From assembly GCA_937625935.1 (NCBI GenBank), contig OW569392.1, positions 265,989 through 329,988 on the forward strand: a stretch of 64,000 nt of DNA, written 5' to 3'. The notes beneath the pieces are model-generated. The model saw only the letters and a program-made list of their open reading frames with translations. It did no database searches and had not been told where the DNA came from. A program made the translations under genes and the position numbers. Position 1 is the stretch's first letter; every line of letters begins with the position of its first letter. Positions 1 to 64,000 of this stretch are shown here, one piece after another. Origin of the DNA: Tetramitus jugosus (Eukaryota; Heterolobosea; Eutetramitea; Acrasida; Vahlkampfiidae).

Positions 1-1258
1 GAATACCATGGTTACTATTGTTTCTGTTACTGTTGTCACCATCTTCACTGTTCAATTCTGTTTCGGTGCTATCATTGCACTGATTCATGTGAAGGAAATT
101 GGTGTTGAGCCAGAGATAGGCTGCTGTTTTCATTGAAGGTTTCAAGAGAGCCATTTTTACATCACCTGACACGATCAACTCCTCTTGATTCATCATATCA
201 ATAACGAACGAACTGTTTTCATTTACATCATTTGTTGTTGCTACATGATGATCATCAGATCGAGTTCTTTGAATGAACTCATCTGACAGATCAAATGAAA
301 CAGCTTGTTCAATCACTGGATACGTTCCCAGATTGTCCACAGCACACTTGTACTGCTCCACAATCAATTGAGAAATTGCATTTTCATTCTCATTGACTCC
401 TTGTTCTTCTTGTGCCTCAAGTTGACGACTTTCTTCTTTACTCGTAGTGGTATCGATACTCTTGCAACCTTCAATCACAATTCGTTCCAATCGAATCACT
501 TGAGTCTTCTCTGGAAATGCACACTTTTCCTTCAAACAATACTGTAAATAGCTCAGATATCGATGTTGACTGGGCAACGTGACACCTTTGCCATCCATGG
601 TTCTCATTCCACCGAATGCACGAGCAGATTCACTTGCAGAGTCACACGTGCCATTCCACAACAGAAAAGCAGAGATCATGAACCCAGTTCTTCCCTTACC
701 TGCTTTACAATTCACAGCAACCACATGTTCATCGTTTTGTGAGAGCCATTGATGAACAGATTGACAAAAGGGAAGAATTTGCTCAAACAGGGGTGGGTGA
801 TGGTCAGAGAAGCGAAAGCTTGCGTTGACAACATTGTTGGATTGCCAGTTCGAAGGGACCAAATCATGATAGGATTGTTCGACGCAAAGATTGTATAGTC
901 GAAAGCTCAAATTCATGTTTTTGTTGGAAGAGGGGTGTTGGTGTTGAAGGTGCTGATGCGGAGGATGATGGTGGTAGGAACTGAAAAAATCAATAATGGA
1001 GGGGAGTGTATTCCTGTAGTGACGTTCGTAATCCGTGCTTGGATACCCAAATGCAATAATCCGCTTTGTAATGTATGTCAGATCCAAATCGAACTTTCCA
1101 TCTTGGAAACGGCGTTTTTGTGCGCTGACCAAGCGCCGTAGATGAATGGACTCATGCTCGGAGATGGTGTCTGTTAGAATTTTGTGTTGAGTTTCTGGGT
1201 CGTTTTTGATGCACTTTGGAAAATAGGGTCGCTTGTGCTTGTGATGATTGTTTGTCAT
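1..1258 (-). CDS. PTEN-like phosphoinositide 3-phosphatase (3' end beyond window)
   Basis: Read on the minus strand from ATG at 1258-1256; the frame stays open to the window edge, so the C terminus is missing. The protein would remove the 3-phosphate of PtdIns(3,4,5)P3 at the membrane. The N-terminal part carries FDLDLTYI and RLYNLC blocks, then FSDHHPP (the PTEN FEDHNPP loop that supplies the general acid), then the P-loop CKAGKGRTG with the nucleophile at about Cys184, then GKGVTLPSQHRY, all in PTEN order and spacing. A C2-like region seems to start around residue 235. Two low-complexity insertions (His/Pro-rich near residue 95; Gln/Glu/Asn-rich after the catalytic domain) make it longer than animal PTEN. 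The residue before the catalytic Cys is Asn, where PTEN has His. It is divergently transcribed from the oxysterol-binding protein gene. Assignment to PTEN rather than another dual-specificity phosphatase rests on the lysine-rich P-loop and is strong. Confidence 0.87.
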   Translation of the reverse strand, partial: MTNNHHKHKRPYFPKCIKNDPETQHKILTDTISEHESIHLRRLVSAQKRRFQDGKFDLDLTYITKRIIAFGYPSTDYERHYRNTLPSIIDFFSSYHHHPPHQHLQHQHPSSNKNMNLSFRLYNLCVEQSYHDLVPSNWQSNNVVNASFRFSDHHPPLFEQILPFCQSVHQWLSQNDEHVVAVNCKAGKGRTGFMISAFLLWNGTCDSASESARAFGGMRTMDGKGVTLPSQHRYLSYLQYCLKEKCAFPEKTQVIRLERIVIEGCKSIDTTTSKEESRQLEAQEEQGVNENENAISQLIVEQYKCAVDNLGTYPVIEQAVSFDLSDEFIQRTRSDDHHVATTNDVNENSSFVIDMMNQEELIVSGDVKMALLKPSMKTAAYLWLNTNFLHMNQCNDSTETELNSEDGDNSNRNNSNHGI

Positions 1259-1802
1259 GATGGTGATTCGCGCTTTTTTTGTTGTTGGCAGCAAACAAGA
1301 AAGAAGTCGTTTGGCGGAGTTTGTGGGCAGAAAGTTCTTTGCCCCACAAGACGAGAACGTTAGATGAGTGATAAGGAGGTGTGTTTTGACTGAGTCATTT
1401 CGTGTATTCATCTTCTTCACGCCAGACTTGCATTCTCACATGAACCTTGTGATAGTCATTGATGGTCAGAAAACCAGCGTTGATTGCCTTATGTATAAGA
1501 ACGATCCAACACCTTTTTTTGGTAAAGTTCTCTGGTCAACTCGATATCGATAACTTCCTATTCTTTGAATTGGAACTTTCTTTTCGTTGTATTTTTACAA
1601 AAATTTTTTGTATGGGATCATTGAATGACCTCTTAATTTGTGCTAAGAATGTCTCTCACATTTTTTTGACCAGAGATAGAAGATCCATGAATTGACCCAT
1701 CGATAATACATTTGAACAGTACCATCAGGATTGCAGAAACCAAAAACAATCACATAACAACAGAGAATTGTACAGGTCCAATTCAGAATTCAGAACAAAA
1801 AA
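1259..1802. promoter_or_regulatory. Divergent intergenic region between PTEN-like and ORP genes
   Basis: 544 bp separate two divergent start codons, so both promoters must lie here. Short open frames on both strands show no recognisable family. I see no conserved motif I can name. Confidence 0.4.
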
Positions 1803-3267
1803 ATGTCATCATCAACTCATGACAATTACATTGTTTCTTACTACAATTCTCACAGTGAGGAATATCTCGTGAATCATAGTAGTTTGACAAGCTCTGGTAA
1901 GGACGCCAGTGGATCTGGTGGAAACATTTTGTATTCTTTTTTGAAGGTTTGTAATTTATGAGAAGGAGTTGTTTTGTACTTTAACAAGTTTACTGACGCT
2001 TGACCATATTTTTGATTGATGTGTACAGCAATTGAGACCAGGAATGGATTTGGTGTCTCTCAGTTGTCCTTCATTTGTTCTCTCTCCGTTTAGTTATCTG
2101 GAGGCAAGAACAGATTATATCGCGCCATTACCATGCCTATTGAACATTAATCATGAACCTGATCCTGTCAATCGATTCCTCAGAGTATGTCAATGGGTCA
2201 TCAGTTCACTCACGTTTATTCCATCGTATGGTGTAGCAGGTGTGAAGCCATACAATCCAATTCTTGGTGAACGATACAGTTGTATCTATACTTTTGACAG
2301 TAACGCACGCGGTGGTGGCAGTGGAGATCGAAACAAGTACACTGATAGTACTTATGCTTATGCAGAACAAGTTTCTCATCATCCACCAATCTCTTCTCAG
2401 TACATGTGCAATGATGAGCATCAATTTGTTTATACAAGTACAAGCCAATTTCAAGTCAAGTTTAGAGGAACATTCGTGGAGACTCAAATCATTCCTGAAG
2501 GTCCATACGGTGTTCCTACACTCGAGCTCACTGGGATTGGAGAGAAATATGTCATTACGTATCCCAATATTGTTGTCACTGGTTTATACTGGGGAACGAC
2601 TCAAGTATCTCACGATGGAAAATGTAGCATTGTTTGCGATCGAACCGGGATGGAGCTCAGATTAAATTGTTCATCCAAGAAACATGCTGTCGAGGGAGAG
2701 ATTTTAAGCTCTGGTAAAAAGTTGTTTACTGTGAGTGGAGGATTGGACGGCACAATCGAGTTTAAGGACTGTTCAACGAAGAAAACTGGTGTGTTGGTTG
2801 ACTCTAAAAATATTGAGTTTCCGAAGAAACTTGTGAGACCATTGTCTCAGCAGGACGAGATGGAGAGTAGGAAGGTTTGGGATCGTGTAACACAAGCCAT
2901 TGTTCGTCAAGACTTTGAAGCTGCATCGAGAGAGAAGAATTCGTTGGAAGAGGAGCAGAGGTTGAAGAGATCCAAGATGGATGTAAGTAAGTATGAGCCA
3001 GCCTGGTGGTCCAAACAACTGATTCAACAAGATGCGAATACAATGGTGCCAAATTATGTTTTCAAGGGACAAAGGGTTGTGAATGAACAGAATGTCGGAC
3101 AAGAGTACCACTGTGTTCAGAAGAAGGATTCTTTCACCAATTATGTGCGAAAACATAGTTTTGAACTCGTGAGAAACAATCAGGCTGAGGAGCAACAACA
3201 AGGTCATCATGTGACTCACGGTTTCACTCAACCATTGCTCCACAACCACTCTGTTCATCAAAAATAA
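1803..3267 (+). CDS. Oxysterol-binding protein-related protein (ORP), two exons
   Basis: Lipid-transfer protein that would carry sterol or phosphoinositides between membranes. Exon 1 is 1803-1946 (48 codons from ATG); an 82-bp intron, 1947-2028, begins GTTTGT and ends ACAG; exon 2 is 2029-3267. Splicing joins SFLK to QLRPGMDL, which recreates the conserved start of the ORD domain (SxLKQLRPGMDLS-type), so the junction is well supported. The product is about 460 residues: a short N-terminal tail and an ORD with the family signature EQVSHHPP near residue 170, followed by the conserved YNPILGE-type (here KPYNPILGERY) segment upstream of it. There is no PH domain or FFAT motif that I can see, so it is a short ORP, like the yeast Osh4 class. 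The C terminus is Gln/His-rich. Confidence 0.9.
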
Positions 3268-3403
3268 ATATCACTCACTTTTACCCTGTTCAATCAATGA
3301 AGCGCACTTGTCTCTCATCTTACTTTCACTATGTTGTATTTTGGAAAGTGGAGAAAAACATTTCACCGACTTCCAATCAGAAAAAAACAAAAAACAAAGA
3401 GTG

Positions 3404-6400
3404 ATGAACATCAACCAGCGGAGTTTTAGCTCTCACCAACAACAACTTCGGCCTTGGAATGGGTTTGGCTTCTCCCATTCTCTGGACATGGAAATGACAG
3501 ATTATCATCCAACATTCAATCCAAACAGTGAACCTGGTAAACCCATCAATTCCATCATTTTCAAATATTATGATGTGGAACGTTTGGAACAAAAATTATC
3601 AGTCAAAATGTATGGAGCTTATTATGTCTGTTCTGCAGATATCTGTGGGTGCATCCAGTTTTTTGTTGGATGTTCCATTTTTTTTGTTGTCGTTTGAAAT
3701 TTCAATTTTTGTTTACTTGATAATGATGTATATTCACTCTGCATGATCATCCATCATCGATCGAACACGCACACATATTTTGTGTGTCTATAGACATTCA
3801 ATCGAAGGAGACGTATCACAATTCTTTAAGCCATTGTACAATAGTGAGAGTGAGGCCTTTAGTGGATGCATGTATGTGGAAGTTCGTCTGGAACACAAGT
3901 CATTCTTTGGTACGGGATTCAACAGTTTGCAAGACAATATTCCATTGTGCTTGCCCAAGAGAACTCGTTTTATTAATTGTATGGATAACAATTCGATGAG
4001 TGGTGGTAGTAATAGTCATCATAGTAGTAGCAGTGCCACAGGCATGAATAATCAGAATAACATGAATACGGGTAGTGGTAGTGCAGGTGGAAAAGTGTGG
4101 GATGAGTGGATTCATTTTAAAGTCAAGTACAATGAACTACCAGAGGAAACTGTGGTACATTTTATTGTCTGGGACGTGAGTGAGCCAATGACACAGACTG
4201 TGATTGGAAGTGCTACTTTTCCCTTGTTCGGCAAGAAGGGTAAATTGAAGACTGGACCATTTAAAGTGTGTTTGAATTTGTTTGAGGAGGATTCGACAGA
4301 GTTGAGTTCTCACCTACGTGCAGGTGACGATGATTTGGTGAAGATTGAACAGTTGGCTCGCTGTGTGTCATCTGAATACAGAATCGAGTGGCTTGATCGA
4401 TACACTTTCCAGAAGATGAAACGGATAAAGCAACGAAGAGTGACAAACGGTTCGTGTAATACACTATTGTTGAATATTGAACTACCAATGTTTGAACATC
4501 CTGTGATGAATAGTCAGTTATTAGATATGAGTTCTCAAGGCTCGCAGCAGCTGAATAATGTGAATTCCCTGTCGGCATCAGAGTCAAGGACCGAAATTGA
4601 TACATTGGCAGAATCACCACGTGAGTCTCCCCCTGATATATTTGATGCCCTGGCAGGCTCGAGTCATTTTACATCAGAACAAATCCCATATGAATCAAGT
4701 AAGAGTAAGGGCAATGATCAATTTCGTGTCGAGTTTACCATGCGACAATTGGATTGGATCGATGATGGAGAGGTAAATCAGGAGAACTTGGTCGAGCAGA
4801 AACATTTGAAGTTGTCGATTGGTTTGTCGAGTGGTCTAACAGATCACGATTTGAAACCAAACGCAGAGCAAACGAGGAAAATACAACGAATTCTGGACTA
4901 TCCACCTCTACACGAAACATCTATCGAAGAGAAGAGTCTATTGTGGCGATTTAGATACTATTTGAGATCAAACAAGAGAGCATTGATTAAGTTCTTAAAA
5001 TGTGTTGATTGGGGTTATATTAAAGAAAGTAAAGAGGCAACAAAACTTATTGAACAGTGGGCAGAGATTGGTACTGTTGATGCGTTGGCTTTGCTCAGTC
5101 GGTTCTTTAAGAATGTGGGAGTTGTTCGAGATTATGCAGTAAATATACTGCGCAATGCTGAAGATGAAGAAATATTGGATGTGCTGCTTCAACTAGTGCA
5201 AGCATTGCGATATGAAATTGATAGTTCTCAGGGTTCGTCTCTCATGAATCAAACAGGTCTCGAAAATTCCAATTTGGCCAAGTTTTTATTTATGAGAGCA
5301 ACAAACAATTTCGTCATCGCCAATAATCTTTACTGGTACTTGAGTGTGGAGTCTGAGGGGCCAAAATGTGGTGCAATGTTTAGTGAGCTCCTACACAAGT
5401 TTAGTCTTTTTTTAAAGAAGAACAACCTGGAATATCTTGAGAAACTCTTGAGACAACACAGGCTTGTTCAGAAACTGAGGGAGCTCGGTAAATCGATCAA
5501 GCAATTAAAGGAGATTAGACCCAAGAAGGTAGTTGCACTGAAGAAAATTCTGGCTACAAGAGAAGCTCCATGGGACTGGGATGTCATCTTTACGTCAAGC
5601 ATCTCACCAAAGTTCCCTTCGAGTCCACTTACGCTACCCCTATCACCCACAACACTCGTGACTGGTATTTATGAAGACAAGGCCAATATTTTCAAGAGTG
5701 CCATGAGTCCTCTTTTAATTCCTTTTAAGGAACATACGGGAGAAACATATCATACCATTTTTAAGACTGGTGATGATTTGCGTCAGGATCAACTCATTAT
5801 CCAGCTCATCACACTCATGGATAAGTTACTCAAGAGAAATGGTTTGGATCTAAAGTTAACCCCCTATCCGGTACTGGCGTGTGGTCAATCCTATGGATTC
5901 GTAAGGTGTGTCTCTCCTAGCATCGCCATTTCTCAAGTCATTGCTCAAGGAGATATCAAGTCCTACCTCCGAAAGTACAATGATGATGATTCGTTCGATC
6001 AAGCCTGTCTCAATTTCATTCATAGTTGTGCTGGCTATTGTGTGATCACATACATTTTAGGTATTGGTGATCGTCATCTGGACAATGTACTTCTCACTCC
6101 TAAGGGCCACATGTTCCACATTGACTTTGGTTTCATCCTCGGTCGCGATCCAAAACCGTTTGCTCCACCAATGAAGTTATGTAAGGAAATGGTTGAAGGC
6201 ATGGGAGGCTCAAACTCCGAGGGATATATTACCTTTAAACAATTGTGCTGTACCGCGTACAACATTCTCCGGAAGAATGCCGATTTGATCCTAAACATGT
6301 TTATTTTAATGGCTGACGCTTCCATTCCAGACATTGAGCACAATGCCAATTCGGCAAATGGTCAGTCAACAGGCAAAGCATTGGACCCCCTGAAGAACAT

Positions 6401-6548
6401 GATGAAGGTACAAGAGAAGTTTAAACCGGAGCTCAACGATGCGCAAGCGATTATATTTATGCAGAGTATCATCAACGAGAGCGAGAAGGCGTTGTTCCCT
6501 CAGGTCACGGAAACAATCCACAGGTGGGTGCAGTACTGGCGGAGCTAA
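3404..6548 (+). CDS. VPS34: Class III phosphatidylinositol 3-kinase (Vps34), two exons
   Basis: Makes PtdIns(3)P for endosomal sorting and autophagy. Exon 1 is 3404-3609, intron 3610-3793 (184 bp, GTATGG...TATAG, phase 2), exon 2 is 3794-6548; 986 residues. The junction gives SVKI-HSIEGD, matching the start of the Vps34 C2 domain, which is otherwise split. A Ser/Gly/Asn/His-rich low-complexity insert sits inside the C2 domain (about residues 130-165). Then come the PI3K accessory (helical) domain, about 430-620, and the kinase domain: FKTGDDLRQDQL, catalytic GIGDRHLDN, activation segment HIDFGFILGRDPKPF and PPMKLCKEMVEGMGG, all of class III type. It ends with an aromatic/basic tail (WVQYWRS), as the family requires for membrane contact. 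No Ras-binding domain is present, consistent with class III. It follows the ORP gene in the same direction. Confidence 0.93.
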
Positions 6549-6695
6549 ATTAAGAGCCTTTTTTGTCATTCTCGACCTAAAAAATTGTTCCGTCGGTGAA
6601 TCAGCTATACCGTACAGTTTCCAACAGCGAGTTGAAAACGCTGTGGTCCGACGTACCACTATTCGTGTGCGAATAACAACAATATTGGGAGAAGA

Positions 6696-9600
6696 ATGGG
6701 ATTGAGAACTATTGTTGATAAACGATTGTACATACTCTGTTTTACAATATTTGCAGCAACAATTCTTTTCAATGTCGGTCGGGTTCACTCTTTATCTCTC
6801 ACATTTGGTCAGAGTTGTCCTCTCACAGGGGTTACTGCAGGCTTAGGTATCAATATGCGATATGGAATTCAAGCTGCTTTTCAACAGATCAATGATAATG
6901 GTGGTGTGAATGGTCACACGCTAGAGTTGGTTACCTTGGATGATGGATATGACCCAGGACCATGTCTGGACAACACGAAACAGTTTTTGCAGAACAGCAC
7001 CATATTTGGCTTAATAGGTTATGTCGGTACTAGTTCATCTCAGACAGTTATTCCTTACACTGTGAATGCTTCAGTTCCTTTTATTGGTCCACTAACGGGA
7101 GGCGCCACAATTCGATATCCCTTTCGGAAACCAGTTTTTAATATTCGTGCTTCTTATGCAGGTATGTTTACATTCTGTTCAGATCTTTCGTGATGATATT
7201 TACAAGTGAGATTAACCAACTTTCAGACGAAACTGCTGCAATGGTAAATTTTCTCATCAACACACTACAGAAACGGAGAATATCAATCATGTATCAAGAT
7301 GATGCTTTTGGTTATGCAGGTTATGATGGTTTAGTAAATGCTCTTCGAGGTGTGAAGGTGCCCTTGAGGAGTGAGGGAAAGTTCCCTAGAAATACTTTGG
7401 CTGTTGAAGGTTTAGTAAGTACCATCGCAACAGGCAAGCCTGATGCCGTTGTCCTGATTGCCACTTATGCTGCCGCTGGAAAATTTATTCGTCTTGCCAG
7501 AGCGTCTGGCTTGTACAATTCTGATATCACATTCTTTACTGGCTCTTTCGTTAGCTCTGCATTGTTTGCTGAGGAAGTTGGAGAGGATTACAGGAATATT
7601 TATGTGACTCAAATCGTTCCTTCTCCCGAGACAATAAGCATGAAAGCTGTCAGAGATTTTAGGGACGCTATGACTCAATATTTTCCTGGCGTTCCGTTGG
7701 ATTATGTTTGTCTTGAGGGCTACCTCAGTGCCAATTTTGTGATCGAAGTTTTACGAAGACTAGCTGTCTTCACTCGTGACAATTTTATTGCGAGTGTCTA
7801 TGATATTGGTGAATATTTTTTTGGAGGTTTAAAGTATGGCCCATTTCGAGATTCTTGTTCAGACTCTGGCGATTGTGAGTGTAATCAAGGTCTTCGTAGT
7901 GTTTGGATGACTCAATTATCTGCAAACCACACCTACAGTATTATTCCAAGTGGGTATTGGTCATGGAGCACATGCCAGTCTGATCCAACCTCGATCAAAA
8001 CTCCAATTATATTTGGTCAAAGTGCTCCATTAACTGGCTCTTTAGAGTTTGTTGGAAATTCAATGAGGGCCGGTATTCTAAGCGCGTTTGCTGAATATAA
8101 CGAAATAGGGGGATTCAATGGACGCGTCTTACAGTTGATTTCTTTGGATGACATGTATGACCCAGCTAAAACAACGAATAATACAATTGACTTCATTCAA
8201 CGAGAGGGGGTTTTTGGGCTGATAGGATATGTTGGTACTGCTACAACGTTGGGATCACTGGATATGATTAGAACTGCTAACATTCCGCTGATTGGGCCTT
8301 ATTCAGGGAGTAGGTTACTTCGATCCCCATTCTCAGAGTTAAAGAATGTGATTAACATTCGTGCGTCCTATGATGACGAAGTAGCAGCAGTGGTAAAGTA
8401 TCTAATCACTTACAAGATGGTGTTTCGAATAGGAGTCTTGTATCAAAATGACTCATTTGGAACGTCCACGTTAGATGGTTTAATGAAAGCTTCAAATTCT
8501 CTAGGGATCTCTGTTGTTGCATTGGGAACATATTTGAGAAGTACTTTAGATGTAGAGAATGCTGTCGATTCTATTCTCGCATCTAAACCAGAGGCAGTTG
8601 TTTTGATTGGTCAAGCTAAACCATTAGCAAAGTTCATACGATTGGTGAGATATTCGGGAGTTGAAAATGCAGATAGAATAATCTTCGCTACCATCAGTTT
8701 TGCAGGATCAACAAATTTTTCCAAATTGTTACTTGCAGATGGTACTACAAATGAGGTATTCATGACAGAAGCTGTCCCCTATCCATTTGATTCTAATATC
8801 CCAACTATAATGAAGTTTATGGAGCAGTTGAACAAAACTTCTCCGGATACTGCAGTTAGTTCAACTAGCCTTGAGGGTTACTTAGCAGGCAAATTAGTGA
8901 CAAATGTTCTCTCTGAAATGGCTCTATTGTCAACTCCTCTAACTGCAAGTAATTTCATTAGTTCCTTGTATACTATCTCTTCTTTTTCATTTGGTGGAGT
9001 GACATTGGGCTCGTATATTGATGGTTGCAGTTCGCTTGGTGTGGTAGCTCCTGCGAAATTCAAAATTAGTTCATTATTGATTGGAACTTACAGACCCCCA
9101 GATATGAGTGCAACCACGCGATCTATCATGAATTGCTGTAATCAGGGAATGAGAGAAGTAATAATGGTCAATATCTCATCTTCGGGAGCGTTTCAACTTA
9201 TTCCTGAAGGGCACTTGTCTCATCCACTCACGTGCAATTTGAATGTAGATTCGCTCAAGGCACCTATTACCTTCGGTTCTGACGCACCGATAGATCCGGA
9301 TTCATCTCAGGTACAATTTCATCAAGGCGTCTTGACTTCATTTTCGATAGTGAACTCTGCTGGTGGACTGGACGGAAGACGCTTGAATTTAAAATTCTAT
9401 TCTGATAATGGAACAGATGCTTCCTACATGTCCAACCTGGCGACCATGTTTTCTCAAGATAAAATCGAAGGAATTATAGGAACAAGAAAGAGCGCACCAT
9501 TCGAGGAAATACTGTCCCTTACCAATAGAACATTCCCGATAATAGCACCTCAAACTGGCTCCTCGCGGATTAGGAATAGTTATGTGAAGAATTTTATCCA

Positions 9601-11581
9601 TGTTCGACCTTCCCTGAAAGACGAAGCAGCTTCGATAGCTACATTACTTACTAATTTTTTTACGTTCAGTGGAAGTATTGTTGTTTATGTTCAACCGAAT
9701 GACCCTTATTGGATTGAAGCTTTTAATGCTTTTTCTAAATACATGAGAACAGTACTGCGAAAGTCATTCCACTATGAGTACATTGATGAATCTACGTTCT
9801 CAGCAAGGCGCATTACTGATTCATCAGAGTCGCACCAGAAAAAGAAAGCTGTTGTGATATTTGCGAGTGATGATGTCATTATTGCGGCATGCAAACACGA
9901 GCTCATTTCCTCTGATGATTCAAAGATTGTTCTGCCATACGATGTACATTTGGAGCATATCATCAGTGAAGTAATTCATAGTTTGAATTACAGTGATTCA
10001 ACTTTCATGCGATCGCGAATGATAGTGAGTACTTCTTTCTCTGAGGCTCGGCTTATGGAAAAAAATCCAGAGCTATATCGAACTTATTACTATCAGATGA
10101 AAGATAGCGGGTCACCGCTCACGATTCATGCTTTTGATGGATTCATGACAGGGCTGTTAATGATCGATGTGTTGTCCCGAGATTCAACGAGTAGCTCCTT
10201 GCTTGACAATCTCTACTCAAGTGGCGCTTTTTCGATTGGAGGACATACATTAGGACCTATTGGTCAGAAATGTGAATCAATCAATGCTCAGTGTGCATCT
10301 ATAGCCTTTTGTAGTTGTAATCAGCTCGCAAGACAAGTTTTCCTCTTATCGGTCAACAATCCTGCAAACCTAGACTATCAATCCCTTTATACATTTGAAT
10401 TTAAAACTTGCGGCGTCATCTTCCCGGTGGCAAAGATCAACTATACACCATTAATCATCGTATTGGTTATTGCATTCGCTATCCTAGTTTTTATTATGAT
10501 TGTTGCTGCCATTGGTGTCTGTCAATATTCAAGGCTGAAAGAAACAATGTATGCTCCTAAATCTGGCAATCTGGTTGTGGCATTTACAGATGTTCAAAGT
10601 AGTACAAAATTATGGCAGAAGAATCCAAAAGAAATGGAGAAAGCTCTAAAAGTTCACAATCAAGCCATGCGAATACTAATCAATAGGTATGAGGGATTTG
10701 AGATAAAAACTCAGGGCGATTCTTTCATGGTGGCCTTCTCCTCTCCAGAGAATGCTCTTAATTGGGCCTGTTCTGTTCAATTAGCTCTTTTAGACCAGGA
10801 TTGGTCTACGCAGCTAGTTTCGATGTATGATTGCCGAATACAATTCGACCGATACAAGAGATTGATTTACAAAGGTTTGCGTGTAAGAATCGGTCTGCAT
10901 TTTGGCGAGGCTCAACGAATATTGGATCCAGTCACGAGACGTCCCGACTATTTTGGTACCACTGTCAATAAGGCAGCGCGATGTGAAGGAGAGGCAAAAG
11001 GAGGGCAGGTCTTGATAACTGAAGAATTTTTTCAACAAGTGACCCATATGTTGCAGTTCGAGGAAGATGATGCAACTGATGATACCCCTTCGATTATCTC
11101 ATCACCATCTCATAGCAGTACACCAAGTGGTAAAAAGAGAAGGAGAACGAAAAGTGGGAAGGATATTCTTTATCGGAGGGGAAGTATGGGTGGTCTCTCG
11201 GAAGATTCTGATTCAACAAATCTCAACACCAGCGAAGATTATGTTTCTTGTCGACTATTAGGAACATTCCAATTGAAAGGACTCACGGAAAGAGCTATCT
11301 TGTACGAAGTAATTCCATCGAGTCTAAAGTTGAGAACATTCGATAACTCGAAAGATTCCGATTTGCAAGCGCGGATAGACGAGTTTGTCGACAACAATCT
11401 AGCAATCGAACATGATCAGCTACTAGGCAAGCTATCACAGAATCAAGTAGTTCCGGCGACCGAACACTTCTCTTCTGACAATCCATACTACCTAACTCTT
11501 GAGGTGACCCCACAAAATGACGATGGACATCCTGTTGCGAGCACAGACTCGCTGGAGGAACACAATCAAGAAGAATTCTAA
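6696..11581 (+). CDS. Receptor adenylate cyclase with three tandem PBP1-type ligand-binding domains
   Basis: Predicted to sense an extracellular ligand and make cAMP. Exon 1 6696-7161, intron 7162-7226 (65 bp, GTATGT...TTTCAG), exon 2 7227-11581; 1606 residues. The junction restores RASYADETAA, parallel to RASYDDEVAA in the second repeat. A signal peptide (about 1-33) precedes three homologous periplasmic-binding-protein-like (ANF receptor/Peripla_BP_6) modules, about 34-410, 415-830 and 836-1215; the first two start FGQSxPLTG, the third is diverged. One TM helix follows (about 1228-1256), then a class III cyclase domain (about 1268-1500): FTDVQSST and KTQGDSFM give the two metal Asp residues, VNKAARCE the transition-state Asn and Arg, and the Lys of KTQGD favours ATP over GTP. 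A basic/Ser-rich insert interrupts the domain. The layout resembles trypanosomatid receptor cyclases, but with three ectodomain modules. Confidence 0.88.
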
Positions 11582-11586
11582 GTAAA

Positions 11587-12963
11587 TTATTCTAATATTT
11601 TATGTGTGTCACATAGATTCTTCTTGCTTCGTTTATACTTCCAAGTGTTCAATATTTGTTTTATCAAGTGCAAGGCTCGCTCTACTCTCAACAAATCACG
11701 TAAATAAATTCGAGTTTGTCCTGTATGATAGTACAACGCCAAGTTGTTTCGTCCATTGTTAGTTAGTTTGGAATTGTCATGTAAATCCAACCATTGAAAG
11801 TCTGGACTATGACTATGTTTTCCATTCAACATAAACAGAAGAAACCTCTCCATTCCTGCATCTCCAATCATATTTTCAGAGAGATCGATTGTCCGGATCA
11901 GATTTTCACCAGTCAACAGTGAATAGGTTAGAAACTTGATTCCTTCGTCTCCTACTGAACATCCTTTCATAGATAGATGATGAATATTAGAAAAACTCGA
12001 TCCTGTGCATATTGAACGAAGTGTTTGATCTGTTAAAGAAACATTCTTGTTCAGTATCAGAGAATTCAACCGTTTCAAGATGGTAAAATACTTGGCTGAT
12101 TCATCCGTAATGGCTGTTGAAGAAAGGTCTAAATGAGAGATTTGAGGGAGGTTCGAACATATTGATGCTACTCCTTGGTCAGTGATGTCATTGTATTGGA
12201 GTATTAACTTCTCGATAATGTTGTTTATCCCCAGCAATTGGGGCGACTGTATTAGATTGTATGAAAAATCCATGTAGCAACTTGATGTAAGGCTGATTAT
12301 TGAACAAAATTGTTGATCATCAATACTGGCAGAGTGATAACCATCATATGAAGGACTAGCACTATTTTCGTCAGGTGTTTCAATTTCATTCGTTTTCTGT
12401 TCGTTCCTATTGCCATCGTTGGGATATTCTAGAGGCAGTACTGGTGTTTCATAGATAACGTGAGGAAATACCTTCCTTATTGTTCTTCTCTGATCATACT
12501 TAAAATATCCAAACGACACCAACTCATTCCTCGAGTTGAATCTCTCGTCATCATGAACGAAAAAATAGGGATACCACATGAAATAATCCAATTGATACAT
12601 GGATAATATATTCATAATCGCCTTATGCGGTAGTTTCGAAAACATTTGCCCGTCGTCAATGACCACATCATCGCTTTCCATGACATGAATATCTCGAGGA
12701 TCCAACCATTTTGCTCTCTCAATTAAGTCATCTAATTCTTTCAGCTCTAATTGGATGTTCCGATGATTTAACATACTTTTCTCACCTAAGGTAGCTCTCT
12801 TCACAATAGAGAACTCTTGATTGGAACCGTTGAGTCCTTTTCCTAACAAATGAACTGTTTCGAGCATTCTCTGCTCAAACCGTTGAATAATCGAGCTCAT
12901 TCCATCAAGATAATGAGCCATGTTGTTCATAAGAGTAAGTTGGTTCTGTCTTTGTTTCACCAA
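11587..12963 (-). CDS. Leucine-rich repeat protein (RNI-like)
   Basis: 458 residues, intronless, beginning MVKQRQNQ. The first 230 residues have no family I recognise; they are hydrophilic with a possible coiled segment near the start. From about residue 235 there are leucine-rich repeats of the ribonuclease-inhibitor/AMN1 kind (LSSTAITDESAKYF, LKGCSVGDEGIKFL, LSENMIGDAGMERFL types), usually protein-binding scaffolds. There is no F-box that I can identify. It is convergent with the cyclase gene, only 5 bp between the two stop codons, so the two 3' UTRs must overlap. Function is unknown. Confidence 0.75.
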   Translation of the reverse strand: MVKQRQNQLTLMNNMAHYLDGMSSIIQRFEQRMLETVHLLGKGLNGSNQEFSIVKRATLGEKSMLNHRNIQLELKELDDLIERAKWLDPRDIHVMESDDVVIDDGQMFSKLPHKAIMNILSMYQLDYFMWYPYFFVHDDERFNSRNELVSFGYFKYDQRRTIRKVFPHVIYETPVLPLEYPNDGNRNEQKTNEIETPDENSASPSYDGYHSASIDDQQFCSIISLTSSCYMDFSYNLIQSPQLLGINNIIEKLILQYNDITDQGVASICSNLPQISHLDLSSTAITDESAKYFTILKRLNSLILNKNVSLTDQTLRSICTGSSFSNIHHLSMKGCSVGDEGIKFLTYSLLTGENLIRTIDLSENMIGDAGMERFLLFMLNGKHSHSPDFQWLDLHDNSKLTNNGRNNLALYYHTGQTRIYLRDLLRVERALHLIKQILNTWKYKRSKKNLCDTHKILE

Positions 12964-12975
12964 GAAAAAGGTGTT

Positions 12976-13049
12976 TGCGGGTTGTGAGGATCGAACTCAC
13001 GACCTTAGGATTATGAGACCTACGCGACTACCAGCTGCGCCAAACCCGC
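12976..13049 (-). tRNA. tRNA-Met (CAT), elongator type
   Basis: On the minus strand the acceptor stem GCGGGTT pairs with AACCCGC. The D arm contains AGCTGGTAG, the anticodon loop is CTCATAA with anticodon CAT, and the T arm is GTGAG-TTCGATC-CTCAC. No intron. The A/T-rich loop context TCTCATAATC and the T-arm TTCGATC are typical of elongator tRNA-Met, not initiator (which lacks the standard T54). The 5' end of the tRNA faces the retroelement at 13095. Confidence 0.93.
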
Positions 13050-13080
13050 CTATATTTGGATGTCACCAATTTGGATATCA

Positions 13081-13094
13081 CACAGTGGTTTTGG
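13081..13094. repeat. Target-site duplication, left copy
   Basis: CACAGTGGTTTTGG is repeated exactly at 14409-14422; one extra base on each side also matches (14-16 bp). Confidence 0.88.
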
Positions 13095-13121
13095 TAAAAA
13101 ACGCAGAGAAAACGGCATCAC

Positions 13122-14270
13122 ATGTCTGGTGATTCAACAAATTTGGTGCAGGAATACGGCAACAGCCGTTATGCAGTGTGGACCACTGCACGGAAAGGCT
13201 CTAGGCCAAGTGACAGAGAGGTCGTCATTACTGGCAACGGTAATGGTGTCTCTCAGTCATCTTTGGCAAGAAAGATAGGAGAGGAGTTTGGTGACTGGCT
13301 CAACCGAGTCCAGGTCATCAAGAGGAAAGGCCAGCAACGCTTTGTTGCATGGGTGACGGTCAAGGATGACCGCATCTATGACTTTGTTGAGTTGTTCAAC
13401 AAAGAGAGGAGGATTGGCAACAGCACTGCTGCACCCAAGCGCAGTGTTGATTGCACAAGAAAGGTGGTCGTCCATGGCATGAAGAACATGTCAGTGGACG
13501 ACATCAAGAAGCTACTGGGGCCTGAGAAGGTTGCCAGTGTGCTCAAGAAGCGTGACACTGCTTTCGTGGTCATGGGTGATGAAACCTATGCACGAGCAGT
13601 GCTCAGCGGAGAGCAAAAGGTCAAGGCCACGGTCACTCGATACGTCGAGAGACCACATGATCCTCTCAAGGCTGTCAACAAGAGATTGACGAAGATGTAC
13701 GAGGAGCTGCTGACGGTGGTTGACGCACTGCGTCGACAGGTCACAGAACTCACCAAGGAATTGGCAAAGACAAAGGGTCAAGAGGGCAACAAACCGGTTC
13801 CGATACAGGAACAAGAAGTTGTACAAAGAACTGCTCCTGGTCTAATGGAGACAGAAGAACAAAGGAGTGCAACACCACTACCAACAGTGCCTGTTGTACA
13901 GCTCAGCGCTGAAAATCGGCAAATTCTGGAGCAAGTGAATGCCACTTCTCCAGTGTTCGCAAGAGTGAAGAAGGAAATTGCTGCATTGGCACTTGCTGCT
14001 GCACGCAAAAGGTATGGTTTGACTGAGGACGAACCAGTCATTGTGGATGTGGATGATGACTCCGAAAAGGAGATTCAGAGTCCACAACTCAATGACAACA
14101 AGAAGAGGAGTGCCAGGATCACACTGGGTGATCTGATGAGCAACAAGGCCCAAAACAAGAAAACAACAACAGATGGCTCTGTGTCCATCGACGGTCCTAC
14201 TACAAGGTTACGCTCTTTGATGAAGGGCATCAACCAAAACACTCACCAGAGTGATTATTCCAACCTGTAG
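13122..14270 (+). CDS. ORF1-like nucleic-acid-binding protein of the retroelement
   Basis: 382 residues, ATG only about 27 bp from the element's 5' end. I see two alpha/beta segments: residues about 17-100, then an RRM-like fold at about 110-185 (strand VVVHGM, later the RNP1-like stretch TAFVVMGDETYARAVL). A heptad-rich helix follows at about 190-230 (MYEELLTVVDALRRQVTELT), then a Pro/Glu/Gln-rich and a basic tail. RRM plus coiled coil is the build of LINE ORF1 proteins, which bind RNA and trimerise; here the coiled coil follows the RRM-like part. The reading frame is undamaged, implying recent insertion or selection. Its base composition is GC-richer than neighbouring genes. Sequence identity to a known ORF1 family cannot be judged here. 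Confidence 0.6.
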   Translation: MSGDSTNLVQEYGNSRYAVWTTARKGSRPSDREVVITGNGNGVSQSSLARKIGEEFGDWLNRVQVIKRKGQQRFVAWVTVKDDRIYDFVELFNKERRIGNSTAAPKRSVDCTRKVVVHGMKNMSVDDIKKLLGPEKVASVLKKRDTAFVVMGDETYARAVLSGEQKVKATVTRYVERPHDPLKAVNKRLTKMYEELLTVVDALRRQVTELTKELAKTKGQEGNKPVPIQEQEVVQRTAPGLMETEEQRSATPLPTVPVVQLSAENRQILEQVNATSPVFARVKKEIAALALAAARKRYGLTEDEPVIVDVDDDSEKEIQSPQLNDNKKRSARITLGDLMSNKAQNKKTTTDGSVSIDGPTTRLRSLMKGINQNTHQSDYSNL

Positions 14271-14280
14271 GTGCACCGTC

Positions 14281-14380
14281 GGGGACAACAAGAGAAGAAG
14301 AGTGAATGACGCCCTACGGGTCGTCACTCACAAAACAAGTCAATAAATGAGCAATCGTGTGCTTGCTGCGCAAGCACACA
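14281..14380 (+). other. 3' UTR stem-loops of the retroelement
   Basis: Two hairpins lie between the ORF1 stop and the poly(A): GACGCCC-TAC-GGGTCGTC extended by GAGTGA/TCACTC (about 14301-14330), and GTGTGCTTG-CTGCG-CAAGCACAC, a perfect 9-bp stem (about 14357-14380). Such structures are commonly the reverse-transcriptase recognition signal of non-LTR elements. Confidence 0.55.
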
Positions 14381-14408
14381 TGGTTGTATGGAACAAAAAA
14401 AAAAAAAA

Positions 14409-14422
14409 CACAGTGGTTTTGG
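14409..14422. repeat. Target-site duplication, right copy
   Basis: Exact copy of 13081-13094, immediately after the A14 run. Confidence 0.88.
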
Positions 14423-14597
14423 TTTTTGAGGACGGCGATGGAATGGGCGTTGTTGCGTGGTTTGGATTGTTTGTTGCCGTTTTGCAACTCTGTTGTGTCT
14501 GATGCTGTTTCAACCTTCAAACTCCGACTTGGAACGCAAAAATAAGAACAGACAGAATTCGCCGCTTGCTTGCAAACAAAAAAACACATTAACAAGA

Positions 14598-15638
14598 ATG
14601 AGCAACAGATCCACAAACAAGACGAGCAACAAATCGCGTCGCACAGGCAACGCCTTTACCAAAAACGCAACAGCAGCTGCACCCATAACCAACACTGATG
14701 ATGATGACGATTTCGATTACCTCTCACCAAATACCAGTACAACCACTACTACTAGCAGTAGCAATAGCAAATCATCAAAAGTCACATCTACCACATCAAC
14801 AGATCTATATGAAAATACTAGTACTCACAATGTAGATGACGATGCACAAACCATTAAACAAATGACTCAATTGGTGGAAACTACGGTTGAAAATCTCCGA
14901 AGCGACAAAAAATTTTTTGAGGAAGCATTACCAAAGCTAGGCACAGACAAGGACAATCGAAAGCTCAGAACAGACATTAAGAAACATTCCTCGCAAACAA
15001 CCCAATGGATCAAAAACACTCAAAGCACACTCAAACAGCTCTCTACTCCAAAAAACACTGGTTCCAAGCGACAATTTGAAAAATTGAAGAGAGAAATGGA
15101 AGAAAGCTTAAACACTGCCCTGTCATTGCTCAAGCAAGTAGAACACAAGGAGAAACAGCATGTTCTCTCACAAAAGGATCAACTGGAACAGCTCAAGAGG
15201 GCTCAAGAGATTGAACAGGAGAATATGGAGAGCAAGAAGCAGAGAGAAGAAGAAGAGCGAATGCGACTTGTGGACTACCAGAAAAAAAAACAAGAACACA
15301 TTTTTTTGGAAAATCAAATTGCGCACAATGAAAAAATCATTGGTGAACGAGAGGATGACATTATGGAAATTGAGCAGGATATTCGTGATATTCATCAAAC
15401 GTTCAAGGAGATGAATATGATTGTGAAGCATCAACAGGTTGGATTGGACATGATTGAGGAGAATGTGGAAAGAACTGTGATTCATGTGACTGAAGGTACG
15501 AACAATCTGGAGAAGGCCAACGGCTATGACAAGAGGAGCAGAAATTTGATTTGTATCATCATGTTGATCATTTTGATTTTGGCAGTTGTTCTGGCGATTG
15601 TGTTGGTTGTCGTACTCAAATTCACTCTTCACTTTTAA
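14598..15638 (+). CDS. Syntaxin (Qa-SNARE)
   Basis: 346 residues. I start at ATG 14598 (MSNRSTNK) because the frame upstream lacks a syntaxin-like leader. The protein is a tail-anchored SNARE for membrane fusion, probably endosomal. After a low-complexity Asn/Thr/Ser/Asp head (about 1-80) there is a helical Habc-type bundle (about 90-200), a Glu/Gln/Lys-rich coiled region, and the SNARE motif at about 250-305 (DDIMEIEQDIRDIHQTFKEM...), with the zero-layer Gln in the VKHQQ segment, then a single C-terminal TM helix (LICIIMLIILILAVVLAIVL) and a four-residue lumenal tail. It resembles the syntaxin-7/12/Pep12 group most, but the subgroup is uncertain. The poly(A) and target duplication of the retroelement lie about 175 bp upstream, so the insertion may have landed in this gene's promoter. 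Confidence 0.85.
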   Translation: MSNRSTNKTSNKSRRTGNAFTKNATAAAPITNTDDDDDFDYLSPNTSTTTTTSSSNSKSSKVTSTTSTDLYENTSTHNVDDDAQTIKQMTQLVETTVENLRSDKKFFEEALPKLGTDKDNRKLRTDIKKHSSQTTQWIKNTQSTLKQLSTPKNTGSKRQFEKLKREMEESLNTALSLLKQVEHKEKQHVLSQKDQLEQLKRAQEIEQENMESKKQREEEERMRLVDYQKKKQEHIFLENQIAHNEKIIGEREDDIMEIEQDIRDIHQTFKEMNMIVKHQQVGLDMIEENVERTVIHVTEGTNNLEKANGYDKRSRNLICIIMLIILILAVVLAIVLVVVLKFTLHF

Positions 15639-15812
15639 GTGGTGTGTGTTTTCATTTTTCAAGTCTTTATAAATATATTTACACATTCCCTCTGCGCAGT
15701 CTGATCACTTCACACAGATTCATTGAGCTAAGCGTCTGTGTTCTGACATCAATCTTTGACATTTTGTCCGCTTGCGACATCTGAATTACGGTAAGCATCC
15801 GAACAACAAACA

Positions 15813-16496
15813 ATGGGTAACAAGCAAACAGAAGGAGATTTGGATCTTGAACTTGTTAGATTGTACGAAAATCAATCATTCTTCACTCAAAATGAGATTA
15901 ATTTATTGTACCATAAGTTCAGAGCACTCGCAGAGAAGGATAAGAGACATAGTCAACGGGTGTTGGATACCAATGGACTTTCATCTTCTTCGAAGGAATT
16001 GGTTGTAGAACTAAACACGATTTTAGAGCTAAAACCGATACGGAACAACCCTTTTGCTGACAAGATTGTTGAACTGTTTGCATGTAAGCACCATTTATTT
16101 TCCAGTAGTATCAAACATATTCGTAACACTTCTGATTTTATTCTCTTAGCTGAATCTGGCACTCTAGAATTCGAAGACTTCCTGGATATGTGCTCGGTCT
16201 TTGCACCAAACGCCCCAGTTCATCTCAAAATTCGTGTGGCATTCTACATATTCGACAAGGACAATGATGGAAGATTAGACAAAGACGATATTGATTATGT
16301 GATATCGAGAATGGTTGATGATTTCATGGCCAGTGACCCATCGAACTCTCAGAGCATACAAGCAGCACGTTTAAAACTATTCGAAGAAGCGGACATTGAC
16401 CACAGCGGTGAAATTACGCTCAAAGAGTTTGAGAAGTTATGCGATCGTATGCCAGACTTTGAGACACGGTTCTCCTTTCGCATTCATAGCCTATAA
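15813..16496 (+). CDS. CIB/calcineurin B-like EF-hand protein, two exons
   Basis: Calcium-sensing adaptor. The frame is open throughout, but a 66-bp segment, 16084-16149 (GTAAGC...TCTTAG), is an intron: removing it joins VELFA to SESGTLEFEDFLDMCSVF, which matches calcineurin B and CIB1 without a gap, whereas the retained translation is foreign. Spliced product 205 residues, close to CIB1. It starts MGNKQ, a good N-myristoylation signal. EF-hands: EF3 loop DKDNDGRLDKDD and EF4 loop DIDHSGEITLKE look functional; the N-terminal two are degenerate, as in CIB1. The C terminus PDFETRFSFRI matches the CIB helix. Because the intron is a multiple of three without a stop, retention would give a 227-residue form. 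Confidence 0.87.
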   Translation: MGNKQTEGDLDLELVRLYENQSFFTQNEINLLYHKFRALAEKDKRHSQRVLDTNGLSSSSKELVVELNTILELKPIRNNPFADKIVELFACKHHLFSSSIKHIRNTSDFILLAESGTLEFEDFLDMCSVFAPNAPVHLKIRVAFYIFDKDNDGRLDKDDIDYVISRMVDDFMASDPSNSQSIQAARLKLFEEADIDHSGEITLKEFEKLCDRMPDFETRFSFRIHSL

Positions 16497-16650
16497 AACA
16501 ATTATGATTGTTCTTTAACTGTAAACGAATGATCAACACCAATTGGATGCCACAAGGACTTGGAAGGAATTTTCTCCGATGACGACATAATTTACACCCG
16601 ACATAAATTCAAAGAAGCATTTCGGGCGGTAAAATTCTGCCAACCAAACA

Positions 16651-17626
16651 ATGTCCAACAATGAACAGGAGAGTTACTTGCAGCAACCTCTGGTAGAAGA
16701 CCCATCATCACCCTATAATCCATCACAAACTCCTAAAATTTATAATGCACCAACAGCAAGCTCTCGGATTTTGCAAATCGTCAAGCTTTTGGTTGTTTTG
16801 CTCTTGTTTGTTGCGTTTATTGCACTAGTGATTCTTGTTGTGACATTTGTCAGCCAAAAACAATTCATGAAGGTAAGAAGCTTTTGTGATTGCCTTTGTT
16901 GCCCTACTTTTCGCTAAACGTTTTTTCGCGCTCAAATACGATTTACAGAAAAAAGTCCGATTGAACATTCATGTTGCGCTGTCTTTAGCTTGTGCAGAGC
17001 AAGTTCTTGCGATTAATCATAACTTGACAGTGTATGATACGCCAAATCATCAAAAGATTGAGTTCATTGACAAGTATGAACCTCATTTAACACTTTACTT
17101 GACTGATTTCCAGTACCATGAATTGGCCCATATCAAGACTCAATTAGTAGAGTTGGCTTCGCTGAATCGAACAGACGGAGGAATAGCTGACTCTTGTATG
17201 GTTCATCTCCTACCCAATGTTACTCTCTCTGGTCAGTATATCATGTGGGAAGCAGAGATAGAATCATGCTTACAACACATGTCAGATGCAATTGTGAACA
17301 GGACGAGTCGCTATGTTGATTCTTCAGCGAAAAGCACTATTCCAGATTGGTTAAAATCACAGCCAGAGGATGTTCGTATATTGAAGACTGAAATGATACG
17401 GAAATATGGCTCTCCAAACGTCTTTTCACAGTTTGATCCACATGTGACTGTTGGTTATAGCACGACTAAAAATCAAACCATTTTAGAAAATTTGGTCGCA
17501 CAACATGTGCAAGCATACAAGCCACAGTGTAAATTTAAGGTGACAAGGCTCAAGGTTGGTTCGACTGGTCTCTATGGCACAGTACTTCAAGACGAAGATT
17601 ATATTCAAATCAATCTTAAGGGATAG
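16651..17626 (+). CDS. Membrane-anchored 2H phosphoesterase-like protein, two exons
   Basis: Exon 1 16651-16872, intron 16873-16948 (76 bp, GTAAGA...TTACAG, phase 0), exon 2 16949-17626; 299 residues. A cytosolic Ser/Pro-rich tail of about 45 residues is followed by one TM helix (about 46-70) and then a domain with two H-x-T motifs, EPHLTLYL (about residue 110) and DPHVTVGYS (about 240), spaced as in the 2H phosphoesterase/RNA-ligase-like superfamily, whose members hydrolyse or ligate 2',3'-cyclic phosphates or cyclic nucleotides. Topology would be type II, placing the active site in the lumen or outside, where several NxT/NxS sequons occur. Substrate unknown. The junction keeps the frame and joins QFMK to KKVRLN. 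Confidence 0.72.
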
Positions 17627-17838
17627 ACTATCTGTTCACCATTGAACATTTTTACTTCGTAAAGCGATTTTTGAGTTTTGTTACTCTAGTTGAAACTTAT
17701 TCTTCATTTCTGTTAGAGTTTTTGAGTGGGCATCTAAACTTCGAGATCGATTGTATCTGAGAAAACATTTGTGGTATTCAAGTTTATTTTTACAATTTGG
17801 ACTTCGTATGACTTTTGAAATCATACCGTTGTTGCTAT

Positions 17839-18375
17839 TTACACAAAAAGAAGAGGCCGTCTGTAAGGATCCATCAAATCCTTCTTATCTTCAATTCTAG
17901 TCATCACTCTTTGCACCATGTCTTCTCTCTTGTTCGCTTCATTACCAGGAACAATTGCATTGACTGCTTCCCTTACTCTGCTTCTCAATTCATTGTCGTT
18001 GTCCACATCGACATGCTCCTTAAACATTTGACTCACAATCTTCCACACGTTTCTCTCGGTCGATAGGCTCGCGGGACTTACTGGAGAACGTTGCTGTTGA
18101 GATTTCAATCTCTCGGTTGAATTAAACACTTTCAAATGATCTGTTGTACTCATCAATATTTGCTTTTCTGTTCTGTTGTTGAACAGGGAAGCATTGGTTG
18201 ACTTTGAGTTGACTGGTGTTGGACTGATGGGAGTTTTTGGTGTGATGATATTAGCCACGGATGGTTGTGGTACGTTGACCGATGTTGCACTGTTGGCTGC
18301 AGCAGAGGCAGCAAACGAGGAATACTGCGCATGTCTAGGAGATAATTCACCCTTTGATAGTACTCTCTTCAACAT
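17839..18375 (-). CDS. Hypothetical protein with Ser/Thr/Pro-rich middle
   Basis: 178 residues, intronless, MLKRVLSKG... to PYRRPLLFV. The N-terminal two thirds are low-complexity (Ala, Ser, Thr, Pro, Asn) and look disordered; the last 70 residues are charged and helical (NVWKIVSQMF, RVREAVNAIV). No family recognised. It lies downstream of and parallel to the METTL25-like gene, 264 bp apart. Confidence 0.6.
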   Translation of the reverse strand: MLKRVLSKGELSPRHAQYSSFAASAAANSATSVNVPQPSVANIITPKTPISPTPVNSKSTNASLFNNRTEKQILMSTTDHLKVFNSTERLKSQQQRSPVSPASLSTERNVWKIVSQMFKEHVDVDNDNELRSRVREAVNAIVPGNEANKREDMVQRVMTRIEDKKDLMDPYRRPLLFV

Positions 18376-18639
18376 TGTTGTGACTTGTTTGTTGTTTTGT
18401 TTCCAGTTTCAAAATTGTCTTGAATTTATGTGGTTGTATTGTTCGTCAAGTTCGAGAAATTTCTGTGAACAATCCATAAATGACCATTACAAGATTCAAG
18501 ATCGCATAAAATTTCCCGATTCTTCAACTTCACCGCACCAAAGGTACGATTCTTGCGGAATTGATTCTATCTTTACAACATCAAGGCGGAACATGCCCAA
18601 CTACAGTGACAACGGTTGTTCTTTTTCGTACTGTTAGGA

Positions 18640-20418
18640 TTACACCAATGAGAGATCCTTCTTGGTAGCTGTCAGAATCACACCTCTGGGTGAGATCTTT
18701 GGATGGAAGACACGAATCAAGTCAGCCGTTTTAACACAGTCTTGGTCCCGAAGATACAGCAGTCTGTCAACCAGCACCAAAGCTTCTATGACAGGTGATA
18801 GAGCTTGCCTGATTGCCGCAAAACATTGGACCTCCGGTAAAATGTCATCAGCGACAGGGTTCAGCGTTTTGTAGAAATCATTTAACTGCTCCATCAAAAT
18901 GTCTTCACCTTGAGCAAACAACTCTTGCAAACGTTTGTCCAACCGAGTCTTGTAAGTTGGATCATGGAATGGATGAGTATCGTGTTTTGGTTGCATTTTC
19001 TTCATAGCAGCAATGGCATACTTGCCAAAGCTAGTTGTGTGTTGAGGACGGATACAACCACTGAAATGTGACTCTGGGAACGTTGGTGCGATTTGCTTAA
19101 ATAAATATAACTCTAGTGCTGCGCGATAGCTGTGCATCTTAAACATATACTTTGCAGCCTTCAAATCAGAGAACATTGGATCCGAATTGCTGGCCAAATA
19201 TTTTCCTGCACTGAGTGGAAGTTTCCACTGTTGACGATTCAAAAATTGACTCATTGGATAGCCAAAATCTGGAGAGGAGTACTCATGATGGAAATAATCT
19301 GGATCTTCCGATAATTTGTGATAGCAACAAGCAACATTTGCTAATGAAACTGCACTTGTTTTCAAAAAGAGTTTGATCATTGTTGCTGCAAGATCACCAC
19401 AAGTATGTAAACCAATCAACAAAATGCGCTCCGTTTCACTATTTAAATACGGTTTGAGCAACTCGATAAATTCATCTTGAGTAATAGTTAAATTCAAATG
19501 CGCTGTTACTGAATGAACAGTTGCATTCTTCTTCACTGGTTGCGTCGTAGTAGAATTAGCAACTACTATAGTTTGATCATTACTACTATTTGTTTGCTTA
19601 TCAATTTTGTCCAACTCTTTTTCAAGCTTATTCTTGATTTGGAGAGTTCTTCGATCACATCCACTTGTTTGAAGCTCATTTCCATCAATTGCAATCACAT
19701 TCACTCGCTCCTTCTGATCAGTGACTTGATTCTCTTGGCAAAAGGCAATATACTGAGAGAGATAACCTTGCCCGGCACCCAAATCCACAACAGTTTGACA
19801 ATTGGACTCATGTGCAAACTCAATAATTGCATTGCCTAACCGTTCAATCTCATGCTTCTTCTTGTCATTCATTCCAAACAGTCTCATCATCTTGATAAGC
19901 TTATTGCTCTGACTCTCAGTAGCAATAGAAGAATCAGACACATCTTGTAACAATGGATTAAACATCTTTAGTTCCTGAGATCCTTTAATATAGTTCATGA
20001 AGGATGTTGGACACATTTGAGTAAAAATGGAGCTTTCCTCCATTTTACCCGATTGTAAGTCAAGCAAGAACTGGAAGAGCTGTTCCATAGAAGCAGAGTT
20101 ATGGGAACCTTGCTTTGCAACTTCATGGATCTCTGCAAAGTAATTGCGCCACTCACTGTGCACACGTTTTTCCCAATGTTGATTCACCAGAAAAAGGACG
20201 ACTTTGTCCTCCTGTGCAACTGTAGATTGATCCTCCCGCGGAGTAATTATTGGCGCGTTTTCTTCCTGGAGGGAAATTGTTTGGCGCTTCGAATGGTCTT
20301 CATCGAAATAATAAAAGAAATTGAACAAGTGTTCGTACTGTTGCAAGAATTGAACAAGCGCTTCTGCATATTCTTCATATGAATTGAATTGAGGTGGCAA
20401 CACACTTCCAGCCGTCAT
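18640..20418 (-). CDS. METTL25/RRNAD1-like SAM-dependent methyltransferase
   Basis: 592 residues, intronless. The core has MNDKKKHEIERLG (the family's MxxKKxHEV motif) followed by the SAM-binding motif I VVDLGAGQGYLSQYIA (about residues 215-230) and the acidic motif II VIAIDGNELQ. Later come LIGLHTCGDLAATMIKLF and VACCYHKLSE, both diagnostic of the METTL25 family, members of which methylate rRNA or ribosomal proteins; the substrate here is unknown. An Asn/Thr-rich insert separates motif II from the C-terminal half. Start at ATG 20418 follows from the absence of any upstream in-frame extension with family similarity. Divergence to the right: 103 bp separate it from the end of the SUKH-like gene. 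Confidence 0.83.
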   Translation of the reverse strand: MTAGSVLPPQFNSYEEYAEALVQFLQQYEHLFNFFYYFDEDHSKRQTISLQEENAPIITPREDQSTVAQEDKVVLFLVNQHWEKRVHSEWRNYFAEIHEVAKQGSHNSASMEQLFQFLLDLQSGKMEESSIFTQMCPTSFMNYIKGSQELKMFNPLLQDVSDSSIATESQSNKLIKMMRLFGMNDKKKHEIERLGNAIIEFAHESNCQTVVDLGAGQGYLSQYIAFCQENQVTDQKERVNVIAIDGNELQTSGCDRRTLQIKNKLEKELDKIDKQTNSSNDQTIVVANSTTTQPVKKNATVHSVTAHLNLTITQDEFIELLKPYLNSETERILLIGLHTCGDLAATMIKLFLKTSAVSLANVACCYHKLSEDPDYFHHEYSSPDFGYPMSQFLNRQQWKLPLSAGKYLASNSDPMFSDLKAAKYMFKMHSYRAALELYLFKQIAPTFPESHFSGCIRPQHTTSFGKYAIAAMKKMQPKHDTHPFHDPTYKTRLDKRLQELFAQGEDILMEQLNDFYKTLNPVADDILPEVQCFAAIRQALSPVIEALVLVDRLLYLRDQDCVKTADLIRVFHPKISPRGVILTATKKDLSLV

Positions 20419-20521
20419 CTTCTTTCTTTTTGTTCTTTGATTTTTGGCGGAATGAATTTTGCCGATGAAGGAGAAATTCTAATTGTCAGTTTATTTCATA
20501 CGAAGAGCCGTGTATTCCGAA

Positions 20522-21139
20522 TTAATGACCATATTGTTGATACCACTTGCCTCCTTCGAGTGTGTAATCAATGAGGAATGTCAATAGATCATCACTTGTC
20601 AGAAATGGGTCGCCCCCTTCATAATTGTCATTGGTGTTATTCCCTTGTTCAGGCAGCACGTCGTAAGAAACGTAAACTTTGCACTTTTCGTCCTTGTTGT
20701 TCCACGCAGCATACCAGAAACAACATCCTTGGTTTTCATTGATGAATCGTACCATGTGTGTCATATCGGGCGCGACCGAGGAGACAACGCTCTGTTTGAC
20801 CAAGTGCCAATGTTGGACATGATCTGGATAGTAAACATTGGAAGATCCAGGAACACAGAAATCATTGTTTGTGGGAAAGGCGTGACAAATAGCATAACGA
20901 ATATTTGTCCAACTTGCGACAGTCTTGAGAGTTGTTGGTATATTGACACCCCACTGTTGTTCATACTGTTCCAAGGTTTGAGCTACGGCTTGGTTTATCT
21001 GTGGTGCATCTGTTGTACCAGGATACAGTAATCTCCACAGGTGATCCATGGAAATTTCTTGTGTCGTTCCATCATCATTGTGGATGGCCAGTGGTGGACC
21101 ACCGATTCTGAGATCATTAATGCATACTGGTTGGGCCAT
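20522..21139 (-). CDS. SMI1/KNR4 (SUKH)-like protein
   Basis: 205 residues, intronless. The segment VRFINENQGCCFWYAAWN (about 135-152) followed by a Val-Tyr-Val strand and FLTSDDLLTFLIDYTLEG fits the SUKH fold (ENQG...W...DPPV...S.FLL). In bacteria SUKH proteins are immunity proteins or effector binders; in eukaryotes they appear as SMI1/KNR4 and in miscellaneous proteins. There is no toxin gene nearby. The assignment is by motif only; alternatively an uncharacterised protein. Confidence 0.55.
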   Translation of the reverse strand: MAQPVCINDLRIGGPPLAIHNDDGTTQEISMDHLWRLLYPGTTDAPQINQAVAQTLEQYEQQWGVNIPTTLKTVASWTNIRYAICHAFPTNNDFCVPGSSNVYYPDHVQHWHLVKQSVVSSVAPDMTHMVRFINENQGCCFWYAAWNNKDEKCKVYVSYDVLPEQGNNTNDNYEGGDPFLTSDDLLTFLIDYTLEGGKWYQQYGH

Positions 21140-21301
21140 TTGCTATTGTTTTGTTGGTTTCTTTCACAAAAGAATTGAGTGGGCAAGTCGAGAAAAAAGT
21201 GGATTGTCGAGTTCGGGTGTCCAACTTCCCGTCTGACTGGTAGCAAACTTACGACAGGCGGATTATTTACAATCAGACTCTTACGAATACAACGAGTTTC
21301 T

Positions 21302-22690
21302 TTATGGAAGTGCGGCATAGTAGTTCTTTCTGTGTCTCAAGAACAAAACAGAAAGAACGGCCATGAATATGGCACATACTCCAATTGTGATAGGCAATGA
21401 GATCAATAGAACAGTGTTCTCTGATCTCTTCTTGTTCAACAAGTGTTGCGTGCAATACGATGTAAAGTCATTGCCACAACGATCACACCAAGCTTTAACG
21501 GTCAAGCTACTCTTTGAGTTCATTTGACTCTTGAATTGATTCCAGGCACAACTAGCATTTGGGCACTTTCCTCCTAATGGATAAGCCACAAAATCTGCAT
21601 TGTATCCCAATCGAATCACAACTTGCACACTATACTTGTTTGTTTCAGTATCTCTGTGCAACTCAAAAATCACCTGGGAACCATAGGGTGGAACACCTTG
21701 CAACTCCTCATGAGCACCGTCAATATCCAACGTTGCAAATATCGATTCAAGAGTAGAGTCATGAGCAGACATGTGAATGTACTTTGGAGATTTTTCTTTG
21801 GCAATCAACATTTCAAAAGAATCGAGCACTCTTTGAACCAATGGACCAGCACCCAAATTCTGTTGAATTTTTCTCGTAAATTTCTGATAATTGACCAAAT
21901 TACCCAATTTTTGAATCTTTGACCATGTTTCCTGATTCGTCAACTCACTTAAATTCAACAAATTGTGACTCTTTTGAACCATTAACACATCATACACCCA
22001 ATAATAATCTCTAAAGTCTCCAATCTTCACACCAGTCACATTGGCCACAAGTTGCATCATGGGATCCTGTTCTTTTTGCAATTGTAAGAAATCCTTGCTC
22101 ACATACAGATTACTCAATCGATCATCAATCGTAGGACACCTCTCAAACCCTCTCAACAAAATATCTTCATGTTCAGGTATCGTATGAACAGGAACTAATG
22201 AAATATCACCATTCAATGATGGTTGTTTGGACAAGTCATTGTTCAATCCTGTTCCATTAGGAAACAATCCTTGACTCACTGCGTTCAATGAGATGATGGT
22301 TCGATCCACCGACGTGCTCGTAAATTTGAACTGTTCGGAATCAAATTTTGTAAATGTAATACCGGAAATTTGATTCTCCGACTCGGGCAATAAATACCGC
22401 GAACGTAAATGCTGACCCATGGTAAAGCATTGAGAAATACCGAGACCAGTGAGTTGACCCTGAGCCAAACCTAATTTGGATGTCCAATTGATTGGATCCA
22501 TGGGTAACTCTACATCTGATATTGGTGTTCGATCACAGTGTCTACTAATGATGAACACTTGTTCAATGACTGATGATGCTTGGATAGTGTGGATGAAGAG
22601 GGTAGTTAGTAGTAGTGATAGGAGAAGGATGGTGGTGGTGGTGGTGGAGGAGGTTCGTGAGTGAAGATGGTGGAGGTGAGAGGGTGTCAT
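21302..22690 (-). CDS. Histidine acid phosphatase, lysosomal/cell-surface type
   Basis: I start at ATG 22690 because it places a hydrophobic signal sequence (ILLLSLLLTTLFIHTIQA) about 20 residues from the N terminus; an in-frame ATG at 22768 would add 26 basic residues and leave the signal too far in. About 462 residues. The catalytic motif is RHCDRTP (family RHGxRxP), the second is the conserved HD in SAHDSTLE. A C-terminal TM helix (about 430-452) and a short basic tail make it a type I membrane protein like lysosomal acid phosphatase. Several Cys near the C-terminal end of the ectodomain could pair. The Gly to Cys change inside RHGxR is unusual; the flanking His and Arg are present. Confidence 0.86.
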   Translation of the reverse strand: MTPSHLHHLHSRTSSTTTTTILLLSLLLTTLFIHTIQASSVIEQVFIISRHCDRTPISDVELPMDPINWTSKLGLAQGQLTGLGISQCFTMGQHLRSRYLLPESENQISGITFTKFDSEQFKFTSTSVDRTIISLNAVSQGLFPNGTGLNNDLSKQPSLNGDISLVPVHTIPEHEDILLRGFERCPTIDDRLSNLYVSKDFLQLQKEQDPMMQLVANVTGVKIGDFRDYYWVYDVLMVQKSHNLLNLSELTNQETWSKIQKLGNLVNYQKFTRKIQQNLGAGPLVQRVLDSFEMLIAKEKSPKYIHMSAHDSTLESIFATLDIDGAHEELQGVPPYGSQVIFELHRDTETNKYSVQVVIRLGYNADFVAYPLGGKCPNASCAWNQFKSQMNSKSSLTVKAWCDRCGNDFTSYCTQHLLNKKRSENTVLLISLPITIGVCAIFMAVLSVLFLRHRKNYYAALP

Positions 22691-22768
22691 TTGCTTTGAT
22701 GCATTCGTTTTTTTTTCTGGTGTTGCTTTTTTCTTTTTGTTGTCGCGGGGAAAAATACGTGCATCCAA

Positions 22769-23009
22769 GAAACGTGTTTCATTCTCGAGAGGTTGATCCC
22801 CTCGAGAGATAAATCAACAACACCATCCTCTGAATAAAACACGAACATGTTGAGCTTTAAAAATACTTGTTGGATCTCAAGAGCCACGGAAGATTCCAAC
22901 TTTGGCAAATGGTATCGACAATGATGTCTGAAGCGGAGTAATCTTGTGACTGTCAAAAGACATTTGACATCAAAATCTGAAAAAAAACTGAGCAAACGAC
23001 AAGTGCGGA
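22769..23009. promoter_or_regulatory. Divergent promoter region, acid phosphatase/RGS protein
   Basis: About 320 bp (from the preferred start at 22690) separate two divergent genes. Contains T-rich and A-rich tracts and a short palindrome CTCGAGAG/CCTCGAGAG near 22780-22806 (TTCTCGAGAGGTTGATCCCC then CTCGAGAG). No named element recognised. Confidence 0.35.
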
Positions 23010-24374
23010 ATGACAGAGTTTGATATCCGAAACTACCAGTTTCTATTTGATCAGGTTCTGGCTGATCCTCTGGCGAGAGGGCAACTCAAAAAGTACATGC
23101 ACAAGGAGCGGAACAGTGAACTCTTTGATTTTTTTGAGTTGTGTGAGAGTTTACAACACAAAAAGTGGCCAACAAGCATTACGATAACAGATATAAACCA
23201 AGCCAAGACATTTGTAAAGCAAATGTATGATACCTTTATTGATCCAATGAGTTTTAGGCAGATCAATGTCGGATCTGACACACTCAAACGTGTGAGAGAT
23301 GCAGTTCGAATGTTTTGTGAGGAAGCGGATGAGACTACCTTCGATCTGACTGTAGTGAATCAGCAGGATTCTGAGATTTTCGATGTTGTACTTCTAATTT
23401 TCAGACCTGCCTATCTATCTGTGATGAATAGCTTAGAGAGGGACTCATTTGTTCGATTTGTTCGCAGCCCGGAATGGAAAAAGTTTGTAAAGGCCAAGTA
23501 CAGGAGATTATCTGATCTGGAGCATATAGCAGTGCACAAGACTCAATTGAAACAAATATTGGTGACCATTCAAGACGAAGAAAGAAATTATATTTCAGCT
23601 AGGGACATTGAGATGACAAGAAATGTGATGAGAGATGGTGTAGATTCGAAATTGATTGATAGCGTTGATTACAATCTCAAATATGTTCAATCCATGTTAC
23701 TATTCTCTTGTAGCTTGAAGATTAGCGATCCAGCGTTAGAGAAAAAGTGTGGGCCTCTCGTCACATACAAACGAGTGGTAACTTACAATTGTCCTGCTAG
23801 AGATGTTCTGACCGCGCTTCAATGCGGACTCTTGTCTGACTTTGTACTAGGGGAGATCAAATTTGATGATATCGAGCTCGTTAGAGCTAACAATGATACT
23901 TTGGAGCAGAGAGACAACACAAATGATGTATCGCTGAATTCTCTAGTATTCAAATATGATCATTTAATCCCATTGGTTGCCAAGAGAAGATCCATATTTT
24001 GTTTTTCAACAGTCTATGTACCCAAAGATGACACGTACTATGTCATTATTAAGCCAGGACCTCCCAAGGAGGCTACTCCTCCAAATGTTGTTCCCATGAG
24101 ATTTTACTCTAGAGATACGTTCGAAGTCATTGACAACAATAGATCTAGGCACACTTCTGTCCTGTCTCTGTCTCTAGGAGGAAAGCTCGATGGTAATGCC
24201 TTGCTAGACTATTTAGGAAAGAAGATTCAAATTGCCACACACAGAGGAATTGTGCAGCGAACAGAGGCGGCTCTCGTGTCGTATATCGATCATATGCAAC
24301 GGGCACCACTCAGAGATTCCAAAAGAGCTGTCGAGATTATGCAGATGAACAAAGATATTGGGGATTTGCTGTAG
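23010..24374 (+). CDS. RGS-domain protein with a START-like C-terminal domain
   Basis: 454 residues, intronless. The first 175 residues read as an RGS fold: FDQVLADPLARGQLKKYMHKE (start of the RGS box) through LERDSFVRFVRSPEWKKF (end of the box), with a longer than usual connection. RGS proteins stimulate GTP hydrolysis by G-alpha. From about residue 215 a strand-rich domain ending with a long helix (GGKLDGNALLDYLGKKI) resembles START/SRPBCC lipid-binding folds (YNCPARDVLTALQ..., ...STVYVPKDDTYYVIIKP). That second call is weaker. No TM segment. Confidence 0.65.
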   Translation: MTEFDIRNYQFLFDQVLADPLARGQLKKYMHKERNSELFDFFELCESLQHKKWPTSITITDINQAKTFVKQMYDTFIDPMSFRQINVGSDTLKRVRDAVRMFCEEADETTFDLTVVNQQDSEIFDVVLLIFRPAYLSVMNSLERDSFVRFVRSPEWKKFVKAKYRRLSDLEHIAVHKTQLKQILVTIQDEERNYISARDIEMTRNVMRDGVDSKLIDSVDYNLKYVQSMLLFSCSLKISDPALEKKCGPLVTYKRVVTYNCPARDVLTALQCGLLSDFVLGEIKFDDIELVRANNDTLEQRDNTNDVSLNSLVFKYDHLIPLVAKRRSIFCFSTVYVPKDDTYYVIIKPGPPKEATPPNVVPMRFYSRDTFEVIDNNRSRHTSVLSLSLGGKLDGNALLDYLGKKIQIATHRGIVQRTEAALVSYIDHMQRAPLRDSKRAVEIMQMNKDIGDLL

Positions 24375-24458
24375 TCAGGCATCAGCAACCGTAATACAGC
24401 CAATCAGAAGGAAATTGTAGGAGTGTGATGTGTGAACATGCTTTTTCATGCAATTTTA

Positions 24459-25277
24459 TTATACAGTGGCTGATTTGAGAACGTACGATTCGAGTTTCTG
24501 CTCAAATCGTTCCTTTGTGGGAGTCCCTTGTTCTGCAGCCTTATGAGCACTCTCATAATCTTTCATTCCCTGTTCCTTCTCGCCCAACTTGAAATAAGCG
24601 AGTGCACGATGCTTGAGAATCGTAGATTTCATCGTTTCCATATTTGAGTCACTGAGAACCGATAGAGCTTTCGTTGCCAGTTGAACATTTTCTTGATACA
24701 AGCCCAATATTTCTTGAACTTCTAGCAGTTTCAAGTACGCACCAATCAACCTTGGATAATTATGGATGCACTTCTCAAACGATTCAATAGACAATTGCAA
24801 AGCAGACTCATCAAAGCTTGCCATCTCCTTGTAATACAATCCGAGCATATAACTACAGATGGGTCCATATTGAGCACTACGATCATTTCGATTGATCCAA
24901 TTCTTGTTCAATTCATTCACAATCACATTCCACTCACTCTGTGTCATTGGTTCTGACATGTCACCAGCCAAGCAAATGGTGGCGAAGAAACGGTACAGCA
25001 TTTTGGCGAATTCCACATGTGAAGAATGAAATTCTCCCGAGAAGACATCGAATTGTTGGTTGATCCATTGTAAATAATCGGACAAAATTGCCCAATTAAT
25101 CTCATCAGAAACTCCTCGAGAGGTGTAGATATCGGATGATAGTACATCGGATCCTACGAGAACAAACACTTTTTCCAGTGCTTCAGTCTGTTCCTCTAAA
25201 GGATAATTAACAAGATCATAAGCATGATTAAGAATGGTTTCAAATATATTGCTGTTGGAACTTTGAAGGGTTGACAT
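24459..25277 (-). CDS. TPR-containing protein
   Basis: 272 residues, intronless. The C-terminal half is helical with TPR-like pairs: YMLGLYYKEMASFDESALQLSIESFEKCI, LKLLEVQEILGLYQENVQLATKAL and LKHRALAYFKLGEKEQGMKDYESAHKAA, the last a good TPR match. TPRs bind peptides or partners. I considered EMC2 but the N-terminal half does not fit. Only 84 bp separate its stop from the RGS gene stop (convergent). Confidence 0.65.
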   Translation of the reverse strand: MSTLQSSNSNIFETILNHAYDLVNYPLEEQTEALEKVFVLVGSDVLSSDIYTSRGVSDEINWAILSDYLQWINQQFDVFSGEFHSSHVEFAKMLYRFFATICLAGDMSEPMTQSEWNVIVNELNKNWINRNDRSAQYGPICSYMLGLYYKEMASFDESALQLSIESFEKCIHNYPRLIGAYLKLLEVQEILGLYQENVQLATKALSVLSDSNMETMKSTILKHRALAYFKLGEKEQGMKDYESAHKAAEQGTPTKERFEQKLESYVLKSATV

Positions 25278-25568
25278 GATTTTTGCGCGTTACTACCGGT
25301 ATTCCAATGTGATGTGTTATTCACGTGTTGTTGATGTTGTTTTGGATGGATCCAAGGATGTGTGGATTAGGAAAAGTTCTGTGTCACACAACGCGTTTAC
25401 AGAAATAGCCAATCAACCTGGTTACGAAGCCTCAAAATAGAATCTGTTCCTTCAAAAAAAAATGCACTTGATGCTTCAAGTTCGCGCAGTTCTTTACAAA
25501 GATCATCTACGATTATGGATGAGTAGATCACCATCTGATCTGAAGATGTATTGACTACCTTCCAATTG

Positions 25569-26096
25569 TTAATCCTCTTTGGTCTTAAAGGTAATCAAAG
25601 GCTTGGCGTAGATGGGTACAAAAACAACATGTTTGATGAAAATGATCACATTGATCAACACTGCCAAGAACAAAGTAATGATGAGAAACAGTCGAAAGAA
25701 GAAGTGATTATCCCTTTCCTTTTGATACTCACTGTTTTAGCTTCATGAACCAATCCAGTGCACATAGATTCCAAAAAGCGCACATACCGTATCATTCTCT
25801 CCCGTCAGATTGGTGTTAACTGTAGCTGCGAGTGGAGCTTTGGGAGCCAACAAGAAGAATAGGAACACAATTAGAGGTAGCAGAAAGCCAAAGCTACAAC
25901 AGCAACTAATAGGAATGATATGGATTAGCTCGAACCATTTCTTAAGAAGAATCATGAGCACTACTTACACCTTCTTCCGTTTGGCATTGAGGAAACAAGC
26001 CATCACAAAAGCTATGGCAGAAATGCCAAGAGAAATGAAGAATATCAAGAGCCCCCATCCAATACCTAGCCTATTCATAACGCCTGATTGCACCAT
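25569..26096 (-). CDS. Small multi-pass membrane protein, three exons
   Basis: Assembled by eye on the minus strand: exon 1 26096-25969, intron 25968-25906 (63 bp, GTAAGT...TATTAG), exon 2 25905-25788, intron 25787-25728 (60 bp, GTATGT...GTGAG), exon 3 25727-25569. Product 134 residues with three hydrophobic segments: GWGLLIFFISLGISAIAFVM, FGFLLPLIVFLFFLLA and FRLFLIITLFLAVLINVIIF, ending KTKED. Both introns have consensus donors and the size usual for this window, and the frame stays open across both joins. No family recognised. The weaker point is the second acceptor, where a CAG five bases upstream would put the frame out. Confidence 0.6.
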
Positions 26097-26428
26097 AGTT
26101 TAGATTTTGTTGCGCAAAATTTGTTTCGAACCAACTAAAAAAGCCTACATTACTGAGGGTTCTCGAGTAGTCTCCTATCTCAATACTAACTCAGCCAGAT
26201 GGTGCTTAACTTCTCTATTCGAAATGGGAAGAGGTGGTTCCACCATTGTATGAACGTAGACACTCTACTATAGAAATTGCCCTATTTCTGATCTGTTTGC
26301 AAGACGCTATGGACTTCCATAGGGGCTGCTTGATTAGACTGGTATTGACAACTTGCATCTTCTGAAGATGCAATGAAGAATGGAGAAGATGAACAATAGA
26401 AAACGTTTGCACTTTTTTACTTTACATT

Positions 26429-27046
26429 TTAGAACAAGTAAGCCAAAAGAGCGAGCAACAAGACACCCACACTCACAGTCATTTGAGTGGCTCCGTTTGC
26501 GCAAGTTGGGCATGCAGTACATCCAAGCTTGGAGCTACCATATGGTGTTGCTACACAGTCAAGAGTGAGAGTCACAACTCCTGAACACTTGCTGCACCAC
26601 TCGTCAGAACAAGAAGTCAAAGTCATTTCTCCGTCCTTGTTACAAACATGCTTGTAATACTTTCCTGCAGTCTTTGATTGAACACATGAGCTAGAAATGC
26701 TTCCAGTGTATCGTTGGCTCTTGATTGCTCCGTCACACTGTTCATTGGCGTATGATGTAGTAGTCCAATAGTAGTAGCTCGTGTTGCTCACGTACAATTG
26801 AAGCTCACTAACACCTGTTGAACATGTAGCGATCGAACTTTGGAAATCTCCTGGAGGGAATTCAGATGTAGTGCAGTTGGTTGTTCCGACTCCGCTGCAA
26901 CTACCGGCGTTTACCTCTTCATACCAGAGTGATTTTGGATCTTTGGTGCCACCGCAGACTTTTCCTTCGTAAGTTCTTTCAAGTCTTCCATAACAGTTGA
27001 CGTAGGTGACTAAGAGCAGCAATGCCAGTATGATGAGAATCTTCAT
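26429..27046 (-). CDS. Secreted Cys-rich surface protein, GPI-type C terminus (copy 1)
   Basis: 205 residues, intronless. N-terminal signal peptide (MKILIILALLLLVTYVNC), a Cys-rich, Ser/Thr-rich ectodomain with several NxS/T sequons, and a terminal hydrophobic stretch (MTVSVGVLLLALLAYLF) with no charged tail, as expected for a GPI attachment signal. The block HVCNKDGEMTLTSCSDEWC is shared almost exactly with the gene at 27994, as is the hydrophobic tail, so the two are tandem paralogues. No enzymatic motif; presumably a cell-surface protein. Function unknown. Confidence 0.8.
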   Translation of the reverse strand: MKILIILALLLLVTYVNCYGRLERTYEGKVCGGTKDPKSLWYEEVNAGSCSGVGTTNCTTSEFPPGDFQSSIATCSTGVSELQLYVSNTSYYYWTTTSYANEQCDGAIKSQRYTGSISSSCVQSKTAGKYYKHVCNKDGEMTLTSCSDEWCSKCSGVVTLTLDCVATPYGSSKLGCTACPTCANGATQMTVSVGVLLLALLAYLF

Positions 27047-27993
27047 GTTAATGTAGAGTGAATTGTGTTATTGTTTCTTAGTTAGCTTTGAGTTTCAAAC
27101 TCGTACGCAATCCTCGAACAGTTATGTGGGGCAGAGAGGTACGTTGTGGCAAGAGTTCTCGTGTGAACATTACTCTACCCATCATCTGTCCAATAACACT
27201 CTGGTCAACCAACGGAGACGAGAACTCTCGTGTCAAGAGCTATGCACAAAAAAGGAATGCGCGACCGAATCGAATTTGAAGGTCGCGGAAAATTGACGCT
27301 TCGATCGCTTCGATTGGCACAAATGAGAAAATTCAAATCTCAATGTGGTTGGTGTGGATTTTGTTGGGGGATGTATATCCAGTCTTGTGTTCCATCACTC
27401 GTTCCAGAATGATGATAACGTGAGGTTTATTAAAGCTTTAATAGATAAGTGCACTCATTTGTAGTTCGGTGGATATCTGTCTCACCGGACACCAAAGTTC
27501 TACAGTCTCGCCCTCGATGTGCAAGAATGTCCAGAATACGTTACTCAACTAATTGATTTCCGATTTTCTTGTATCACACTCAAAAGGTAGAACCGTTGTG
27601 AAGTTGTATGAGGAGAATTCCGGTTACTTGATACATGACTGATCTTCCCATATTAATGGTTAGTTTTCCATTTATGAATTTCATGTTAGACAATTTTTGA
27701 TCTGAATGGTCAGTGGTACACGCTGTAAATGTCGGTTGGCAGATTTCTTAATCGCGTTTCAACAAGTACTTGTTACGCAATTTTTACACATTCCCTCTCA
27801 GGAGCTTGTACTAGAGGGTTCAGCTGACGTAGTTGTTTACAGTATTGTGAACAGACAAGCATCAACTTGCTTTCAACCATCGAACATACGAGATAAGATA
27901 CATCTTTCTCCCAACTGCACAAATGGGTCTTGATTCATCAACAAAGTAGTGTTTTATTCTAAGCATTCATCTTGAAAGCATCGTTCTTTAGTT
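27047..27993. other. Intergenic region between tandem surface-protein genes
   Basis: 947 bp. Short open frames only, none resembling the flanking paralogues or any family I know. It must contain the promoter of the copy-1 gene at its left edge. Confidence 0.4.
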
Positions 27994-28599
27994 TTAGAAT
28001 AAGAAGCACAAAAGAGCTGTCAGCAAAACTCCAACACTCAATGTCATCTGAGTGGCTCCGCTTCCAGCAGTACATCCCAACATGGTACTTCCCATAAATG
28101 TCTCGAAACACCCATTGGGTGGTGTCACAACCCCTGAACACTTAGTGCAATAATAATCAGAACAGGAAGTCAATGTCATTTCTCCATCCTTGTTACAAAC
28201 ATGGCGGTAATACACTCCTGTAGTCTTAGTAGGAATGCAGCTGTTGCTTATACTTGAAATGTAACGTAGCGTTTTGATTACTCCATCGCATTGCTGACCA
28301 GTGTAATCAATGGAGGTAAAGTACGCGGTGGTATTCCCGGCAAGAGGTGGAAGTTCATTAGGGCTTCTAGCACAAATTGTATATTTGCTTTGATAGTCCC
28401 CTGGAACTCGTTCTGAAGTGGTGCAATTAGTTTCAGTCACTACATTGCAAGAGAGAGAGTTCATATCTTCGTACCGGAGCTCTCTTGGACCTCTACCAGA
28501 TGTACAAGAACGACCAGCATAAGTTACTTCAAGATATCCAACACAGTGCACATAGGTGATGAAGAGGAGAAGAAATGATAGAATAATTGTTAATCTCAT
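27994..28599 (-). CDS. Secreted Cys-rich surface protein, GPI-type C terminus (copy 2)
   Basis: 201 residues, intronless. Same plan as the copy at 26429: signal peptide (ILSFLLLFITYVHCVG), matching Cys positions, the block RHVCNKDGEMTLTSCSDYYC, and a hydrophobic C-terminal GPI-type signal. The regions between the Cys-rich blocks have diverged much more (for example the NTTAYFTSIDYTG stretch), as surface proteins under diversifying pressure often do. It lacks the CPTC pair near the C terminus of copy 1. Confidence 0.8.
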   Translation of the reverse strand: MRLTIILSFLLLFITYVHCVGYLEVTYAGRSCTSGRGPRELRYEDMNSLSCNVVTETNCTTSERVPGDYQSKYTICARSPNELPPLAGNTTAYFTSIDYTGQQCDGVIKTLRYISSISNSCIPTKTTGVYYRHVCNKDGEMTLTSCSDYYCTKCSGVVTPPNGCFETFMGSTMLGCTAGSGATQMTLSVGVLLTALLCFLF

Positions 28600-28868
28600 G
28601 ATACTGTTTTTTCAATTGTTTGTTGGGTGAAACAGAACAAACGTCAGCTCTTCAAAATCCTTGGTCAACCATCGGGCTGAATCGCACATACTTCAAAGTT
28701 GAGGTTGGAAGCTGTGGTTCGGAAGAATTCAGACATCCTTCTTAGGTAATGCCTAACCGATAACACAAAGCTCGAAATCGGGAAAGGTGTTCGTCACTCC
28801 GTTGAAATGTTGGACAAGAAAATACTTAATTACACAATTTTACATTTACATGGTCGTGCTCCAATCTC

Positions 28869-29801
28869 TTACCACAAGAAACCAGAGACTCTAGCATTCA
28901 TCAGTTCAGATTGGTACACTTTCTGTCCCTTGTTGCTACCTGCTGCTCCAGCAACCACCAACAATGGCATCAAATGCTCTGCCTTGTTCACAGGATGTGC
29001 CTCGTGACTCTTTGGCATATTCGCCCATTCCACCAATTTTTTTTCTCTGTCTTCTTGTGATGGACTGATGCAAGCTTCAGTCAACGCTTCATCAAACTCT
29101 GCACCATATACCTTTCTTGATCCACCGCCACTAAAGAAAATGGACATGTTGTGAAAAGATAAGCCACTACCAACAATGGCCACTCCTTCATCTCTCAACG
29201 GTTCCAGAGCTTTACCCATACGAATGTGTAGAGCTGGATCCTGAGACGACAAAACACTCATTTGAACAATAGGGATATCAGCATCGGGCACCATGAGCTT
29301 CAACGGAACAAAAACTCCGTGATCCCATCCACGTTTATCATCTAGCTTTGGAGAAAATCCAGCTTGCTTTAATAAATCAAAAGTTCTCTGGGCAATCAAA
29401 GGCTCACCTGGAGCAGGATACTTGATATTGTAGGACTCTTTTGGAAAACCATAGTAATCATAGTACAGGTCATGCTTGGAGTTGCTTGAGATGGTTGGTT
29501 GAGATGTTTCCCAATGAGCAGTCACCAACAGAATGGCCTTTGGTTTATTGTTCGATGAGAACAAGAGCTTTGGAGCTTGTTTGGAGAGAAATTGGGTCAG
29601 AGAGGCATGTGAGGGATCACCTAGGATGGGTAATGGACCACCACCATGAGGAACAAATAGAGCAGGTGCGCGTTGCATTGTTTTTGATCTGTTGGTTGTT
29701 AGTTGTTGTTTCGTTATAGGTTTTGTTGTTGTTGATCGATGGTGCAAGCTAAAAAGCTCTCGAACAGCCTGTCTAATGGTGGGAATTGCGCCGACGGGCA
29801 T
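28869..29801 (-). CDS. Extradiol dioxygenase, DODA/LigB type
   Basis: 310 residues, intronless. The family opens aromatic catechol rings (4,5-DOPA extradiol cleavage in plants; other catechols in bacteria such as YgiD). Metal-ligand histidines are visible in VPHGGGPLPIL (about residue 51), TAHWETS (about 95) and RGWDHGVFVPL (about 157), and SGLSFHNM follows in the right place. The domain begins at the second Met (29678, MQRAPALFVPHGG), so the first 41 residues, basic and Ser/Thr-rich, may be an organelle targeting sequence or not translated. I kept the longer start because the extension looks like a presequence. Confidence 0.88.
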   Translation of the reverse strand: MPVGAIPTIRQAVRELFSLHHRSTTTKPITKQQLTTNRSKTMQRAPALFVPHGGGPLPILGDPSHASLTQFLSKQAPKLLFSSNNKPKAILLVTAHWETSQPTISSNSKHDLYYDYYGFPKESYNIKYPAPGEPLIAQRTFDLLKQAGFSPKLDDKRGWDHGVFVPLKLMVPDADIPIVQMSVLSSQDPALHIRMGKALEPLRDEGVAIVGSGLSFHNMSIFFSGGGSRKVYGAEFDEALTEACISPSQEDREKKLVEWANMPKSHEAHPVNKAEHLMPLLVVAGAAGSNKGQKVYQSELMNARVSGFLW

Positions 29802-29981
29802 TTCTCAGGAACAACTAGAAGAAAAGAACGTCGGTGAATTCTTTATGGAGGAAGGGATGAATGGACGTCCAATTGTTCTTTTGGTGGTGTAGAGCTGATA
29901 ATACCATAGTACAGATGTTCGATGATTGCATATATTCTCGATATTTCTGAAGAATGTTTACGATTATGTCTTGGCGTTTTC

Positions 29982-32900
29982 TCAGAGCTGATGGCTAATC
30001 TCTTGTAAGACTGTTGTAATGGTTTCAAAGTTGGGTCGATCAGTTGCCTGGTGAGCCCAACAACGAGTACAGAGATCAAAGTATTGACGAACCAGAGTGG
30101 CAATCATTTCTGGGGAAATATTGTCATGTTCCAGACCATTGCTCCGAGTGAAATATTGAGAGATGAGCTGATAGTGTTTTTCGTCTTGAGGTAGATCAAC
30201 TCGAGTGATCTGTTCTGGGATGGATGGTCTGTGGCCTTGAATTACCTTTAGTCCAAGAGCAAATTGATTCGCAAATAATTGAGAGGAGGAACTGTTGCTC
30301 AAGTATGGTCTTTCGAGGGTGAAAACCTCGTGCATCATTACACCAAAACTATAGACATCACACTTTTCATCGTATGGTTCTTGTTGCAGCAATTCAGGAC
30401 ACATGTATTGCATTGTACCATAACTTACGCCAATGGTTAAAGACGTATCTGCAATCCTTGATAATCCAAAGTCACAAATCTTGCACGTACCGTCCTTCTT
30501 CATGAGAATGTTTTGTGGCTTGAGGTCTCGATGTACAATCTTGTTCTCTCTTGAATGAAGGTATGTCATTCCTTGAGCAACATCGATGAGAACACGAAGT
30601 TTTTCGTCAAATTTCTTCAAATGTCTTTTGCTGAGAGCATCATCCAGACTTCCTCCATCAACATACTCTGTAATAATATATTTTTGATCTCTGCGATCTA
30701 CACTAAAACCATAGAGCATTAGAATGTTGGGATGTCGAAGGCAGTTCAACACAGACACTTCTCTGACAAATGAATCTTCGTCTTCAACTTTCAGTCTCTT
30801 AATTGCAACATCTTGATTATACCAAATACCTCGGAATACTGAGCCATACGCACCTTCACTAATTTTAGAAGAAAATTTGAGTTCATCAATGTCGATTCTT
30901 ATCGTAGATAGCAGTTGAGTGCTCTGCGATTCTAAATCATCATCAGCCATTGATGAGAGTTCAAAATTCAAGAGCTTCTCATGTAACATTGAATCCTTCT
31001 TTCTCTGAACTCTTCGCTTATTCAGATACCACAAAATAGCTGATACTAGAGACAGGAATAAACATGCGATGACACTGACACTTGGTACTGCAATCGAAAC
31101 AATGACCTTCCATTTGGTCTCTGTTCTCATTGTGTTCTTTCCTTCATCGACGTCTTTATATTGGCAATTGTTCGGTTGGACAATATAATAAAGAACATCA
31201 TCTTGATCAGCGCTACTCAGTAGGAGATGAAAGGTCTCGAAAACATTATCTACATAGAAATCGACAATTCCATCATGGGGACGAGGGATATTTAAAATAT
31301 AGTTCCACACGAAATGAACACCGTCGAATTTGATCAGCATTGTTTCTGCTGCAGTATTGGTCGTTGTGTTGATGCATGTATTGGACACCAAATAGAAATT
31401 ATGCCCTGCAACATAGAAAGAGCGAAGGAACTTTCTTGAGTGTCCATTTGATCCACAATTCAACGATGCTAAGTATGGGATTTCTGTCTCTTTGATGTTG
31501 GATCCTGGTAAAGGAAACACCTTCGTTCCAATTAACAAAATTCTATTCTTTTCATCAATAGTAATTTGGGCCTCAATGTCTGGAAACACTATAGGATCAA
31601 TGTTCAGCAAGATCGGAGTTGTTGATGTGGGAAGTAGTTCATACGGATCAAAGTGATTAATAATAATCCTACTAAGGGACGTATTAATTGTTTTCATGAT
31701 GATTCCATTATAATAAGGTATAAAGGTAGCCTCCTCTGTTGCTCCATCATTCACCATACCAAACGATAGGAGACGAGTTACGCACAGCGAAGCAGAATTG
31801 AGCTCCAATAACACAAACAGAGGATATTCCCAACCACTCAACGATGAAGGAACAGTTACAACTTGAGAACAACCATCAAAGTTAAGCTTGCCGATATCCA
31901 AAATGTTAGCTATCTTGGCGATCCCTATTAGTTTTGATTCGAATAATCGAACTGGGATAAAATCTTGGAGTTTCGGAAACTTGTATTTTCCTCTCAAAGG
32001 TTCGATTTTGTCATTAAAGATGTTATGGATATCATATTCTTCAACCTGAAACAAACTGTTAATACGAGTCGCTCTAGTGATCGTAGTTGATTGCCATGAG
32101 GGACTGAGAACGTTGATATGAACTAAATCACCTGATTCAATCGATTTCTTCTTTGTTAAAGATTGTCCTGCTCCTGTATAAAAGTTAATCAATCCGTTCT
32201 CTAAGCGAATAGCAACTCTAGTTGCATTCGACCATACAACTCGTGAATTGCTCGGCAACTTTGCTTCTTGTAATTTCACAACAAAACTCTCGGGCCCGAA
32301 ATTACAGATAGTGTCTCTTGAAGGCAAAATACGGTCTTGACAATTTTCTGGTTGAGTAATGGCATTGGATAAACAAACACAATTGTTAGGTCCAGTGCAA
32401 GTTTCCTTCCCGCAAGAATTTGTTGTGTTAGCTGCAACTCCATTACAAATGGGAATTGAACACGAACTTCCAGACCAACCATTCGAACAAGAGCAACGAT
32501 CATGTGCAATGCAGCTCCCGTGTCCTGTACACACAAAGGGATTCGTCTCAGGGAATTCATGGCAGATACTAAAATTACAGATTTGGCCATAATAACCTGT
32601 CACACAATCGCAATGGTTCGGTGAGGTACAATTACCTTTTCCTGAGCAAACCAAGTTGTGATTCTCTGAAACACCATAACACACATTGTGTTCGCAACTA
32701 TCACCTGAAAAGCCGATATCACACTCACAATAGTCGAAACTCGAACAATTTCCATGGCTGGAGCATACCTGGTTCGATGCACTACTTATCCCATTACACA
32801 TTGTGTGCTCACAGTTAGAACCTGTCCATGAAAGCTCACATGTACAATTTTCTGGTACAGAGCAATTTCCACGTCCTGAGCAAACCCCATCCTCATTCGC

Positions 32901-34700
32901 AGCCAATCCTGCACATATGGCATACTGACAGTTATCACCTCTCCAGTGATCTCCACATGAACAATTATTGTGACCAACACAAAGGCCAACTCCATTACAA
33001 ACTTGGTCGGATCGGGAGGAGTTTACTCCGAAACACGTAGTAAACTGGCAGAGATCACCAGACCAGTACTGGTCACACTGACATGAGTCAGGAGCAACAC
33101 ATGATCCATGACTTGAGCAAACATCATTACTTGAGGATAAAATGTTGTTACATGTGTGATTCCCACAATCCTGACCTCCCCAACCGTGATGACACATGCA
33201 AATATCGAGTTCAACACATTCACCGTGTCCAGCACAAACTGTATCTATATCAGTCCAAATTATTCCAAAGCAAGATGCTTCAACCATGGTGGCTAAGAAT
33301 GATTGATCTTGAAGTGTTATATTGTTATTAAGCTCAACATACCCCCGTGTTCGACCAGAAACAAAGATATTATCCAACCCGCTAACATGAACTCGGCTTA
33401 GAACATCATCATCACCAGGTTTCTTACATGAACTTATTGTGATGACGTTTAAAAGTTTTCCATCATCTGAATATGTGGCGATGAATCCACCTAGATCTTC
33501 TCCAACACCAGCAAATATTTCATGAGAGGAAAAGGATGCTGATCCACTGAAACAACCAGTCACAACAACACTTCCATCTGACAATACATCGAGATCTGAG
33601 GCAATATCGTAGCCTTGACCACCGGCAGTATTTACCCATCTTACTTGACAATTCATGTCCATCTTCACAAGAAAGATATCGGTGTCTCCAACAGATACAG
33701 CTGGCAGAGAACCAAAATTGGCCTGGTTGCTGAAATATCCTGCAACAAACACAGAATCACCGCTCTTCGATAGGCGAATTACCTGAGCTGAATTTTGATT
33801 GAAAACTCCAAACCGTTGCTCACAAATTGGTGACCAATCACTAGAGGATAACCTAGCAACAAATCCATTCTGATTCACTGCAGTATGCGAGAAGAGAGTT
33901 CCCGTAAAACGGCCTGCTACAAAGAGAGAATCTGTTGTGGGAGCAATACTCAGTCCATATGAATTTGTACCCAGATGAAAAAGAAATGGGTCACTACCTA
34001 CGTGTCCCCAAGACCAAATGTTCGCTCTTTGAGACTTGCGACCAATTGAAAATATAGAGTTTTCTGAGTTCATGGCTACGTCGACCATAAGGTCTTTATC
34101 GTGAGAGGTCCAGCTTGCTACTCCAGCAGCATTAAAATGTGCGATATAAGCACAGTAATCACACGTCACATTGGGTTCCGCAGCATTGCCAAAACGCACT
34201 GTTGCTCGACTGTTTGCTGCAGTGCCTACAACTGCGATTAAATTTTCTGACGCTTCAATACCATAGACTGTACCCATAGCAGTATCGATGGGGTTGATAA
34301 TGTTTGATGTCCATTCTGTCATAAAAGTGTTCCCAGAAGGTACCAATTTAGTCAAAAACCCTCCAGTTCCATCTAAATGACCAGAAATGTACAAAGCTGT
34401 ACCGCTGGGCGAGGTGGTAATCCCACGAACATCACTCTGCAACGATATCACCCGATTGAAAACATATCTTCTCTTCAATCCAACATGTTCGCACCATTTT
34501 CCATAACGTCGACTGTTTACTCCACAGTCACATGTATCTTGTGCCACACAAACACCATTCGAAGAGCAGACAGTGCTTGCGTCGCTAGTTATCCCTTTGC
34601 AAGAGATGATTGGGGCACTCGCAATTGAACACCCAATTCCAGTGTAACAACACATCAACCCATACAGCACAAAGATCACTACCAAATGTAAAGTCTTCAT
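29982..34700 (-). CDS. Receptor kinase: EGF repeats, beta-propeller-like ectodomain, TM, TKL kinase
   Basis: I start at ATG 34700 (MKTLHLVVIFVLYGLMCC), which gives a proper signal peptide; an ATG at 34847 would add 49 residues in front. About 1572 residues. Order: signal peptide; one EGF-like module (about 30-70); a repeat region (about 75-470) with blades such as FSIGRKSQRANIW, VFVAGYFSNQANF and VVVTGCFSGSASF, read as a beta-propeller (SBBP type); about nine more EGF-like modules (about 475-800) with the repeating VCSxHGxC...CxCxxxWxGxxC pattern; a strand-rich region; a TM helix (about 1197-1220); and a TKL kinase (about 1270-1560) with VAIKRLK, HRDLKPQNILM and CDFGLSR, so it should be active. 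Kinase class is tyrosine-kinase-like, not true tyrosine kinase. Ligand unknown. Confidence 0.87.
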   Translation of the reverse strand: MKTLHLVVIFVLYGLMCCYTGIGCSIASAPIISCKGITSDASTVCSSNGVCVAQDTCDCGVNSRRYGKWCEHVGLKRRYVFNRVISLQSDVRGITTSPSGTALYISGHLDGTGGFLTKLVPSGNTFMTEWTSNIINPIDTAMGTVYGIEASENLIAVVGTAANSRATVRFGNAAEPNVTCDYCAYIAHFNAAGVASWTSHDKDLMVDVAMNSENSIFSIGRKSQRANIWSWGHVGSDPFLFHLGTNSYGLSIAPTTDSLFVAGRFTGTLFSHTAVNQNGFVARLSSSDWSPICEQRFGVFNQNSAQVIRLSKSGDSVFVAGYFSNQANFGSLPAVSVGDTDIFLVKMDMNCQVRWVNTAGGQGYDIASDLDVLSDGSVVVTGCFSGSASFSSHEIFAGVGEDLGGFIATYSDDGKLLNVITISSCKKPGDDDVLSRVHVSGLDNIFVSGRTRGYVELNNNITLQDQSFLATMVEASCFGIIWTDIDTVCAGHGECVELDICMCHHGWGGQDCGNHTCNNILSSSNDVCSSHGSCVAPDSCQCDQYWSGDLCQFTTCFGVNSSRSDQVCNGVGLCVGHNNCSCGDHWRGDNCQYAICAGLAANEDGVCSGRGNCSVPENCTCELSWTGSNCEHTMCNGISSASNQVCSSHGNCSSFDYCECDIGFSGDSCEHNVCYGVSENHNLVCSGKGNCTSPNHCDCVTGYYGQICNFSICHEFPETNPFVCTGHGSCIAHDRCSCSNGWSGSSCSIPICNGVAANTTNSCGKETCTGPNNCVCLSNAITQPENCQDRILPSRDTICNFGPESFVVKLQEAKLPSNSRVVWSNATRVAIRLENGLINFYTGAGQSLTKKKSIESGDLVHINVLSPSWQSTTITRATRINSLFQVEEYDIHNIFNDKIEPLRGKYKFPKLQDFIPVRLFESKLIGIAKIANILDIGKLNFDGCSQVVTVPSSLSGWEYPLFVLLELNSASLCVTRLLSFGMVNDGATEEATFIPYYNGIIMKTINTSLSRIIINHFDPYELLPTSTTPILLNIDPIVFPDIEAQITIDEKNRILLIGTKVFPLPGSNIKETEIPYLASLNCGSNGHSRKFLRSFYVAGHNFYLVSNTCINTTTNTAAETMLIKFDGVHFVWNYILNIPRPHDGIVDFYVDNVFETFHLLLSSADQDDVLYYIVQPNNCQYKDVDEGKNTMRTETKWKVIVSIAVPSVSVIACLFLSLVSAILWYLNKRRVQRKKDSMLHEKLLNFELSSMADDDLESQSTQLLSTIRIDIDELKFSSKISEGAYGSVFRGIWYNQDVAIKRLKVEDEDSFVREVSVLNCLRHPNILMLYGFSVDRRDQKYIITEYVDGGSLDDALSKRHLKKFDEKLRVLIDVAQGMTYLHSRENKIVHRDLKPQNILMKKDGTCKICDFGLSRIADTSLTIGVSYGTMQYMCPELLQQEPYDEKCDVYSFGVMMHEVFTLERPYLSNSSSSQLFANQFALGLKVIQGHRPSIPEQITRVDLPQDEKHYQLISQYFTRSNGLEHDNISPEMIATLVRQYFDLCTRCWAHQATDRPNFETITTVLQEISHQL

Positions 34701-34878
34701 CTCGTTGTGTGGTTTGAATAATGTTCGTTTTATTGGGATGTTTCCACGGGGATCGTACAAGTGAAAGATGACGTCTGAACTGGTTCCCCCTCCCAATAAA
34801 ACGAAATTCACCCAATTTGGTTCTTCATTCGAACGACAACGATACAACTAACAGGGGTTTATTCTTCGATGAAAGCAC

Positions 34879-35844
34879 CTAAGCAAAGATGTCAAAACCA
34901 AAGGCTCCTTTCACCTGAACAATTCTCTTGTTCTGGTTCAAGTTGTCAATCTTTTCCATTTCTTGTGGGGACAATTCAAAATCGAACACTTCAAAGTTGC
35001 TCTTGATTCGTTCGTCATGCACTGATTAGGGAATAACAACCACCCCTCTTTGAATAGACCATCTCAGAATGATATGTGAAGGGTCTTTGTTGTGTTTTTT
35101 AGCTATCGCAGCGATGGTGTCATCGTTGAGAGCATTCCCTTCTAAACCAGACCCGAATGGACTGTAGGCAGTCGTGGTAATATTACCCAACAATTTAGCG
35201 AATCGAATCAATTCATATCGGTTCAAATAGGGATGAACTTCCACTTGGTTGATTGCAGGCAAAATTCTTGCATAGGTCCACAAGTCCAGTAGGCTCTGAA
35301 TGTTGAAATTGGAGACTCCTATTGATTTGACGAGTCCATCATCAACCAACTTTTCCATCTCGGGCCACGTTTTATGCAATGGAACTTTAGCTAAAGGAAC
35401 CTTGATAGGTTCATTGCTATCATTCATTGCTTCATATCCAGTATCACCGCCACTCAAATCTAATCCACCGTTGCGCAATGGCATTGGCCAATGGATCAAA
35501 TACAAGTCCAAGTAATCAAGCTTCAGATCCTTCAATGTTTTGAGACAAGCCTCACGCACATTTGCATGATGTGTGTTCCACAATTTACTTGTGATAAACA
35601 AGTCCTTTCTTTCCACAACTTTATCTCTAATCAGTTCTTCAATGGCTTCACCAACCTCTGGTTCATTCCTGTACATGGCTGCCGTATCAATGTGCCGATA
35701 CCCTGCTTTTACTGCTGTAAGCACAGCATTCTTCACCTGTTGTGATTCACTCTTCCAAGTACCGAGACCAATGATTGGCATGTGGATGCCATTGTTTAAT
35801 TGTACAGTTTGTTGGGAATAATTGTTGGAAATGTCAGCCGACAT
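34879..35844 (-). pseudogene. Aldo-keto reductase with an in-frame stop
   Basis: NADPH-dependent aldehyde/ketone reductase family (AKR). The frame opens at ATG 35844 and contains the catalytic tetrad: Asp and Tyr in YRHIDTAAMYRNE, Lys in LFITSKLWN, His in LYLIHWPMP. At 35028-35026 a TAA interrupts VVVIP|SVHDERIKSNF; the same frame then continues without another stop to TAG at 34881-34879, through FEVFDFELSPQEMEKI, a perfect family C terminus. In intact AKRs the missing residue is the Lys of IPKS, which binds the NADPH 2'-phosphate, so AAA/AAG to TAA is the simplest change. Full length would be 321 residues. Either a very young pseudogene, a readthrough case, or a base-call error. Confidence 0.87.
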
Positions 35845-36520
35845 GATGATGGTTGTTCAATTGTGCTTTTTTTTTGCTTGTTTGATCTTGAGAATACTCT
35901 TGCACAACGTGGATCCATGCTGATCACGACGTGACTCTCAATAAAAGTTCTTGGTACTGCTTTTTCTTGGATGTCTCTTGATCTTGGGTATTTATACGAG
36001 GTTTTATTCGATCAGGTCCTAAAAAGGGATGAAAAACATCCGCTGATCGCGGAAACAGTTTTTTGGTGATTCTTCCAGAATTTGCTGGAAGCGAAACAAA
36101 GAAGGAGTAATCAGATTTTACAATTTTATTGTTTATTGGATGGTTGAGTGTGAATGACATAGGATATGTGCGAGTTGGTTGGAGTTATTTTATGTGTTCA
36201 ATGTCTTGCTGTCCAACAGTAAGTTTTACTCAGTTTTCATCCCTCCAAACAACAGACGATCCAGTGTTTGGTCTGTGGTTAGCATCCCATACATGCAATC
36301 TTGTTTAGCCTTCTTTGATTGCTTGTTGGATTGGGTGGCCGCACGCTTCATCTTTTTGGTAGTTTTTGGCACGGATTACCCGTCTTAACGGTGGAACTCA
36401 TCATTTAGTTCCATCCATCCAAGGCCAAGCACAGAAAAAAAGAAAGAATGCTGCGCCAGTCGTTGAGATGCATTTCCAACGCGTTTGGTCATCAGATCCA
36501 ATGTGTCCAGGGGATGTTCC
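35845..36520. other. Intergenic region, AKR pseudogene to carboxyltransferase-like gene
   Basis: 676 bp between divergent genes. A minus-strand frame of 78 codons (36160-35924) has no recognisable family. A plus-strand ATG at 36448 opens a short frame (MLRQSLRCIS...) that looks like a mitochondrial presequence but stops after 28 codons, out of frame with the downstream gene. Confidence 0.35.
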
Positions 36521-37942
36521 ATGTTCGCCAATAAAACCCATGTTAAAATGTCCAAACAAGCATTCTTCTGCACTGAAACTGTAAAGAATGCTTCTGATGT
36601 TGTCGAGCCTCCTTTTGTTTCTTCCAATATAGAAGAATCGAAGGAACAACAATATGCATCAAACTCAACAAAGAATAGCCATGTGCCCGAGGCATTCGAG
36701 CGCATCAACTTGTTGTGCGATCAGGATACTTTCACTCCTCAGACACTGCCTAAGTCAGATAATGATGAAGATTTTGTAATTACTGGCCAAACTCTGATTC
36801 GTGGTCGAGCTATACAGATCGTTTACCTCTCAGTGTCTGGGACCAGAGTATCCAAGGAACATGTTCGGCAACTGAAGGATGCTTTCCAGGATGCAGGAGC
36901 CATCAGAACACCTGTTGTTTGCCTGTATGATTTTCGATGCACAAGTATTCAAGAGGGCAAAAGCTCCTTAAGTGGACTTCCGTTTTTTTTCGGACGAAAT
37001 ATGTCGGTCTCTGGCGAAGTACCTCTAATTTCTTTGACCTTTGGTCCATCCTTAGGTGCTGTTCGCAGTCTACATCCTTCTTCGTCTTTTATCTTCAGGG
37101 TAAAGAATGGCTATGATATGGCAGCTAGTTCCAAACCAGAGATGCCATATTTCTCATTCGAACAGGATATTGACGGCCTGAAGAGTGCAAGAGAGTTTAT
37201 CCACTTTTTAACATCGTTAAGAGAGGAGACTGAAAATTTTGATCCAACAACAAGAAGGGATGACACTCTGAATTCTATAATTTCTCCAGATCCCAATACT
37301 ACATATAATATGAAGAATATTATCCGATCGATTGTAGATGATGGAAACTTCTGCGAACTAATGCTAGATCCTGCTAGGAATATCCATACTGGTTTTGCTC
37401 AAATGAACGGACAGGTGGTAGCAATCGTCGCGAATCAGACTTGTGAGACTGCAGGAGTTTTGAACTACGATTCCAGTGCTATGACTGCCAGATTCGTTAG
37501 ATTCGCAAACGACTACCACGTACCAATATTAACCTTTGTGGACGTACCTGGACTCTTGTATGAGGGAGATGTCCTTCGAAAAGGCAGGGAGCTCTTATTA
37601 GTGTATAAGGATGCTACTGTTCCAAGGATTACTATTGTTACCAGGAAGGCGCATAATGACGCTTATGATGTCATTTCTTCGGAATATTTGAGAGGTAAAT
37701 TCAATTACTCATGGGCGACGACTCCTCAGATCTCGAGCAAGAACATGGCTGCAAAAAAGTCTCTGTATCACAGCATCGAACCTTCGACAACCAGACAACG
37801 TATATGCAAAGATTTGGAATCGTTAAAGAGTAGAAAATCTGATCAACCCGAACACTTATCCTGGAAAGAGGTGACATGGGTTGTGAGAAATTGGTTATTG
37901 ATACTCTTCTCTTTGTTCGTACTTATTCGTTATGTTTGTTAA
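36521..37942 (+). CDS. Carboxyltransferase-like protein (propionyl-CoA carboxylase beta fold), likely inactive, C-terminal anchor
   Basis: 473 residues from the first in-frame ATG (36521). The fold is that of the beta subunit of acyl-CoA carboxylases: DFVITGQTLIRGRAIQIVYLS, EVPLISLTFGPSLGAV, the CT-C segment MTARFVRFANDYHVPILTFVDVPG, and ATVPRITIVTRKAHNDAYDVISSEYL. In active enzymes the oxyanion holes are formed by GPCAGGAVYSPA and RKAYGGAYDVM; here these read GPSLGAVRSLHP and RKAHNDAYDVI, so both glycine pairs are lost and catalysis is doubtful. The protein ends with a hydrophobic helix (VVRNWLLILFSLFVLIRY) that family members lack, suggesting tail anchoring. The upstream 28-codon frame at 36448 may be a leftover mitochondrial presequence. 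Confidence 0.78.
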   Translation: MFANKTHVKMSKQAFFCTETVKNASDVVEPPFVSSNIEESKEQQYASNSTKNSHVPEAFERINLLCDQDTFTPQTLPKSDNDEDFVITGQTLIRGRAIQIVYLSVSGTRVSKEHVRQLKDAFQDAGAIRTPVVCLYDFRCTSIQEGKSSLSGLPFFFGRNMSVSGEVPLISLTFGPSLGAVRSLHPSSSFIFRVKNGYDMAASSKPEMPYFSFEQDIDGLKSAREFIHFLTSLREETENFDPTTRRDDTLNSIISPDPNTTYNMKNIIRSIVDDGNFCELMLDPARNIHTGFAQMNGQVVAIVANQTCETAGVLNYDSSAMTARFVRFANDYHVPILTFVDVPGLLYEGDVLRKGRELLLVYKDATVPRITIVTRKAHNDAYDVISSEYLRGKFNYSWATTPQISSKNMAAKKSLYHSIEPSTTRQRICKDLESLKSRKSDQPEHLSWKEVTWVVRNWLLILFSLFVLIRYVC

Positions 37943-38704
37943 TAAAACCACTTTGAGTGGAATGAAATCTACTTGTTCAATACAATTTTTCCAGCAATGA
38001 GTGTGCACCAAGTGCTTCATCTTCAATGAATAAATGCACCAAAGAACAGGCACACTGATGACCGACAGGCAATAAGTAGCATATGAAGGCAATGTATACT
38101 CATAATTAGATTTCCACAAATACAAAATCGATATCAGTCATCGCTTCAATTGTCTTGCCTTTGTTAGTTTTTTCAAAAGGATACTATCTGCTGAAGTATC
38201 ATTCAAGCCTTCAGCCTTGAAGACAATCGTCTGGTGCTCACCACAAGCAACTGCTAAGCGTTGAGATGAGTTTGGAGTTTCGAGCTACATCCGTCTATCA
38301 GATCATCTTCATTCAACAGATGGCCATTGATGACAAACAAGCATCCAACAAAAATAGCGACTGTCAACAAGGAAGAATCACAAATTTTAGCGTCAGAAAC
38401 AAGAAGATCGAATGGATCTCATGTGGCGCCTCAGATCCTTGTTTGTTGCAGATCAGGGTACACAGTCAATTTGACTGATGGAAAAAGGGAAAGGTAATCA
38501 TTTGTTCAATGCTGTGCGCGCCATTCTCGTCCAACAACTCGGACAGATCATTTTTTTCATTTCGGAATAAATCACTGATTCAGTGCGGCCTAAAATACAA
38601 CACGACTCCATCTCTTTTTCAACTTATTTTACTTTTCATAACTGTTCAGTTGAGATCACGCTGTGATGGGATGAGATAATGGTCTATTCCACACACGACG
38701 AAAA
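37943..38704. other. Intergenic region, possible decayed coding traces
   Basis: 762 bp. On the minus strand near 38260-38150 a stretch reads LAVACGEHQTIVFKAEG, faintly like an RCC1 repeat, followed by an in-frame stop. Nothing firm. The right part must hold the promoter of the glycosidase gene. Confidence 0.3.
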
Positions 38705-41257
38705 ATGAAAGCACTCCTTATTTTTTTACTCATTACTCTGGCTCTATTGATCGTTCATGTGAGATCAGATGTTTCAGTGAACGTTGATGCGACGAACAAG
38801 ATGAATATTGCAGCCAATATTGGTGCTGCAGGTTCCACAAGGGCTTATTCCATTGGACCTGGCTTCTTAGGTTTCTCTATTGAGATTAGTAGTATCCTCT
38901 ACTATTTTGATCCAGTTACATTTCAACCTAGACCATGGTTCGTTCAACTTCTCAACAATTTGAAGAATCTAACCGGTAAAGCCCCTAGAATCAGACTTGG
39001 AGGTAATAGTAGTGATAGATCTTGGTATGATCCTAATGGTGTTCCAAATCCCCCTAGAATAACTTATGACATAACCCCCCAGCTTTTCCAAGCACTCAAT
39101 AGACTGTCTGATAGTACTGGAGTGCAGTTCGTGTTTGGGTTAAATTTCGCGAGGGGAGACAGTGCTGTTTATGCAATTGATGAAGTTCGAGCGATCAAAT
39201 CACTTCTAGGTTATGGAAAAATCCTCGCCTTCCAGATTGGGAATGAACCAGATCTCTATACTACATGTTCTTATCGACCATGTGGATATACGTATACACA
39301 ATTCAAGAGTGAGACGAACATGTACATTGATTCTATTAGAAGCACTGAACCCACTGTACCTGGGTTTGAAGGAGGTAGTTTTTGCTGCCCTTGGCTTCCT
39401 TCCAATTCAATTGATTTGATAAGCACTCAAGCCTCCAGATACAAATCATTCTCATTCCACCTATATCCATTATCAGCGTGCGGACCACGTCCAACAATCA
39501 GTGAACTTCTCTCCGATTCCTCTGTTTCAATTCTTCGAAACTCTGCAATCTTTCAATCGATTGCACGCGAAGCTGATCGTGCAAATACTAATTGGTTCTT
39601 GGGAGAAACGAACAACATAGTATGCGAAGGATTTCCTGGCACAAGCGATTCGTTTGCTGGTGCCCTATGGTCTCTAGATTGGATGTTCTCTGCCGCTTCT
39701 CTGGGTGCTTCAGGTCTTAACTTTCATGGCTCAGGATTTTCATCCTACAGCCCCATCATAATCGATCCAACAGGGGTCAATCCAAATCCACGGGTCATGC
39801 CACAGTATTATGCCATGATGATGTTTAGTTATGCTACTAGATCTGGTGCTTCTCTCTTGAATCCTGTTTTGATTTCAACCAATTCCTTGATTAAGATATG
39901 GGGAGTGGAAAGGACAGATGGAACTCTGGTGATTATGGTGAATCATAAGGATATCTCTGCTTCGGCAGGTACTCCAGTTCATATCACTCTATCACAACCA
40001 ACGTTGTACAGTACAGTTGGACAATTAGTAGTACTTACAGCTCCTTCGATGGCTGAAACCACTGCAGTGACTTTTGGAGGACAAACTTTCGCAGGAACAA
40101 CTACAGGTACACCATCAGGATCTTTTACTAGTACAAGCATACAATCCAGTGCAGGATCATTTCATTTTGATATACAACCTCACTCAGCTGCTCTATTGAC
40201 TATTAGTAGATCAGGAACACCATCTCCACCTTCAATGCCACCTCCACCCCCTCCACCACCTGTTACAGGTTCAAGTATTCGATTGAATTGTGGTGGTCCT
40301 TTGTTTACTGATCCAAGAGGGAATGTGTGGCAGGCAGATGATAGCCCTAGTTCCGATCCCAACAAGGGAGTTGTAGCTACATCAAGTGCACCAATGTCGA
40401 ATACAGATATGATCCCATTGTATCAATCAGAACGATGGAAACCATTGCCGGGAGACCAAATATTTTCATTCGTCGTTGCTAATGGTATCTACCAAGTTAC
40501 TATTCATCTGGCAGAGTTTTATTCTGGTGCTATGACCATTGGTGGGAGAGTATTCAATGTTGCTATTAATGGGGTAACTGCATTTGCAAATGTGGATATC
40601 TTTAAAGATGCTGGTGGAGGGAACAGAGCCTTAGTAAAAAGTATCCAAGTCTCTGTAGTAACTGGAGCCATTGAAATCAGATGCAGTCATATCATCGAAA
40701 ATCCTAAAATATCAGCAATTGAGATTATCGTTGCAGGATCCGTACCACCATCTCCTCCACCTTCAACTCCGCCACCACCGCCTGTAGCCGGATCCGTAGT
40801 CAGAATTAATGTTGGAGGTCCAAGCTATATAGACTCAGAGGGAAATCCATGGGCATCAGATCAAGCCCTTGATACTGCAAAAGGATCAGTACGATCAATT
40901 GTAGATTCAGTTGTTATTACTGGAACACCGGATCCGACTATATATCGTACTTATCGCTTCAATATTGGATCGATCATGTACTCCATACCCTTAATCAATG
41001 GATTCTACAGTGTCAGGCTACATTTTTCAGAAACTTTCACAGGTACAATGTCGGTTGGGGCTAGAGTGTTTGATATCTCTTTGAATGGGAATGTTTCATT
41101 TGTGGACACCGATATTTTCAAAGAAGCTCCTGGTGGTAATCGAGCTCTGATAAAGGCTAGCCAAATTCAGATTTCAACCGGTCTGATTAGTATTGTAGTA
41201 TCAGCAAAGATTGAAAATCCAAGGCTATCCGGAATCGAAGTATTAAGGACCAATTAA
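38705..41257 (+). CDS. GH79-like glycosidase with two malectin domains
   Basis: 850 residues, intronless. Signal peptide (LLIFLLITLALLIVHVRS). A TIM-barrel glycosidase of the heparanase/beta-glucuronidase kind (about 45-340): the acid/base lies in FQIGNEPDLY (about residue 178) and the nucleophile in NWFLGETNNI (about 302). A beta-sandwich follows (about 380-505). Two Pro-rich linkers (SPPSMPPPPPPPP at about 513-525; PPSPPPSTPPPPP at about 682-694) each precede a malectin-like domain, IRLNCGGPLFTDPRGNVW and VRINVGGPSYIDSEGNPW, both ending in IENPKxSAIEI/IENPRLSGIEV; malectins bind glucose-type glycans. The enzyme would be secreted and could degrade glycans in prey or the cell coat. It is the last intact ordinary gene before the subtelomere. 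Confidence 0.84.
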   Translation: MKALLIFLLITLALLIVHVRSDVSVNVDATNKMNIAANIGAAGSTRAYSIGPGFLGFSIEISSILYYFDPVTFQPRPWFVQLLNNLKNLTGKAPRIRLGGNSSDRSWYDPNGVPNPPRITYDITPQLFQALNRLSDSTGVQFVFGLNFARGDSAVYAIDEVRAIKSLLGYGKILAFQIGNEPDLYTTCSYRPCGYTYTQFKSETNMYIDSIRSTEPTVPGFEGGSFCCPWLPSNSIDLISTQASRYKSFSFHLYPLSACGPRPTISELLSDSSVSILRNSAIFQSIAREADRANTNWFLGETNNIVCEGFPGTSDSFAGALWSLDWMFSAASLGASGLNFHGSGFSSYSPIIIDPTGVNPNPRVMPQYYAMMMFSYATRSGASLLNPVLISTNSLIKIWGVERTDGTLVIMVNHKDISASAGTPVHITLSQPTLYSTVGQLVVLTAPSMAETTAVTFGGQTFAGTTTGTPSGSFTSTSIQSSAGSFHFDIQPHSAALLTISRSGTPSPPSMPPPPPPPPVTGSSIRLNCGGPLFTDPRGNVWQADDSPSSDPNKGVVATSSAPMSNTDMIPLYQSERWKPLPGDQIFSFVVANGIYQVTIHLAEFYSGAMTIGGRVFNVAINGVTAFANVDIFKDAGGGNRALVKSIQVSVVTGAIEIRCSHIIENPKISAIEIIVAGSVPPSPPPSTPPPPPVAGSVVRINVGGPSYIDSEGNPWASDQALDTAKGSVRSIVDSVVITGTPDPTIYRTYRFNIGSIMYSIPLINGFYSVRLHFSETFTGTMSVGARVFDISLNGNVSFVDTDIFKEAPGGNRALIKASQIQISTGLISIVVSAKIENPRLSGIEVLRTN

Positions 41258-41281
41258 TTAAATGTAGTCATACGTGCAATC

Positions 41282-41330
41282 TCAACTTCATTTCAGCAAT
41301 CGGTTTACGGTGCTAGGCACCTGAAGTTGA
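41282..41330. other. Imperfect cruciform 3' of the GH79-like gene
   Basis: TCAACTTCA and its exact complement TGAAGTTGA bracket a second perfect hairpin, GGTGC-TAG-GCACC, 24 bp after the stop codon. Could be an RNA 3'-end structure or a hairpin left by excision. Confidence 0.45.
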
Positions 41331-41489
41331 AAAACACAATGTGGCTCCCTGGGTTTTGTGGTCCAACCTTTCCGAAAAATGTGGATGAATCTAAATATCA
41401 TTGTTCTTTGTACCTTTCGCACAAAAAAGGAAACAAGAGTCTGTGGTTCAATTCAGAAAAAATCTAAAACAAGAATTAAAAGGCTAAGG

Positions 41490-42060
41490 TTATTTACAAA
41501 CATTTGGGCGGTAAATACAATGACGATACATTTTCAACAATCTCTTGTGTGTCAGTTTGGTGAGGATACCTATGATATCCTCCACCAATGTTATAGAGCC
41601 ATCCTGATTGCGTCTCAGAGTGTTCTTGATGAACGCAAACACCAGTTCCGCAGGATTCAACTCGGGACTGTACATTGGTAGCAGGAGTTGTTGACTCCTA
41701 CCTGCTCAATTGTTTGGCAAATTCAAACGTATCCCTTCACACATGAACCGAGACATTATCCATGATAAGCACATCTCCTCTCGTCAATGTCTTGGATGCA
41801 ATACAGTCAGCAATGAATAATCATACTGTGTGTTCGAGTCTGGTCGAATATATGCAGCGAATGGTACCTTACTGTTCGACGTGGTCATCAACAAATTTGT
41901 GAACGTTTCTTTCAAATTCCATCTCCTGACAGAGACTCTTTCCCTCTTGGCCACACACAATGTTTTTTTCCACTTGCTTTGACACAAAGTGCACATCATC
42001 GAGGAATTTGACGTTCTTGAGGCCAAAACGATTCACAATCGATGGCATTGCTACTACATG
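41490..42060 (-). pseudogene. Tc1/mariner-IS630-like transposase relic
   Basis: On the minus strand, in interrupted frames, appear the pieces of a DDE_3 transposase: VKFLDDVHFVSKQV (first Asp region), VLIMDNVSVHV (second Asp, the DNxxxH motif) and MYSPELNPAELVFAFIKNTL (third acidic residue, the SPELNPIE motif). Frameshifts and at least two stops separate them. No clear terminal inverted repeats were found. Marks the left edge of the transposon-rich subtelomere. Confidence 0.68.
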
Positions 42061-45040
42061 ATCGACAAATCGCTTTTCATTGGCGGATATGACAGGTACC
42101 GGTATTTAGTTTCAACCGAGGCGAATTCTCCGATTAAAGTTTTGTTTGAGGAAATACTTGTGTAAGATAATATCATTTCCTACAATTTCTCTCAATTCCC
42201 ATCACAAGCAAAATGAAAACCAATCAATTTCCTGGATATTTCAGATGAAATTTTGACATATCCCTTACGTTTTTTGAGTGAACCAACACTCGCGTTGGCT
42301 CTGACAGATTTGGAGGACTTGCTTTCAGAAACATCTGAAGGCTGTTGTGAAGGTGATTATGATGAAGAGGGTCGTAGTTTGAGAGGGTGGTTATGGGATA
42401 GATGACACTGGTGTGTGATTGGATTGAGTTAGAATTGCTATTACATCAACGCTGCTCATTTTTTTTGTTTTTTGTCGAAAAAAAAAATCGAACATGATGT
42501 TCTTGCTGATTGGGGATGATGATGGGATTGACTTCGATCCTGTGACCACACAGATGGCTGAGACCAACTTCGGGCTAGGAAGGGGAGTGGTCAAGGTGAA
42601 CAACACACAACTTCAAAGTAAGTTGAAGGAAGCCAAAGACATACTCCGAAAGAAAAACCAAGAAATATAGAACTATCCACACTTCAAGAACAATGCGAAA
42701 GATTAAGTGCTCAAGTGAGTCCTGATAATTCCACTAAAAAACCCTAGCATGGTTACAAACAGTCCTCTACAAACTCGACACCAATGAAATTGTGACTGAA
42801 ATCAGCACTCAAAAATTTGGCTTCACTACCGGACGAAGAGTTTGACCAAAACCGTTGGACCATATTGCATGCCAAAGTAAGACAGACACACTTGCATTCA
42901 TGTTTGGATCTGTTAAAAATCTTTTATATAGTCCCAATTTCATTAAAGATGAGTCCCCAGAAACGAAGATTGAATTGAGAAAAAAATTGAAAAAATTGTG
43001 AGAAGTGTCAAAAGATCACTTGGAGGAAGGATTGAAATTGCTTTCAAATCATATAGCAGGAGCGACAAATCTTTTGCTTCTCAGATCAGGATGTTTGGGG
43101 ACTGTGGGATTGAATCGTCAGTGTGATCTGTCACACTTCGCTTGAACTACATTCTTCGACAGAAGATAATAGAAGAGAGTTAATCCATGTAAGAACGATA
43201 CATATGTAAATGGTATCTACCACACTATTTACCAAAATAGCTAAACTTATCTTATATGGTAGATGGTGTCTTGATCAAGAAAGAAGTTGCTTCTTCTTTG
43301 TTTACCTCAAGACACAAAATTCATTGTAAAATCGGAGGATTCCAAAATGCCTTTACAATTGTAAATTTGTGAACCTTTAAAAAATGCATGTTGCAATCAG
43401 CGAATTGCGGTCAACTCGATACAACACCTCATAAACGCAAAAAAAATAATAGCAGATATTATTGATGGTGCTTATTGTACTTATCGTCCTTTAAAATGCT
43501 CAAATTAAGATTATGAAGAAAAAAAACAATGTTATCTTCGAACTATCCTGCCAACTGCCTATGCTTCATTCCAAGCTACAAATCCAGTTGCTCCAGTTAC
43601 ACATACAGTTTGGTTGATTGACATGTTCTTGTTTCTTTTGTTGTGAAAGAAGAACAACCAACTTTACTTTCAATTCCTATGATTTTAAGAGTGGGACGCT
43701 ACTGCAGGAAATACAGGAGCTGTTCTGCTCGTCTTGGACATCTATTCCTCTCTATTCTCGAAAGTAATGGAGCTGGAATGACTAAACTTCAGTATCTGGA
43801 GAGTGTCACAATTTTCTCATCACCTTTTTAACAAATTCCGGATGAATCGGGAGATAACGATGCAATTAAAATTTACAACTCATTCAGGTTGTCTTTACCG
43901 AGAATTGCTCCACATGATATAGTGACCGCAGCTAGTCCATTATTATTGCTTCTATTGATCCTTCTTTCGACTCACTTATGCATTCTTCTAAACAATTGCC
44001 AACAATTCGACTAAGAATTCTAGTCCAAATCAAAAACTGTGACACTATTGACCATAATTTTCTTGTATGCATTATATTGTACAATGATTCCTCCAATTCT
44101 CAACTAAACCATGCATGAGTGAACAGTCGATTTCTAAAAATCTGGAGATTTAAATAGTTACATAATGATTAAATGATACTACTTAACATCAACAGCAGAA
44201 TACCCAACCAACAATACAAAAATAATGAAACAAAAATTCCCGTGGTGTGGATAATACGATGGATGCATTTTGACATTCAATATCAATTAGAATATCAGAG
44301 GTGATACAGTTCCACTGTCGATCAAAGTTCTAACGATTCTAAACGAGATGACAGGTTTTGTATGACAGCGGAACCAAAAAAAATAAGCCAAAGAGGTGAT
44401 AAAACTAATGTCAAGAAGGCGTCAAAAAAAACTAAAATTGATGGAGTGGTTGAGAATCCAGTCTTAAAATCCTGTTCATCCCTCTGCCTTGATGAGTGGT
44501 CCGTGGTGATTGAGTTCTGTGATACCAAAGAATTACTTCTGTGAAAAAGAAACAGGTGTTAAATTGATGATTTCAAACAGTAATTAATGCAGCAACGTGG
44601 TGACAGGAAGATGAGGTTCTGTTTTGAGGGGTCTGTCAGGTAGGTATGGCTTGTACTCTGAACTTCTTGCTCTTTTGCTTCTTGGTTGGACTGGAACCAA
44701 AAGAACGTCGATGAGTGTATTCGTACGTTTTTGTCTTAAAATTTTCAACTTAACATTTCGGTTTGTTTGCATTGTGGTTGTGGAACTACAGACCAAACAT
44801 GTGATTTCCGTTGGGTTTCATATGTGGTGGCCCGTAAGAAAAGTCATGACTACGGGGGCCTAAGAGTTGATTTTTGTATAATTGTTTCCTATATTTTATG
44901 CTAGACGGCGACGAGTCCAGAGGTTTCCCGACGTGAGTCCCGGACTCCAGAGAAGTGGCAACCAATGCATATGCTCAAATCGTGACATTGAATCATGATA
45001 TGATAGTGGCCTCTGAGTCAATATTTTAGTGACCAATGTG
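42061..45040. other. Gene-poor subtelomeric stretch with coding debris
   Basis: About 3 kb without an open frame longer than about 80 codons. Plus-strand debris such as VNNTQLQSKLKEAKDILRKK near 42600 and a Lys/Ser-rich frame at 44362-44544 suggest decayed genes, none identifiable. Confidence 0.4.
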
Positions 45041-45045
45041 GGGCT
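45041..45045. repeat. 5-bp target duplication GGGCT, left
   Basis: Repeated at 47261-47265 directly outside the inverted repeats of the integrase element. Confidence 0.75.
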
Positions 45046-47260
45046 TGTAACATCTACATAATGTAGATTCTCCGCCATCTACATAATTTTGTAAACAAGT
45101 TCCACCATCTACATAATCAAGTTCGAAGTTGGAACTCCGCACCGAATAGAAAAAACACAACCAACGAAAGTACAACACCAATGGCAATCAACATTATTTT
45201 TTACACTAGCACGCAATAATCACTAGACTAAGCATGTTTAGCAGCTTTGTGAACTCTCTCCTCTTCACTGTCAGGCTTCCTTCTCCTTTTCTTGTTCTTG
45301 TTCTTTCTACTAATTACTAGTGTACCATCATTAATCACTTGTGGTGACACTGGTGGAGCATCTACTGGTGGAGGTGACACAGGAGGTAACACTGGTGGTA
45401 ACATTGGTGGATGTGACACTGGAGGTGGCACTGGATGTTCATCATCTTCATCATAATCACCTTCATCGTAAATGACCTCACCATCATCATCTACATCCAT
45501 TGTTGCTGGTTCAACAAACACATTATTTCCCAGATAGAAGGTCTTTAGATCTCTGGCCTCAATATATGGTGAAATATCTCCAGGTTTCTGTGATGGTTTA
45601 ATACCTCCAGATTCCAACCACTTCACCTTGTAACGGTACAAGCTCAGTCCATCATCACCTAATTGCTCATCAACAATTACACCCTTACGGCCAAACAAGT
45701 AACATCTGGATGATCGGTACTTTTGAGGTACTCTGACCCGAACTATATCACCAACTTTGAATCTGGGAATGTTTGGATTCTTTCTGAGGTAATGTTCTCT
45801 AGCTGCTTCCCCTCTTGCTCTAATACATTTTCTAATTATATCAATGTGTCCCAACCTCTGCATCTTGTTCGCCAATGGCTCAGAAGATGGATCAGAACAC
45901 CAGCAAATTCTCCAGGCAACAATTGGTTTCATCTTAATAGTAGAATGGAAAGCATTATTATATTCACTGACTACTTGAGGAACAAACTGTGACCACCTTT
46001 GAGTGTTGTTTGCAGACATAAGAGCAACCAGCTTTCTCTTTAACGTTTGATTCAAACGTTCGACAGCTCCTTGTACCCAAGGTGAATATGAAGGACCCTC
46101 CTTCTTGTTCACTCCATATTTCTTGCACATTTCAGCAACGGCAGCAGCAATAAACTCTCCACCATTATCGCTCCTAACGTTCATCTCATATAATGCCTGA
46201 TCACCTTCTCCCACCTCCTTCAAACCAATATCCACAAAAACATCTTCAAGAAATCTAGCAACATTGCTGCTCTCTTTATTTTGAATAGTTTCAACCCAAG
46301 CATGTTTTGTTAAATGATCAACCAAAACGATCAATCCAATATCTCGATTATCTTTGGACATGAAGGTGAGATCCAAATATAAATGCTGTCCTCTGTAATT
46401 ACTATTCTGTGAGGCTGGTCTGGGATATTATTACCTTTAACATCACCACAATGACCACAAACACGTATAAAATTTGTTATACTCACATCTAATTTGTCCC
46501 AAATAATCAAGTCGCTGTGTATTGCTTTCTTGACAGCGTTGATCCCTCTATGAGTGGAAGAATGATATTGATGAAGAATCTGTTCTCGTTGCTCTGGAGG
46601 TGGGATCCAATAATAGTCATCCCCAATCTTTTCTACGATCTTTTCCATCAAGTTACTGTCAAATGAGGAAGCAGTACTCAGACTAGCAAGTTGTTCTTCA
46701 TTCAAACCTGGTTTAACTATAATCTTATTGACATATTTTGCAATAGAGTAATAGATCTTTTCCCCTTCAAGTTTGTACCTGCCGTATGTAGTTAAATTTC
46801 TCTCGAGCATGAGAGATTCAACATTAGCAATGGTGTTATCTTTAGCAGCACGCTTAAGCCTACGACCCTTCTTTCCACCTCTATAGTTCTTCTTCTTGTT
46901 AACAGTGGGAGGTGGTTGATGTTGTGGTGCAATATAACCAGAGCTTGATTGCTGTTGAAGTTGGTGCTGAATAGTTTGTTGTTGTAGAATAATTTGTTGT
47001 TGTTGTGTTCTGATAATTTCATTCTGCTGATTCTTCTCTGCGTCTATTCGTGCAAGGAGTTCTCGTACAGCTGCTAATTCGTTCCTCACATCCTGAATTT
47101 CATTATTACTTGTCATTGCTGATTAAGAGGTCTTTTGCTGTTGTTTTGGTGATTTTTGTGTGAATATGTAACGGTCAGTTTTGACAGTTGATTTGTAGGC
47201 GGGACATCCATCTATATAATTTTGTAGATGATTTTTATTCACAAACATGTAGATGCGACA
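45046..47260 (-). mobile_element. Ginger/TDD-4-like DNA transposon, element A (2215 bp)
   Basis: Starts TGTAACATCTACAT and ends ATGTAGATGCGACA, giving TGT...ACA termini of retroviral-integrase type, flanked by GGGCT on both sides. The end regions (about 45046-45120 and 47190-47260) carry several copies of the box ATCTACAT in alternating orientation. One gene, an integrase, fills the interior; no reverse transcriptase, protease or capsid, so this is a DNA transposon of the Ginger2/TDD class, not a retroelement. The gene has one frameshift, so the copy may be inactive. Confidence 0.8.
45228..47116 (-). pseudogene. Integrase (transposase) of element A, one frameshift
   Basis: Starts at ATG 47116 (MTSNNEIQDVRNEL). 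A Gln-rich coiled region and a basic patch (KKKNYRGGKKGRRLKR) come first; then an HHCC zinc module (HQYHSSTHRGI...RVCGHCGD), then the rve catalytic core with Asp in LYLDLTFM, Asp in RSDNGGEF and Glu in GAVERLNQTLK, DD35E spacing; then an SH3-like DNA-binding domain (VGDIVRVRVPQKYRSS...) and an acidic/Pro-rich tail ending in a basic cluster. The zinc and core parts are in different frames; the shift lies near 46380-46410, just before LYLDLTF. All three catalytic residues survive. Integrates at 5-bp staggered sites, by inference from the target duplication. Confidence 0.78.
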
Positions 47261-47265
47261 GGGCT
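47261..47265. repeat. 5-bp target duplication GGGCT, right
   Basis: Partner of 45041-45045. Confidence 0.75.
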
Positions 47266-47964
47266 GAGTCTTTTTGATTCAGTGACCCTTGAGCTAAAAG
47301 TATTGATGATCAATGCAGGGCTATCACAACTTATTTATCAACAGCAACATATATAATGTTCGATTGTTGTTAATATTGGTGGTGGTTTTGTGTAATCAAC
47401 ACGTATGTGTGTGTGGATAAAACTTTGTTGTGGCATGCCCATTGTCGTGTAGCACATGGTTCTTTCATCTAATCAGGACTTTTGCGAGATGCTCTTTGCG
47501 TACCACACTTAGAAAATCATCTCCAGCCGAAGAAGAGACCTTTGCTGTACAACACAATATTTGCTCCATTTTTCTCTGCCATAATGGCGGTATTCGTTAC
47601 TTGATTGCAGTGGTCCTTAACTTCTAGATGTACTCCGGGTTCTTACAACAGAGGTAACTCTTTCATTGTGATGGCAGCATCATTAGCTACTTGATCAAAA
47701 AGTTTCCTTGCACTGATGGGAAACTCTGCCTGTCTTGTTAAGGAAAACCCGAGAATTTAGCTGTATTTGGTACCAGAGTGTTGAAATTTACAGTTTAGTG
47801 TAAAAACAAAAATTGAGTTCGGTTGAGTTGTGGCTTAAGGATACATCCTGGATTCCCCAACCTAAGGAGAGCTATTTCCTTATATATCCTGTTTTGTTTG
47901 CTAGCTATCATTGCACTGGCAGCGTTAGCTGACAGTGCTGAACATCTATATGAATAATTGAACT
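47266..47964. other. Non-coding subtelomeric DNA
   Basis: About 700 bp. Contains a diverged copy (47281-47322) of the sequence left of element A. Otherwise I see nothing. Confidence 0.35.
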
Positions 47965-49007
47965 TTATTCACTATCACTGGATAGATCAATCTTCTCAAT
48001 ATCATACTCCTCTTCACTGTCAGGTTCTACTACTCCCTTATATTGCTCATCCAATTCTCTCTTGAGTCTCTGGTACTTTACCTTGCTTCAATTTCGTCCT
48101 TCTTTGCAAGGACACCTACCTTTCTCTTGTAAGTTCCCTCATTCAAAACGAGAGTTGTACTCAACTTTCCTCTCTTCTTAAATTTCTCTGCCAATTTCTC
48201 TGCAACAAATTGTTGGGCCTTCTCATCGATATAGAACTTTATGATGAGAGAAGTAGCACCATAAACTCTTTCAATAGACACCTTTCTATCTCTTCTTCTC
48301 ATGAATGTACTGTTGATCCTTGGCCAATAAAAACTTTGCACTCAGCAGTTTCAGCCTCTTTCAAACAATTTCTTTTCCAATAGGCAAGCCAAGCAATATC
48401 CTTACCACTCTCATCATTGATAATTTCATTATCCAAGTCGGAATCAAGACTTCTATGATAATCCTTGAAGTAATTTGGAGGTTGAAGTCTTCTAGTCTTT
48501 GGAGCCCACTTCTTTGGCTTATCACTATTGCACTCATGATAGGATAGATGATAGACTGAATGTGGTCAACATCAATAATATGAGCATTTTCATCAACAGA
48601 AGCAATTGGAGCGTCCTCATCTAAGATTCCCATATCCTTAGCCAATTGACTCAAAGTTCAATTCTCTCAGATGGTTCTTGTAATGAATTGATGGATGAGA
48701 AATGTTGAGTAATTCATCTATCATAAGGTTTGAGACTCTCCTTATTCTTCCAGTGAACAAATGTTGCAAGCGTATCAGCCACCTTATCATCAAACACTCC
48801 ATTGTTGTCAATTCTGTTTCCCAACAGACAAGTAACAACCAGACCAGATCTCATTGATCTTGTAGAGTACATCTTGCCAATAGTTGCAGAGAGACTCCTG
48901 ATAGCATTACTCATACTCTTGTTTGTCCAAGTGGTAAACTTTCCATGGGGAGTGAACAATGGTTCATCTTGTAGACCAGGATTCAAAGTGAAGTCACCCT
49001 TAATCAT
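47965..49007 (-). pseudogene. Tyrosine-recombinase relic (DIRS/Crypton type)
   Basis: Reading leftward, the frame from 49007 contains YSTRSMRSGLVVTCLL, then after about 20 residues FVHWKNKESLKPYDR. RxxxxSG, a Trp in the place of the second His, and a Tyr nine residues later match the C-terminal catalytic half of DIRS/Crypton tyrosine recombinases (R-H/W-Y). Further down come broken frames of one protein: APKTRRLQPPNYFKDYHRS, FYIDEKAQQFVAEKLAEKF and an acidic end DLSSDSE with TAA at 47965. At least three frameshifts. No flanking repeats recognised. Identity rests on the short catalytic block. Confidence 0.5.
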
Positions 49008-49192
49008 GTCGTGCCTTACAATGTCAAGGCAATTACTGCCTTCAAATATCTCAAGGCTGAGGCTCCACCTTCAACCAGTTCAATGAACTTCAATAAACTC
49101 AGTGATTCCGCAACGCAAGACAATACCGTTACGATAATACAAACAAAAGCAACAAGATCATCAACAACAGCAGAGATATCGTACAACACAGC

Positions 49193-50760
49193 ATGAGTTA
49201 TCAAACAGCAGATTCAAAAGCAAAGAACAAGAGAGCAATGGTTCGTAGGTGTATGGCTGAGACCAAAGTAACAAACTACTATGCTTATGACAATATCGAT
49301 TGGTCAAATGTCAGTGAGCAGCAACAGACAGAATTCAACAAGAAGATTGGAGGACGTGTTAAGTTTGAAGAAGGGAAATTATTCTATAGAGTAGACATCA
49401 CTGAAGAGACTCTTCAAAAGTGGTGTCACAGAAGAAGAGAAGAAGAAGGCTCGAGACAGCAATGTATTTGATGAATCTATTCTGACAACTAAGAAATCTA
49501 CGAAGCACGAATAGCATTATATTCCACGAGTGAAAGATCGTGAGAATCTTTTGAGAGAGGTTCACCATGCTAATCATCTGGGGACAAAGGCTCTATTAGC
49601 TCAATTCCACAGGGATCTTGTCTTGTGGCCTGGTATGCAATCTGCAATCGAAAAGTATACCAGATCGTGTGAAATATGTGCACGTAAGGGTGCCAAGAGA
49701 ACAGTAGAACCAATCAGAACAGTTGTTGCAGATTATCCTCTACATCATCTCTACATTAATCTGACCTTCATGCCAAAGGTTGGACGTGATATCGGTATGG
49801 TCAATATGATTGATCACCTTACAAAGAGGATCTGGAGCAAACGCATCAGCAGCAAGCAGACTGTTCATGTCAAATCGTTTCTTATTGCGACATTTGAAGG
49901 TATTGGTCTGCAAATATTGCAAGATGTGACACAAGCAAAGAACATTATGTATCTCAGATCAGATAATGGTGGAGAGTTCATTGCACAGTCAATTGCAGAT
50001 ACTTGTGCCATGTATGGCTTCATCAAGAAGGAAGGTCCTGCTTACACTCCAAGGTGTCAGGGAGTGATTGAACGTCCAAACAAGACGATCAAAGACTTGA
50101 TGAATTCTAGTTTGTTGGAGAAGGATATGCAGGAATGGACTTTGCTTCACAGCCAGGTCATTAACACATACAACAACAACCATCACTCTACAATTGGCAT
50201 GACACCAATGCAGGCCTGGGATGCTTGCTTTGCCCTGCATGAATCAGATCTTTCAGAAGCGAAAGCAGCGTTAAGACTCTTCAACATCAACCAGATCAGA
50301 AACAGAATAATCAAAAGAGGAGAGAACGATGCAGCTCGTAAGATTAGTGGTAAGAGAGTTGCAAAGTATCATAGAGATGCAACTGTTCTGATCAGAGTAC
50401 CTAAGAAGTACAGAAGTACTGAGAGATTTGTCTGGGGCAGAAAGCAAAGCTTGTGACTCAACAAATTGTTCATGGTAAGCTGTTGGACAAGTGGACGGTA
50501 GCATAGATGGAAACTGGAGGTTTTGCTAAGAGTGAGAAGCCACACACCACAACATCTCTACCAGTGACATGAAGCCGTTGGCAGTAGCACTCTATCTGGT
50601 TCTGTTGTCACTGGAACACGTCCTTCTGTCCCTGCATCTCTACCTGGTCCTCTCTCTATTACGTCTGTGAATGCACCTCTGCCTGGTTCACCCTCTATTA
50701 CTACTGGTATGTTACCTGGTCCAACTGCAGCAATGAAGGGGATGGGTTTGTAGATGAAGA
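49193..50760 (+). pseudogene. Ginger/TDD-4-like integrase relic, element B
   Basis: Third relative of the integrases at 45.2 and 60.5 kb. Begins MSYQTADSKAKNK; after a frameshift near 49450 the frame 49530-50456 carries HHANHLGTKAL...SCEICARKG (zinc module), LYINLTFMPKVG (first catalytic position is Asn, where both relatives have Asp), LRSDNGGEF and GVIERPNKTIK (second Asp and Glu intact), and VLIRVPKKYRST (SH3-like). Another shift near 50455 leads into a Pro/Ser/Thr-rich tail. No inverted repeats with TGT ends could be placed. Dead copy. Confidence 0.72.
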
Positions 50761-51169
50761 TCTGACTATTTGTTGCCGAATACCTAACAATCTCTCCTTG
50801 CTTTTATGTTTTTCCAGTGATTGTTATCTATCAAGTCTTTATATCTTTGGAATTTTCTGATTACATTTAGGAACAGCTTTGGGCAATGGCTAAGAGAGTC
50901 AATAATTTACGACAGGAAGAGTTATATTGTTTAAATGAGTAGAAGTGCTGTGACAATGGCAAGAAGATGGATAGGTTAAGAGGTGGCACAGAATAGTTCA
51001 CACAGTTTATTGGTAGAAAAAGTAACTGATGAAGTAGATCCAATAGAAACAATGATGAATGCAATTGTGGCTCCATTCCATGCTGAATTGGATCAAACTG
51101 CACCAAAACTGGTCAAATTAAACCAAATCTTGATTGGCTCAAGTGTTCCTGGGTTCACAGATTGGATTA
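50761..51169. other. Non-coding subtelomeric DNA
   Basis: No recognisable gene or repeat. Confidence 0.3.
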
Positions 51170-52990
51170 TTAATAATTCTGTGTGGTTTGACTTGGTCGC
51201 GTAATCTCCAACAGTGAGCCAGATTTGTCATCATAGTGGAGATCATTGATGAAAGTGGTAGTATTTGCAACATACAAAAGTTTCTTGTTAACCATATACA
51301 GAGAACCCATATAAGTACGCTTCTCACAATAAGTGGCAGTGTATGCAATACGATTTGTTCTATCAACTGTGAAAGATACCCAAGCTCTTGAACCACCACA
51401 CTTTGGTTCGTCTTTCCAAAATGAATAATTTTTGCATACCTGCATCGAAGTGATATCGAGCTCTGCAACCTGTCACTTTGCATAAGTGATAATTTCTTTG
51501 AGAAGACGTTGTCTGACAAAAATTGGAGAGGAATCTCATGAAGATATCATTCGGAAAAAACATGATCTGATTAAGTGGAAGCCTACTCTCTTTAACCTAG
51601 ACATAGACAAGTTAGTTTGTTAAGGATGTTCCATGAAAAAACTCGTTGAAGTCAACGAGAAGAAACTTTTTCCGTTTGTTCATTCTCATTGTTGTCTTCC
51701 TAAACTTCACTGCCCTTTATCGAGACTTGCTGCCTTATCGTGATTCTTTCACCCATTCAAAAGGACCACTCCCCTTTCACTTTCACTTGAGAGCATATGG
51801 CCCATGTTGAGGAACGAAACGAAGCACTACATGTAAGTTCATTGTCCCAAGTCACCCACTAAAGGTCAAACGATCGAATGACACATATAATGGGTCATGC
51901 TCACCCAAGCATACTTCGATCCTGATTCTCAAACCATTCGAATGAAATGTTTGAACGAATCACACATACCCTTCCTATTTAATCACAAACTCTTCCACTT
52001 ATTCCCATGCCATTTTGACTGCACATACAAATGGGTTTGGAATCTCGAGATTTATTGTTTCAAGAGCAATCATTGCAAATGTACTCAGCGTGATGGATAG
52101 AATTATTCTATGACTGACTTAGTGACGGAACAAGAGACATAGGTAATCAAGAAGAAACTACTGTCAATTTACAGGTTCTGCCCAATTGCGTAAATGTAAT
52201 GATTGACTTGTCATTCATTTTGGAGATGGACAACGCTCTTTCTGTCCAAGAAGTGAACGCCAGCTCGAGTGCACACCTCTCTCAGTTGTTGTTTGGCAGC
52301 GTGATGTTGCCTCAAATTCATAGGTAAAAATAACTTGGTCTGAAACATGCGCCCTTTTTGATCTGAACAACAGTCGGTTCAGTGATCGTCACGTAATACA
52401 AGAGATCCTTATTAGCAATTGCGGCAGTGACAATCACATTGTTAGTGTTGTGAAGATAGACAGACAGTGGGTCATACATCAGTGTGGATTGACTGTGAGC
52501 AAAAATTAGGCCATGCTTGCAACTGACTCCAATCAATGAGACTTGACCTTGAAAACGTCCAATCTTGTTGAACTTTTTTCAATGATACGAACAAGTTGCT
52601 GTATGCAGAGTATACAAAATACCAATCTTGAATCACGAGAGCTTCCATGATGAGTTCCTGTTTGAACGTTTTGGGTGTGGTTGGGTTTTGCTTGATCATC
52701 ATTCAACCTGACAATCTTGACTGTTGTTTTCGTATAGTGTCACATTGGACTGATCAATAGGTTGTGAATCTTCGACACCGCTTTTCATAAAATTCAAATC
52801 TACTATCAAGCAAACTGGTTCTTTGACTAGCAGGCAAACCTAGATATCAACAATAACAATCAATCTGTTTTCATTATCATACATCAAAGATGACGAAAAA
52901 TATCCATCCATAGCAGTGGAAACACTGCAGTATTGATTCAATGGATGAGAACCATTCACAATCTTCAAAATGAACTGATAATTTCTGCAT
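51170..52990 (-). pseudogene. Decayed gene fragments, possibly a repeat/propeller-type protein
   Basis: Minus-strand fragments in different frames share a look: RAWVSFTVDRTNRIAYTATY and LLYVANTTTFINDLHYDDKS (51170-51445), STLMYDPLSVYLHNTNNVIV (52318-52536), and SSSLMYDNENRLIVIVD (about 52850-52990). The recurring 'YD...NRxxxxA' strand pattern suggests blades of a propeller-like ectodomain, but no family can be named and stops are frequent. Confidence 0.35.
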
Positions 52991-53557
52991 TAAGGTTAAT
53001 TGGTAGAGACGAACTGTCTGAGTACAGAATTTATCATCAATGTTCTACTTCTTTCTGAGACTCTCTCATCTGTTACCATACTTTCTATTGACAATTAGTT
53101 CGGATACAGTGTAATTTGGATTGAGTAACTTCTTCAATTCTTGGCAACTGAAGTTTTACTACTGTATTTAAGGATACTACTCAAAATCTGAAGTGTAAAT
53201 GCACTCTTGCTTGCCGTTGCGTGAGTAAATACTACAACAGTACATAAACACCATCGAGAAATCATCTTCATTGAATTTTCGTCTGTTTGCTGATCCAGAA
53301 GCGATCTGATACAATTAGTAGATACTTTCAAATTCCACTCATCCAAAGAGTTGGTAACATGATCTAATGAAAGTATACTCTCTGGATCCAGAGAACGTTT
53401 CTGTTCTTCCAATGATAATTCATTGATAACGCGATCCATCCACGGAAAACGTATCGAGCGACTATTCCCTTGTTTATTTTAACGCCGACTTGCAGTTGAT
53501 TTATTCCGATTCGCAAAATTTGTTGGAACAAAAAAACCAAGATACCAACAAAAACCA
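52991..53557. other. Non-coding stretch before the ATPase gene
   Basis: No identifiable coding sequence; holds the promoter of the gene at 53558. Confidence 0.3.
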
Positions 53558-55393
53558 ATGCTGTGCTCCTCGCGGATCTTTTGTTCAAGGACGAATCGTG
53601 TCTTCATGAACCGCAGTTCTTTCAATTTCAAGACCCAGCAACGCAATCAATCACTTGAGATCATTCCAACAACCCAAGACTTCTATGACGAGAGAACACT
53701 TGGTGCCAAGTTTGTTGACAAAACCAAGATGATTGAAAGAATCATGAGACGAGAATGTGGTAAGAAGATTTTCTTTGCAAGACCAAGAAAGATGGGAAAA
53801 TCTCTGACTGTTGAACAAATGAAACTTGTTGCCTTGGGAAAAAGAGAAGCATTTGGACCATTGGAGAACAATGAACAACAATTTGAGATTTACAACTCTG
53901 AGGATTTGTTCACAAAGTTGAAAGACATGCCTGTACTACATTTGGATTTGTCTGCAATTGACGTTTTTGATCCTGTAACGGGAATAGCTGACGAACTCAG
54001 AAGACGTTTTAAAGAAAACAAATTTGATATTCCAGATGACATTGAAGAAGAATTTAGAAGGAAGAGAAGTGTTGTACGCATGATAAACTTGACTGTTCAG
54101 TGCTTTGCTGACCGGTCACCATCTGGACAAATTATCATTTTGATTGATGAATATGACAGTCCAATTACGAAAGCAATTGCCGAAAATCTGACAGATCAGC
54201 CCAATATTTCACTTGCAAAGAAGAATAGAGACGTGCTCAGAGCTTTCTTCTCTCCCCTTAAAGCTCTTGGATCAATGATTCACTTGTTATTTATTACTGG
54301 TGTGACCAAGTTTTCATATACCAATCTATTCTCATCGATGAATGATCTTGACGATATGTCAACTGATACATCCTTGCACGCTCTGACAGGATATACATTA
54401 GACGAAGTAAGAAATACATACCCGAATGCATATGAGGAACTTGAGCGAAAGTATGGTGCCAACTTGGATGAGAGAATTATCAATGAATATAATGGCTACA
54501 AATTCTGCACTGATGCAACAGAAGGGCTTCTGAATCCTTGGGATCTGAATCAACTTCTGAAGAAACACCAATTCGAAAATTACTGGGCAGCAAGAGGTAG
54601 AAGCATGCACCTATGGACATTATTTGATCCAACAGTTCACTCCATTCTTGAAATCATTGAACCGCACGGAGTAGTGAACAAATTTACTCAGCCTGTAGAC
54701 TTGAGTGAGTTGATCAAACCCTCAACACAAACAATGCAAAAGTTGTTTCATGAGACAGGATACTTGACGATCAAAGACAACAAACTAACGGTACCCAACA
54801 ATTCTGTTCGAGAAACATTGATTAGTGATCTATCAGCAAGACTGGAGTTGGATGATAACAATGATATTACAATCAAGATGAAAGAAGCACTGATAGAGGA
54901 AAACATGAAGAAATTATTTGAGCAACTCGGAAGATTGATCAAGTCCTTTCCTCACCCAATGTTCCGGACAATACAAGGAGAGAAGCATGTTGGCAAGATT
55001 GAAGCTGTGTATGCAGCAGCATTGTACGTATCAATGCTTCATTTGAAACGCTATTTCCCTCACCTTACTTTTTTGGCAGAAGGATCCACGCTGGACGGAA
55101 CTCTGGATCTCTTCATCAAATTGAAGCGATCAATGCATATTATCGAGTACAAAGTTGTGCAGGACAAATCAAAGAAAGGTCTGTCAGCGTTCATAAAGCA
55201 AGCTTTGGCACAGATGAAGCAGAAGAATTATGCGAATCATCATCTGATCTTGCAATCCAGATCTGATTTGAAGTTGCATCTCACTGCTTTTGTTTTTGAT
55301 ATTGAAGACAGTAGATTTGGAATGGCGGAGACAATCGTGGCAGATGATAGTATAGGTGAGGTACATATTGAAGAATTCTCTCTTGAAGAATGA
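53558..55393 (+). CDS. AAA-ATPase-like/PD-(D/E)XK nuclease-like protein
   Basis: 611 residues, intronless and undamaged. Residues about 40-380 match the AAA-ATPase-like family (PF09820 type): P-loop FARPRKMGKSL, a hydrophobic strand then Asp-Glu as Walker B, IIILIDEYDSPI, and the sensor-like LLFITGVTKFSYTNLFS. The C-terminal part (about 440-575) carries the associated nuclease-like domain (DUF1703 type): Asp in DGTLDLFI and ExK in HIIEYKVVQD. Such proteins abound in bacteria and some anaerobic fungi and protists; biochemical role unknown. The N terminus (MLCSSRIFCSRTNRVF) is basic and could target mitochondria. It is the only intact non-transposon gene in the last 22 kb, which suggests recent arrival or selection. 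Confidence 0.78.
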   Translation: MLCSSRIFCSRTNRVFMNRSSFNFKTQQRNQSLEIIPTTQDFYDERTLGAKFVDKTKMIERIMRRECGKKIFFARPRKMGKSLTVEQMKLVALGKREAFGPLENNEQQFEIYNSEDLFTKLKDMPVLHLDLSAIDVFDPVTGIADELRRRFKENKFDIPDDIEEEFRRKRSVVRMINLTVQCFADRSPSGQIIILIDEYDSPITKAIAENLTDQPNISLAKKNRDVLRAFFSPLKALGSMIHLLFITGVTKFSYTNLFSSMNDLDDMSTDTSLHALTGYTLDEVRNTYPNAYEELERKYGANLDERIINEYNGYKFCTDATEGLLNPWDLNQLLKKHQFENYWAARGRSMHLWTLFDPTVHSILEIIEPHGVVNKFTQPVDLSELIKPSTQTMQKLFHETGYLTIKDNKLTVPNNSVRETLISDLSARLELDDNNDITIKMKEALIEENMKKLFEQLGRLIKSFPHPMFRTIQGEKHVGKIEAVYAAALYVSMLHLKRYFPHLTFLAEGSTLDGTLDLFIKLKRSMHIIEYKVVQDKSKKGLSAFIKQALAQMKQKNYANHHLILQSRSDLKLHLTAFVFDIEDSRFGMAETIVADDSIGEVHIEEFSLEE

Positions 55394-56206
55394 CGATGTC
55401 GATAGAAAACTAAACTGATTACATAATTCTTCTTCCATTGGAAAAAAAGCGTGATAAACATGAACTTATGTGGTGCGTCAATCGAAACAAGGTATAAACA
55501 TGGTAAATAAAATGATTCCTTTATAGAGGTATGTATAATTATGCTGGAGGAAATGATAACATTCGAAATCTCTCCTCCCTCCTTTTGGAAACCGATTTTG
55601 GTAAGTCATTTTGATTATGTGCGTTTTGACACTTCTGGAATGAAAAACCTTCGAGAGAGGTTGTGGTACATGCTGGAGACACAACCAAATTGCACCTCAT
55701 TGTGCCTGTCCTGGCACTGTCACTCCCATTCACTCTGAATGAACGTTTGTACTTGTGGCAAACACTTGTAATGCTTCAACCGCATGTAGTCAGTGTGATG
55801 TTGGTTATTGACAGTCCAGGACAGGCGAGCAGGTGTAATGGTAACATCAATTACCACAACCCGCTATAGGTACCTACCTAACTCTCCAGTTCCTTTGGCG
55901 ATCAACTCAAACAATTCTTCTCCCTTGAACATTGTTGGTGATTGATTCAGCCGAAAACTCGAAACTTAAACAGTGTACTGGGTCCTTCAATTTTTTGAAG
56001 GATAGGACCAAAGATAGATTATTCGCCACGAAATCGAATACAGTGACTTTCGTTGAGCCGAACCTTTGGTGGACCGATGTGATGAACCTCTCAGACTGTC
56101 CTTTTAGGACATGTAACACCGAAATTCATCAAACCCACTCCTATTATTGCAACACGTCACCGGATTGTATCAGTAACTCCAATTAATTCTTCAGTATCTT
56201 CTATTA
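55394..56206. other. Non-coding subtelomeric DNA with a fold-back repeat
   Basis: No recognised gene. Contains the inverted repeat annotated at 55691-55840. Confidence 0.4.
55691..55840. repeat. Fold-back inverted repeat, possible MITE
   Basis: GCCTGTCCTGGCACTGTCA (55704-55722) is inverted at 55809-55826 (TGACAGTCCAGGACAGGC), one base indel, and an outer CACCT/AGGTG pair extends the arms; about 86 bp loop. Confidence 0.5.
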
Positions 56207-56209
56207 ACA

Positions 56210-56640
56210 CTATGCACTTGGACAATTGTTCAGACCCAAGAGAGAACTCTTGGCCATGATTTCATAGAAATCTTCTCCCAGGTTTTGACCTGTGAGAGTG
56301 CTCGTTTCAATGTACAAGAGACAATTATGATGTTTGGCCATTGCTTCACCCTCCTCTGCTGTTACAGGCACCAAGTTATTTGCTCTGAGATTAGTGTACA
56401 TCTTTGGAGAATCTCTTAAATCAATTTTGGTACCCACGAGCACTACTACTGCTTGAGAGCACTTATGAACAACTTCAGGTAACCACTGTTCGATTCTTAT
56501 TTTTAAAACTGTTCATGTCCACCACAGAGAAGCACAAGAGAACAACATTATTTCGTGATCCAAACTTTGCAAGATTGCAATACCTCCTTTGCAGAATTCT
56601 GGAGCTCCTGTCACTTTGGTTCTGCTCCCAGAAGCCAGAA
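56210..56640 (-). pseudogene. Rho-family GTPase fragment
   Basis: Minus strand. NNVVLLCFSVVDMNSFKN, then a one-base shift, WLPEVVHKCSQAVVVLVGTK and IDLRDSPKM, PVTAEEGEAMAKHHNC, IETSTLTGQNL. These are the Rac/Rho segments from the G3 region to G5 (the TKID guanine-specificity box is intact). The N-terminal third with the P-loop is missing, and the end lacks a CAAX box. The break lies where the piggyBac-like sequence begins on the other strand. Confidence 0.78.
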
Positions 56641-57852
56641 TCTATATATCTATCTATATTTTGGAGTCATTTGAGCAATTATTTGCACCATTTTATCAAT
56701 TGTTACTTGCGGAAGTCAACAAGATGAGAGAATTGAGAATTTATGAGAGAAACAAGCCAAAACTTGCCAACCAAAGAGGGAGACCGAGTCAATCATCCTC
56801 ATCCTCATCCTCAAGGGAATATAAATCATCGTTTGCTAAACCCTTCACTTTAGAAGATCTGAGAACATTTCTTGCTTGTTTTTATCGCATATGTGTGGTG
56901 CGCGACCATAACATGGAAAATTACTGGAAGAAACCTGATACTAACACATGTGGACATGGAGATTGGTTCAACTCACGAATATCGAGGAGAAGATATGAAG
57001 AAATGTTCAGATGCTTGGATTTGAACATCGACCAATGGGTGCAACTACTTAATGACACCTTTCTTAAGACGAAAGCCATTACGAACAATGTTTGCCTGGA
57101 TGAATCAATGGCACCACACAAAGGAAGACACAATCCACACTTTATGTTCATTCCACGGAAGCCTCATCCGTATGGAATCAAATTTGAAACTGCTGCTGAT
57201 GCGGATTTGTTTATTTTTAAGCTTCACATGCACAGAATGGTAAGCATGTTGTTGTTGGAGATAACTGGTATGCCAATTGTTACCCAAAGCAAATCAACAC
57301 AGTGGATGATGAAAGGAGCAGAATAATGAAGGAAGTGGTCATGCATGAGAGCTTCGATTTTTACAATAAAATTTCAGGATTTGTCGATGAAGCAAACAGA
57401 TCGATAATGGCATGTTACTATGGCCATAGGATTATGGAGTACAAGATAGCAATTCTTGTTTTCTTACTCTCTTCTGGCACACAATAGTCGAGTGTTGTAC
57501 AACAAGAGTAATCCTAGACCTATCAGCCTGGTGGACTTTGTAACAGAATTATCGAATCAGTGAACTCTGTCCCAAGGAGTCCTATCAGAAGCACGAGCTC
57601 GGCGCTCTCGGTAGAAGGGCACCATGTGCTGTCTGTTACTGGAAAGACCGAAAGGCTGGAGGAACCAGACTCACCATTAAGAGGAATTTCACGACACAGA
57701 TCTGTCTTAGATGCCAGAAGCCAATGTGTACTCAATGCTTTGAGTCATTCAGTCATTGTGAGTTTGCCATGGATGTTAAAAAAGATCTGAAGGAGTTCGG
57801 AGTATCACCAGAAGCAAACCAGGTACATGTACTGTCGGTAAACTTTACCAGG
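56641..57852 (+). pseudogene. PiggyBac-like transposase relic
   Basis: Plus strand, several frames. FTLEDLRTFLACFYRIC and YWKKP... (N-terminal domain), then the signature CLDESMAPHKGRHNP...PRKPHPYGIKF with the first catalytic Asp. After a shift near 57240 comes VVVGDNWYAN (second Asp), then a probable internal deletion, then FYNKISGFVDEANRSIM (third Asp region) and RVLYNKSNPRPISLVDF. Another shift leads to the Cys-rich C terminus CAVCYWKDRK...ICLRCQKPMCTQC. All family landmarks are present in order, none in one frame. No TTAA-flanked inverted repeats were found. Confidence 0.82.
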
Positions 57853-57960
57853 TAGTGAACGCTTTTTACCTGGTTTACAAACCAGGTAAATGTGACAGTG
57901 GTAAACCTGGTAACAAACATGGTGTGAACGTGGTACGAAACATGGTAAGAATGTGGCAAT
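57818..57960. repeat. Array of ACCWGG boxes in alternating orientation
   Basis: TTTACCTGGTTT-AC-AAACCAGGTAAA is a perfect 12-bp inverted repeat with a 2-bp centre (about 57870-57895), surrounded by further TTTACCAGGTA and GTAAACCTGGTAAC copies. Looks like the end of a DNA transposon. Confidence 0.55.
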
Positions 57961-58020
57961 GGGACTGTGATCTGTACTGTTGCATGATCTGATCGGAAAC
58001 TATAATTGAAACACAAACCT

Positions 58021-59063
58021 TTATTTACAACAGCTCTTACAATACAGCAGTGCCTTGGATCTCCGTACCTTGGTGACAGCACAACCTACACAGATATCAG
58101 ACTCGCATGAAACACCAGCACATGTATCAGCACACACCTCACAGAAATGTTTCTTACAACTGCTGCAATGGCGACTCACACTCTTGACAAGCTTGGTGCC
58201 ACAATCAGAACAAGCAGTTGGATTAATCTTTCTTCGAGATCTGGTTTTCTGTGGTTCTTCCAGCAGTCCCGAGGATGTGGCTTTCTGTGGTCGCCTGACG
58301 ACGATCTGTCATTATCATAAGCCTTCTTCAGATCCTTCTTAATACCATCAAGTTGAGCCTGATCTTTCATAACTTCAGGAAGAACAATAGATTTGGGCTT
58401 CGCTTGTGTCTGCGACTGGAATCCGACACCCTTGTGATAATCCAGATTCTTATACTTCATCTCCTCCTTCCACATGGAGTGGTAAGGCTTTCCTTTCTTA
58501 ATCCAGTGATTCCTTCCTGTAATCACCAATTGCAGTAATCAATATTGAAATGTGGTTGTCACTGGCATCTGGCAGAATTCGACTCAAAGCATTCTTCATG
58601 ACAGCATTCTGTCTTCTATAATAGAATTCCTCTCTGTTCAAGTAAAGTTGTTCTGTACATTGCTGCACCAAAGCTCTCTTCTTAGCCTCATGGAATAACT
58701 TCCTATTGTTCTTCTTTTCAAATATTCCATCCAGTAAAGTATCAGATATTTCAAATGAGAAATCTTCCTCTAGAATGCTTACATAACCTTGTCGTTGACG
58801 TGTATGTTTTGTTGCACTGGTAGCTGCTGTTGTTGCTGTTGTTGCTGTGGTACTGTTGGTTCCAGAGGTTGCTGTGTTAGTTGATGTTGTTCTGTTAACT
58901 GTACTGTTGGTTGCTGTGGTTGTTCCTGTTATTGTTGGTTGGTCTGCATTGATGTCAAAAGCGATTGAAGTAATGCTTGTTGTTGGGGACTCAATCGTGA
59001 GAACTGTACATTCAAATCTGTTGCTTGTTGTTGACTGTTGTTTGATAACTGTTGTTCGCTCAT
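58021..59063 (-). pseudogene. Decayed gene: Gln-rich start, Cys-rich zinc-ribbon-like end
   Basis: Minus strand from ATG 59063 (MSEQQLSNNSQQQ), with one stop (near 58930) and at least three frameshifts before a final TAA at 58021. After the Gln-rich head there is a charged helical region (EEDFSFEISDTLLDGIFEKK) and at the end a run of CxxC pairs (CGTKLVKSVSRHCSSCKKHF, CEVCADTC, DICVGC, YCKSCCK). The family is unknown; the Cys pattern resembles the C-terminal zinc modules of transposases, and the setting fits a transposon gene. Confidence 0.5.
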
Positions 59064-59129
59064 GCTTGACGCAATACTGTACACACCTTGGCTTCGTTGT
59101 ACTTACGAGGCACCATATAAAGGCATAAG

Positions 59130-59255
59130 CATATCTCGAGATATGTCTGAGACAAAGAAGAATATGCCTAGTACAAAAGCATTGACCTGTATATGCCTAG
59201 GACAAAGGAATATACTAATGGATATTCCTCAGACAAAAGCATATTTGAACATAGA
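59130..59255. repeat. Array of ATATxCCTxxxACAAA boxes with a palindrome
   Basis: A perfect 16-bp palindrome CATATCTCGAGATATG at about 59129-59144 is followed by four direct copies of a box ending ACAAA(A/G), at about 59152, 59173, 59202 and 59233. Lies between two decayed divergent/convergent transposon genes; likely the end of one of them. Confidence 0.5.
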
Positions 59256-60395
59256 ACCGAAAATTTAAAATCTGAGCTTGTTGTATTATTAGAAATAGTT
59301 GAATCAGATCAAGGAAGAGATCTTCTACTTCCACCATAGCTCTGACCATTCTGAGCGTCATTGGCGATTGCACTGAACATTCTAGAGTGTGATGGCTTCT
59401 TCTTCTTTTGTGGTGGCTCAGAGCTTGAAGCTGCACCAGATGCACTGGTAGGTGTTAATCTTCTCTTGCGCCATTTCTCTTCAATACCACTGCATTGAAC
59501 AACATCTTCCTAATGTTAGGGTTGTTCCACCACTGGACATAGTTTGTCAGTGACTCATCAATCAGAGTCAATGCCTTCAATATCGGCTCAATACCATTTA
59601 CATCCTTGACTGTGTTAATCTTGGATATAAACGATCTCACGTTACGACCCTCTTCATCAGATAGGCCACGACTCTTAATTACTCGAATGTTGCATCTATC
59701 AAAGTGAACCAAACAACCAGATAGTTTCTTCTTAATGATCTTCTGTGCATCATCTCCGTACTGATCAGCAACTGCTTGCAGAAAGGCTAATCGCTGCACT
59801 TGGCTGAAATCTGCAAGTACTGCAGTGAGATACACTTCATCGTCCTCAGATTGCTCATAGTCATCTGATTCCAAATCTTCAATAGTTGGACCACCAGTCA
59901 AATACTTCACCATTCTGTCTGATCCAACATCTCTGTTGAATACATCGAACATCTTGTAAAATGCCCAGTAGTAGTCATCAGAGCCATCTTTGATAGTATG
60001 GATCTGCGATAGCTGTGCAGCCATATCGTATGTTTCCAAGAATGTGGATAGTCCAATGATGTGGTACAACGGTCCCTTGCTTGTCTTGTGCTTGAGATCA
60101 ATACACCACATGTCAGATGTTAATGCAAGTTGACTCTGCTTGGGTGATTGAGTAACCAAAGTCTTTCTGTCGTCGACAATACTCAACTCTCTAACAAATG
60201 ATTGTACCAGAGATGTGATGGCTGTTCCATCAGGAAGGAAATTGCTCAAGTCTTGCTTCTCCAGAATGGTCATGTACTTCTTCTCGAGTTCATATGCAAT
60301 CAACATTTGATTTGGTTGTTGCCCTTTGTCAGATCAACAGCTTGTTCAAGTTTCACTTTCTTCTTCAATGCACTGATCCTGTCAATGTTGATGAA

Positions 60396-60400
60396 CAGAG
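60396..60400. repeat. 5-bp target duplication CAGAG, left
   Basis: Matches 62714-62718, just outside element C. Confidence 0.85.
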
Positions 60401-60474
60401 TGTAGCGTCTAAATCATTTAGACGATTGGCAGTCTAAATATATATTTAGACATCTTCCCCGTCTAAATCTCCGC
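60401..60474 (+). repeat. Left terminal inverted repeat of element C
   Basis: Contains five copies of TCTAAAT/ATTTAGA in alternating orientation; pairs with 62641-62713, both arms ending in GCGGAG/CTCCGC on the inside. Confidence 0.88.
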
Positions 60475-60532
60475 TGCAGAAATTGGTTGAAGCGGAACTC
60501 AACCAAAAACAACAAAAACAAAAAGCATGTGT

Positions 60533-62569
60533 TTATTGTGGATAAACAATCATCAACTCACTCACATCGAAGCACCCAACATCACCAATCGAATATTTGT
60601 CAGCATAGACATGGTCAGCAGAACAGAATGCAATGACTCTCACCATACAACTCTTATTCTCCAAAATCCAACGTTCTAATGTGCCACAACCAATTACTCC
60701 ATTGGTATCCTTGATGAATACAGTCATGGGAATGGGTTGAGATGGTGGTGACACAGGTAGTTCTGCGTTTACATCAATTGTAGCTCTTCTTTTTGCATCT
60801 GGTTCATCATCATGCTGAGAGTTATCCACTTTGTTTCTTCTCCGTTTTCTTATCATATCCTTTCTACTAACAACTTTTGTTTGAGGTTCATCATCTTCTA
60901 AAGATTGGGATTGTTCTTGTGGTTCTGATGGAGCTTGTGTTGTTGGTTCTACTGGCCGATCTGGACTTGGTTGTACGTCTACTGGAGATTGAGATGGTTG
61001 TTGTGTTGCTGGTGGTTCTGGTTTATTGCTCTCGTACAAACCTTCAGGTTCATCAGCCTCAAAATCCTCCTCGTTGTAGCCCAGCTCATCATCATCTCCC
61101 TCAACTGGCGATGAAGGTTCAGTTCTAACATCATCACCAAAATGGAATAATCTAATGTCTCTGGCTGAATAGCATATATTGGATACAGTGTAAGGTCCTT
61201 CAATGGATTTGATACCACCAGTTGCTTGCCATTCCAGTTTGTACTTGTACAGACTTTGCCCATTAGCATCAGTTAATTCTGCTACAATTTTAGCTTTTCT
61301 CCCCCACAGGTAAGATGTGCTACTTCGATATTTGCTTGGAACACGGACTACCACTACATCATCTACTTTGAATTGAGGAATACAGTTTGGATGCTTACGT
61401 AGATATGCTGCTTGAGCTCTGTGCCCCTTTTTCTCAATTCTCTGTCTGATGAGATCAATTGTATACACCCTCTTCACTCTATCCTCAACAGATAATTCAT
61501 TTGGATTCAGACAGTAGCAAATTGACCAAGCTTCTAGTGGTTTCATACCAATGGTACTGTGCACAGCATTAAGATATGAATTGACTACAGATTCCACATG
61601 ACATTTCCATCTGGTTGTTTGATGCAATCTCATTTGTTGGAGCAACGATTTCTTCAAAGTTTGATTCAATCTCTCAACAAGACCTTGAACCCAAGGAGAA
61701 TATGCTGGTCCTTCCTTCTTCTTGACTCCATACTTCTGGCACACTTGTAATACAGATGCTGCAATAAATTCACCACCATTATCAGATCTCAAATTGATTT
61801 CATATTTACAGATACCATCTGTACCAACTTCTGGAAGATTCAATTCATTCTTAAATAAGTTCTCTAGAAACTTCACTACTGTCTCTGCCTTCTTGTTCTT
61901 AATTGAAACTACCCATGCATACTTTGTCAAGTGATCCACGACCACCAAGAGACCAATCTCTTGTCCATCTTTCTGAAGAAATGAAAGATCAATGTACAAG
62001 TGTTGAGCTGCATGATCTGGAACAACGTAACGAAATGGAGGAGCTGGAACTCGATTGATTGTTCTTCCACTTTGTGCACAATGGAGACACGAATTAACAA
62101 CTTCACTTACTTTACGTTGTACACCACCTGCCATCAGAATGAAGCTGGAATGCAGTGCTTGTTGTGTTCTTTTCTGTCCAACATGCGATCCACCGGAACA
62201 CACATGGGCTTCTTTGATTGCTGCTACTTCTTCATGATCTCTTGGGATCCAGTACCATTCTACTCCATCAGCAACTTTACCAGCATACATAGTTTCAGCA
62301 TTAAACTTTTCTGCTAACGATTCTACTTCTTTCTCTTGTTCAGTTAATGTATGTGACATACGAAACTCATCTGTCCATTTATTTACAGCATAATACAATC
62401 TTCCAGTCTCTGCAACATATTTGAATCTTGATGGTGCGTTGAGTTTACCATTTTCATAGTACTCTCTTGCTTCATTGATTGTTTTTACAGTTGGTGGTTT
62501 CTTGTTCTTCCGTCCTTTAGTACCACCTTTACGATTATTAATTGGAACTTCTGTTTCAGTCTCTGACAT
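60533..62569 (-). CDS. Integrase-type (rve) transposase of element C, intact
   Basis: 678 residues from ATG 62569 (MSETETEVPINNRKGG); the frame extends upstream to an ATG at 62701 inside the inverted repeat, which I think is not used. The basic N-terminal patch KGGTKGRKNKK is followed by an HHCC zinc module (HVCSGGSHVGQKRTQQAL...SCLHCAQSG, about 130-185), the rve core with Asp in LYIDLSFLQKDG, Asp in LRSDNGGEF and Glu in GLVERLNQTLK (DD35E), an SH3-like domain (VDDVVVVRVPSKYRSSTSYLWGRK, about 430) and a long acidic/Pro/Gln tail. Cuts and joins the element ends, by analogy with retroviral integrases and TDD-4. Related to the genes at 45.2 and 49.2 kb. Confidence 0.88.
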   Translation of the reverse strand: MSETETEVPINNRKGGTKGRKNKKPPTVKTINEAREYYENGKLNAPSRFKYVAETGRLYYAVNKWTDEFRMSHTLTEQEKEVESLAEKFNAETMYAGKVADGVEWYWIPRDHEEVAAIKEAHVCSGGSHVGQKRTQQALHSSFILMAGGVQRKVSEVVNSCLHCAQSGRTINRVPAPPFRYVVPDHAAQHLYIDLSFLQKDGQEIGLLVVVDHLTKYAWVVSIKNKKAETVVKFLENLFKNELNLPEVGTDGICKYEINLRSDNGGEFIAASVLQVCQKYGVKKKEGPAYSPWVQGLVERLNQTLKKSLLQQMRLHQTTRWKCHVESVVNSYLNAVHSTIGMKPLEAWSICYCLNPNELSVEDRVKRVYTIDLIRQRIEKKGHRAQAAYLRKHPNCIPQFKVDDVVVVRVPSKYRSSTSYLWGRKAKIVAELTDANGQSLYKYKLEWQATGGIKSIEGPYTVSNICYSARDIRLFHFGDDVRTEPSSPVEGDDDELGYNEEDFEADEPEGLYESNKPEPPATQQPSQSPVDVQPSPDRPVEPTTQAPSEPQEQSQSLEDDEPQTKVVSRKDMIRKRRRNKVDNSQHDDEPDAKRRATIDVNAELPVSPPSQPIPMTVFIKDTNGVIGCGTLERWILENKSCMVRVIAFCSADHVYADKYSIGDVGCFDVSELMIVYPQ

Positions 62570-62640
62570 TGTTTGTTTGTTGGATTGTGGTGTAACGATC
62601 ATGAGTTCTGTAACGACCTTGAAGTTTTGAAACTTTACAA

Positions 62641-62713
62641 GCGGAGATTTAGACAAGGAAGTTTCTAAATCGACATTTAGACGGCTATCGTCTAAATACA
62701 TTTAGACGCTACA
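62641..62713 (-). repeat. Right terminal inverted repeat of element C
   Basis: Inverse of 60401-60474 with a few mismatches and one indel; five ATTTAGA/TCTAAAT boxes. Confidence 0.88.
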
Positions 62714-62718
62714 CAGAG
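62714..62718. repeat. 5-bp target duplication CAGAG, right
   Basis: Partner of 60396-60400; deleting the element plus one copy rejoins the host gene in frame at the junction. Confidence 0.85.
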
Positions 62719-63229
62719 GATTGATGGTGAATGGCAACACTCCAGTGGTTCCACCCTTCAAAACTTGCTTTGGTGTTTGCTTCATGTTTGATCTAAACTC
62801 ATCCAATACATGCTTGTTCTCCTGACTAGATGTCTTCCATCGAAGTGGATCATGATGGCCATGTGACCCACTGGTATAGAAGAAGATATCAGAACTGCTG
62901 GAACATTTGCCATGGTACATTCGTGCAGTACAACCAACAGACTGAAGCTTGGATTCGTGTTGTGGACATGATGGATCCTTCTTCTTGTTGCAAATTGCAT
63001 AGTTGCAGCCATCTTCTGGACATTGTTTGCATCCATTGCACTTGTAACCAGTAATACTCCATGTCTTGTTCCAGATTTGTTTCATTTCATATCCAGACTT
63101 TCCAAAACGAGAGTACTGAACAGATTCCAAGAAATGGTTACTGTCATTATCGCAATACATGTAACAAGTGTCTCCCTTGGGATACGGTACTGCTTCTGCG
63201 ACCTTCACTGGTACTACTTTAGCGAGAAC

Positions 63230-64000
63230 TTGGGTTGGGTTTGGGTTTGGGTTTGGGTTTGGGTTTGGGTTTGGGTTTGGGTTTGGGTTTGGGTTTGGGT
63301 TTGGGTTTGGGTTTGGGTTTGGGTTTGGGTTTGGGTTTGGGTTTGGGTTTGGGTTTGGGTTTGGGTTTGGGTTTGGGTTTGGGTTTGGGTTTGGGTTTGG
63401 GTTTGGGTTTGGGTTTGGGTTTGGGTTTGGGTTTGGGTTTGGGTTTGGGTTTGGGTTTGGGTTTGGGTTTGGGTTTGGGTTTGGGTTTGGGTTTGGGTTT
63501 GGGTTTGGGTTTGGGTTTGGGTTTGGGTTTGGGTTTGGGTTTGGGTTTGGGTTTGGGTTTGGGTTTGGGTTTGGGTTTGGGTTTGGGTTTGGGTTTGGGT
63601 TTGGGTTTGGGTTTGGGTTTGGGTTTGGGTTTGGGTTTGGGTTTGGGTTTGGGTTTGGGTTTGGGTTTGGGTTTGGGTTTGGGTTTGGGTTTGGGTTTGG
63701 GTTTGGGTTTGGGTTTGGGTTTGGGTTTGGGTTTGGGTTTGGGTTTGGGTTTGGGTTTGGGTTTGGGTTTGGGTTTGGGTTTGGGTTTGGGTTTGGGTTT
63801 GGGTTTGGGTTTGGGTTTGGGTTTGGGTTTGGGTTTGGGTTTGGGTTTGGGTTTGGGTTTGGGTTTGGGTTTGGGTTTGGGTTTGGGTTTGGGTTTGGGT
63901 TTGGGTTTGGGTTTGGGTTTGGGTTTGGGTTTGGGTTTGGGTTTGGGTTTGGGTTTGGGTTTGGGTTTGGGTTTGGGTTTGGGTTTGGGTTTGGGTTTGG
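63230..64000 (+). repeat. Telomere, (TTTGGG)n
   Basis: Two initial 5-bp TTGGG units, then about 127 perfect 6-bp units to the end of the window. The G-rich strand runs 5'->3' toward the end, the correct polarity for a right-hand chromosome end. No interruption or variant unit after 63241. Confidence 0.95.

Follow-up and report, generated by a model that had tools for sequence, protein, structure and literature searches.

The window, by which we mean the whole 64,000-nucleotide stretch of DNA analysed, carries a retroelement of a family here termed A beside a tRNA-Met gene, the only tRNA gene that ARAGORN finds in the whole window (Table 1). The tRNA gene is on the opposite strand, 46 bp from the 5′ end of the element, close to the 45 bp or so estimated in the initial annotation. 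The target duplication, previously read as a perfect 14–16 bp, was confirmed as a perfect 16 bp, and the A14 tail and intact ORF described at the same time were both found as stated.

Table 1. The family-A element of the window and its target gene (window coordinates)
Feature	Position	Strand	Basis or remark
tRNA-Met(cat), target gene, head-to-head with the element	12976..13049	-	ARAGORN
Target site duplication, proximal copy (first A ambiguous)	13080..13095	+	
Family-A ORF1-only retroelement, full length, 1.3 kb	13096..14408	+	
ORF1-type gene, 382 aa, intact	13122..14270	+	
RRM-fold domain, residues ~28–108 (model only)	13203..13445	+	AF2 model
Second RRM-like stretch, residues 116–162	13467..13607	+	Low model confidence; alignable in other ORF1s
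Long predicted helix, residues 181–218, probable coiled coil	13662..13775	+	Model
3′ UTR; similar ones in autonomous LINEs of group IV and in one of the two from group I	14271..14394	+	
AATAAA polyadenylation-type signal	14342..14347	+	Sequence
3′ terminal stem-loop GCAATC...GGTTGT; counterpart is GCAAC...GTTGTAT of autonomous LINEs	14351..14387	+	
A14 tail	14395..14408	+	
Target site duplication, distal copy	14408..14423	+	

Elsewhere in the window, a (TTTGGG)n array at 63230–64000 reaches the contig end and is apparently a telomere. A 722-aa frame on the minus strand (60533–62701) scores above the cut-off for an rve integrase core and is apparently a piece of an LTR-type retroelement near that array.

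Predicted fold of the ORF1 protein and selection on its gene

The protein had been described from its sequence as RRM-like with a coiled-coil part. An RRM fold of the order β-α-β-β-α-β is present in the AF2 model, which bears out the first part at the level of prediction; for the second, the model offers a long helix that is a probable coiled coil. Matches of the ORF1 sequence to PDB chains were weak or partial only. An eIF4E-like fold, which occupied the top Foldseek rows, was set aside because a second aligner ranked RRMs first.

Of 36 full-length family-A copies, counting the one in the window, 34 retain an intact ORF. Over 561 pairs, mean dN was 0.028 and mean dS 0.106, giving a dN/dS of 0.265. 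The normalised ratio of nonsynonymous to synonymous variants was 0.49 for variants private to one copy, 0.31 for those in two or three copies and 0.20 for those in at least four, the difference between the private and the most widely shared class being significant (Fisher p = 0.003). Intact frames, low dN/dS and a ratio that falls with sharing together indicate selection on the ORF while the element propagates, which is what an element in need of its own ORF1 protein should show.

Copies and insertion sites across the genome

The genome searched comprises 26.35 Mb in 56 contigs. The element has at least 55 DNA matches in it (40 of 166 candidates scored), and its ORF at least 113 protein matches (108 of 351 candidates scored). 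The protein matches split into family A, with 78–100% identity to the ORF of the window, and family B, for which most values lie at 46–58%. Besides the copy in the window, 35 further full-length family-A copies were read; most counts given here rest on hand-transcribed rows. The element is therefore multi-copy, and the reading of a single-copy retrogene was rejected. Two contigs, C54 and C56, have tRNA matches at identical coordinates; they look like duplicates of one contig, perhaps an organellar one.

We read the 5′ ends of 49 family-A copies, a set that leaves out the 5′-truncated copies L073 and L074 and three N-terminus rows (C50:166991, C8:39989 and C39:343856). All 49 are accounted for: 28 lie head-to-head with a tRNA gene, 3 with a 5S gene and 2 with a degraded tRNA, and 16 are stacked behind the tail of an element of this type. 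Copies not near tRNA genes had been named earlier as a refuting observation; the copies of this set are at Pol III genes or in such stacks. The two degraded targets (L008 and L083) are weak tRNA matches covering Rfam positions 9–63 only, with both ends of the acceptor stem absent, perhaps through decay after insertion. Upstream of L073 and L074, which fall outside the 49, no Pol III gene was found within 555–613 bp.

In all 28 tRNA-adjacent copies the tRNA gene is on the opposite strand, and the 5′ end of the element faces the 5′ end of the tRNA. The genes faced are those for Met, Thr, Asn, Tyr, Lys, Asp, Val, Arg, Gln, Pro, Leu, Gly, Ser and Ala. The gap to the Pol III gene (n = 31; 28 tRNA and 3 5S) has a median of 43 bp, and 28 of the 31 gaps measure 36–48 bp, the outliers being 4, 33 and 56 bp. 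The copy at 4 bp (L068, C24:420370–422200) begins next to a tRNA-Thr gene, unlike the others. The three 5S-facing copies (L007, L049 and L057) start 40, 46 and 38 bp from genes that Rfam confirms as 5S. These gaps and orientations support the earlier proposal of a non-autonomous, protein-coding element with a TRE5-like distance and orientation. At least 47 5S genes were found in the genome, dispersed and mostly single rather than in one tandem array, so that they offer many separate targets.

Among 36 family-A copies tested, 28 have target duplications of at least 12 bp, two of which (24 and 27 bp) are padded with A; five more have just 6–8 bp, and in L002, L044 and L054 no duplication was found. 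Fifteen of the tandem copies were identified by pattern as starting just past another element's poly(A) tail and one (L079) by eye; in six of eight tandem copies tested the duplication is shorter than 9 bp or absent.

Family B has the same placement. Of 20 family-B 5′ flanks, 16 have an opposite-strand tRNA upstream, and the remaining four (L086, L090, L102 and L104) begin behind the tail of another element. Among 15 copies covered together with their ORF, 14 give a frame of 370–419 aa, several being cut by the edge of the stretch read.

Autonomous LINEs as candidate helpers

The RVT_1 profile has 73 matches in the genome. At one locus (L043) a tRNA-Glu gene is followed by a LINE whose ORF1 lies in two frames and which has an ORF2 frame of 1293 aa and a poly(A) tail, and then by a family-A copy; the start of this LINE resembles that of family A by eye. 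Its ORF2 scores above cut-off for RVT_1 and Exo_endo_phos, and that of L022 above cut-off for RVT_1 and below it for Exo_endo_phos_2. A candidate zinc-finger-like motif in the LINE ORF2s scored 18.4 and 23.1 bits with zf-RVT, below the cut-off of 27.5. In nine other LINEs the ORF1 frame is open; an opposite-strand tRNA lies upstream of eight and was not found upstream of the ninth (L110).

A reverse-transcriptase domain lies 2.3–3.0 kb downstream of ORF1 at 25 of 28 autonomous-type places versus none of 81 family-A or -B places, in a comparison of 28 chosen autonomous-type rows with 81 of the at least 113 protein matches, pieces without an N-terminus being excluded. This agrees with the initial annotation, which saw no reverse transcriptase in the element. 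At five of the 81 places a reverse transcriptase lies 3.4–4.3 kb downstream, in three of them (one on contig C42, two on C12) with an autonomous ORF1 in between.

The autonomous LINEs of this genome resemble family A in having a homologous ORF1, the same kind of target, the same orientation and the 3′ stem-loop; they differ in carrying ORF2 and in the sequence of ORF1. Over the whole alignment, family-A ORF1 is 27–30% identical to six LINE ORF1s of groups I, II and IV and 21–23% to three of group III. Over matched stretches the range is 27–48%, most of groups I, II and IV lying at 37–40% and group III at 27–32%.

This homology bears on the reading of the element as a processed retrogene, repeatedly copied from a host gene through LINE machinery. 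The poly(A) tail, the AATAAA signal and the lack of a reverse transcriptase would suit such an origin, but the ORF is homologous to LINE ORF1s, the copies have a common 5′ end, a common target and purifying selection, and an intron-containing parent was not seen among the matches listed. We regard a retrogene as highly improbable.

The motif GCAAC-loop-GTTGTAT precedes the tail in all 11 autonomous LINE loci examined, and the same outer stem is present at the 3′ ends of both ORF1-only families, with an inner hairpin in addition; the motif was searched for as a pattern rather than found blind. Covariation in the stem is slight: the core pairs barely vary, and of 15 distinct ends 11 form a sixth pair. 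When the family-A 3′ UTR was compared with 11 LINE 3′ ends, only 0–1 of 200 shuffles scored as high for six of them, namely all three of group IV, one of the two of group I, L123 and L124. The others gave 5–7 of 200 (two ends), 33 of 200 (one) and 91 and 146 of 200 (both ends of group III). The family-B 3′ UTR, whose tail is readable in two copies, clearly matches one LINE end, L124 (0 of 200), followed by L116 (4 of 200). A longer, reverse-transcriptase-encoding element, which the initial annotation proposed to look for, was found, but its ORF1 is clearly different. A TATGG end like that of group III suggested that family A had switched helpers, an idea we abandoned since the remainder of the 3′ UTR fits group IV and not group III.

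Two exact tail patterns occur 139 and 78 times in the genome, against 1 and 0 for the reversed-pattern controls, and many of these 217 matches fall outside known ORF1 copies. Among six tails read at five loci, no ORF1-less SINE with the same tail was found, an element that would have shown ORF1 to be dispensable in cis; five are LINE 3′ ends. The sixth, L128 (C5:7700–8320), consists of about 10 bp of LINE-type 3′ end and an A tail, close to sequence that resembles a tRNA by eye although ARAGORN finds none there; L128 is perhaps an extremely 5′-truncated insertion.

Proposed mobilisation, site choice and descent

Taken together, the element is probably an ORF1-only, non-autonomous non-LTR retrotransposon that lives as a parasite of LINEs. 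Since LINEs upstream of tRNA genes have a homologous ORF1 and the same 3′ stem-loop, mobilisation of family A in trans by LINE ORF2 is likely, as judged from sequence. In the scheme we propose, translation of the family-A mRNA would yield an ORF1 protein of RRM type, probably with a coiled coil, that would bind RNA and, given the selection on its gene, act mainly on its own RNA. This RNA would end in the stem-loop and poly(A) common to the resident APE-RT LINEs, whose ORF2 would reverse-transcribe it in trans. Position and the TRE5-A precedent suggest that the complex is directed to a place immediately ahead of tRNA and 5S genes, contact with TFIIIB being the probable guide. Target-primed reverse transcription at the site would then leave a duplication and an element whose 5′ end points at the Pol III gene, and repeated insertion at one gene would build tandem stacks. 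Duplications (mostly 12–19 bp), 5′ ends facing Pol III genes and tandem stacks are all observed. From the poly(A) junction, the first strand would be nicked about 30 bp upstream of the tRNA, where the duplication has its tRNA-proximal end.

ORF1 itself may do the targeting. The stronger statement of the initial annotation, that such an element would show ORF1 alone to guide targeting, is not borne out, because the LINEs that probably supply ORF2 also lie head-to-head upstream of tRNA genes; with this position common to LINEs and family A, positions cannot tell ORF1 from ORF2 in site choice. It is conceivable, though rather unlikely, that the endonuclease and reverse transcriptase of LINE ORF2 pick the site and that family-A ORF1 is kept solely as a cis-acting RNA-packaging protein. 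The tRNA genes upstream of eight of the nine LINEs with an open ORF1 frame would fit this, as would LINE copies without their 5′ part (L044 and L130) that are also at tRNA genes. So would LINE-type tails at 5S genes: within 6 kb they lie upstream and head-to-head at 14 of 47 genes, versus 1 in the same orientation and 4 downstream, in a comparison covering the 117 of 178 listed tails on contigs with a listed 5S gene (the other 61 are not on such contigs) and with one tail common to two neighbouring 5S genes. Against it stands, indirectly, the analogue TRE5-A, whose ORF1 is reported to interact with TFIIIB subunits (PMC5911963).

Known elements provide close parallels. TRE5 insertions are described as lying upstream of tRNA genes at about 44–54 bp, oriented opposite to the gene, and 37–41 bp upstream of 5S genes (PMC5911963), and the main TRE5-A site, at 47 bp, as lying just upstream of the TFIIIB-covered stretch (PMC5391098). 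TRE5-A.2 of Dictyostelium discoideum is a natural ORF1-only form, apparently mobilised in trans by the ORF2 of TRE5-A.1 (PMC5391098). As these sources describe TRE5-A and TRE5-A.2, they match family A in the ORF1-only form, the place upstream of tRNA genes, the 5′ end facing the tRNA, the use of 5S genes and the tandems (PMC5391098, PMC5911963). The likeness to TRE5 is drawn from position, orientation and gene content as described, not from sequence, and TRE5 is not named among the 120 matches listed for the LINE ORF2 search. TRE5-A.2 is given as a TRE5-A.1 derivative without ORF2, whereas family-A ORF1 is far from every autonomous ORF1 read and there are two families; because no autonomous ORF1 read is nearly identical to it, family A is not a TRE5-A.2. 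Mammalian HAL1 (half-L1) is likewise ORF1-only, is thought to need ORF2 in trans and has long kept its coding capacity, and the part of PMC3627910 drawn on here mentions no Pol III targeting for it. NLTR-B of Polysphondylium pallidum, a non-LTR element 39–64 bp upstream of tRNA genes, differs in that its own ORFs encode APE, RT and RNase H (PMC5911963). The new class anticipated in the initial annotation is therefore not one, TRE5-A.2 (PMC5391098) and HAL1 (PMC3627910) being ORF1-only already; by analogy, family A would work like both. What appears new is the host, probably not a dictyostelid, together with the pairing of an RRM-type ORF1 with targeting to tRNA and 5S genes, and the diversification of an ORF1-only lineage. 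The enolase of the genome has 7ugh as its best PDB match (602.8 bits, the next reaching 400.7); 7ugh is from Naegleria fowleri, so the host might be a heterolobosean. A literature search at record level found no earlier report of such elements in such hosts.

As to descent, 12 ORF1-only proteins (five of family A, four of family B and the database relatives P0003–P0005) are separated from the nine autonomous ORF1s sampled by a branch that has 99/99 support, or 100/100 without the distant group III, in an unrooted tree for which treekit gave a long-branch warning. The three relatives come from contigs of 1.3–1.9 kb, so P0004 and P0005 are only putatively ORF1-only. Family-A and -B ORF1s occupy more places than autonomous-type ones (at least 81 vs at least 28). 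We tentatively entertain a long-lived, independent, self-targeting parasite lineage of at least two families, with its own selected and far-drifted ORF1, combining packaging and Pol III targeting in one protein and borrowing only the copying enzyme. Somewhat less probable to us is that, in place of one old lineage, families A and B arose separately by deletion from autonomous LINEs whose full-length forms have died out in this genome or escaped sampling. The small number of autonomous ORF1s in the tree, the limited candidates scored in the genome searches, the missing root and the long-branch warnings leave room for separate origins, but the placement of A, B and the three relatives on one side of that branch and the inner hairpin common to the 3′ loops of A and B argue against them.

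If the host is not a dictyostelid, as its enolase suggests, this genome would provide one more, remote example both of LINEs directed to a fixed distance ahead of tRNA and 5S genes and of ORF1-only elements that behave likewise. Because A, B and the four autonomous groups share a kind of target while their ORF1s differ (21–53% identity to A), the residues conserved among them form a comparative map for possible binding to the Pol III machinery. The system makes it testable which LINE protein, ORF1 or ORF2, selects the site.
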